DNA from: Globomyces pollinis-pini
Taxonomy: Eukaryota > Chytridiomycota > Chytridiomycetes > Rhizophydiales > Globomycetaceae
Direction: 5' to 3'
Assembly: GCA_025399215.1 (NCBI GenBank)
Contig: MU621256.1
Location: forward strand, 1 to 38,926
Length of the DNA: 38,926 bases
Under the pieces are notes generated by a model. The model was given only the letters and a program-made list of their open reading frames with translations, was not told where the DNA came from and made no database searches. Of the stretch, positions 1-38,926 are shown piece by piece. The stretch's first letter is position 1. Every line of letters starts with the position of its first letter. The translations under genes and the position numbers were made by a program.

Positions 1-309
1 CTTTCCACTAGTACCAAACTGATTCATGTTAATAAACCTTTTTAAATTCGAAAAAAACATTGTTCATGGTGATTACCCGTATTGAGCAATATATAGCAAA
101 TTATGGTTCGATCTGTCGATCTGCTTCAAAAAGTTAAATAAGAAAACATTGGTGGGTCATTGAAAACACAATGGACCCACTCGAGTGCAAAGAATAATAA
201 CTATAATGCTAACTGTGGCTTTGGAAACAATAAGTAGATTCTTATCCATATCCGTGATCAACTGATTTGCCAAAAATGCCCTGAAACAGAAGATTCAAAT
301 TGGCTTGAG

Positions 310-360
310 TGACTCATTTCAAGAGTGCCAACGTGAGTCATTGTCATTGCACTATAAAAA
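310..360 (+). promoter_or_regulatory. Micro-gene promoter: two AP-1/Gcn4-like sites and TATA box
   Basis: TGACTCA at 310-316 and TGAGTCA at 334-340 lie 18 bp apart, followed by TATAAAAA at 353-360, about 50 bp before the start codon at 409. The same arrangement is present in reverse orientation upstream of the micro-genes ending at 11100, 12100 and 13368. TGA(C/G)TCA is the classic target of fungal bZIP factors of the Gcn4/AP-1 type; regulation by such a factor is inferred. Confidence 0.6.
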
Positions 361-408
361 CCGTCTATAGATGTAGATCATAATCATCTTAAATTATCAA
401 ATCCATAA

Positions 409-564
409 ATGCAAGCTACTGACTATCAAACCTTGAGCAAAACCGAATCCTCCGTGTCCCTGTTGGTCACGTCCAAGAAGGAATCCAAGCAGAAAACAAA
501 CTCATTGACACTAGTTCAAATGCTCAATCTCTCGTCAAAGCAGTCTCTTGGAGTCAAACTGTGA
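409..564 (+). CDS. Micro-gene, 51-aa Ser/Lys/Thr-rich protein, subfamily 1 (copy L)
   Basis: A 51-codon ORF starting MQATDYQTLSKTESSVSLLV and ending LNLSSKQSLGVKL. It has a TATA box about 50 bp upstream and AATA-rich 3' sequence. Four other full-length members with the same length, start and C-terminal block lie on the minus strand at 10945-11100, 11503-11658, 11945-12100 and 13213-13368. The closest is 10945-11100, its partner in the inverted duplication. Between copies many changes are synonymous and length is conserved, which argues that the protein is real. No signal peptide or membrane segment is visible. I do not recognise the family and assign no function. Confidence 0.7.
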   Translation: MQATDYQTLSKTESSVSLLVTSKKESKQKTNSLTLVQMLNLSSKQSLGVKL

Positions 565-772
565 TGTGTGTCGTTCAACAAACCCTATTTAACCAATCTG
601 ATTCTTGTTAATATAACTATTTAAATTCGAAAAACCATATCAATCAGTTTAAGTTTTCAGTCAGTCGTCATACGGTATTACTCATTTATGGCTTAATGGT
701 AGTTATTGTGATTATAAAGTGGTAGTATAGTTTGACCACATCAAATAGCATTTTTTTTTCATTGGATTATCA

Positions 773-843
773 GCGTCAGTGGTTTAGTGGTAAAATTCAT
801 CGTTGCCATCAATGAGCCCCCCGTTCAATTCCGGGCTGGCGCA
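773..843 (+). pseudogene. Decayed tRNA-Gly(GCC) copy
   Basis: Matches the intact tRNA-Gly at 10399-10469 but has one mismatch in the anticodon stem (CATCG against CAATG), one in the T stem (CCCCG against CCGGG) and a C-to-T change in the acceptor stem that leaves a G-U pair. The GCC anticodon remains. Two broken stem pairs suggest a pseudogene, although a weakly functional tRNA is not excluded. Confidence 0.75.
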
Positions 844-862
844 CGTATCCAAAACTATTCTC

Positions 863-1002
863 ATTAAGAAACTGTTCAATGTGATGTTACTGGAGTACCT
901 ACCTCTCTTTTAAGAAAACATGCTTAATCAGTCTGGGAAAGAGGTAGTTAATCCAATATCATCACTATTAGCATACTTTTCTTAGACAGATGGTTTCTTA
1001 AT
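863..1002. other. 140-bp segment bounded by 10-bp inverted repeats, replacing tRNA genes
   Basis: ATTAAGAAAC at 863-872 and its reverse complement GTTTCTTAAT at 993-1002 bound a segment in the part of the left arm that lacks the tRNA-Glu and tRNA-Asp present in the right arm. It could be a small non-autonomous (MITE-like) insertion or scar. No clear target-site duplication was found. Confidence 0.3.
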
Positions 1003-1043
1003 AAAAGTATTCCATACCTGATATAGTCTTCGATTTAAGAAAT

Positions 1044-1082
1044 CCAGCTCACTTGTCATATTCGATTCCCAGTTGGAAAGTT
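1044..1082 (+). pseudogene. tRNA-Asp 3' remnant
   Basis: TTCGATTCCCAGTTGGA plus a following T-run matches the T-arm, acceptor 3' strand and pol III terminator of the intact tRNA-Asp at 10248-10319. The 5' two thirds are missing, so this is a stub left by the replacement at 844-1058. Confidence 0.65.
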
Positions 1083-1333
1083 TTTTTCAATTTTGTACCA
1101 GTTGGTCTGCAGTCCTCACTCATAAATGCATTCTATGCAGTTTTTAGAATGATGCTGGTCCTGAATATATTTCATTTGTAGTTCGTCTCAATAATTAAAT
1201 ATATCATTATTGTTACTAACAAAATGAGTTCATGTCGTCTTCGATGTTCAGAACTTACTTTAATGATGAATTTTGTATGCAGTCAATTTTTATTACAAGT
1301 TTACAAATGAGAATATTACGATACCAGCTCTGT

Positions 1334-1855
1334 TCAAGGCCTCATATTGCTTACGGGTGAAGTAGCAAACAGGATATTAGAATCAAACGTAACCGATGTT
1401 GGAGTCCAGCCAGTTCGAAAGTCATTGAATTGAAATATATCCCCAGATTTAGGTGTCAGTATTGGAGAAGGGGGTATTGTGATGGTCAATTGTGACAGCT
1501 TGGGACTGTCAGCAACACTTGAGGTTTGTGAACTGATATCCGAACAGTTTGATTTACCAGATCCTCTTCTGGATTTACTTGCTTTAGATGGCCATACAAA
1601 GTCTGGATACTTGAGTTTGTGTTCTTCAAACGATTTCTTTGCCAAATCACGAAAGTATTTCTTTATTTCGGGAGTTTCATTCTTCCAACAGTACGTGATT
1701 CGTTTGGACATTTCACCATTAGACATTTTGCCGTATTTTTCTGACAATCGAGGTCGAATGTACTGTTTATACCTGAAGAATGAATTCATGGGTTTCTTGA
1801 CTTCATTGCCGTCAATTTCGCCCTCCTGTATCGTGTATAAAGTGGGAGTTGCCAT
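1334..1855 (-). CDS. MATA-type HMG-box DNA-binding protein (left copy)
   Basis: A 173-residue intronless protein. The HMG box covers about residues 22-92: KKPMNSFFRYKQ (helix 1), MSNGEMSKRITYCWKNETPE (helix 2) and the basic end FEEHKLKYPDFVW. The KKPMNSF opening and YPDF motif resemble fungal mating-type MATA_HMG boxes such as mucoralean SexM/SexP. A Ser/Pro-rich tail follows. It is nearly identical to the copy at 9526-10023 from PMNSFF onward, but the first 21 residues are unrelated. A TATAAATA box sits about 47 bp upstream, so this copy has its own promoter. A role in mating type is only a possibility: the TPT/RNA-helicase neighbours of the mucoralean sex locus are absent. Confidence 0.85.
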   Translation of the reverse strand: MATPTLYTIQEGEIDGNEVKKPMNSFFRYKQYIRPRLSEKYGKMSNGEMSKRITYCWKNETPEIKKYFRDLAKKSFEEHKLKYPDFVWPSKASKSRRGSGKSNCSDISSQTSSVADSPKLSQLTITIPPSPILTPKSGDIFQFNDFRTGWTPTSVTFDSNILFATSPVSNMRP

Positions 1856-2429
1856 AATTTCTTTGTCGTGTACATTCCCAAAAGGTCACACAGCTTCTAT
1901 TTATAACTAGCTATGGCTGTGGGTCTTTTCAAAGACCGCAGCGGATGTGTTATCGACCATTTCCTATTTCATCAGCATTGAGCCCATTATCTTTAAGTAC
2001 TTTCTGTGGCTGGCACACTACCCTTCACCTGATTGATCATTGCTTTTGCTTACGGATTTGTGTTTTTACACGTCCATTTGAAGGATTAAACTTTTATGTA
2101 TCTGATAGATTACTTGTATGATGACTGGATTAACTAAAATGTGGTGGTGCAAATCAGAACTGTTTTAACTTTAACACTAAATTCAAAGTTGTTACTTTAA
2201 TATTAGTTGCTTGATGCAGCTATAGAATCAATAGTTTGACTTAAAACGCGAATCTGAAGTGCTATAAAGAATAACTAGTCTTTATTCTTCTTGATAATGT
2301 ATATCTGTCAAAACTCACAGCTTAATGTATTCCTTATATATAGTGAGGGTACCAATGAGTAATTGTTGCAAAAAAGTGGTAATAATGTTTATTGGTGATG
2401 TAAAATGACTGATTGAGGTCAAGTAAAAG
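1856..2429. other. Intergenic region between left HMG gene and coiled-coil ORF
   Basis: 574 bp without a convincing gene. It contains the HMG-gene TATA box (TATAAATA near 1898-1906, minus strand) and an AT-rich stretch with TATATATA near 2335. Nothing else was recognised. Confidence 0.5.
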
Positions 2430-2720
2430 ATGGGCAGATCAATACTTACAAAATTGAAGTTGATTGATTGTGAATTTAGTGAGTCAATCAATACAATGGT
2501 ACCAATTTCAAGATCGAGTGCTGATGAACATACTATGTCAAATGAGGATATTGAACAACTCTTAAGTATTTGTGAACGACAGATGCAGCAAAAGGCTATC
2601 GAGAAAGAGCAAATGGAACGAGATATTAAGGCATTAGAGCTGGAAAAAAGTTATAAGATGAAGAAGGAATTAGAACTTTTGGAGCAATTAAGAGAGATGG
2701 AAGAACTATTGTACAGTTAG
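2430..2720 (+). CDS. Small coiled-coil protein, hypothetical
   Basis: A 96-residue ORF. Its second half (about residues 38-95) is rich in Glu, Lys, Leu and Met with heptad spacing, typical of a coiled coil (SICERQMQQKAIEKEQMERD). An AATAAA lies 18 bp after the stop and the convergent USP gene ends at 2781. An upstream exon joined by a short intron is possible, so the N terminus is uncertain. Not recognised; it may be a small subunit that pairs through its coiled coil. Confidence 0.45.
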   Translation: MGRSILTKLKLIDCEFSESINTMVPISRSSADEHTMSNEDIEQLLSICERQMQQKAIEKEQMERDIKALELEKSYKMKKELELLEQLREMEELLYS

Positions 2721-2780
2721 CCAAAGTTCAGATTTCAATAAACATTTTGATAAATCAGTTCTTTATTCTTTAACTATATC

Positions 2781-3349
2781 TTAAGGAACTACAATAACAG
2801 GTGATTGGCAATGATGTACCATGTGTTGAGAAACAGAACCCAATCGTAAACGAGATATTAGGCCTAGACCACGACTACCAACTATAACTATTGTTGGTTT
2901 AATTTCTTCAATCTTCTCATCCAGAGTTTTGCGAACATCCTTGCCTACAACTGATATCTTTTTGACATTTTTGTTGATGGCATTTATTGGTTTGGCAAGA
3001 GTATCCATCAATCGAACAGATAAGTCATTCTCATAAGCATCAATCTGACGATATTGATCATCTAGGGTAAGTTAAATCTTTCCCTACCTGTAATAAAATA
3101 TGGCGGAGCATTCTCATCAGGATTTAAATACAATTGATCACGACAATTTCTCCTTACATTAATCAAATAAATTTGATCATTTTCTTTGATGATATTGTTA
3201 ACAGCAAATTGAATTGTCCTGGTAGAATAATCGGAAGCATCAACAGGTAAACAAATTACACGGCTTTCACTTGTTGCAGTCATTAGTCTTTCCATAGTTT
3301 TTTGTTTCTTTTTATATTCGAATTTGGAAACTTCATCATTTTGAATCAT
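2781..3349 (-). CDS. Universal stress protein (UspA) family
   Basis: Exons 3088-3349 and 2781-3061 are joined by a 26-nt GT-AG intron (3062-3087), giving 180 residues. The first exon has the USP opening 'VICLPVDASDYSTRTIQFAV'; the second ends with the nucleotide-binding signature GSRGLG...GS near residues 150-165, then a terminal VIVVP strand. This G-2x-G-9x-G(S/T) pattern marks ATP-binding USPs. Length is normal. It lies 75 bp downstream of WRAP73 on the same strand. The family is cytosolic and linked to stress tolerance; the specific role is unknown. Confidence 0.85.
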
Positions 3350-3423
3350 TTTTTTGGATTATTATTAATGTCACGTGTGAATCCCCAAGAAAATTAAAAT
3401 AAACGTTTATTTATACACGGGTT

Positions 3424-5045
3424 CTATTCATCATCAACCATGAATGAAAGACAGAATTTCTCTTTATCTAATAACACAAGAGACTTTCCATCCGGATTCC
3501 AATAAAATTTAACAACATTAAAATTAACTAATAAATTAATACGTTAAATGTGTACCAGCTGGAACCTCAATAGCATCACACCCATTTGACTTTTCCCATA
3601 GATATAGTAATCCATTTCCACAACAAAAAGCCAATTGGTTGGGATTGAGTGGATTCCATTCCACATGACTTATCGATTGTGTTTGTTGAATAACAGCTAG
3701 TTGTTTGAGCGTTGTCACATCCCATATCCATAATACCCTTGGCTGATTCTCTAAGTTGTTCAGTTGGAGAAAATATACCATTGCATGTCAAAAGTATATC
3801 AGCAGTACAGTTAAATAAAGTGCAGCCAACTCCCATTTTTGGGTTTGGCTTTTCTGGATCCACTTTGGTGATAGGAATCGAAAAAGGTGACATATGGTCT
3901 TCGTCTATTTTGATGATTAATATTATAAACTGGTTACATTGTAGTTTTGGTCGGGAAGATGTCCAAGACTTAATGCCACCGTAATTATTGACATTAGATA
4001 TATCAACTTCTTTATGTAATACCTTGGAATAAGAAACTTTGTGGACTTACAATATTTGGTAGACTAACTTGCTTGGGATGATTGAATTCAATCAGTGGCT
4101 TCCATGTATATGAGTTTAATAAACGACACTATAGTCAGGCATGAAACAATTTACTTTCTGGTCAAAAGATCCAATTGCCAGAAATTGGGCAGAAGGGGAC
4201 CATTTCACAGACATGATTCCCAACATATTATCATATGCTGAATAAGTCCCAGCAAGTCTACCATCTGGATGATATATGAAAATATTATAAGTAAGGAAAG
4301 ATTCCCATACGGCAATAAACCTTCCATCTGGAGACCACGCTAAATCAAACAGATCAGACGTTTGAATTGGAAATCTCTGTCGATCAAATATCAGTTCGAT
4401 TTACTTTTGTCAATGTCCAATCCGAGCAATCATAAATCGATATAAAGTCTTTTGATTCATAAGATTCTGCAACTGCAAAGTAAGCACCATCACTTCTAAA
4501 TTGAAATCCTACACATCAAATAATTCAAATTACCTTTATCACTAAACTTTGGATGCTGAATAAACACAGCAGATTTTGTAACCAAGGACCAGACTGTGAT
4601 TCGTAACTAACAATAATGAATGCAATACAGTGATTACCTATTATTAGTCCAATAATGAATTTGTAAACCTGAAATTCCGAAAACGACAAAATATGCCTCG
4701 AATCTACAATTAATTCGTTATAGAGAAAAGATCCATACCTGGTGCCCATACAACATTTACGCAGCCGACTAAACCTTCATCGATCTTTGCAGTCCAATTT
4801 TGATCTTTCAAAGACCAAACTTGAAAACACTTTAAACGAAAAGAAGCAACCAAGATCAGTTCTGAATCCTGAGACCATTCAATAGCCTGAATATTATCAG
4901 CACAATTAAATAAGTGTAAGATATCTAATGAATGAGCATCTCGAATGACAAGTCTTTGATTGATTCCAATTGCAATCGATTCCCCGTCCGGTGCAAATTT
5001 ACAAAGATTTCCCGTTTGTTTATAAATTTCTGTAAAATCTGCCAT
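3424..5045 (-). CDS. WRAP73: WD-repeat protein WRAP73/WDR8
   Basis: Ten exons: 4739-5045, 4669-4703, 4534-4606, 4405-4508, 4155-4376, 4051-4128, 3938-4022, 3779-3904, 3556-3750 and 3424-3527. The joined frame is 1329 nt, 442 residues, close to human WRAP73 (about 460). Recognisable blocks are LCKFAPDGESIAIGINQRLV, SLKDQNWTAKIDEG, TYSAYDNMLGI, KPNPKMGVG and VLWIWDVTTLKQLAVIQQ. WRAP73 homologues are beta-propeller proteins of the centrosome or spindle pole body; fission yeast Wdr8 works with Msd1 and the kinesin-14 Pkl1 to anchor minus ends. Eight introns are 25-35 nt; the second (4607-4668) is 62 nt and reads as two 31-nt introns back to back. The start is 54 bp from the divergent RWDD1-like gene. 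Confidence 0.92.
4607..4668 (-). other. Double intron: two abutting 31-nt GT-AG units in WRAP73
   Basis: On the minus strand the first unit is 4638-4668 and the second 4607-4637. Each starts GT, ends AG and is exactly 31 nt; the junction is AG|GT. Both contain ATTCATTATTG, suggesting one duplicated from the other. Removing all 62 nt restores the WRAP73 frame (EFQ then LRITVWSL). Confidence 0.75.
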
Positions 5046-5099
5046 GATTTCGATTGATGTTCAATTTTAGTTTAGGATTTTTTTTCAATTTGTTTGAAT
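5046..5099. promoter_or_regulatory. 54-bp bidirectional promoter WRAP73 / RWDD1-like
   Basis: The start codons of two divergent genes, at 5045 (minus) and 5100 (plus), are only 54 bp apart. The interval is T-rich with no clear TATA box, so both promoters must overlap here or reach into the coding sequences. Confidence 0.6.
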
Positions 5100-5988
5100 A
5101 TGGATGAAAGAAAACAGGAGGAATTGGAAAGTTTAGGATTTATATTTACAGAAGAAGAACTACAAATTGTCAGTGATAATGAATTGATTGTATCGTGTTT
5201 ATTGGATGATCCAGATTTGTTGACTTCGTTGAAGTTTTGTCCTAATTCAAGTCACTTGTTCGAAAATGAAGAAGATATACATAGTTGTGAATCAATTCAT
5301 CTCTTTAATATCACTTTAAAGTTTGGGGAGGATTATCCTGATAGTTTACCAGAGTTTACCTTTGAAACTGAAGTTTTATACTCAGAGGAGCTGGATTTGT
5401 TACATGAAAACGTAACGGAATATTTAAACGACTCTTTGGGAATTGGAATGGTAATATTATAGTTGTTCATATTCTAAAGGTCTATACTCTGGTTTCTTAT
5501 GCTAAGGAACAAGCTGAAATTATCATAAGAGAAAGGTTTCTAAATTTATATTTAATGAAAATTAGACTGGTTCGAGAAGAAGCAGAGCGTTCCGAACTAG
5601 CTGATAAACGAGAAGAAGAAGAACGCAAAATTGTAAGTTTAACACCAGTTTTTTTTAATTAAACTAGTATGAAGGAACTAGAGTCAATAAAGATTCTTTT
5701 AAAGAATGGCAACAAGCTTTTATTAATGAAGCAAAAATGAAACAGAAGAGAGGTGAAGCACTCAGTATATCATTACAAGCAGCAATTGCTGTTGATATTA
5801 TGAAGGCTGCGTCCACAAAGTTAACAGGAAGGGAACTATTTGAAAAGGACTTGCAACTACTAAAGAGTGATGAACAATATATGGAAGATGAAACGGAGGA
5901 TGTCATTGTGGACAATACACAATTTGGCAAGATGGACATAAATGATGAAGAGGAAAACTTAGTTTTAGCCAATTTGACTGAAGATTAA
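5100..5988 (+). CDS. RWD-domain protein, RWDD1/Gir2 (DFRP2) family
   Basis: Exons 5100-5450, 5480-5535, 5566-5632 and 5668-5988 give 264 residues in frame. The N-terminal RWD domain (about 1-125) carries LKFGEDYPDSLPEF and GIGMVYTLVSYAKEQ. A charged helix REEEERK and the DFRP-like block YEGTRVNKDSFKEWQQAF follow, then KLTGRELFEKD and an acidic tail. This order matches human RWDD1 and yeast Gir2, partners of DRG/Rbg GTPases on ribosomes and of Gcn1. Introns are 29, 30 and 35 nt. I use ATG 5100, which starts MDERKQEELE. It ends 55 bp from the convergent ALG10 gene. Confidence 0.88.
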
Positions 5989-6043
5989 TTAAAATACAAT
6001 ACAATTTTATCAAAAGACTTTATTAATTCATACATTATCCACT

Positions 6044-7607
6044 TTACCACATGAATCGTTGCAAACCTGGTTCATGCGGCCATTGAAAAGGACGGTATAG
6101 AAATAGCCCAAAAACCACGGCGTTAACCAAACCATAGATGATACCTTCAGCCATCAATGCCAAGGTACCTTGAGTATTGATATTCAGTCTGAACAACAAA
6201 TAAGGAATAATAAAATAACGAAATTCGATCAATGGTGAAGGTATCAGCACAAGAGACAAACACATTAAATATGCAATAATCCAAAGGAAATGTTTCTTCT
6301 TTATGAGTGCTGTTAAACAGATATACATTGCGAATAGATAAAATGGAATCAAACAGTAGCGAATTACACCACTAGTTTTAAAGAACGTCTTCCAGATGTA
6401 AAAAGTGACATGTCGATTATCAGCCAACAGAAATGGATGGCCAATTCTAAAAAAGAAATGAGTGTCATTTTTCATACGTAAAGTTTTTGACTATTAAACC
6501 CATCACTGCCATGATAGAACCAATTATTAACCATGTACGTATATGTCCAAGTTTCGCAAAAAGAATTCTCAAAGACTTGAAAGGATTCAAATGAAAAAAC
6601 GCGAATAATCCAGTAAAACTGAAGAAATAAAATAATTGCGGAATATGTGGAGACATCTGATGATTACTTTTATCCCCTATTAAGTTTAATTGAGACATTT
6701 CTGAAAAACTGTGTAATTTTTAAAAATGGGATCTAAAGTTGATGATTCGTTACCTAACACAACTCCACCATTCCAGTATACGAAAACGATAAAACCAACT
6801 GCATTAAGTAAAAATGGATATAATCTTGCTATCAGATGAGGTAAAAATGCCAACAAGTCGAATAGAAAGTGTTTCAACAGTTGAAGAAAGTGAGTGAATG
6901 ATTCAGGTGTTAGTACTTGACACCAATCTCGAGAATGACATTTCGAGTTTAAAACTGCAATCCCACTGACAATTGCTATAAAAACCATCCATATCACATT
7001 ATTCTGTCGAAACCATATGGAGATTAAACTTGCCTTACTGTTAAAAATGTCAATTTACAAAAGCACTGGTAAAGTAGTTTTGATGACGCGCATGGTAGTA
7101 AGACAACATAACAAAGAAAGTAGATCCAGAATCTGTGTAGAATAGTTGATTAAAAAAGAACGAGATTGGAAAGAGTGATATTATAAAGGCCTCGAAATGA
7201 GAGTTCTTATTCAATTTGATGATTTTTTGAATTAAATACATTGTCAATAAACCAAAAATAATATTGATCACTCGTAATGTTGTAGGTGAATGCCAATCAA
7301 TCATCTTGAACCATAGTTGAAATGATTGATGGAATGGTTGAATGAAATCTAGCATGGACTTGAATCCTAGAACAAATAAATACAACCCCTAACAATATAT
7401 CAGTAAGGCCTTAGATCATTACAGGAGGTGTAGTTATTTTTGGATCCCAACTGAAATTTCCCATCAAGTACTTTATTGTTTGTGGTATATGAAAAACTTC
7501 GTCCTAATTATCAGTTTGTAATTGTCAACCATATAAGGATTTGGAACCAGTATGGAGATTTCTGTATGAATAATCCATGAAATGATGGAGAATGCAATGA
7601 GGAACAT
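6044..7607 (-). CDS. ALG10: Alpha-1,2-glucosyltransferase ALG10 (DIE2)
   Basis: Six exons: 7530-7607, 7423-7503, 7059-7388, 6754-7033, 6478-6676 and 6044-6446; 1371 nt, 456 residues (human about 473). Signatures are PYMDEVFHIPQ and the WDPKITTPPGLYLF loop near the N terminus, WNGGVVLG, PHIPQLFYFFSF, LLADNRHVTFYIWK, EFRYFIIPY and the family-typical C terminus QRFMW. It is a multispanning ER protein that adds the terminal glucose to the dolichol-linked N-glycan precursor. ATG 7607 is the first Met after an in-frame stop. Introns are 26, 34, 25, 77 and 31 nt; the 77-nt one is long for this genome but shows no internal AG|GT. PEX16 lies upstream on the same strand. Confidence 0.92.
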
Positions 7608-7950
7608 GGTGAAAATGAAGAGTAAAAGACTATGGAATCTCTTTGGAAAGCAACAATCAATATTATTAAAATCAAGTACAACTCAGGAAGGTATTAGATA
7701 TTATCAGAGAGAAGATTAGTCAACCATCATCCAGAACTCGCAATTAAGGGTTCATGTCAACGTTGATAATAACTTTCATCATATAATTCTATACGAGAGA
7801 GATTCAATTAGTTAGACTTCTAATATCTAAGATTTGCAACTAATTGAGTCTCTATTCATGAAAAACCATACATTCTTAAAAGAGTAAAAGGGTTTTGGAA
7901 AGAAAAAGTTGGACTAAAAAGTGCTTTATTCAAAGAGATTAAACAGTCTC
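7608..7950. other. Intergenic region between PEX16 3' end and ALG10
   Basis: 343 bp of AT-rich sequence between two minus-strand genes. It must hold the PEX16 polyadenylation signal and the ALG10 promoter. No ORF, RNA gene or strong motif was seen. Confidence 0.5.
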
Positions 7951-9118
7951 TTAAAATCCTGTGGTGTAAAAATGATAGTTTTCCCATAATGGTGTATAAT
8001 CATTGATCACGCTCCCAATAATGCTGATCAAAGGTTTGGTACTCGTCCATTCAGCCAATCCTGCTAAACGCGGCCTACCATTAGATAATATCGATAGTAC
8101 TTGGCTATGGTATCATACACAGGATTCCTCAGTAAGTAGTAAATCCAAAGTGACATGCGTTTTCCTATTTCTTCCTGTTCCAATAACTTCACATCCTCTT
8201 TGAATGATAGTGATTTTAAATCGTAAGATGTGGATATTGAATATACTTCCAACAGCAGTGACAGTAACCAGGGCTTATATGAACTCTTACCATAGTAACG
8301 GATTGCCAACACTAATACATGAGAGTTAATTTTTACAGTATGCAAGTGGTCGAAAAATATACAAATATTCGCCAAACAATCGATTTCCAGTTAATTCACT
8401 CTAACAGATTTAATCGTAATACTTCTTACGGTTAAATTGAGTGGATCCTCAGACGGCTCCACCATTGCTTTTGAAAGCAAGTACTGCATGGATGGATTAA
8501 AGTCTGCATTATCTTTGTACATGGCATCAACTGATAAGTGTTCTTTTGCAGTTCGCTTCCCAGTCCAAGACAGTTCTTGCTCACTTTGAGGTTGTAACTT
8601 AGTTATATCATAATCTCTATCCGGCAATTGAGAATGTAATATCATTTTGAACTTTGATAGTTTTAATAACACTAAACGACAAATCAACCTGTTGTCGCAT
8701 TAGAAAACTTCAGTAACCTTGATACTTCAATGAACATCGTTACTTTTTCATGCATTTCTTTTGATCGTTTAGCTGCAAACATTTCCATGACAACTGAGAA
8801 TGCTCGAATGGCAGTTAGCAAATAGGCAATCTTTTTATAGAAGAACCCCTTCAAAAGTGCCTTTGTATACCGATTAAAAGACGTTGGTGCATGAGGTTGT
8901 TGCCTAATTGCTTCTGGTGCAAGAATGGAGTCATGGTAGTGACCAATCAACTTTAAACTTGAATAGACTGATTCTGACAAAATTTCTGCATCCTTGAATC
9001 GGCCTAACATATGTTATAACGCTATATTACCTGGTAATATGTAGCAAATTGAACGAAGAGTTGATTCGACGGACCCAATGGTGTGGGCCTGAGATGATAC
9101 AAAGTGCTGGTAAGTCAT
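7951..9118 (-). CDS. PEX16: Peroxisomal membrane biogenesis protein PEX16
   Basis: Six exons: 9031-9118, 8709-9003, 8430-8688, 8337-8400, 8101-8311 and 7951-8074; 1041 nt, 346 residues (human 336). Family blocks are YILPGRFKDAEILSESVYSS, FSVVMEMFAAKRS, YLYIFRPLAYLLAIRYYG, SYKPWLLSLLLEV, WIYYLLRNPVYD and a terminal NDYTPLWENYHFY. PEX16 acts early in peroxisomal membrane assembly, helping recruit PEX3. Introns are 27, 20, 29, 25 and 26 nt. The 20-nt one (8689-8708) was chosen because it keeps the hydrophobic LICRLVLLKL helix; a 17-nt alternative also stays in frame. The start MTYQHF matches the usual N-terminal YQ motif. Confidence 0.9.
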
Positions 9119-9525
9119 TCAGAAGAAAAGTGAAAAACGCTATTGCAAACAGAGACAATGGTGGTAGGTAACATTCAGCTACTTACAAAAATATATTAAA
9201 AGGAGGTGATTCTGCTAGATATGTCCAAATACCATCCGCGTTTTTATAACCATGTCATTCTACGCGTTACTACTAACTGGAAAGTATCATGCCATTAGCC
9301 CCAATAAAGACCTTCTATAGACCGCCCACCCATTTCTAGTTTTGCAAACGCATGTCTATTGAGCCGAAGAGAATTTGGGCTTGCTACTAACTCACCAAGC
9401 AGGACATCTTGAAACAACTCTTTAACTAAAAGCATATCCGCAGTAGTTTGGCTACACACATCACAGCCATTAAAATTTGTACATATAAAGGTTCTTGTTA
9501 CACGTATTCCATCAAAGTATCCAAA
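9119..9525. promoter_or_regulatory. Divergent promoter region of PEX16 and right HMG gene
   Basis: 407 bp. A TATAAAG at 9485-9491 lies about 40 bp before the HMG start at 9526. The region has no similarity to the promoter of the left HMG copy. A minus-strand ORF at 9295-9552 is taken as spurious. Confidence 0.55.
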
Positions 9526-10023
9526 ATGGAGATAAAAAATATTGAAGATCAACCTGTGAAAAAACCAATGAATTCATTCTTCAGGTATAAACAGTACATT
9601 CGACCTCGATTGTCAGAAAAATACGGCAAAATGTCTAATGGTGAAATGTCCAAACGAATCACGTACTGTTGGAAGAATGAAACTCCCGAAATAAAGAAAT
9701 ACTTTCGTGATTTGGCAAAGAAATCGTTTGAAGAACACAAACTCAAGTATCCAGACTTTGTATGGCCATCTAAAGCAAGTAAATCCAGAAGAGGATCTGG
9801 TAAATCAAACTGTTCAGATATCAGTTCACAAACCTCAAGTGTTGCTGACAGTCCCAAACTGTCACAATTGACCATCACAATACCCCCTTCTCCAATACTG
9901 ACACCTAAATCTGGGGATATATTTCAATTCAATGACTTTCGAACTGGCTGGACTCCAACATCGGTTACTTTTGATTCTAATATCCTGTTTGCTACTCCAC
10001 CCCTAAGCAATATGAGACCTTGA
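9526..10023 (+). CDS. MATA-type HMG-box DNA-binding protein (right copy)
   Basis: An intronless protein of 165 residues starting MEIKNIEDQPVKKPMNSF; the reading frame is open further upstream, but this Met sits 35-40 bp after a TATA box. The HMG box (about 13-83) and Ser-rich tail equal those of the left copy except two residues near the C terminus (TPPLSN against TSPVSN). The N terminus has a different origin. At VKKP both copies encode the same residues with three silent differences, then nucleotide identity begins abruptly at ATGAATTC, which looks like a conversion or recombination boundary. Probably a transcription factor; a mating-type role is speculative. Confidence 0.85.
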   Translation: MEIKNIEDQPVKKPMNSFFRYKQYIRPRLSEKYGKMSNGEMSKRITYCWKNETPEIKKYFRDLAKKSFEEHKLKYPDFVWPSKASKSRRGSGKSNCSDISSQTSSVADSPKLSQLTITIPPSPILTPKSGDIFQFNDFRTGWTPTSVTFDSNILFATPPLSNMRP

Positions 10024-10247
10024 ACAGAGCTGGTATCGTAATTTTCTCATTTGTAATAAACTTGTAATAAAAATTGAATGCATACAAAATTAATGATTAA
10101 AGTAAGTTCTGAACACCGAAAACGACATGAACTAATTTTGTTAGTAACAATAATGTATGTATTTGATAGGATGCACCATTTAGTGTATTATTTCCAACAA
10201 CTGCGCGAATCAAAAATAGAAGGGCAAAACTGAGAAGAGCAAAAAGA

Positions 10248-10319
10248 CTCTCCAACTGGGAATCGAACCCAGGTCATCCGCGTGACAGGCGGAGATACTA
10301 ACCACTATACTATTGAAGA
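10248..10319 (-). tRNA. tRNA-Asp(GTC)
   Basis: 72-nt cloverleaf on the minus strand: acceptor TCTTCAA pairs with TTGGAGA, anticodon stem TCCGC/GCGGA around loop CTGTCAC (anticodon GTC), T-arm CTGGG-TTCGATT-CCCAG. No intron. First of three tRNAs in a row; only its 3' end survives in the left arm. Confidence 0.95.
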
Positions 10320-10322
10320 CCT

Positions 10323-10394
10323 CTCCGAATCCGGGAATCGAACCCGGGCCGCCTCGGTGAAAGCGAGGAATCCTAACCACTGGACTAATTCGGA
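10323..10394 (-). tRNA. tRNA-Glu(TTC)
   Basis: 72-nt cloverleaf: acceptor TCCGAAT/ATTCGGA, anticodon stem CCTCG/CGAGG with loop CTTTCAC (anticodon TTC), T-arm CCGGG-TTCGATT-CCCGG. All stems pair. Lies 3 bp from tRNA-Asp; absent from the left arm. Confidence 0.95.
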
Positions 10395-10398
10395 CACG

Positions 10399-10469
10399 TG
10401 CGCCAGCCCGGAATTGAACCGGGGGCTCATCGATGGCAACGATGAATTTTACCACTAAACCACTGGCGC
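10399..10469 (-). tRNA. tRNA-Gly(GCC)
   Basis: 71-nt cloverleaf: acceptor GCGCCAG/CTGGCGC, anticodon stem CATCG/CGATG with loop TTGCCAT (anticodon GCC), T-arm CCCGG-TTCAATT-CCGGG. Lies 4 bp from tRNA-Glu. Its left-arm partner at 773-843 has lost two stem pairs. Confidence 0.95.
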
Positions 10470-10944
10470 TTGAGTACTCATCAAGATAACGCTATTGGAT
10501 GTGATTAAACTATACTACCACTTAATAATCACAATAACTGCATTAAGCCATAAATGAGTAATACCGTCAAACGGAATAAGACATCTGACTGAAAACTGTT
10601 CCTAATCCTCATACCTGTTGATAGTTTTCAGTAAATCAATTAAAGTGGAATGAAAGTTCAGTCAATGCATTCCAGGCTTGATTGCCAGTGATTGCTTAGA
10701 ATAGAGATTCATACGTAGCATTAAACTCAACGGATTCCTTGTTTAGCTGCTTGTTTGAGCTGATTCTCACATTTAGATTTTAAGCTTTTAGGTGACTTTA
10801 AAAGCACATGAAAACCGTCTTTGATTATAAATTGAACACACTGCAATGATAAATTAAACTGATTGATATCGTGGTTTTTCGAATTTAAATAGTTATATTA
10901 ACAAGAATCAGATTGGTTAAATAGGGTTTGTTGAACGACACACA
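10470..10944. other. Intergenic part of right arm with about 270 bp absent from left arm
   Basis: 475 bp between tRNA-Gly and the micro-gene. About 10580-10860 has no counterpart in the left arm, so it is an insertion here or a deletion there. No ORF or terminal repeats were recognised. Confidence 0.5.
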
Positions 10945-11100
10945 TCACAGTTTGACTCCAAGAGACTGCTTCGACGAGAGATTGAGCATTTGAACTAGTG
11001 TCATTGAGTTTGTTTTCTGCTTGGATTCCTTCTTGGAATTGACCAACAAGGACACGGAGGATTCGGTTTTGTTCAAAGTTTGATAGTCAGTGGTTTGCAT
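10945..11100 (-). CDS. Micro-gene, 51-aa protein, subfamily 1 (copy A)
   Basis: Starts MQTTDYQTLNKTESSVSLLV, ends LNLSSKQSLGVKL; 51 residues, no intron. It is the inverted-duplication partner of the copy at 409-564. A TATA box (minus strand, 11149-11156) and two TGACTCA sites (11169-11175, 11193-11199) lie upstream with the same spacing as in that copy. Function unknown. Confidence 0.7.
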   Translation of the reverse strand: MQTTDYQTLNKTESSVSLLVNSKKESKQKTNSMTLVQMLNLSSKQSLGVKL

Positions 11101-11148
11101 TTATGGATGTGATAATTTAAGATGATTATGATCTACATCTATGCACGG

Positions 11149-11199
11149 TTTTTATAGTGCAATGACAATGACTCACGTTGGCACTCTTGAAATGACTCA
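11149..11199 (-). promoter_or_regulatory. Micro-gene A promoter: TATA box and two TGACTCA sites
   Basis: Reverse-strand TATAAAAA at 11149-11156, TGACTCA at 11169-11175 and 11193-11199. Spacing between sites and to the TATA box matches copies L, C and E. Confidence 0.6.
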
Positions 11200-11502
11200 C
11201 TCAACTCAATTTGACTCTTCTGTTTCAGGACACATTTGGCAAATCAGTTGATCATGGACATGGATAAGAATCAACTTGGTGTTTACAAGACATGGCTAAC
11301 AGTATAGTTAATCTCTGCACTCGAGTGACTCCACTGTGTTTTCAATGACCCACCAATGTTTTCTTATTTAACTTTTTGAAGCAGATCGAACCATAATTTG
11401 CTATGTATTGCTCAATACGGGTAATCACCATGAACAATGTTTTTTTCGAATTTAAAAAGGTTTATTAACATGAATCAGTTTGGTACTGGTGGAAAGCAGA
11501 AA

Positions 11503-11658
11503 TTATATTTTGATTCCAAGAGACTGCTTGGAAGAAAGATTGAGCATTTGAACTAGTGTCATTGGGTTGGTTTTCTGTTTGAATTCCTTCTTGGACGTGA
11601 CCAACAGGGACACGGAGGATTCAGTCTTGTTCAAGGTTTGATAGCTATTTGATTGCAT
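11503..11658 (-). CDS. Micro-gene, 51-aa protein, subfamily 1 (copy B)
   Basis: Starts MQSNSYQTLNKTESSVSLLV and ends LNLSSKQSLGIKI; 51 residues. It is the most divergent intact member of subfamily 1. The promoter has TATAAAAG (minus strand, 11707-11714) but lacks the paired TGACTCA sites, so it is probably regulated differently. The plus-strand ORF at 11680-11877 overlaps this promoter and is not credible. Confidence 0.65.
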   Translation of the reverse strand: MQSNSYQTLNKTESSVSLLVTSKKEFKQKTNPMTLVQMLNLSSKQSLGIKI

Positions 11659-11944
11659 TTATGGATTTGATAAATTAAGATGGATTCTGATCTACATCTA
11701 TTCTCGCTTTTATACCCAATTTACGGTCAACCGTTGTTTTGCTTTGAGTCCGTCGCTTTTCCTTATCCGCTTTTATGCTTTTTATTCGGACCGACTGCTT
11801 TAAACATCACAGCACATAAGAAAAAAGCATTTCAAGTTCTGTTACAAACTGAACGAACACTAGAAATGAGCATGTAGTTTTTTGAATTTAAATAGTTTTA
11901 TTAATAAGAATCAGATTGGTTAGATATGCACTAGTCTTCACAAA

Positions 11945-12100
11945 TCACAATTTGGTTCCAAGAGTTTGCTTGGAAGAGAGATTGAGCATCTGTGACAGAG
12001 TCAATGAATTTGTTTTATGCTTGGATTCCTTCTTGGACGTGACCAACAAGGACACGGAGGATTCAGTCTTGTTCAAGGTTTGATAGTCAGTAGCTTGCAT
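11945..12100 (-). CDS. Micro-gene, 51-aa protein, subfamily 1 (copy C)
   Basis: Starts MQATDYQTLNKTESSVSLLV and ends LSQMLNLSSKQTLGTKL; 51 residues. A TATA box at 12148-12155 and TGACTCA sites at 12168-12174 and 12191-12197 lie upstream (minus strand). With copy D it forms a two-gene module repeated about 1.2 kb on as copies E and F. Confidence 0.7.
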   Translation of the reverse strand: MQATDYQTLNKTESSVSLLVTSKKESKHKTNSLTLSQMLNLSSKQTLGTKL

Positions 12101-12147
12101 TTATGGATTTGATAATCTAAGATGATTTGATCTACATGTATGCACGG

Positions 12148-12197
12148 TTTTTATAGTGCAATGACAATGACTCACTTGCCACTCTTGAAATGACTCA
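12148..12197 (-). promoter_or_regulatory. Micro-gene C promoter: TATA box and two TGACTCA sites
   Basis: TATAAAAA on the minus strand at 12148-12155, then TGACTCA at 12168-12174 and 12191-12197, conserved in position with copies L, A and E. Confidence 0.6.
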
Positions 12198-12521
12198 CTC
12201 AACTCAATTTGACTCTTCTGTTTCAGGACACGCTTGGCAAATCAGTTGATCAAGGATATATGACACCTTCATGAATGATCATCTGATAGAAGAGAATAAA
12301 GCAAAGTATAGAACTGGCTATCAATAGTCTAACAAAAAGGACCTTGGTTATGATAACCTGCACAACCATCTATCCAAGTACAGTGATGATCCCTTCTTTC
12401 AATACAGTTAGCATTATAATGAATCTTTGGACTCGTGTGAAGCTCTCTTAGGTTTCAGTAAAAATGCACATGTTTTTAGAATAATTAATATATTAACAGT
12501 TGACAGTCATGAGTAAGAGAT

Positions 12522-12674
12522 TTAGTGCTTTGATCCAATACAGTGCTTTGAGGACAGTTGGAGTAATTCTTTCAAGGTAGTGGTAGATGACTGCGACTTT
12601 TTAGAACTGCACATGGAGCTGCTGTCGGAGTCTGAGTTGTTGAGGAGGAATGTTTGAGATTGATTAGATGGCAT
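12522..12674 (-). CDS. Micro-gene, 50-aa protein, subfamily 2 (copy D)
   Basis: Starts MPSNQSQTFLLNNSDSD and ends LLQLSSKHCIGSKH; 50 residues. The C-terminal half SSKKSQSS...TLKELLQLSSK parallels TSKKESK...LTLSQMLNLSSK of subfamily 1, so the two groups are probably related. The promoter has TATAAATT (minus strand, 12726-12733) without TGACTCA pairs. Function unknown. Confidence 0.62.
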   Translation of the reverse strand: MPSNQSQTFLLNNSDSDSSSMCSSKKSQSSTTTLKELLQLSSKHCIGSKH

Positions 12675-13212
12675 TGGATTGAAGTAAGCGTGAAGAAGTT
12701 GTTGTTTCCACTTCTTGATCCATTCAATTTATACACGTCTAAGGTGGCTTTTTTAATGCTTTTGGTTGATTGCTTTTTGCTTTCAAAGAACGCGAAGCAA
12801 CGAAGCAAGCTGATGAGTTGATTCATACCAAGAAGCTATGTTGAAGCAGTGGTGAATATATACTATGAAATTCTATAGAGGACTTGTTCCATCTAATGAA
12901 CCTGTTCCAAGCCTGGAGAAGCAACCCCAGAACATCACATAGTAATTTCCACCTTATATTTTAATCTGGGAAGGTGTTGGTTCACTTTCATGCACCCCAA
13001 CTTGAAAACTGTCGCGTACAAACGTTTATGATTCAGACCGACTGCTTTTGAACATTACAACCCATATAAAAAAAGCATTTCCAGTTATATTGCAAACTGA
13101 ACAAATAAAAAGGATAGATTAAAAATGAGTATATATTGGTTTTTGTTTTTTGAATTTAAATAGTTTTATTAATAAGAATCAGATTGGTTAGATATGCACT
13201 AATCTTCACAAA
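12675..13212. other. Intergenic region between micro-genes D and E
   Basis: 538 bp with the copy D promoter and 3' sequence of copy E. Sequence near 13030-13140 is similar to 11790-11880, a non-coding repeat travelling with the cluster. No additional gene. Confidence 0.5.
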
Positions 13213-13368
13213 TCACAATTTGGTTCCAAGAGTTTGCTTGGAAGAGAGATTGAGCATCTGTGACAGAGTCAATGAGTTTGTCTTCTGCTTGGACTCCTTC
13301 TTGGACGTGACCAACAAGGACACGGAGGATTCGGTTTTGTTCAAGGTTTGATAGTCAGTAGTTTGCAT
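13213..13368 (-). CDS. Micro-gene, 51-aa protein, subfamily 1 (copy E)
   Basis: Starts MQTTDYQTLNKTESSVSLLV and ends LSQMLNLSSKQTLGTKL. It differs from copy C by two residues (A3T, H28Q) and by several synonymous changes. TATA box at 13425-13432; TGACTCA at 13445-13451 and TGAGTCA at 13469-13475 (minus-strand gene). Confidence 0.7.
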   Translation of the reverse strand: MQTTDYQTLNKTESSVSLLVTSKKESKQKTNSLTLSQMLNLSSKQTLGTKL

Positions 13369-13424
13369 TTGCGTGTTTGTGTATTTGATAATTTAAGATG
13401 ATTTTGATCTACATCTATGCATGG

Positions 13425-13475
13425 TTTTTATACTGGAAGCGCAATGACTCACGTTGGCACTCTTGAAATGAGTCA
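13425..13475 (-). promoter_or_regulatory. Micro-gene E promoter: TATA box and two AP-1-like sites
   Basis: TATAAAAA on the minus strand at 13425-13432, TGACTCA at 13445-13451 and TGAGTCA at 13469-13475. Same layout as copies L, A and C. Confidence 0.6.
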
Positions 13476-13668
13476 CTCAACCAATTTGACTCTTTGGCAC
13501 GTTTGGTAAATCAGTTGATCGAATATACTTGGTCTTTACAAGACAGGATTAACAGTATAGTCATTTTCGTACTCGAATCAGTGATTTCTTAGATCACAGT
13601 GAAATTGAAATGCACATGTTTTTTAGAATAATAAATATATTAACAGTTGACAGTCATGAGTAAGAGAT

Positions 13669-13815
13669 TTAGTGCTTTGATCCAATACAGTGCTTTGAGG
13701 ACAGTTGAAGCAAACCTTTCAATGTGGATGACTGCGATTTTTTAGAACTGCACGTGGAGTTCACGTCGGAGTCCGAGTTGTTGAGGAGGAATGTTTGAGA
13801 TTGATTAGATGGCAT
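13669..13815 (-). CDS. Micro-gene, 48-aa protein, subfamily 2 (copy F)
   Basis: Starts MPSNQSQTFLLNNSDSD and ends LLQLSSKHCIGSKH; 48 residues, two fewer than copy D because of a short Thr indel that keeps the frame. A TATAAAAG box lies at 13867-13874 (minus strand). In-frame length change and conserved ends support a translated gene. Confidence 0.62.
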   Translation of the reverse strand: MPSNQSQTFLLNNSDSDVNSTCSSKKSQSSTLKGLLQLSSKHCIGSKH

Positions 13816-14225
13816 TAGAATCAAGGAAAAGTGAATAGGTTAGATGTTTCCCCTTCTTAATGGATTCTTTTATACACATCCAATGTGGCTTTTTCAATGC
13901 TTTTGGTTGATTGCTTTTTGCTTTCAAAGGACGCGAAGCAACCAAGCACATTGATGAGTTCATTAATATCAGGAAGCCATGTTAGTACAGTGATGAATAT
14001 ATACTATAAAGTTCTGTGGTACATAAAATTTATCTCTTCATTTAATACCAATACAATACGCGCACCTTTCCTTAGTGTACTCATCCGATAACAAGACTAG
14101 AATTTGATGTTTCTGAATGCGCGAAAGCAAGAAAATTCATTCATTTAAGGAGAGTTCAAAGCAGTCCGTTGCTTCATTTAGTGCTCGTTTTCTTCTCAAA
14201 AAGGAAACTCAATTTTTTTGACATA
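13816..14225. other. Intergenic region between micro-gene F and serine hydrolase gene
   Basis: 410 bp containing the copy F promoter on one side and the serine hydrolase promoter on the other. The 68-codon ORF at 13885-14091 overlaps the copy F TATA box region and is not accepted. Confidence 0.5.
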
Positions 14226-16247
14226 ATGCAATTTTTACTAGGATTTCTTGTAGGAAATGTACTCGGTAAGGGTGCCCTTAGCTGGGAATCGAAATTATCA
14301 AACTGGACAAGTAGATTCAATGAACTGGCAGATATGAAAGGCACTGATGCTTATTCTGCAACATTCTTCAAGCTCAATGATAATAGCCAAACGTTGGTCA
14401 AGTTTCAAAATGGATCTTGCTATGATTTGAATGGAAATATCAAGTCTTCTCAGACTGATCAAACCTTGTATCGATGGGCGAGTGTGAGTAAAATGTATGC
14501 GACAACAGCTCTATTTCAGCTGATTGAAGATGGAGTTCTTAGTACTTCTGATCTTGTTGTGGACCATCTACCTTGGTTAGCTAATCAATTGAAGAATCAT
14601 CCATTAACCGTCCATGATCTACTTCATCATACAGTGGGATTGGATGAGAATATGTTTGGATCTTTTTGGCCCTTTCCTGCTAAAAATGTATCGTCAAAAT
14701 CGGTAGTAGAGGAACTATGGACAGACTTTACAGCACCCAATGGTATCGCTGGAGGTCCTTCATACTCTAATATTGGAATGACTATTTTGGGATCGATTAT
14801 TGAAGAGAAAACAAATCTCAATCTAGGTGATTATTTACAGAAACATGTCTATGCACCTCTAAACATTACTCATAATGGCTTCCCGTATGAAATTGTCCAA
14901 CGAGGGAAAATGGATGATTTATGCTATTGCGCAGAATCAAATCAATATGAACCATATGATATCCCTGCTTACTCTTCAGGAGGAATGATCTCAACTACAG
15001 ATGATGTAGCCAAATTCTTTATTGCACTGTTGCAAAATGGCCAATCACTTTTCAAGAAACCAACCACATCTGAAGAATTTCGAAAAGCTCCATGGTACGT
15101 TAAATATTTCGGACCAAATGGATATCGTAATGGTTGGGAGTTTGAAACATACAAAGGTGTTGAAATGTTCACAAAAGGTGGAAACTTGATGGGCTTTCAT
15201 AGTAAAGCATGGATAATTCCTGAGTTCAATGAAGGTGGAGTATTTGTATCTACGAGCACTGATGATTATCGGCTCCGAGATAGTGCTGTGCAAGCTTTTA
15301 TGGATTTATTACACCCCAACCTATCATCAGATACTCGTTTGCCGCATCTTCCAATTTCACACCACTGGAATGTCAGCTCGTCAAAAATTGAAGGATCCTA
15401 CAGTAATCTGAGAAATGTCTACAAAGGGTTAAGTCGTATTTTCTCTCTTCCCGCTTCCTCATCTCTTACGTTTAAGGTGAATAACACATTGGGATCATTA
15501 GATCTGCTGCAGCATGGTCAAATCGTAAATTATTTTCCAATACAAGTTGATTCACACCAACCCAATAATATGGTAGTCTATCAAGCTCTGTATGCTGGAA
15601 AAGTCAAAACATTAACAGCAGTGTTTGATGGGTCATATAGTGATGACGCTACATCCATATCATACATCGGAATTGATGGAACATCAACGTTCGTTCCAAT
15701 CCTATTTTTGGATAAACCGTGGGTGTGCTATCTCATGTTAACCTTGGAATTTATGTCAATCTTAGTCTCAGCCTTGTTAGGAATATATAGCATCAAATAC
15801 TTTCAGGCCAAGTTTGTTCGAAGTCGATACATGGCAGTTGCTGGTGACGATGCTTTGGCCGAATTAGAAGATAATGCTGAACTCAATCCCGAGTTCATCT
15901 CTTATGCATCTTTGTTATGGACTGGAATTAACATTTTTCAACTGTTTAATGCCGCTTTTGGGGTCTTCATTCTTTTTGTTGGGTCTATCATTATTGGAAT
16001 GTACACAATTAACCCTTTCCGGTCAAATCCAATTGTTTTGTTGACTCTTTTCGTAAGTGTGAATTTGCTGTATTCTTTCGGTGCCATTCTATTAGTTTGT
16101 TGTATCATCGCTTACTTTGCATTGAAAGATTCTACCGAAAAAGTATGTCCTATCCAAATCACCTTATGGCTTTGCTTTGTTGCTTTCCATATTCTCGGAT
16201 TGATTCAAACCATCCACTTAAATTGGCTTTCGTTCCATTTCTGGTAG
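14226..16247 (+). CDS. Beta-lactamase-fold serine hydrolase with C-terminal membrane domain (copy 1)
   Basis: A 673-residue intronless protein. It starts MQFLLGFLVGNVLG, a short signal-like segment matching the paralogue at 26750. The hydrolase domain shows S86-V-S-K89 (SxxK, nucleophile and base), Y180-S-N182 (YxN) and TKGGN near 317 in place of KTG, the three motifs of class C beta-lactamase/DD-peptidase-type hydrolases (PF00144). The last 170 residues hold about four hydrophobic helices, so the catalytic domain should face the lumen or outside. The substrate is unknown; eukaryotic relatives include LACTB-type proteases and esterases. An upstream in-frame ATG at 14169 is not conserved. No introns in an intron-rich genome suggests acquisition or retroposition. 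Confidence 0.85.
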   Translation: MQFLLGFLVGNVLGKGALSWESKLSNWTSRFNELADMKGTDAYSATFFKLNDNSQTLVKFQNGSCYDLNGNIKSSQTDQTLYRWASVSKMYATTALFQLIEDGVLSTSDLVVDHLPWLANQLKNHPLTVHDLLHHTVGLDENMFGSFWPFPAKNVSSKSVVEELWTDFTAPNGIAGGPSYSNIGMTILGSIIEEKTNLNLGDYLQKHVYAPLNITHNGFPYEIVQRGKMDDLCYCAESNQYEPYDIPAYSSGGMISTTDDVAKFFIALLQNGQSLFKKPTTSEEFRKAPWYVKYFGPNGYRNGWEFETYKGVEMFTKGGNLMGFHSKAWIIPEFNEGGVFVSTSTDDYRLRDSAVQAFMDLLHPNLSSDTRLPHLPISHHWNVSSSKIEGSYSNLRNVYKGLSRIFSLPASSSLTFKVNNTLGSLDLLQHGQIVNYFPIQVDSHQPNNMVVYQALYAGKVKTLTAVFDGSYSDDATSISYIGIDGTSTFVPILFLDKPWVCYLMLTLEFMSILVSALLGIYSIKYFQAKFVRSRYMAVAGDDALAELEDNAELNPEFISYASLLWTGINIFQLFNAAFGVFILFVGSIIIGMYTINPFRSNPIVLLTLFVSVNLLYSFGAILLVCCIIAYFALKDSTEKVCPIQITLWLCFVAFHILGLIQTIHLNWLSFHFW

Positions 16248-16496
16248 GTTAGTGGTTCATTAATAAAAGTCTTTTGCTACTTATATTTCCCAGAGAATCA
16301 TGAACCAAAATTCAACATAAACACGAAACTTTCTGATGTATTCTTTTTAAATTGTTTGGATTTCTTATCTTCAGTCAAGGATTAAAGAAATTCAGATCAA
16401 TAACAACTCATTAATGACTAAATAATCTTAGAGGAGATCGCACAGAGTTTGTATTACAAATATGAATCGAATTGGTTAAATTTGGTTTGAATGAAC

Positions 16497-16648
16497 TTAT
16501 AGTTTCATCCCAAGAGATTGCTTTGACGAGAGATTGAGCATTTGAACTAGTTTCAACGAGTTGGTGTTTTGGATTCCTTCTTGGACATGACCAACAAGGA
16601 CATAGAGGATTCATCATTGTTTAAGGTTTGACAATCAGTAGTTTGCAT
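16497..16648 (-). pseudogene. Frameshifted micro-gene, subfamily 1 (copy G)
   Basis: Starts MQTTDCQTLNNDESSMSLLV, but a 4-nt deletion after the KKES codons shifts the frame to a stop at 16553-16555 (31 residues). The remaining sequence still matches the family through 16497. The upstream AP-1-like sites are damaged (GACTCA without the T; TGAGTCG). A decayed copy of the cluster module. Confidence 0.75.
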
Positions 16649-16765
16649 CGATGGATTTGATAATTTAAGATGGTTGTGATCTACATCTATACACGATTTT
16701 TATACTCAAAGGGCGAAGACTCACGTTGGCACTCTTGGAATGAGTCGCTCAACTGAGTTTGACTC

Positions 16766-16864
16766 TTAGATTGCATTAGATTCAAGCAAGCGTGGATCGG
16801 TTGATCTTTCCTCGTCTTGATCCATGCCTTTTAATACACATATAAGGTAGATTTCAAAATGCTA
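16766..16864 (-). pseudogene. Promoter/5' remnant of subfamily 2 micro-gene (copy H)
   Basis: Matches the upstream region of copies D and F, including the CTTGATCCAT...TTTTAATACACAT segment over the former TATA box, but the coding part is gone; the remnant abuts the upstream region of copy G. It shows that the two-gene module once existed a third time. Confidence 0.6.
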
Positions 16865-16996
16865 TTGCTAGTACTTCCTGTAGGATAGTGATGATTGTAT
16901 AACCATTTTTTAAAAGTAACCATATAAACCTGGCGGAGCAGATGTTTATTTTTTTACTTCTTGAAAACGAAGTTTTTCAAGAGACTAAATAGTTCA

Positions 16997-18746
16997 ATGT
17001 TATCCGAGATAGTCACAATTCTGAAAGAGCACCCCAGAACGTTTTCCTCTATTACGATATTGGCCATACTCACTTTTTGGTCCACTTCAAAAAAGTCAAA
17101 ACTCCCTCCAGGTCCTCTAATCCTGCCTTTCATTGGGGACTATGGAATTATCAAGTATTATAAAGAGCCCTGATTCTTTAGAGCTGTTTTGCGTAAACAA
17201 GGATATAGTTACATACATTCTTTGTTTATTCGCTATGGACCTATTGCTAGGACTGCAGATCCTCTCGGGTAGCCCCGCATAATTCTTATTCTAGTCATAC
17301 TTATTATGTTGTATCGGATCCTCACGAAGCAAAGCGAATCTTCACTGACACCGACACTTTTGTTAGGGGACCTATATTACAACAGTTAGGAACGTAAAGA
17401 AGTATTTTGTAGCTGACTCATTAGTGGATTATTTGAAAATGCCCTTTTTGTAATTCCTACTGGGGATCTTTGGAAGAGACATCGTAAACTTATCCAACCA
17501 GCTTTTGGTCCATCACATTTGAAGCATGCATTGTCTGCTGCTATCACTTCCGTCTATGAAATATACGACATTTGGGATAGAGAGTTAAAATCTTTAAAGC
17601 AGATAAATGTTAATATGCATCAAGTATTAACTGCTATGGCATTAGATGTGATGTAATATTACATAACTAATCAAAGTGGAATCGTTGCTTTTGGAGAGTC
17701 TTTGAATTCAATTAAAAACTTATCAGCTGGAAGGGATGCGGTATGCTCTTGGGTCAGTTAAACTCTTGTAGACATGGAAAGATTTGGAAACAATCACAAC
17801 GGATATTGTTCTCAAGGTAACCAGATTGCCTGATTAATCAATAGCGTTCAATATCACCTGCGTTTCTATGGAGTTTTTTTGGCTACAGTACTACTTCACC
17901 ACGAATTGCTCTTGCAAAGGACAATGTAATGAAATATATGCAAAATTTGGCACAGAAACGAAAAGAGATGATCCAAAATAAAGCAATTTTACAGGAAGGT
18001 TATCAGATGGATGTGCTTCATCGACTTTTACTCTCTAGTCAACAGAATCTGATGACGGAAGATGAAGTCATGGGGGAAATTATCGGATTCTTCATAGCTG
18101 GTCATGAGTATTTGAAAACCTTAAATTGATTTCTAGAACAACAGCCAACACTGTTACATCCTGCTTTCTAGACCTATCACTTCATCCCGAAATATGTGAC
18201 AAATTATACAACGAAATCAAATCAGTCAACTTGAAAGATCTCACCACTGACTCATTGTCAAAATTGACGTATGTCCTCGAATGCTAATGTTTCTAGATAT
18301 TTGGATAAGGTTTTAAAAGAATCACAACGCCTACATTCTGTTACACCTTATGTACCCCGAATCGCTCTCAAAGAGACAACAGTTTGTGGATACCAAGTGG
18401 ATGTCGGCATTCAATTGTTGGTGAATCTATATTCGATTAATATGGATCCAAAGATACATGAAAACCCCGAATTATTTAATCCTGAACGATTTAATGAACC
18501 AATGGTTTCTGGATCATTCTTGCCTTTTGGTGATGGTCCACATAATTGTATTGGACAAAAGATGGCATTAATTCAGTCTAAGGTATATTTCTTCATTGTT
18601 TTTATGGCTAGGTAATGTTGATTGGTTTGGTACAGAAGTATCGATTTGAGCTTGTCAAAGATTCACCAGTGGAGTTTGTTCATACTCTCACTATGGGGTT
18701 AAAGAATGGATTGTTTCTTACCGTCCAAGATCGTGTTTCAAATTAG
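16997..18746 (+). CDS. Cytochrome P450 monooxygenase
   Basis: Ten exons: 16997-17154, 17182-17268, 17295-17393, 17425-17652, 17677-17740, 17772-17816, 17845-18107, 18137-18268, 18297-18582 and 18612-18746; 1497 nt, 498 residues, a normal P450 length. It has an N-terminal membrane anchor, the hinge KLPPGP, the C-helix block GDLWKRHRKLIQPAF, the I-helix AGHETTANT, the K-helix ESQR (ExxR), NPERF and the haem loop FLPFGDGPHNCIG with its Cys ligand. All nine introns are 24-31 nt; without them the gene looks like a shattered pseudogene. Probably ER-bound with an NADPH reductase; substrate unknown. Convergent with the old yellow enzyme gene. Confidence 0.9.
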
Positions 18747-18906
18747 TTGGTGTTTTATTTATAAAGTACAGTAAACGAACACTGCAAGCATTTACTCACA
18801 ATCATTATTTTTATAGTTCGCGTATCAAAGTGAATTCGCGCCTCTCTTTTCTTTACTTTAAAACATGAATGTATTTTAAATACTATGAAATTGATTTTGG
18901 AAAAAT

Positions 18907-20226
18907 TTATTGACTGCTTTTTACTCTAATAGTAATCTTAATTGTCTTTAATTTTTCCTCGACAACCTTTTCAACCACAGCAGTTTCCTTAACCACTATC
19001 GCATTTTCAACTTCGGGTGTGGGTAATCGAAATACTTTCGTGTTTTCATCAGCAAAAGGATATGTTGTATATCCAACTTTATCTTGGGTGTAGAATGTAT
19101 TACGGTCATATGCATTTAATTCAAGTCCTTCACGTATACGTTTGACCAAATCGGGGTTGGCAATGAAAGTACGACCGTATGCCATTATATCTCCAGTTCT
19201 TGAACCAGATTCGGTAGCATCAGAGGGTTTGTAGCCTCCTGCAACTAGTACGACTGTTGGATGATTTTCATCTGGTTCTGGAAATACAGTTGTAGCATCC
19301 TTGGCGTATTTGCTAACTGGGGTTGTAATTCCTCGAATGATTGCCCTAAATGGGTCTGAAGTGTATTCAGCAGCTCCTCCCAAAGCGTCATCTCTTGGAT
19401 CGGTGATCGATACGTAGGATAATTTAGGGAATCTTGCCACCACTTCACGAAGAATGTAACTGTAAGTTTCAAATGGATCGGCTTCTTTGCCTTGACCTTG
19501 AAATTGACTGAATGGCGAGAATCGAACTGAAGTTCTCTTTTGTCCAACAGCTTGAGTCACAACATCTAATGCTTCAAAAACGAAACGAGCACGATTTTCT
19601 AGTGAGCCACCATATTGATCTGTTCTTGTGTTGTTTGAAGCTGCTTGAATGAATTGGTCCAAGAGATAACCATGTGCAGCGTGAACTTCTACACCATCAA
19701 ATCCAGCCTTCATTGCATTTTCTGCTGCATGTTTAAAATGCTGTACGTAGCGTTGAACATCTTCGGTGGTCATTTCTTCTGGAACTTCCCCTCCTTCAAA
19801 AGGAGTGGTTGATGCAGACACAACTTTGACATTTGGATCTTGACCAGGATTAGCACGGCCCAGTTGCCATAATTGACAATAAATAATTCCACCTTTGGCA
19901 TGAACAGCATCAGTGACTTTTCTCCAAGCTGCGATTTGTTCTTCACTGTAAATTCCAGGAGCATTTACAGCACCACCAGCTTCATAAGCAATAATAGTCC
20001 CTTCCGTGATTATTAGTCCACCATCAGTGGCACGTTGCGAGTAGTACTCAACATGAAGATCGTTAGGTACACCTCCGATAGCTCTAAATCTCGTTAATGG
20101 AGCCATAGCAATACGATGCTTCAGAGTCTTATCACCAATTTTGATTGGTTTCCAGATTCTTGATTCTGGATCATTTCCATATTCTTTGGATCCTCTCAGC
20201 GAATTAACAACAGTATTTTCAGACAT
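18907..20226 (-). CDS. Old yellow enzyme family NADH:flavin oxidoreductase
   Basis: 439 residues from ATG 20226. This start is preferred because TATAAAAGG lies at 20258-20266, 32-40 bp upstream, although the frame is open to 20376. Motifs are HRIAMAPLTRFRA (FMN barrel start), QLWQLGRANPG, and H182-A-A-H185-GY with DQYGGSLENRARF; the His/His pair and Tyr bind and protonate the activated alkene. The His-x-x-His form resembles plant OPR and many bacterial members, whereas yeast OYE1 has His/Asn. About 35 extra Val/Lys/Glu-rich residues follow the usual C terminus. Intronless. Likely reduces electrophilic enones or nitro compounds. Confidence 0.9.
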   Translation of the reverse strand: MSENTVVNSLRGSKEYGNDPESRIWKPIKIGDKTLKHRIAMAPLTRFRAIGGVPNDLHVEYYSQRATDGGLIITEGTIIAYEAGGAVNAPGIYSEEQIAAWRKVTDAVHAKGGIIYCQLWQLGRANPGQDPNVKVVSASTTPFEGGEVPEEMTTEDVQRYVQHFKHAAENAMKAGFDGVEVHAAHGYLLDQFIQAASNNTRTDQYGGSLENRARFVFEALDVVTQAVGQKRTSVRFSPFSQFQGQGKEADPFETYSYILREVVARFPKLSYVSITDPRDDALGGAAEYTSDPFRAIIRGITTPVSKYAKDATTVFPEPDENHPTVVLVAGGYKPSDATESGSRTGDIMAYGRTFIANPDLVKRIREGLELNAYDRNTFYTQDKVGYTTYPFADENTKVFRLPTPEVENAIVVKETAVVEKVVEEKLKTIKITIRVKSSQ

Positions 20227-20559
20227 TTGATTTATTATTAATGATGAAAAAGTTCCTCCTTTTATACATCGTCTGTTCATACTCGGCCTACAGTTTTTCC
20301 AGTTTGTGTCGTTGGGTCTCGGCCGAATCAATTTTCCGGAAAGTTTCAGTTGTGTGTGATGATGAATTATGGTCAAAAATTACGATCTCAATTGTCAAAA
20401 ATGAGCCGTAATAAAAGATTAAGGCATCACGTAATGAAAAATTAAAGCATCACATAAATGAGATTCGCGGATAAAACCATATTTGAAAAGGATTGTAAAG
20501 TCTAAGGAAATAGAGAAATTAATACAACGGTATTAACAATTCATCAGAGAGTTTATTTT
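20227..20559. promoter_or_regulatory. Old yellow enzyme promoter region
   Basis: 333 bp between the ankyrin gene stop and the enzyme start. TATAAAAGG at 20258-20266 (minus strand) is the main signal. AAATTAAAGCATCACATAAATGA and a similar copy just before it near 20420-20460 form an imperfect short direct repeat around 'GCATCAC'. Confidence 0.5.
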
Positions 20560-22101
20560 TTACACCATACCAACTTGGTTAACTCTGGAATCCATCAATA
20601 GCAAACCAACACATTCGTTATGTCCATTTCGGTTTGCTTCCTTCAACGCAATATTTTCCAAATCACTGGGATCAACTCTACTATCAGATAGTAGGAGTCG
20701 GACGCAATCTGTTAATCCTCCATATGCAGCCCAGCGTATGGCACGATTGTTTTGAGATGCTGGATCCACTCTAGTGTCCTGCAATAGAATGCTTAAACAA
20801 TCAATATGGCCATTACTAACAGCATTATGAATGGCTTCATTATCTTCGGCAGCAGGATTGACTCTCGGGTCTTTTAATAACAATCTCACTATTTCAAGGT
20901 GACCCCTAGATGTAGAAGAGCGAATTGCATAATCTCCAAATGACGCTGGGTTAGCCCTTCCATCCTGAAGAAGTAACCTAACAATCTCTGAATGTCCATG
21001 ATGTACAGCCTCTCGAAATGCTTCATCTAGATCAGTGACTCCATCTAATCGTGCATCCATCAACAACAATTCTACACATCCTGTATGTCCATTTTTACAC
21101 GCTTCTCTAATGGCTACATTTCCAACTTTAGCAGGGTCTATTCGTTTATCCGAGAGTAATAATCTAAGAGGCATTGTTGCACCAATGTAAGATGCTAGAC
21201 GTACAGGGTAATCATCTTGAAAAGTCGGATCAATTCTATTATCTTTTAAAAGTAAATCCAGGCAGTTTAAGTGTCCAAACTGTATAGAGTTTTGCAAGCA
21301 TTGAAAGTTACAGTCTGTAGGATCTACTCTTGAGTCAGCCAATAACATTTCCAAAATTTCATCATATCCATTTTTACATACTTCTCTAATGCTGTAATTC
21401 GAGTATGCCCCGGGATTAACTCTTTGGTCAGATAGTAATAATCGAACAACGTCAGTGTGTCCAAAATGACATGCTTCCCTGATCGCGTCGTTTAGGTGAT
21501 CACTAGGGTCTACCCTTTGGTCATTTAGTAAGAGTTTGACACATCCTAAATGTCCATATCGAGCAGCAAATCGTATAGCGTAATTAGTATAATCTGAGGG
21601 ATCAACTCTTGGATCCAGTAGGAGTAACCCAACAATTTCAGCATGTCCATAATAGGATGATTTCCTAAGAGCAATATTATTGTTGTATGAAGGGTTAATG
21701 GAATCATCCCAGAGTAAAGTAGAGACGATAGAGGTATCACCTCTGCTACATGCCAGTTCGAACAGAGATTGTTTAAGATTTAGAGTAAAAGTTTGCTTAG
21801 TTTGAAGTAACTGTAGTATGATATCGAAGTGTTTATGATCCAGAAGTACTTTGATTCTGTCAATATCCAGAAAGTGAATGATTGGTTTAATGAATTGGTG
21901 TATTCTAAAATGGATTAGGGGGTTTAAAGAGGATAGTGATAGGAGATAAGGTTCCCAATGCAAGAGAGCAGTTTTAGGCAATTGACAGAGAGAGTAAGCA
22001 GCTCTTAGCGAATGGTAATCCACCAAAGGAAGATACGCAGCAATCATTTGCACTAAATCAGGATTGATGAGGTATAAGGCAGATTGTAATGATGAGGTCA
22101 T
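20560..22101 (-). CDS. Ankyrin-repeat protein with F-box-like N terminus
   Basis: A 513-residue intronless protein. The N terminus (about 12-45) has an F-box-like helix pattern, NPDLVQMIAAYLPLVDYHSL. From about residue 110 there are some 13 ankyrin units of 31 residues with the consensus (N/D)xAIRxAxxxGHxxxVRLLLxDxRVDPSxxx. From memory such 'RVDPS' ankyrin proteins are expanded in some chytrid-like fungi, amoebae and giant viruses. If the F-box is real, the protein is a substrate receptor for an SCF ubiquitin ligase. Divergent from the phosphoglycerate mutase gene (236 bp). Confidence 0.85.
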   Translation of the reverse strand: MTSSLQSALYLINPDLVQMIAAYLPLVDYHSLRAAYSLCQLPKTALLHWEPYLLSLSSLNPLIHFRIHQFIKPIIHFLDIDRIKVLLDHKHFDIILQLLQTKQTFTLNLKQSLFELACSRGDTSIVSTLLWDDSINPSYNNNIALRKSSYYGHAEIVGLLLLDPRVDPSDYTNYAIRFAARYGHLGCVKLLLNDQRVDPSDHLNDAIREACHFGHTDVVRLLLSDQRVNPGAYSNYSIREVCKNGYDEILEMLLADSRVDPTDCNFQCLQNSIQFGHLNCLDLLLKDNRIDPTFQDDYPVRLASYIGATMPLRLLLSDKRIDPAKVGNVAIREACKNGHTGCVELLLMDARLDGVTDLDEAFREAVHHGHSEIVRLLLQDGRANPASFGDYAIRSSTSRGHLEIVRLLLKDPRVNPAAEDNEAIHNAVSNGHIDCLSILLQDTRVDPASQNNRAIRWAAYGGLTDCVRLLLSDSRVDPSDLENIALKEANRNGHNECVGLLLMDSRVNQVGMV

Positions 22102-22337
22102 ATATATTATAATAGTTAAAAGTCCAATTCTGACTTGTACTCAATTGAACGGACAAAGGAACGTCACGCATACGATACATCCATTATCAACTCACTCTTC
22201 ACTATCATTCCATCTTCCATCTTGTTCAAAAACCTACTGAAAGTGTCGTTCATTCTCATCTCACTTACTCTCATCTCTTTAATGATTTTATCAAAAGCCA
22301 CCTCATTTATTCCTTTCCAAATTATTAAATTTTTATA

Positions 22338-23977
22338 ATGGTCGCATCTAAAGCTTGTTTAATTGTTATCGATGGTTGGGGAATCGCTCCCGTTGATGAA
22401 TTGAAAGGTGATGCTATCAGAAACGCTGACACTCCTGTCATGGATGAATTCTTAAATGGTAGTACTCCTTCTATTCCTTTGGCTGCTCATGGTTTGGATG
22501 TCGGTTTACCTGATGGATTGATGGGTAACTCTGAAGTCGGTCACTTGAATATTGGTGCTGGTCGAATTGTCTATCAAGTATTACTTTTCATAACTTATCT
22601 CTTCTAGGATATTGTGCGTATCGAATTGGCAATCAAAAACGATGATTTGAAAGATCAACCAGCTGTAAAAGATGCTTTCGCTAGAGCTCTAAAAAATGGT
22701 AGATTACATTTAGCTGGATTGGTTTCTGATGGTGGTGTTCATGGACATATTGACCATTTACTATATCTATTAGATTCTGCAAAGAAGGCTGGAATTCCAA
22801 ATACTTTTGTTCATTTTTTTGCAGACGGTCGTGATACTGGTAAGAAATTGTAATTCTTATTTAGCTCCTAAATCGGCTGCAGGATATCTCGAAACGTTAC
22901 TTAACCATATGAGCAAAATTTCATACGGTAAATTAGCCACCATCACAGGTCGTTATTATGCCATGGATCGTGATAAACGTTGGGAAAGAATTCAAATTGC
23001 TTACGAAGCTCTTATATTAGGAAAAGGGGAACAAAGCAGCGACCCATTAGCAACTGTAAACGAACGTTATGCAAAAGATGAAACTGACGAGTTTTTGAAA
23101 CCAATTATTATCAATACTGAAGGATGCATTCAAGCCAACGACACAATTATCATGTTCAATTTCAGAAGTGATAGAATGAGAGAAATCAATCAAGCATTGG
23201 GAATTGCACCACTTCCATTTGATTCTGCCCCAGTTCCAGAGAATATCGTATCTTTTTTGTCAGACTAATTTTAGAATATCACTTCAATGACTCGTTACAA
23301 ATCTGATTTTCCTTTCCCAAGTATTTTCCCGCCTCAAACTATGGACAATGTGTTGGGTGAATGGTTAGGAAAGAAGAAAGCACCTCAATCACACATTGCA
23401 GAGACAGAAAAATATGCCCACGTGACATTCTTCTTCAATGGAGGTACTGAAGCTTCTTATCCACTTGAAGATCGTGAATTAGTTGCCTCACCTAAAGTGG
23501 CCACATATGACCTTAAACCAGAAATGAGTGCTATCGAAGTTGCTGAAAAGGTATCCGAAGTGGTCAGCACAAACAAGTATGATTTTGTGATGTGCAACTT
23601 TGCACCACCAGATATGGTTGGTCATACTGGTGTCTATGAAGCAGCCAAAAAGGGAGTTGCTGCGACAGATAAAGGGATTGGTATTATTTATGAAGCTTGC
23701 AAAAAAGCTGGCTATGTCCTCTTTGTAACAGCAGATCATGGAAATGCTGAGCAAATGTTGAATATTACAACTGGTGAGCCACACACAGCTCATACATGCA
23801 ACCCAGGTAATCAATGTGATGTTTTTTAAAACTTTAGTGCCTTTTGTAATGACATCTGATAAACATCAATTCGATATGACAAAACGTGGAGCATTATGCG
23901 ATGTTGCGCCTACCATATTGGATGTTATGGGATTAGATATACCTGCTGAAATGACAGGAAAGAGTCTCTTGAAATAA
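22338..23977 (+). CDS. 2,3-bisphosphoglycerate-independent phosphoglycerate mutase
   Basis: Five exons: 22338-22577, 22608-22839, 22865-23247, 23275-23806 and 23838-23977; 1527 nt, 508 residues, a normal length. It has DGWG at 12-15, the phosphoserine loop [15 protein letters not shown] (S65 nucleophile), [24 protein letters not shown], the metal motifs [14 protein letters not shown] and [11 protein letters not shown], and HTCNPVPF. It interconverts 3- and 2-phosphoglycerate in glycolysis, with Mn as cofactor. Many yeasts use the unrelated cofactor-dependent enzyme; filamentous and basal fungi often have this form. Introns are 30, 25, 27 and 31 nt. Confidence 0.95.
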
Positions 23978-24089
23978 ATTTGAATTACAGAGTCTATGAT
24001 GTTTTTTACACGACTAAATCGCTTAGGCATCGATATACTAGTAAATTAAGCAATGCGTGAGAATGATTAATAATATTAATAAGATATAT

Positions 24090-24351
24090 TTAAATAAAGC
24101 CAAGAATCACCACAACAAACAACCATAATTGACTATCACCCAATGAACGAACATCAACAACCTTTTCTGTTAAAATCCTTCACGACTCCATGGTTTTTAC
24201 AGATAAATTGATCCAAATGAACTTTCACATCACACGTATATGAAAACACCACAGTTTGTTTACCACCTTCAATTACCACACGATTACAAATAGGAACTTG
24301 ATTCAATTGATTTTGACGAACAGATTTAATACTTTGATAAGTTGCAAACAT
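24090..24351 (-). CDS. Small tail-anchored protein, hypothetical
   Basis: Exons 24187-24351 and 24090-24161 are joined by a 25-nt GT-AG intron (24162-24186), giving 78 residues. The spliced end DSQLWLFVVVILGFI is a hydrophobic helix at the extreme C terminus, as in tail-anchored proteins; unspliced, the ORF ends in a charged tail at residue 65. The soluble part has Cys and His residues (YTCDVKVHLDQFICKNHG). The intron closes in frame and gives a sensible end, so the model is plausible. Not recognised. Confidence 0.5.
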
Positions 24352-24522
24352 TTACAGAAACTTTAATTTTTAATTTGATAATTAAATTTCTTGTTGGTTT
24401 TTATATGGATTGAGTATGTGGCTTGTGTGATGAATTCGTTGAAGCGTGAGGCTGACTCAGATGAGAAAGAAAAGCCAAAGCAGTCATCAATGACCGAATG
24501 CATTGGTAACAAAGAGGTACCG

Positions 24523-24550
24523 AATGACCAAATATCTCGTTTTGGTCATT
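24523..24550. promoter_or_regulatory. Palindrome AATGACCAAA/TTTGGTCATT
   Basis: 10-bp perfect arms with an 8-nt centre, in the short space between the tail-anchored gene and the aminotransferase-like gene end. Could be an operator-like site or part of a 3' hairpin. Confidence 0.3.
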
Positions 24551-24648
24551 GTAAAACATTAAAAGAGTCTTTAAAAGTTACTCATATGAATGACTGTATT
24601 TCATTCACTCACGCTCAAAAGCATTCACACGATGGGAATATAGAAAAA

Positions 24649-26449
24649 CTAGAGTTTATTTTTTAACCCATCATATCGTAAATTCAACGTATCTTTCAAA
24701 TAGTCTGTTATAAGCTGATTGTCAACCAATGGTTGATCATACAGAATTGTGTATAGTACTTTGCCTAAATGAATGTACTCTTCCTAAATGTGTTAAAGTT
24801 TCAAAACTATTACTGGAGTATTATAACATTGACATGATATACGAATAGCAACACAATCATTTACTGTTCTTGTCATAACTTCAATTTGATGGTGGTAAAG
24901 TAATTGATCATGAAGCATATCTGTCAAAAAGTTGGTGGTGAATGGTTCCATAGCGCGTTCGTTTTTGGAGTGGTGATCACAAAATAGTTTCGGTTCTCGC
25001 TTAATTTTCAAACTTGTAGGATGATTCTTTGTGAAATGAGGTAATACAATGATTGCCATGCAACCAATTAAATTTTCGTACGTATCATGACCAATTTGAT
25101 ATAATGTAAAGCCATTTAGTAGCTTACATAGAAAGTCAGAAGTACGTAAACATAATTGATGGTTTCTTTCCATCAAGTTAGGAATCGATTGGTAAAAAGC
25201 TATACCAGCATCAATGGTTAAATAAGGAGTATAATCCATTGTTCCAACATACATGAATTCGGCTTGAAACCCCAGTGGATATCCATACGAAACCAACAAT
25301 GGACGGAACGATTCTTGATGTTTTGGATGGACGTACAAAAAAGCTATTGGGATTAGAATAATATTGGATTACCTGTGCCTATTGGTGTGAATGACCATTT
25401 ATGTAGGTTAGAAAAATAGAAATCGCATTCTAAACCTTTCAAATCAATTGGAACGGATCCAACTGCGTGTGCACCATCAACAATTGTCAGTACACCATAA
25501 TTACGGCATATTTGAACAATCTCTTTGATGGGGAATACCAAGGCTGTTGCTGATGTAATATGATCCAAAATCGCTAATCTAGGGAGTTTTGTGCAGGTTT
25601 TGAAGTAATTTGCAAATGCGTCGATTATAGCTTTAGGACTGGTGGGAACAGTAAGCGTTAAAACATTTATAGTGCATCCAATTCGACTTGATATTTCACC
25701 AACGGTACAATCTACTGCATCATACATCAAGGAGGTAACCAATATAGTGTCAGACGCTTGTATATTCAAATTGTTTAAAACAGTCTTTGTTGCGGTTGTA
25801 GCGTTAGGAACCAATACGATATTTGCCGGTTCAACATCTACATTTAGCAACACGCTGAAATACTGATAAAATCTGCAACGCATCTGATTGAAGATGCCAT
25901 ATATGGGAAGAAATGATCAAAGAATTGAATAGGTTGTCGATCAAAAGCATTTGTCCATGCCTGTTGAATAGTACGAACACCTGTTGGTATACTACCGTAA
26001 GATCCATGATTTAAAAACACGACGTTGGGATCAATACTGAATTTTTTGCGTAGATCAGTGTTGAGATTTAAACTACTTAAAAATTTGGTATACTCTACTT
26101 GAACATTTTTCGGTTTTGGTCTTTTTAAAGTTACCGTATCTTTGGACAAAACCAAGTTTGATCCTTGTATAAAATTGTTCAGTTTTTGGTATTCTGGTAA
26201 TATTATCATTGGTTGTTCAAAGTGGAATGGGGAATACTTTGAATCCATTTCTACACACGCACAGATACCCATGATATTTTTACTACACATTTTACGATCA
26301 GATGATTGTAGATTGTAAATTGGTTCATCTAAATCCATTACAACCCATTTTCCAATTATTGATGTTTTTATGTAATTCAAAATCGTCACAACCAATGAAA
26401 CGGTAGTTCTAAATGCAAACAGTTTGAACTTTGAAGACCTCCAAATCAT
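24649..26449 (-). CDS. Class-V aminotransferase-like PLP enzyme (isopenicillin-N-epimerase/cysteine desulfhydrase-like)
   Basis: Exons 25880-26449, 25373-25862, 24814-25343 and 24649-24783; 574 residues if a 17-nt intron (25863-25879) is accepted. The PLP domain has VVFLNHGSYGSIP, VPNATTATKTVLNNL, LAILDHITSATALVFPI, the cofactor Asp in IVDGAHAVGS and the Schiff-base Lys in SNLHKW, then GTAFLYVHP. These match the LolT/CefD-like group, often cysteine desulfhydrases. The last two introns (29 and 30 nt) are solid. At 25863-25879 the frame changes in a conserved stretch: the reading VADFI fits the family better than the spliced form, so a frameshift is possible. About 110 N-terminal residues are extra. 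Confidence 0.72.
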
Positions 26450-26749
26450 GAACCATTACATTTCTGAAGAGTGATCAGTGCTTTACAGCGCTTTTCTAGT
26501 AAACCCACGGATACACTGTCACACTTGAAGCCCTTTTTTATATGATTGAGTTTTTTAACGCAGCAGGGTAAAGGATTTGGGTTCAACATCATCACATGTA
26601 AACGATTCCAAAACGAATAATGAATGCATTCGTTTTGGGCAGTTGAAAATTATGAACCGTTGCTTTTTCAACGCTTTTTTAGCTTTACGCATTGATCGAT
26701 GTTACACAAATGTTTCTTATAAGGACCATACAATGTGGAGTAAATATCA
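26450..26749. promoter_or_regulatory. Divergent promoter region with 11-bp inverted repeat
   Basis: Lies between the aminotransferase-like gene and serine hydrolase copy 2. A perfect inverted repeat CCAAAACGAAT (26608-26618) / ATTCGTTTTGG (26628-26638) has a 9-nt centre and resembles a dimer-binding operator. A TATA-like TATAAAAAA lies on the minus strand near 26535-26543. No gene fits here; the ORF at 26577-26765 is rejected. Confidence 0.45.
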
Positions 26750-28756
26750 ATGCAATTTTTACTAGGATTTCTTGCAGGAAGTGTACTCGGCAAGGGTTCT
26801 CATAATTGGGAATCGAAATTATCAAACTGGACAAGCAGATTCAATGAACTGGCAGATATGAAAGGCACTGATGCTTATTCTGCAACATTCTTCAAACTCA
26901 ATGGTGATAGTCAAACGTTGGTCAAGTTTCAAAATGGATCTTGCTATGATTTGAATGGAAATATCAAGTCTTCTCAGACTGATCAAACCTTGTATCGATG
27001 GGCGAGTGTCAGTAAAATGTATGCGACAACAGCTCTATTTCAACTGATTGAAGATGGGGTACTTGCTACTTCTGATCTTGTTGTGGACCATCTACCTTGG
27101 TTAGCCAATCAATTGAAGAATCATCCATTAACTGTACATGATCTACTGCATCACACAGTGGGATTGGATGAGAATATGTTTGGATCTTTCGATGCATTTC
27201 CGGCTCAGAATTTATCACAACGATACGTTGTTGAAGATAAATGGACTGCAATCACGGCCCCTAATGGTATCGCTGGAGGTCCTGCATACTCTAATATTGG
27301 AATGACTATTTTGGGATCCCTCATTGAAGAGAAAGCAAATCTCAATCTAGGTGATTATTTACAGAAACATATCTATGCACCTCTAAACATTACTCATAAT
27401 GGTTTCCCGTATGAAATTGTCAAACAAGGGAAAATGGATGATCTATGCTATTGCACAGAATCTAGCCAATATGAGCCATATGATGTTCTTGACTACTCTT
27501 CGGGAGCAGTAATCTCAACTACAGATGATGTAGCCAAATTCTTTATTGCACTGTTACAGAATGGCCAATCACTTTTCAAGAAACCAACCACATCTGAAGA
27601 ATTTCGCAAAGCTCCATGGTACGCAGAGTATTTCGGACCTAAAGGATTTCGTAATGGTTGGGAGTTTGAAACATACAAAGGTGTTGAAATGTTCACAAAA
27701 GGTGGAAACTTGATGGGTTTTCAAAGCAAAGCATGGATTATTCCCGAATTCAATGAAGGGGGAGTATTTGTATCCACTAGTACTGACGAGCTTGGGCTCC
27801 GAGACAACGCTGTACAAGCATTTATGGAATTACTACACCCTGATTTACAATCTGATACTACTTTGCCTCACCTTCCAATCACGGACGAGTTGAAGGAAGT
27901 TACGACCAAAATTACAGGAGTATATAGCAGTTTACGAAGTGTTTACAAAGGTTTAAGTCGTGTTTTGAGCCTGCCTGCTGATAGGCCACTGATCCTTCAA
28001 TTTAACTCCACTGTAGGGTCTTTGGATTTAATCAAAGCTGGAGAGGCAACGAATTATTTCCCAGTCAAGATTGATAAACATCAGCCTGATAACATGATGA
28101 TCTACCAAGCTGTTACTGATGGAAGGTTGAAAACATTGACGGCAGTATTTGATGGACCTTTGAAGGACGCTGCTTCTTCAATATCTTATATTGTGGTTAA
28201 TGGTGGTACTTCATTCATTCCAGTTCGATTTTTGGATCAACCTTGGGTGTGCTACCTTATGCTGATTTTTGAATTTTTGTCAATAGTAGCTTCAGCAGTG
28301 CTAGGATTTTACAGTATTAAATATTTCCGCGGAAACGGTGGTCATGGAAACTATCAATCGATTCCAGATGGAGATGGTTTGGCGGAATTTGGACATTCCG
28401 AAGATAATTCGTATTCACCTTTATTATGGACTGGGATAAATATTTTACAGTTGGTGAATCTCACGGTTGGAACATTGATTCTTGTTGTTGCATCTGTTCT
28501 TATTGGAATGTATTCAATCAACCCTTTCCAAGAGAATCCAATTATTTTACTGTCATTATTTGTATCCTTCAACATCATGTACACAATTGGTGCGTTCCTT
28601 TTGGCCTTGTGTGTTCCAGTGTACTTTGTATTGAAGAACTCAAGTGAAAAGGTGTGTCCAATTGAGATTGCGGTGTGGGTATGTTTTGTTTCCTTCCATA
28701 TTATTGGATTCATTCAAACTAATCATTTGAATTGGTTTTCATTCCATTTCTGGTAG
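26750..28756 (+). CDS. Beta-lactamase-fold serine hydrolase with C-terminal membrane domain (copy 2)
   Basis: 668 residues, intronless, a paralogue of 14226-16247 in the same orientation 12.5 kb away. It keeps S86-V-S-K89, Y180-S-N182 and TKGGN at 316-320. The first 350 residues are nearly identical in places, including at nucleotide level around 26870-27180. The middle domain (about 370-500) and the cytoplasmic loop between membrane helices differ most. About four C-terminal helices follow, ending LNWFSFHFW as in copy 1. Both copies look intact, so both are likely functional, perhaps with different regulation or partners. Confidence 0.85.
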   Translation: MQFLLGFLAGSVLGKGSHNWESKLSNWTSRFNELADMKGTDAYSATFFKLNGDSQTLVKFQNGSCYDLNGNIKSSQTDQTLYRWASVSKMYATTALFQLIEDGVLATSDLVVDHLPWLANQLKNHPLTVHDLLHHTVGLDENMFGSFDAFPAQNLSQRYVVEDKWTAITAPNGIAGGPAYSNIGMTILGSLIEEKANLNLGDYLQKHIYAPLNITHNGFPYEIVKQGKMDDLCYCTESSQYEPYDVLDYSSGAVISTTDDVAKFFIALLQNGQSLFKKPTTSEEFRKAPWYAEYFGPKGFRNGWEFETYKGVEMFTKGGNLMGFQSKAWIIPEFNEGGVFVSTSTDELGLRDNAVQAFMELLHPDLQSDTTLPHLPITDELKEVTTKITGVYSSLRSVYKGLSRVLSLPADRPLILQFNSTVGSLDLIKAGEATNYFPVKIDKHQPDNMMIYQAVTDGRLKTLTAVFDGPLKDAASSISYIVVNGGTSFIPVRFLDQPWVCYLMLIFEFLSIVASAVLGFYSIKYFRGNGGHGNYQSIPDGDGLAEFGHSEDNSYSPLLWTGINILQLVNLTVGTLILVVASVLIGMYSINPFQENPIILLSLFVSFNIMYTIGAFLLALCVPVYFVLKNSSEKVCPIEIAVWVCFVSFHIIGFIQTNHLNWFSFHFW

Positions 28757-28986
28757 TTAGATTAACTCCAATAAAACATATTTTCTTGACATGCGATTCA
28801 AATTATCTCGTCAATATTTCCATTAATACTAGAACAATCAACTACAGGAAACGGCTATAACAAGAATGATAAAGTACCACAAATTGTTTAGCTCATGGGC
28901 TAAACTGAACTGAGCTGAGCTTAGCTTCGTATGGCTTACAAAAGCTCACACCACATTTGTCATTTTCTTTCGAAATTTTCGAAAAA

Positions 28987-30939
28987 ATGTCAGTCTCAGA
29001 ACTAAATGTAGACATGCAATCTCGAACCGCGAATTATTCTCTCGATATGGAAGATGATTTCGAAAAAGATGTAAAGGAAGAAGTAGCGCTCGTAAGTGTA
29101 CATTGTGAAAGAACGTTTGAAGAAATCAAGAAAGGAAGGAGGAAAGGACAGCAAGTAGTTCATTTTAAATGTTTATATTGCCCGGCTAAATATCAAGGAC
29201 CTGCTACCAGTGCATTTAATCGCCATCTTCGTGAAAAACATCCAGAGGCATTTAATCGCCATCTTCGTGAAAAACATCCAGAGGTGGATAATAAACCCGA
29301 TCATTCAAAACGAGCGAGTACCTATTCAAAAGAAAGTTTCCTACAGTGCTTGACTGACTTAATTGTTACTCAGGATCTACCATTTCAGCTCGTAGAATCA
29401 CCCGCATTTAGGGAGTTCATTGACGCATTGCGTCCGTCGACTGAAGTTGTAACAGTGGATGAGTTGGAGATAAACGTCATGAACAGATTTGAGAAAATGA
29501 AGAATCAGATGAAGAATTTTTGGACGTCTATAGACTCCCGAATATCATTCACCACTGAAATTTGGACTGGCCCAAATGATATGACCTACTTGGCCATTAC
29601 AGCTCATTGGATATCTTCAGAATTTATTATGCAACACCTTCTAATGGACTTTATTGAATTGCATGGCAGCAATAGTGGAGTGGACATCGAAAAGGCCTTT
29701 TCTAAGTCATTGATAGAAAATGATGTATTTTCGAAGAAATTGGCAATCACTTTAGATAATTCTTACAGCAACGATACTTTCATTTCGGCCTTTATGAAAC
29801 GAGATCCTTCATTTGACAAGGAGCATCAAGTAAGATGTTTCGGACATATTGTAAACCAAATTGCTCAAGATGCATTAGAGTTAGTGGATGATAAACTGTC
29901 TTATATTCGGAATTACATCGAGTCAATTATTCATAGTCCGAAACGACTGGAACAATTACAAGACTTTTATGAATCAATGGGAAAAGATTTCGAAAATCCA
30001 ACATTGGATGTTAAGACAGAATGGAATTCAACAACTGACATGATGATTGGATTGCTGCAGTTGAAGGATGGGTTAAGTTCCATGATGAAATCAATATTTC
30101 ATGAAGCATCCGAAAAATCTTCAAGCAAGCGGCGCAAAAGCAAAAATGTGACTATTGTTGATAATGAAGAGGGATCATTCGTTCAGATTACCGATCAGCA
30201 TTGGAAAAACATCTCTGATATTCTTGCGGTAATAGAGCCGCTCAAGATTAGCACCAAAACGCTGTCTGAAGATAATTTTACTCCTTTGAATACGGCGGTC
30301 ATAGCTTATGCAGGTTTAGTGAAGCATCTGGAGCAATTTTCGGGTCATTCAGACTTAAAGGCTATTGCTTCTAAAGCTGCGCTTAAGAAGTTAGCCAAGT
30401 ATTACAACATTTCTTCAGAAATTTGTTCCATTCCAACCGTTTTAGATCCAAGGCTTAAATTAAACTTCCACAAGGCCGCCAAGGACTTATCAGTAGCCAA
30501 TCCTGAAGAAATTCGGTCTTACGTAACGAAATTCTACAACGAAGATTACGCACCTTCTGATGCTATCACTTCTCAAAATTCATCACCCGTGGAACCAAGT
30601 ATGCTCGATGCGTTTTACCAGCATGACAGCCCTTCTCATAACCAAACAGAAATTGAAATCTATCTCTCCGAGCCTGTGGTTAACCATCATTCAAACTTTA
30701 AAGTGTTAGATTATTGGAAAATCAATTCTGCCCGATTTCCAAACTTGTCAAGAATGGCAAGAGATTACCTGGCAGTTCCAGGAATATCAACTCCATCTGA
30801 ATGGGCATTCAACGGAGGAAAACAATCGATAGCTAATCATCACCACAATCTAAGTGGTCAGACCATTAAGGCGTGTGTGTTGCTCAGACACTGGATGCGA
30901 CATTGGGATGATGCCGTCCAACCTCACCAAGTGATCTAG
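28987..30939 (+). CDS. hAT-family transposase with BED zinc finger
   Basis: A 650-residue intronless ORF. A BED-type finger starts with C62-x2-C65 and continues to His residues at 80 and 85. The RNaseH-like core has ISFTTEIWTGPNDMTYLAITAHW, LAITLDNSYSNDT, and RCFGHIVNQIAQDAL (the hAT Cys/His motif). The C-terminal dimerisation block has YWKINSARFPNLSRMARDYL and TPSEWAF. The usual first catalytic Asp (TTDxWT) is Glu here (E191); D257 and the late Glu remain. A perfect 36-bp tandem duplication (29212-29247 and 29248-29283) repeats AFNRHLREKHPE at the end of the finger. I could not find terminal inverted repeats, so the mobile unit is undefined; it may be immobile or domesticated. Confidence 0.85.
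   Translation: MSVSELNVDMQSRTANYSLDMEDDFEKDVKEEVALVSVHCERTFEEIKKGRRKGQQVVHFKCLYCPAKYQGPATSAFNRHLREKHPEAFNRHLREKHPEVDNKPDHSKRASTYSKESFLQCLTDLIVTQDLPFQLVESPAFREFIDALRPSTEVVTVDELEINVMNRFEKMKNQMKNFWTSIDSRISFTTEIWTGPNDMTYLAITAHWISSEFIMQHLLMDFIELHGSNSGVDIEKAFSKSLIENDVFSKKLAITLDNSYSNDTFISAFMKRDPSFDKEHQVRCFGHIVNQIAQDALELVDDKLSYIRNYIESIIHSPKRLEQLQDFYESMGKDFENPTLDVKTEWNSTTDMMIGLLQLKDGLSSMMKSIFHEASEKSSSKRRKSKNVTIVDNEEGSFVQITDQHWKNISDILAVIEPLKISTKTLSEDNFTPLNTAVIAYAGLVKHLEQFSGHSDLKAIASKAALKKLAKYYNISSEICSIPTVLDPRLKLNFHKAAKDLSVANPEEIRSYVTKFYNEDYAPSDAITSQNSSPVEPSMLDAFYQHDSPSHNQTEIEIYLSEPVVNHHSNFKVLDYWKINSARFPNLSRMARDYLAVPGISTPSEWAFNGGKQSIANHHHNLSGQTIKACVLLRHWMRHWDDAVQPHQVI
29212..29283 (+). repeat. Perfect 36-bp tandem duplication inside the BED finger
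   Basis: 29212-29247 and 29248-29283 are identical, so the finger's His-containing helix is present twice, in frame. Identity at every base suggests a recent event. Confidence 0.9.
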
Positions 30940-31348
30940 GTATCAAGTAATAAAAAATCTTCAAAACATACAACATTTCTAACTAATGGTGAGAATGGGA
31001 TATTGAACACGGCTTTCAATATGTTCATTATGGTATTTATATGTTACGGTTTTTGATGTACACATCTACGTTTTTTGCAGAGTTTTACTATTATCTTATT
31101 GTACACGGAATATTAGTTGTCAAGAAAATTGGAGATGAGATTGAAATTGGCGAATAAATCTTTGAATAGGATAAGAGTAACTCTAACAGAGGTATATTGA
31201 GTAACTCTATACACGTCAGCTCTTCAAGACTCCACGTAATCCTTACTGCCACATCAATGCTTTAAGAGGTTGGATTTAGGATCGGTGTGACGTAATTTAC
31301 CATAAATGATCTGATGATGACACCTTTTTCATTTCTGGAAAATTCAAT
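30940..31348. other. Intergenic region after the transposase
   Basis: 409 bp, AT-rich. No terminal inverted repeat of the hAT element and no ORF could be identified. The promoter of the isoaspartyl dipeptidase gene must lie at its right end; no clear TATA box seen. Confidence 0.4.
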
Positions 31349-32676
31349 ATGGAAACAAAGGAAATGAATGATATCACAGTACTGAGAGGAGGTCGAGTTT
31401 ATGATCCAGAGGATATTGGGTTGAAGGTATTAAACGATAACCATTCATTCATCACCTGACTGACTGACTATCCTTTACCATGATATATGCTTATAATATA
31501 GGATATTGTGATTGTGGGCACACAGATTTCTAAAGTAGTGGATTCACTATCAGCAATTGAATTGGCAAAATTGAAATATTGCGGTGTGGTGGTAGAAATA
31601 ATAGATTGTACGGGTAAATGGATCACACCGGGGTTTATTGACTCCCATGTACATATCATTGGTGGTGGAGGTGAAATGGGGTTTCATAGTCGTACGCCTG
31701 AAGCAAATACAAGTGAATTGGTTGTATCTGGGTTGACCACTGTGATTGGATTGTTGGGAACGGACGTGGAATGTCGGAGTTTAGAAACACTTTTGGCCAA
31801 AGTATACGGTTTAAGACATGATGGAATAGGTGCGTACATGTTGATTGGTGGGTATCGAGTACCAGGTGTTACCCTCACTGGTACCATTATGAAAGATATT
31901 ATGTTGATTGAGCCAGTAAAGTTATCTATCGTAACATAAGGTTATTGGTGTAGGTGAAATAGCTCTCAATGATCATCGAGGAACCAACCCAACTATTGCA
32001 GATATCACACTTCTAGCAGCCGATTGTCGTGTAGGAGCCATGCTCTCAAACAAACATGGTATCGTACATGTACATATGGGAAAAGGTCATAAACGATTGC
32101 AAGATTTGAAAACTATCATCAAAGAGAGTGAAATTCCTATTCAACAATTCCATCCTACCCACTGTAACGAACGAGGTCCAGAACTATTAACGTAATAGTT
32201 GATATTTGATTTTTAGCGAGTGTTTAGAATGGCTAGATATGGGAGGATATGTAGATTTTACCGCGGATGATTACAAAAATGATAAACATAAATGTAGTGA
32301 TGTACTCGATCAATGGAAACAACAAAATCAAGTCTTAGATAAAGTAACGATATCTACCGACGCATATGGATCATTCCCACATTTCAATTCCAATAACGAA
32401 TTGGATGGGTATGGGGTTGGTTTACCAAATTCGATTCTGGAAACATTTAATTATTTACATACTCATTACAAATGGCGACCGGAGGAATTTTTGCCATTGG
32501 TGACGAGTCATGTTGCAGAGGTGTATGGGTTCAAAGAAAAAGGTTATGTACGGAAGGGATTTGATGCGGATCTATGTGTGCTAGATCCGGAATCATTCAC
32601 AGTTTCGTATCTGATGAATGGTGGGAAATGGTTGAAGAAATTGGATTGGATTAAGAAAGGAATGTTTGAGAAATAA
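31349..32676 (+). CDS. Isoaspartyl dipeptidase (IadA-like amidohydrolase, M38)
   Basis: Exons 31349-31426, 31502-31915, 31941-32191 and 32217-32676; 1203 nt, 400 residues (E. coli IadA 390). Motifs are GFIDSHVHIIGGGGEMG (first two metal His), RTPEANTSELVVSGLTTVIG, VIGVGEIALNDHR, VHMGKGHKRL, FHPTHCNERG and STDAYGS (final metal Asp), ending FDADLCVLD. The metal-bridging Lys region reads GVGEIA, the Glu-containing variant I recall from many bacterial relatives. The enzyme cleaves beta-aspartyl dipeptides from damaged protein. The family is mainly bacterial, so old gene transfer is possible, but three host-type introns (75, 25, 25 nt) show it is settled in. It ends 83 bp from the convergent LEM gene. 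Confidence 0.9.
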
Positions 32677-32759
32677 GTACAAATAAAGATTTTTTTCCTT
32701 ATACATAATCTCAGCAAAATCATACGAAAAATCATTTGGTAAAAAGTGGGGTTTTATTT

Positions 32760-34702
32760 TTAAATCCGAGGCTGATCACGTTTCGTACTTGGACTAAGTG
32801 CAGAAGACCCAACCCACACCCAAATAGTTTGAGTTTCACCCTGATACTGGTTAATGGTCTCCCTGATCCGACTATTACGCTGTATCAACGTACAAACGCG
32901 TTTCCAAACACGTTGCCGTGCATCAATTGGGAGGTGAAACAAGGTGTATCCATTCGCATCCGTTTCCGAGCTGGTTTTGGGGTTGATGGTATGTGGTAGG
33001 AAATGATCTTGGAGATGTTGTAGAGGGAATCCAGGGATCGGGTGATGTGTAGCATCTCGGTTGTAGTTTTCGGCTTCGGCATGGATAAGTGAACATACAT
33101 CTCGGACCAGTGAGGCTACCATTTCGGTTTCTGTTACTGATTGTTGATAGTACATAAAAAATAGAATTGAGATGGCTAACACGAAACCTGTCACAATGAG
33201 CTCTTTTGAATACGCAATAATCAAATTCCAAAATGATAATCGTAGTTTACAAGTAACATTCATGATGGATTGGTTTTGTGATGATAATAATCGATGTTGG
33301 AAGGTTTGTTCATCAACTATATTGGTAATTGGTAAATTCGCTTCATTCATTATTTTCTTCATTACTAAATTCCAATACTCTTGAAATTCATCATTGGTCC
33401 ATTGATCTCCAACCAGGGTATGCAGTGTTTCTTTAGCATGGATGATGGGCATTCCAATGATCTTGATGGGTTTCGTAGTCGAATAGATCCATTTAGGTTG
33501 CTTGGAAGCATACGAATGTGAGCATTGTACCTTTCCAATATACTCACGTACGAGTTGATCTAATACAAACACTAAATGATCCACTTGTTTCTGTTTCTTT
33601 GATTGTTGAGCTAATTTTGTAGCATCCAACTCACAAGTGGGTTGATTGAAAGGAAAAGGAAGATACTTGGATAATACATTTGGCTTCAAGATGAAATCAT
33701 CACCTACGCAATCCGATAGGGTCTTATCATGACAAACGGAGTTACTTGGACATGGAATGCATTTAGGCGTCATTGGGTACGTCATGGCAGGATTTGATTG
33801 AGAAGAGTTACAATATTTTAATAGTGGATAGTCTACTATACTCCAATGAATGAGACCGACAGAAAACAAAACAACGAGTGCACCAGAAAATAACTGAGAA
33901 AAATTGAATGGCTTTGAATAAGGTTTAGTTTGCTTTAGGATTGATTTCTTTGGAAGTGATGATGTAAATGGAGCTTTAAAGGGAGATTTGAAAGGTTCAA
34001 CTAATCGTAAGGGGGTTGACGGTGATGATTTGCTCTCTGTTTTGATTTGTGATTTTTCAGATACAAACTCCACTGATGATGTCCCTGATCCATCGCTTAC
34101 TGATGATGTCTCAAGTCCATTTGTTTTCGGGATATTTTTAGATTTTGATTGGGTGCGAGTAGTCTTTGAAGGGGTAGAGAAGGAAGGAGAGTTTGTATTT
34201 GAACGAGACAAATCAAAATCATGAATAGTTTCACGTTGATTAGGATCCGATGCAGTTGGAGTTAGATTTTCTTTTTCCTTAAACTGTAATGGTTTGGCAG
34301 GTGTTGACGATTTACGAGATGGTTTAGTCGCAGCAACAGGACTTTGAAAAGGATTGTCATCAGTGAAAATGGCAGGAGAATGAACTAAAGCAGGTTTTGA
34401 TGGAGTATTTCTGGGAGATTCAGCAACAGATGATTTCCTAAAGATGAGAGAAAGATAGGCAGTTACATTGGAGTAGCGAAAGGATGATTTTTAGGAGCTT
34501 TCTTTGATGATTTTTTCAAATCAGCGAGATAACGAGAGCGGAGGTAAGGTAGGTATTCGAGAGTGAGTTCTACATAGGTAGATTTTTTGGCACCATTAAT
34601 GGGTAGTTCGACGTCATAAGAGGAGAGTAGCTTTACCAAGTCTCTGATTGTGTGAGAACTGGGATCAAATTCTGGGTTGATAAAGTCGATCAAGTCAGAC
34701 AT
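32760..34702 (-). CDS. Man1/Src1/Lem2-type inner nuclear membrane protein (HeH/LEM)
   Basis: Exons 34467-34702 and 32760-34437 (29-nt intron); 1914 nt, 637 residues. The N-terminal HeH/LEM-like helix-extension-helix (about 15-55, TIRDLVKLLSSYDVELP...KKSTYVELTLEYL) is followed by a long Ser/Pro/Lys-rich linker, TM1 at about 262-280, a Cys-rich lumenal domain (CIPCPSNSVC, MSC/PF09402 style), TM2 at about 490-510, and a C-terminal winged-helix-like domain ending near WVWVG. This is the Heh1/Heh2/Lem2/Man1 layout. Such proteins tether chromatin to the inner nuclear membrane and recruit ESCRT-III (Chm7/CHMP7) for sealing. Confidence 0.9.
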
Positions 34703-35087
34703 AAAAAAAAACGAATTGGACAAAAGATAATGAATGACGATAGCGAATAGTTTGACATGCAATGATAGATGCAAGAGTTCATTGATATGACTATAGAATT
34801 CAAGTGAGTTGATCATATATTTCAAGTGACATTGTAATAGCTTACAGGTGACATGAACATAGAATACAATAAGACAGACTACAAGAACTAAACAATTTAC
34901 TTTTTATTAATACAGTAACTATACCGACTACTACATGTTACTATATTGTATACCACTCCTCTACCTTCTACTACTACTGTTTACTACTAGTAGCTAGTAG
35001 CTACTAGTATTTACTATTAGTAACTAGTTAGGTAGTAATAACAAATAGTTGTTAGTAATGATAAGTCAATTCCGTATCCAATCAAAG
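34703..35087. other. AT-rich region with TAGTA/TACTA repeats
   Basis: No gene. From 34910 to 35060 the sequence is dense in TACTA/TAGTA words, including the near-palindrome ACTAGTAGCTAGTAGC around 34985-35010. It separates the LEM gene promoter from the Ser-rich small gene. Confidence 0.45.
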
Positions 35088-35143
35088 ACAGCCCCCCCAT
35101 TACTTCATTGAGGGGGCTGTATCACATGGAACGCCATATAAAA
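35088..35143 (+). promoter_or_regulatory. GC palindrome and TATA box upstream of Ser-rich gene
   Basis: ACAGCCCCC at 35088-35096 and its reverse complement GGGGGCTGT at 35112-35120 form a 9-bp inverted repeat with a 15-nt spacer, followed by TATAAAA at 35137-35143 and ATG at 35173. A G/C block of this kind is conspicuous in AT-rich surroundings and suggests a regulator site (C2H2 finger sites of the Msn2/Mig1 class are G-rich; this link is only inferred). Confidence 0.5.
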
Positions 35144-35172
35144 CATCTCATTCTTTTTTCTCTTTCTCTCAA

Positions 35173-35400
35173 ATGAATTCGTCTCCAGTAAACATCCCTT
35201 CTCGCTCTCGTAACCAAAATATCGCTACTTCTTTCACTTCCTCTTCTCCAAAAGGAAAATCTTTCTCTTGCTCTTCTCGTGCTGCTACTGTCTATACTGA
35301 CCATAAACAATCTACTTCCCTTAATGACTCGTTTGTACAATATCACGACTTTCATTCCGGTTCTTTTAAAGCTGAATCATTTGGAAAACAAAAATTATAG
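35173..35400 (+). CDS. Ser-rich small protein, hypothetical
   Basis: A 75-residue intronless ORF starting MNSSPVNIPSRSRNQN and ending SFGKQKL. Rich in Ser, Thr, Lys and aromatic residues; no signal peptide or membrane segment. TATA box at 35137-35143, 30 bp upstream of the start, and an inverted repeat before it. Its size, TATA promoter, composition and -KL end recall the micro-genes elsewhere in the window, but no clear sequence homology is seen. Function unknown. Confidence 0.55.
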   Translation: MNSSPVNIPSRSRNQNIATSFTSSSPKGKSFSCSSRAATVYTDHKQSTSLNDSFVQYHDFHSGSFKAESFGKQKL

Positions 35401-36135
35401 TCTTCTCTACTATATACCAAATAAAAAAAAAATTAATTCTTCATCCATACTCTCGTTTCTTTAAAAATATTTACTAATAACTCTTAACGCTGGTTAATAG
35501 TCTACCCCACTAGTAACACTCTCACATGCAATTTCATCTATAATCTCTTTGTCACACTTACACGATCACCACTTTATGGTTAATTGTGTATCATCTCCAT
35601 CTAACAATCTTTCATTATCTACTGTCCATCCAGGATATCCATGTTGCACCCTGTCACTTGACTATCGACCATCAATGCAAGAACATCTTTGATCAGCGAT
35701 CTTCTTCCAATTTACGCATGCTCTTTCACACTCTTTTGGTGTATGTCAGTGCACAATAATTTTGATCTTCATTAAAAATGTGCATGCATCATGCATTATC
35801 AAATATACTACTACCATAGTCCATAAATAAATCCATAAATTATGGACTAATGAATAAAATATTCATAATTCTGAATTTACCATAATTTGATAATTTATGA
35901 TTTTCTAGTACCTAATTGTTAGATATTAGTTCACTCTCTCCACTATTGCAACATCCACTCTGTTACCCTAACCAAAACACATAAATCCATTACCCACTTG
36001 CGTTTAGTGAAATATCATATTGCCAATTTCTTATACATATGCTTTAAAGAATCCAAGTTTAATCAAACGCGTCAACCCCAATAATAATAAAATACGTGAT
36101 GGATATGAAATATCCATGATTCACAGATTTTACCC
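35401..36135. other. 735-bp intergenic region with two inverted repeats
   Basis: No gene recognised. AGTCCATAA (35818-35826) / TTATGGACT (35840-35848) and ATGGATAT (36099-36106) / ATATCCAT (36110-36117) are perfect inverted repeats; the second is 18 bp before the F-box gene start and could be an operator. Confidence 0.5.
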
Positions 36136-37300
36136 ATGAATCACATCCCTATCGAAATCATCCTAGTTATTATAGATTACTTACCATTGCCTGATTTGAA
36201 ATTTAGAACCTGTTTGGTGTCCAAATCATTTCATTCCTGTACATTTGAAATAATTAAAAAAAGGTTGGTTATGATTTGTTTATTCTAGGTTTCTCTATAA
36301 TGTATCTGATTATTAGGTTTGTTTCTCTGTCGTCTGATTTCTACCAGGTTTTCTACTCTTAATATATCTGATTTATAGGTAATGTGTTTCTAAATGAATT
36401 TACCATTTCAGGTTTTCCCAATCTCATTAATTCTTTAGGTATGAATTCATTACTGAAAAATATGACCAGGTATAATGCTATCCTACATTCAACCTAGGTA
36501 AACAACATACTCAACTCAACACAGACTACATCATTATACCACGCTTCTAAACGAACTAAATGTAAAGAGTACCCAAATGGATATACAAGAGATAATGAAT
36601 CCATTACTAGAATTGAACACGAATCAAAAGGTGATTGAAAAATCATTTAGTACAATGCTATTGGGCAGTTTTGAACGCGATTCTGATTCGTTAGTAACAG
36701 GCATTGAATTGACTTTGAATGGTATATATTGGATATTGTAATTCTATAGGTAGATCAAACATCGTTTTTAATCAAAAAAGGTTTTATCGTGTTGTTTGAT
36801 GGTAGGATATGATGTGGCCACAACCAGTCTCACATTCGTTCCAAGTGGAAATGCAGCATTTGGGATGTTTATCGACCATTTGGGGTAAATCATAAAATTC
36901 ATTCAAAACAATTAGATTTTTACCAATTACTAAATCTTATCCTTGGTCTGAATTTTCCTTTGAATCTGGTACAAACACACAATTCCGATTCTGGTTTTAC
37001 AAGGATAAAGATACATCAAAAACACCATTATCAATGTTCAAGGTGAATAATAATAAGGATATATTACCGATAAATTGTATGCCGTTGATTAAAGAACTTG
37101 GAAGATATCGAGTGTTACTTAAAGATGAGTTTGGAGTGATTGGATGCATTGAATATGAGATTAAATCGAATGACCAGATACCTGCTCCAGAGTTGATTGG
37201 GGAACAGCCAGCTGGGGATGTAATAGATCATACGATGATTGTTGGGGATATTACTCGAGTGTGTATTCATCCTAATGCTATCTTTGCAATACCATTATAA
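36136..37300 (+). CDS. F-box protein with tandem intron arrays
   Basis: Exons 36136-36263, 36525-36721, 36806-36884 and 36916-37300; 789 nt, 262 residues in frame. The N terminus MNHIPIEIILVIIDYLPLPD...FRTCLVSKSFHS is an F-box (about 2-40). The rest has no recognised domain; it is well folded in appearance, with segments such as LTFVPSGNAAFGMFIDHLG and CIEYEIKSND. The first gap (261 bp) is nine abutting GT-AG units, the second (84 bp) three; the third is a normal 31-nt intron. Reading into either array from the upstream exon meets a stop within the first unit. F-box proteins recruit substrates to SCF ubiquitin ligases. Confidence 0.75.
36264..36524 (+). repeat. Tandem array of nine intron-like units, zero-length exons
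   Basis: Units: 36264-36288 (25), 36289-36316 (28), 36317-36347 (31), 36348-36378 (31), 36379-36411 (33), 36412-36438 (27), 36439-36469 (31), 36470-36497 (28) and 36498-36524 (27). Each begins GT and ends AG, and each junction is AG|GT; the last joins exon 2. Sizes equal ordinary introns here. Units 2-4 share TCTGATT before the 3' end (branch-point-like) and look related; the others are diverged. Confidence 0.8.
36722..36805 (+). repeat. Tandem array of three intron-like units
   Basis: Units 36722-36749 (28), 36750-36780 (31) and 36781-36805 (25), each GT...AG with AG|GT junctions. Removal of all 84 nt joins codon G|GA in frame (LTLN-GYDVATT). Confidence 0.78.
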
Positions 37301-37439
37301 AATCGTTGTGTTTGATGGTACAATAAAAACCATCGATTGAATAATTTTACGTGGGTAGCATGAGAATTCTTTACTCTATTGGAGCTGTATACCAAAAATT
37401 GGCATTTCATTGAACTTTGATTTTTTTCCTATTTATTGA

Positions 37440-38770
37440 ATGATCAGCACAGGGATAACATTAAAGACTCAAGCAATCCATTTAATCAGAAACTTTCTAA
37501 AAGACCAAGGTCTAGAAACAACTCTCTACGCATTAGAAATGGAAGCTGAAGAGGATTTACAAATTTCTACTCCATTACCTTCTAAACCACTATTAGGAAT
37601 CTTGGAAGATTTAAATCAAAAACCTCGGGATGAATTGTAACTTTAATTTTATTTATAAAAGGATGTTGGCTATCGATCAATTTCAAGCACTAAAACCAAA
37701 TGTGGTGGAACGATTCAAAGAAAATGCATTACCAATTCAATTGAATACAAAAATCACCAGTATTCAAGTATTCCAACATATCGATATGGATAGTTTAATC
37801 CAGCAAACTGAAGATTTAATGATGATTGATCAAGATTCCAAATCAATTGTGGAGCAGGATACAGTAATACCGTATATTTTAGCAGGATCGACCGATAAAT
37901 CAATTTATTTGGTTCGACAAGATACAGGTGAAATTGTAGATAAATATCCAATCCATCAATCACCTGTTTTATCAATTTCCACTTATCCACCTGATCCAAA
38001 TTACTTTGTATCAACTAGCATGGATGGTTCTACCTTACTATATCATACTTTATCCAAACAAATCTTACAAAAATGGAATACACATGAAAAATATGTAAAT
38101 AAAAGTTTGTTTAGTGGTGATGGTGAATGGTTTGTTACTGGATCTCATGATCATTCCGTTAATATCTATCATCGTCTACAAACTCAGCCGCTCTCATATC
38201 ATTTCCAACAAAAACTCAAATTTAAAGGTATTATTGAATCACTCTGTTTTTTCAATTCCGAATCCACCTTGATTGTTGGAATTCGAAATGATCATAACCT
38301 TCATTATATACATCTACCATCTATGGAGGAAACATTGGTGAATATGAATGCTAATGGTGATCACTGGGTATCGTTTTCACCAATGGATTTAGCCTTATCA
38401 CCCAATGAGAAGTTTTTAGCTGTTTATACCGATAGCAAAGCCGGTCGTATCATCATCTACTACAACAAAACATCAAATATCGTACTTAATTTATGGAACA
38501 CTATTGTTGATGAATTCTCAATGCCAAGACTTGTTTGGAATCCCATGGGTACTCTTTTTGAAACTCATTCTAGGATCATTGCTTTGTTGTACTTCGAATA
38601 ATGATGTGTATGTCTTTGATATCTTTAATGAGGGTGAATGTGTGCAAAAACTTGTTGGTCATAATGGAATGGTACGGTCTTTAGCCTTTACTCGTGATAA
38701 TGAACTCATTTCTGGTTCTTTTGATCAATCTGTTCGTATTTGGGAATTATCCGAAATTGTCAAATCTTAA
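37440..38770 (+). CDS. LisH and WD40-repeat protein
   Basis: Exons 37440-37636, 37662-38548 and 38574-38770 with two 25-nt introns; 1281 nt, 426 residues. The N-terminal LisH motif (about 8-38, AIHLIRNFLKDQGLETTLYAL) is a dimerisation element. At least five WD-like blades follow: ILAGSTDKSIYLV, FVSTSMDGSTLLY, FVTGSHDHSVNIYH, SLLCCTSNNDVYVFD and LISGSFDQSVRIWEL at the end. It is a scaffold-type beta-propeller; I cannot assign it to a named complex. Confidence 0.8.
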
Positions 38771-38824
38771 ACGTTTTTTGTAGTCAATTATAAAATCAGT
38801 AGTAGAATTAAAAATAGAGTATAT

Positions 38825-38926
38825 TTAAAGTAAACGCTGAGCATCTAGGTAAGATTTGAGGTAGTATTCACGATCAGCGATCACATCTTGATCGGTACGA
38901 GAGACCCATCCGTTGTTCTTTGCATT
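38825..38926 (-). CDS. Unidentified protein, C-terminal end (partial)
   Basis: 34 codons including the stop at 38825-38827: NAKNNGWVSRTDQDVIADRE then YYLKSYLDAQRLL. The gene enters from beyond the right edge. It is convergent with the LisH/WD40 gene, 54 bp apart, and ordinary codon use supports a real exon. Not recognised. Confidence 0.5.
   Translation of the reverse strand, partial: NAKNNGWVSRTDQDVIADREYYLKSYLDAQRLL

Follow-up and report, generated by a model that had tools for sequence, protein, structure and literature searches.

Can a single position in a gene hold not one intron but a row of complete introns with no exonic base between them? The question is raised by an F-box gene of Globomyces pollinis-pini, a chytrid of the order Rhizophydiales. 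It lies in the window, by which we mean the whole stretch of DNA analysed (38,926 nt, contig C167), and the original prediction was that the 261 nt between its first two exons consist of nine back-to-back GT...AG units, each the size of an ordinary intron of this genome, which could be spliced out one at a time through zero-length exons.

A nine-unit array and a three-unit array in an F-box gene

The stretch at 36264-36524 does divide into nine GT...AG units (25, 28, 31, 31, 33, 27, 31, 28 and 27 nt) with zero leftover bases, and the gene around it is organised as follows:

36136..36263, plus strand: exon 1, F-box domain, open from the ATG at 36136
36264..36288, plus strand: array 1 unit 1, 25 nt, GT...AG, adjoins exon 1 and unit 2
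36289..36316, plus strand: array 1 unit 2, 28 nt, GT...AG, branch-like CTGAT with its A 8 nt from the 3′ end
36317..36347, plus strand: array 1 unit 3, 31 nt, GT...AG
36348..36378, plus strand: array 1 unit 4, 31 nt, GT...AG, similarity score to unit 2 of 9.5
36379..36411, plus strand: array 1 unit 5, 33 nt, GT...AG
36412..36438, plus strand: array 1 unit 6, 27 nt, GT...AG
36439..36469, plus strand: array 1 unit 7, 31 nt, GT...AG
36470..36497, plus strand: array 1 unit 8, 28 nt, GT...AG
36498..36524, plus strand: array 1 unit 9, 27 nt, 3′ end taken from the gene model and not from an AGGT
36525..36721, plus strand: exon 2, in frame with exons 1 and 3 after removal of both arrays, matches protein P0121 from residue 61
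36722..36749, plus strand: array 2 unit 1, 28-nt intron
36750..36780, plus strand: array 2 unit 2, 31-nt intron, gives a stop if kept as exon
36781..36805, plus strand: array 2 unit 3, 25-nt intron
36806..36884, plus strand: exon 3, junction LTLN/GYDV found in P0121
36885..36915, plus strand: ordinary single intron, 31 nt
36916..37300, plus strand: exon 4 to the stop codon (gene model)

From the exon junction of array 1 onward AGGT occurs nine times, once at the junction itself and eight times internally. Over 20,000 dinucleotide-preserving shuffles the internal count averaged about 1 and never exceeded 6, and full tiling by units of 20-40 nt was obtained in none of the 20,000, in keeping with the expectation that chance would supply about one AGGT or fewer. 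Tandem Repeats Finder called no array at 36264-36524, where the units form no recognisable minisatellite. The identity of the host gene also stands, with Pfam PF00646 matching residues 3-35 of the spliced protein at 22.8 bits against a cut-off of 20.5. A TCTGATT common to units 2-4 had been read as a clue to local duplication. This fares less well: the word fits the ordinary branch-site motif, the A of CTGAT lying 8, 11 and 8 nt from the 3′ end (a branch motif 7-10 nt from the 3′ end is present in three of the nine units), although units 2 and 4 are alike and form the one pair among 36 in array 1 above the 99th percentile of between-array similarity.

The three-unit array at 36722-36805 was absent from the original prediction. 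Removal of both arrays and of the ordinary 31-nt intron yields a protein of 262 residues, and retention of any single unit, in 12 cases out of 12, gives a frameshift or an early stop. A 202-residue protein of Globomyces sp. JEL0801 (P0121) equals the spliced F-box protein from residue 61 to the end with one residue differing, and this agreement crosses the array 2 junction LTLN/GYDV. At the protein level, the P0121 model begins in exon 2, without the F-box exon that precedes array 1.

Ordinary introns and gene-finder counts

The genome scanned comprises 18.5 Mb in 459 contigs. A home-made gene finder was run on 264 kb of it (about 1.4%), namely the window plus the first 100 kb of each of contigs C1 and C2 (together 239 kb) and 25 kb of short loci chosen beforehand for AGGT chains. 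Of 584 introns called, 573 are 20-40 nt long, with a peak at 25-31 nt, confirming that the units have the size of the genome's ordinary introns. When zero-length exons earn no bonus, they account for 14 of the 415 internal exons in the 239 kb, against three of 1-10 nt and three of 11-20 nt; over all 264 kb the counts are 26, four and four. A flat prior on intron length leaves only two zero-length exons among 329; of the 420 introns that it calls, 19 are 41-74 nt long (six of them tiled) and 66 are 75 nt or longer, and it swallowed some short exons into long introns. The gene finder's count of zero-length exons depends on the length prior; the spacing of motifs does not.

With a bonus for arrays switched on, the 264 kb contain 28 arrays, many of the two-unit calls being weakly supported: 17 of two units, five of three, three of four, and one each of five, nine and ten. 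One two-unit call with a doubtful 105-nt piece was left out of later counts, leaving 27. A parser that forbids zero-length exons found two of 16 long introns to be tiled and missed the arrays of the window and of a kinase gene described below; we think that it took array units for mini-exons. Another predicted gene of the window also carries an array:

4607..4668, minus strand: two-unit array, 31 + 31 nt, called by the gene finder without the array bonus

Other features of the window

Three tRNA genes (Asp, Glu and Gly) stand in a row on the minus strand at 10248-10469. Two closely similar beta-lactamase-family genes (Pfam PF00144) occupy 14225-16385 and 26749-28680 and by eye reflect a local gene duplication. 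The second is followed by a hAT-family transposase gene (Pfam Dimer_Tnp_hAT) at about 28945-30939, to which the gene finder fused it; the resulting "long intron" at 28679-28944 was rejected as a product of that fusion. A perfect two-copy tandem repeat with a 36-bp unit, at 29212-29284, falls by eye in the zinc-finger part of the transposase.

Recurrence across the genome

A scan of the genome for further runs of GT...AG units had been proposed alongside the original prediction. A loose pattern of AGGT triples proved uninformative, returning 855 matches (406 + 449) against 1,703 (781 + 922) for its reversed control, presumably because the reversed word TGGA is simply commoner. A stricter pattern, TAGGTA, followed across spacings, took its place, and it needs no gene finder. 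In the 18.5 Mb, 308 TAGGTA pairs have a start-to-start spacing of 24-32 nt. Spacings of 38-46 nt and 11-19 nt yield 14 and 19 pairs, and a spacing of 80-88 nt, about three units, yields 54. The reversed word, commoner overall, stays level over the same classes (173, 139 and 197 pairs, and 147 at 80-88 nt). Chains of three TAGGTA junctions number 85, against seven for the reversed pattern. Such arrays recur across the genome.

Arrays in conserved genes

Two of these arrays interrupt genes in which the protein can be judged against solved structures. The larger has ten units and 289 nt and interrupts VPS24/CHMP3:

C4:30307-33543, minus strand: VPS24 locus (L024-L030), ten-unit array

With the array removed, VPS24 aligns without a gap across the junction to CHMP3 (PDB 3frt, which we take to be the human protein) and to orthologues from seven other chytrids; an eighth match, P0002, is a truncated model of this very gene. 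On C1, a CLK/LAMMER kinase gene is interrupted directly ahead of its HTDLKPEN motif by an array of five units and 138 nt. Once this array is taken out, the kinase too aligns to CLK2 (PDB 3nr9, presumably also human) with no gap at the junction. Eight array genes were compared with Pfam. In five of them (VPS24, the CLK kinase, a second kinase, a peptidase M48 and a WD-repeat protein) the array falls within a domain or repeat region, in two (the F-box protein and an asparaginase) it falls next to one, and the eighth showed no domain. The WD-repeat gene (C2:133327-137095, minus strand, L020-L022) holds two separate four-unit arrays, and a further four-unit array sits in a helicase gene that we call SEN1-like from a reading of its sequence. 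As judged from their predicted products, the conserved proteins imply that these arrays are removed in full.

Public gene models break at the arrays, which is of practical consequence: the deposited G. pollinis-pini VPS24 (P0002) is one case and P0121 may be another. P0002 is 100% identical to our VPS24 over the shared part (68% of the query) and starts inside the ten-unit array, its first 14 residues coming from array units and 69 true start residues being missing. Reading on from unit 7 to unit 8, and treating units 9 and 10 together as a single 59-nt intron, reproduces the model. A public protein search with the CLK kinase returned no Globomyces entry among the best 120 of 4,474 matches, a list from which the length filter may hide a truncated entry.

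Intron signals of the array units

As a class, the units have GT...AG ends, the intron length of the species and a branch motif, and so qualify as U2-type spliceosomal introns. In length they show no difference from single introns (KS p = 0.42). The YTRAY branch motif, its A placed 7-10 nt before the 3′ end, is carried by 28 of 62 units from ten arrays and by 240 of 526 single introns, while shuffled units give 4.3 (sd 2.0, maximum 11 over 2,000 shuffles); three of the ten arrays had been chosen using the splice profile of the gene finder. The other seven follow from AGGT spacing, apart from two end units set by the gene model, and in them the motif occurs in 25 of 51 units against 3.5 after shuffling, and in 18 of 42 against 2.8 when the array at C12:42083-42340 is left aside. 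The rate is uneven, from 7/9 in the C12 array and 6/10 in VPS24 to 0/4 in each of two arrays.

The donors of array units are weaker on average, a gap that is partly built in, given that the single introns were selected by a splice profile favouring A. In the arrays defined by AGGT, 17 of 51 units have T at position +3, compared with 44 of 526 single introns, and GTT donors make up 59% of the 17 non-first units of the two longest gene-parsed arrays (VPS24 and 36264-36524) against 8% of single introns. C at +3 occurs in neither group (0/51 and 0/526).

The units look mutually unrelated in nine of the ten arrays examined. With C12 set aside from the within-array pairs, members of one array resemble each other no more than they resemble members of other arrays (155 vs 1,700 pairs, p = 0.63), and of the 45 unit pairs in VPS24 one exceeds the 99th percentile for pairs between arrays. 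Selection on each unit would be expected to leave units that diverge yet keep their signals; recent insertion of unrelated introns would leave the same pattern.

Undivided longer introns

It had further been proposed that the spliceosome of this organism may be tuned to introns of about 25-35 nt, in which case a 261-nt stretch might be removable only stepwise. A strict limit of this kind fails because two undivided introns of more than 2.5 times the usual size are backed by homology:

31427..31501, plus strand: undivided intron of 75 nt in an isoaspartyl dipeptidase gene; a solved homologue aligns over the junction with no gap
C1 locus starting at 226417 (L012), bases 1241-1320, plus strand of the contig: undivided intron of 80 nt in a mitochondrial-type aconitase gene; here too a solved homologue aligns over the junction with no gap

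Neither contains an AG before its 3′ end. Altogether the gene finder called 11 undivided introns longer than 40 nt; besides these two, two contain runs of N, and for the other seven (97-520 nt, without N) a Pfam domain across the junction was found in none, the fusion product at 28679-28944 being one of the seven.

Probable mode of array removal

We consider it likely that the arrays are complete minimal introns lying end to end, separated by zero-length exons, removed unit by unit and arisen at least in part through tandem duplication. This reading is the best one because the units as a class carry the length, the GT and AG ends and the branch motif of independent introns. Each AG/GT junction would do double duty, closing one unit as its 3′ splice site and opening the following unit as its 5′ splice site. 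Cutting out one unit would leave the remaining junctions intact, and the array could be cleared either progressively from its 5′ end, as in recursive splicing, or without a fixed order, in each case through ordinary intron definition at a scale of about 29 nt. The original prediction of recursive splicing through zero-length exons therefore keeps its core, in that the arrays are real, lie inside genes, recur and consist of units that are intron-like as a class, while the idea that size forces the process falls away. Unit-by-unit removal is probably the main path and would be driven by proximity, not by an absolute limit.

The array could instead be one long intron, cut once from the first GT to the last AG, its inner AG/GT sites being unused relics of duplicated or inserted introns. 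One-step introns of 75 and 80 nt lend this some substance, as do the cut of the last two VPS24 units as a single 59-nt intron in the public model and the description of fission-yeast genes where two or four tandem AGGT duplicates lie within a single intron (PMC4974935). A single cut would, however, have to skip eight internal splice-site pairs in array 1 and many nearer sites in arrays generally, unlike the 75- and 80-nt introns with no AG before their 3′ ends. Supported arrays reach 289 nt, while none of the seven other long candidates of 97-520 nt has a Pfam domain across its junction, and both points make unit-wise removal the likelier main path. Relics should, moreover, lose the intron length and branch motif that the diverged units hold at the rate of single introns. 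We regard a single cut as unlikely.

Similarly doubtful is mixed removal, in which donors and downstream acceptors combine freely, each step takes out a random number of units (one, two or several) and only the end product matters. The geometry of an array gives the same mRNA by every path, donor strength varies along arrays and introns of up to 80 nt can be spliced; against this, the branch motifs and length control of individual units would then be only loosely selected. That the arrays are chance or minisatellite-like low-complexity DNA of no meaning for splicing, or a stretch that is really exonic or intergenic, is highly improbable and already contradicted by the shuffles, the excess at unit spacing, the lack of a tandem-repeat call at the window array and the gapless conserved proteins over two arrays, even though one chain (C2:36466-36580) resembles a coding tandem repeat by eye and the loose triple pattern is no commoner than its reversed control.

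Origin of the arrays

The array at C12:42083-42340 has near-identical neighbours, half of its unit pairs (18 of 36) being more alike than the 99th percentile of pairs drawn from different arrays, and near-identical chains are seen by eye in C68, C152, C165, C168 and C194. For C12 whole-intron tandem duplication appears clear from the likeness of the units, and the similar chains would be read in the same way. Such duplication may account for at least part of array birth: a tandem copy of an intron would be harmless because the copy is itself spliced, and the copies would afterwards diverge except in their splicing signals.

The exon preceding an array ends in AG in 15 of 27 cases, against 171 of 526 for single introns (p = 0.014), and in eight of 11 for arrays of three or more units (p = 0.008), counts that are small and belong to one of six tests. 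This weak preference would fit duplication by AG microhomology or AG...AG misalignment, but is no more than suggestive.

Transposition of introns between loci was considered and rejected: no near-identical copies between loci were found among 526 single introns and 62 units, where seven of 126,437 length-matched pairs pass a loose similarity cut (two inside C12, one between a C10 unit and a single intron, four between single introns) and the one identical pair in the sample lies inside C12. Array 1 unit 5, the one unit searched genome-wide, has no second copy at up to three mismatches.

Unit-by-unit removal, its order and the way in which diverged arrays are born are what we infer from these patterns. 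A broader proposition, to which we give even chances, is that introns multiply in place throughout this genome: introns of about 29 nt would copy tandemly at AG/GT, and a spliceosome adapted to tiny introns would clear the copies singly, so that they persist. Some genes would then need ten or more splicing events per exon junction, and purifying selection would act on every unit with no decay into long introns. This would amount to an undescribed route of intron gain and to recursive splicing at short range.

Comparison with known systems

Zero-length exons, or ratchet points, are described for long introns of Drosophila and for rat tropomyosin (PMC2773006, PMC5126111, PMC8605326). The arrays resemble ratchet-point recursive splicing in that a 3′ splice site abuts a 5′ splice site (AG/GT) and the donor is recreated after removal; juxtaposed AG/GT sites occur inside one intervening sequence at the eight internal junctions of 36264-36524. 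Drosophila ratchet points, however, subdivide very long introns, whereas the 261 nt here are made up of nine full introns, each of about 29 nt, and arrays occur genome-wide, and of the Drosophila consensus (Y)nNCAG/GTAAGT the GTAAGT is found at none of the eight internal junctions of array 1. The 261-nt array accordingly differs from the Drosophila form, a very long intron with CAG/GTAAGT, on both counts. Recursive splicing has reportedly also been described in yeast, by Lopez and Seraphin in 2000. In Drosophila the process is said to need a cryptic RS-exon (PMC8605326); here the next donor is 25-33 nt away, and a unit and an RS-exon are indistinguishable by sequence alone.

Stwintrons of ascomycete fungi are two spliceosomal introns at one gene position removed by consecutive reactions (PMC8469720), and the arrays share with them the occupation of one position by several spliceosomal introns. 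Stwintrons are nested, the inner intron interrupting a splice signal of the outer one (PMC8469720, PMC12403724), whereas the units here stand side by side at AG/GT, each with its own complete GT and AG.

In the classic tandem-duplication model, duplication of an exonic AGGT segment creates one intron (PMC4974935), with ATP2A1, potato RdRp and fission yeast as examples. AGGT-bounded tandem copies, near-identical between neighbours at C12:42083-42340, recall that model; the difference is that what is multiplied here appears to be an entire pre-existing intron, copied in place to at most ten units in the arrays read, most of them diverged. The fission-yeast introns that span tandem AGGT duplicates (PMC4974935) are the nearest precedent found. 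Introners and introner-like elements also multiply introns within one genome (PMC9860276, PMC4457414), but theirs are near-identical copies at many loci, a pattern not seen here among 526 single introns and 62 units or, for one unit, genome-wide.

No report of comparable arrays was present among the matches listed in the literature searched, mostly papers outside subscription journals and exclusive of bioRxiv preprints, and we rate the arrays as a variant of recursive, zero-length-exon splicing not encountered before in that literature. They offer a direct test of how a spliceosome chooses between competing sites, of intron multiplication in place and of the upkeep of non-adaptive complexity, and they do so at many places of a small genome, each step being short enough to follow on a single RNA molecule. 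Studies of recursive splicing have treated it as a means of coping with very long introns; in these arrays the same geometry appears near the minimum intron size.
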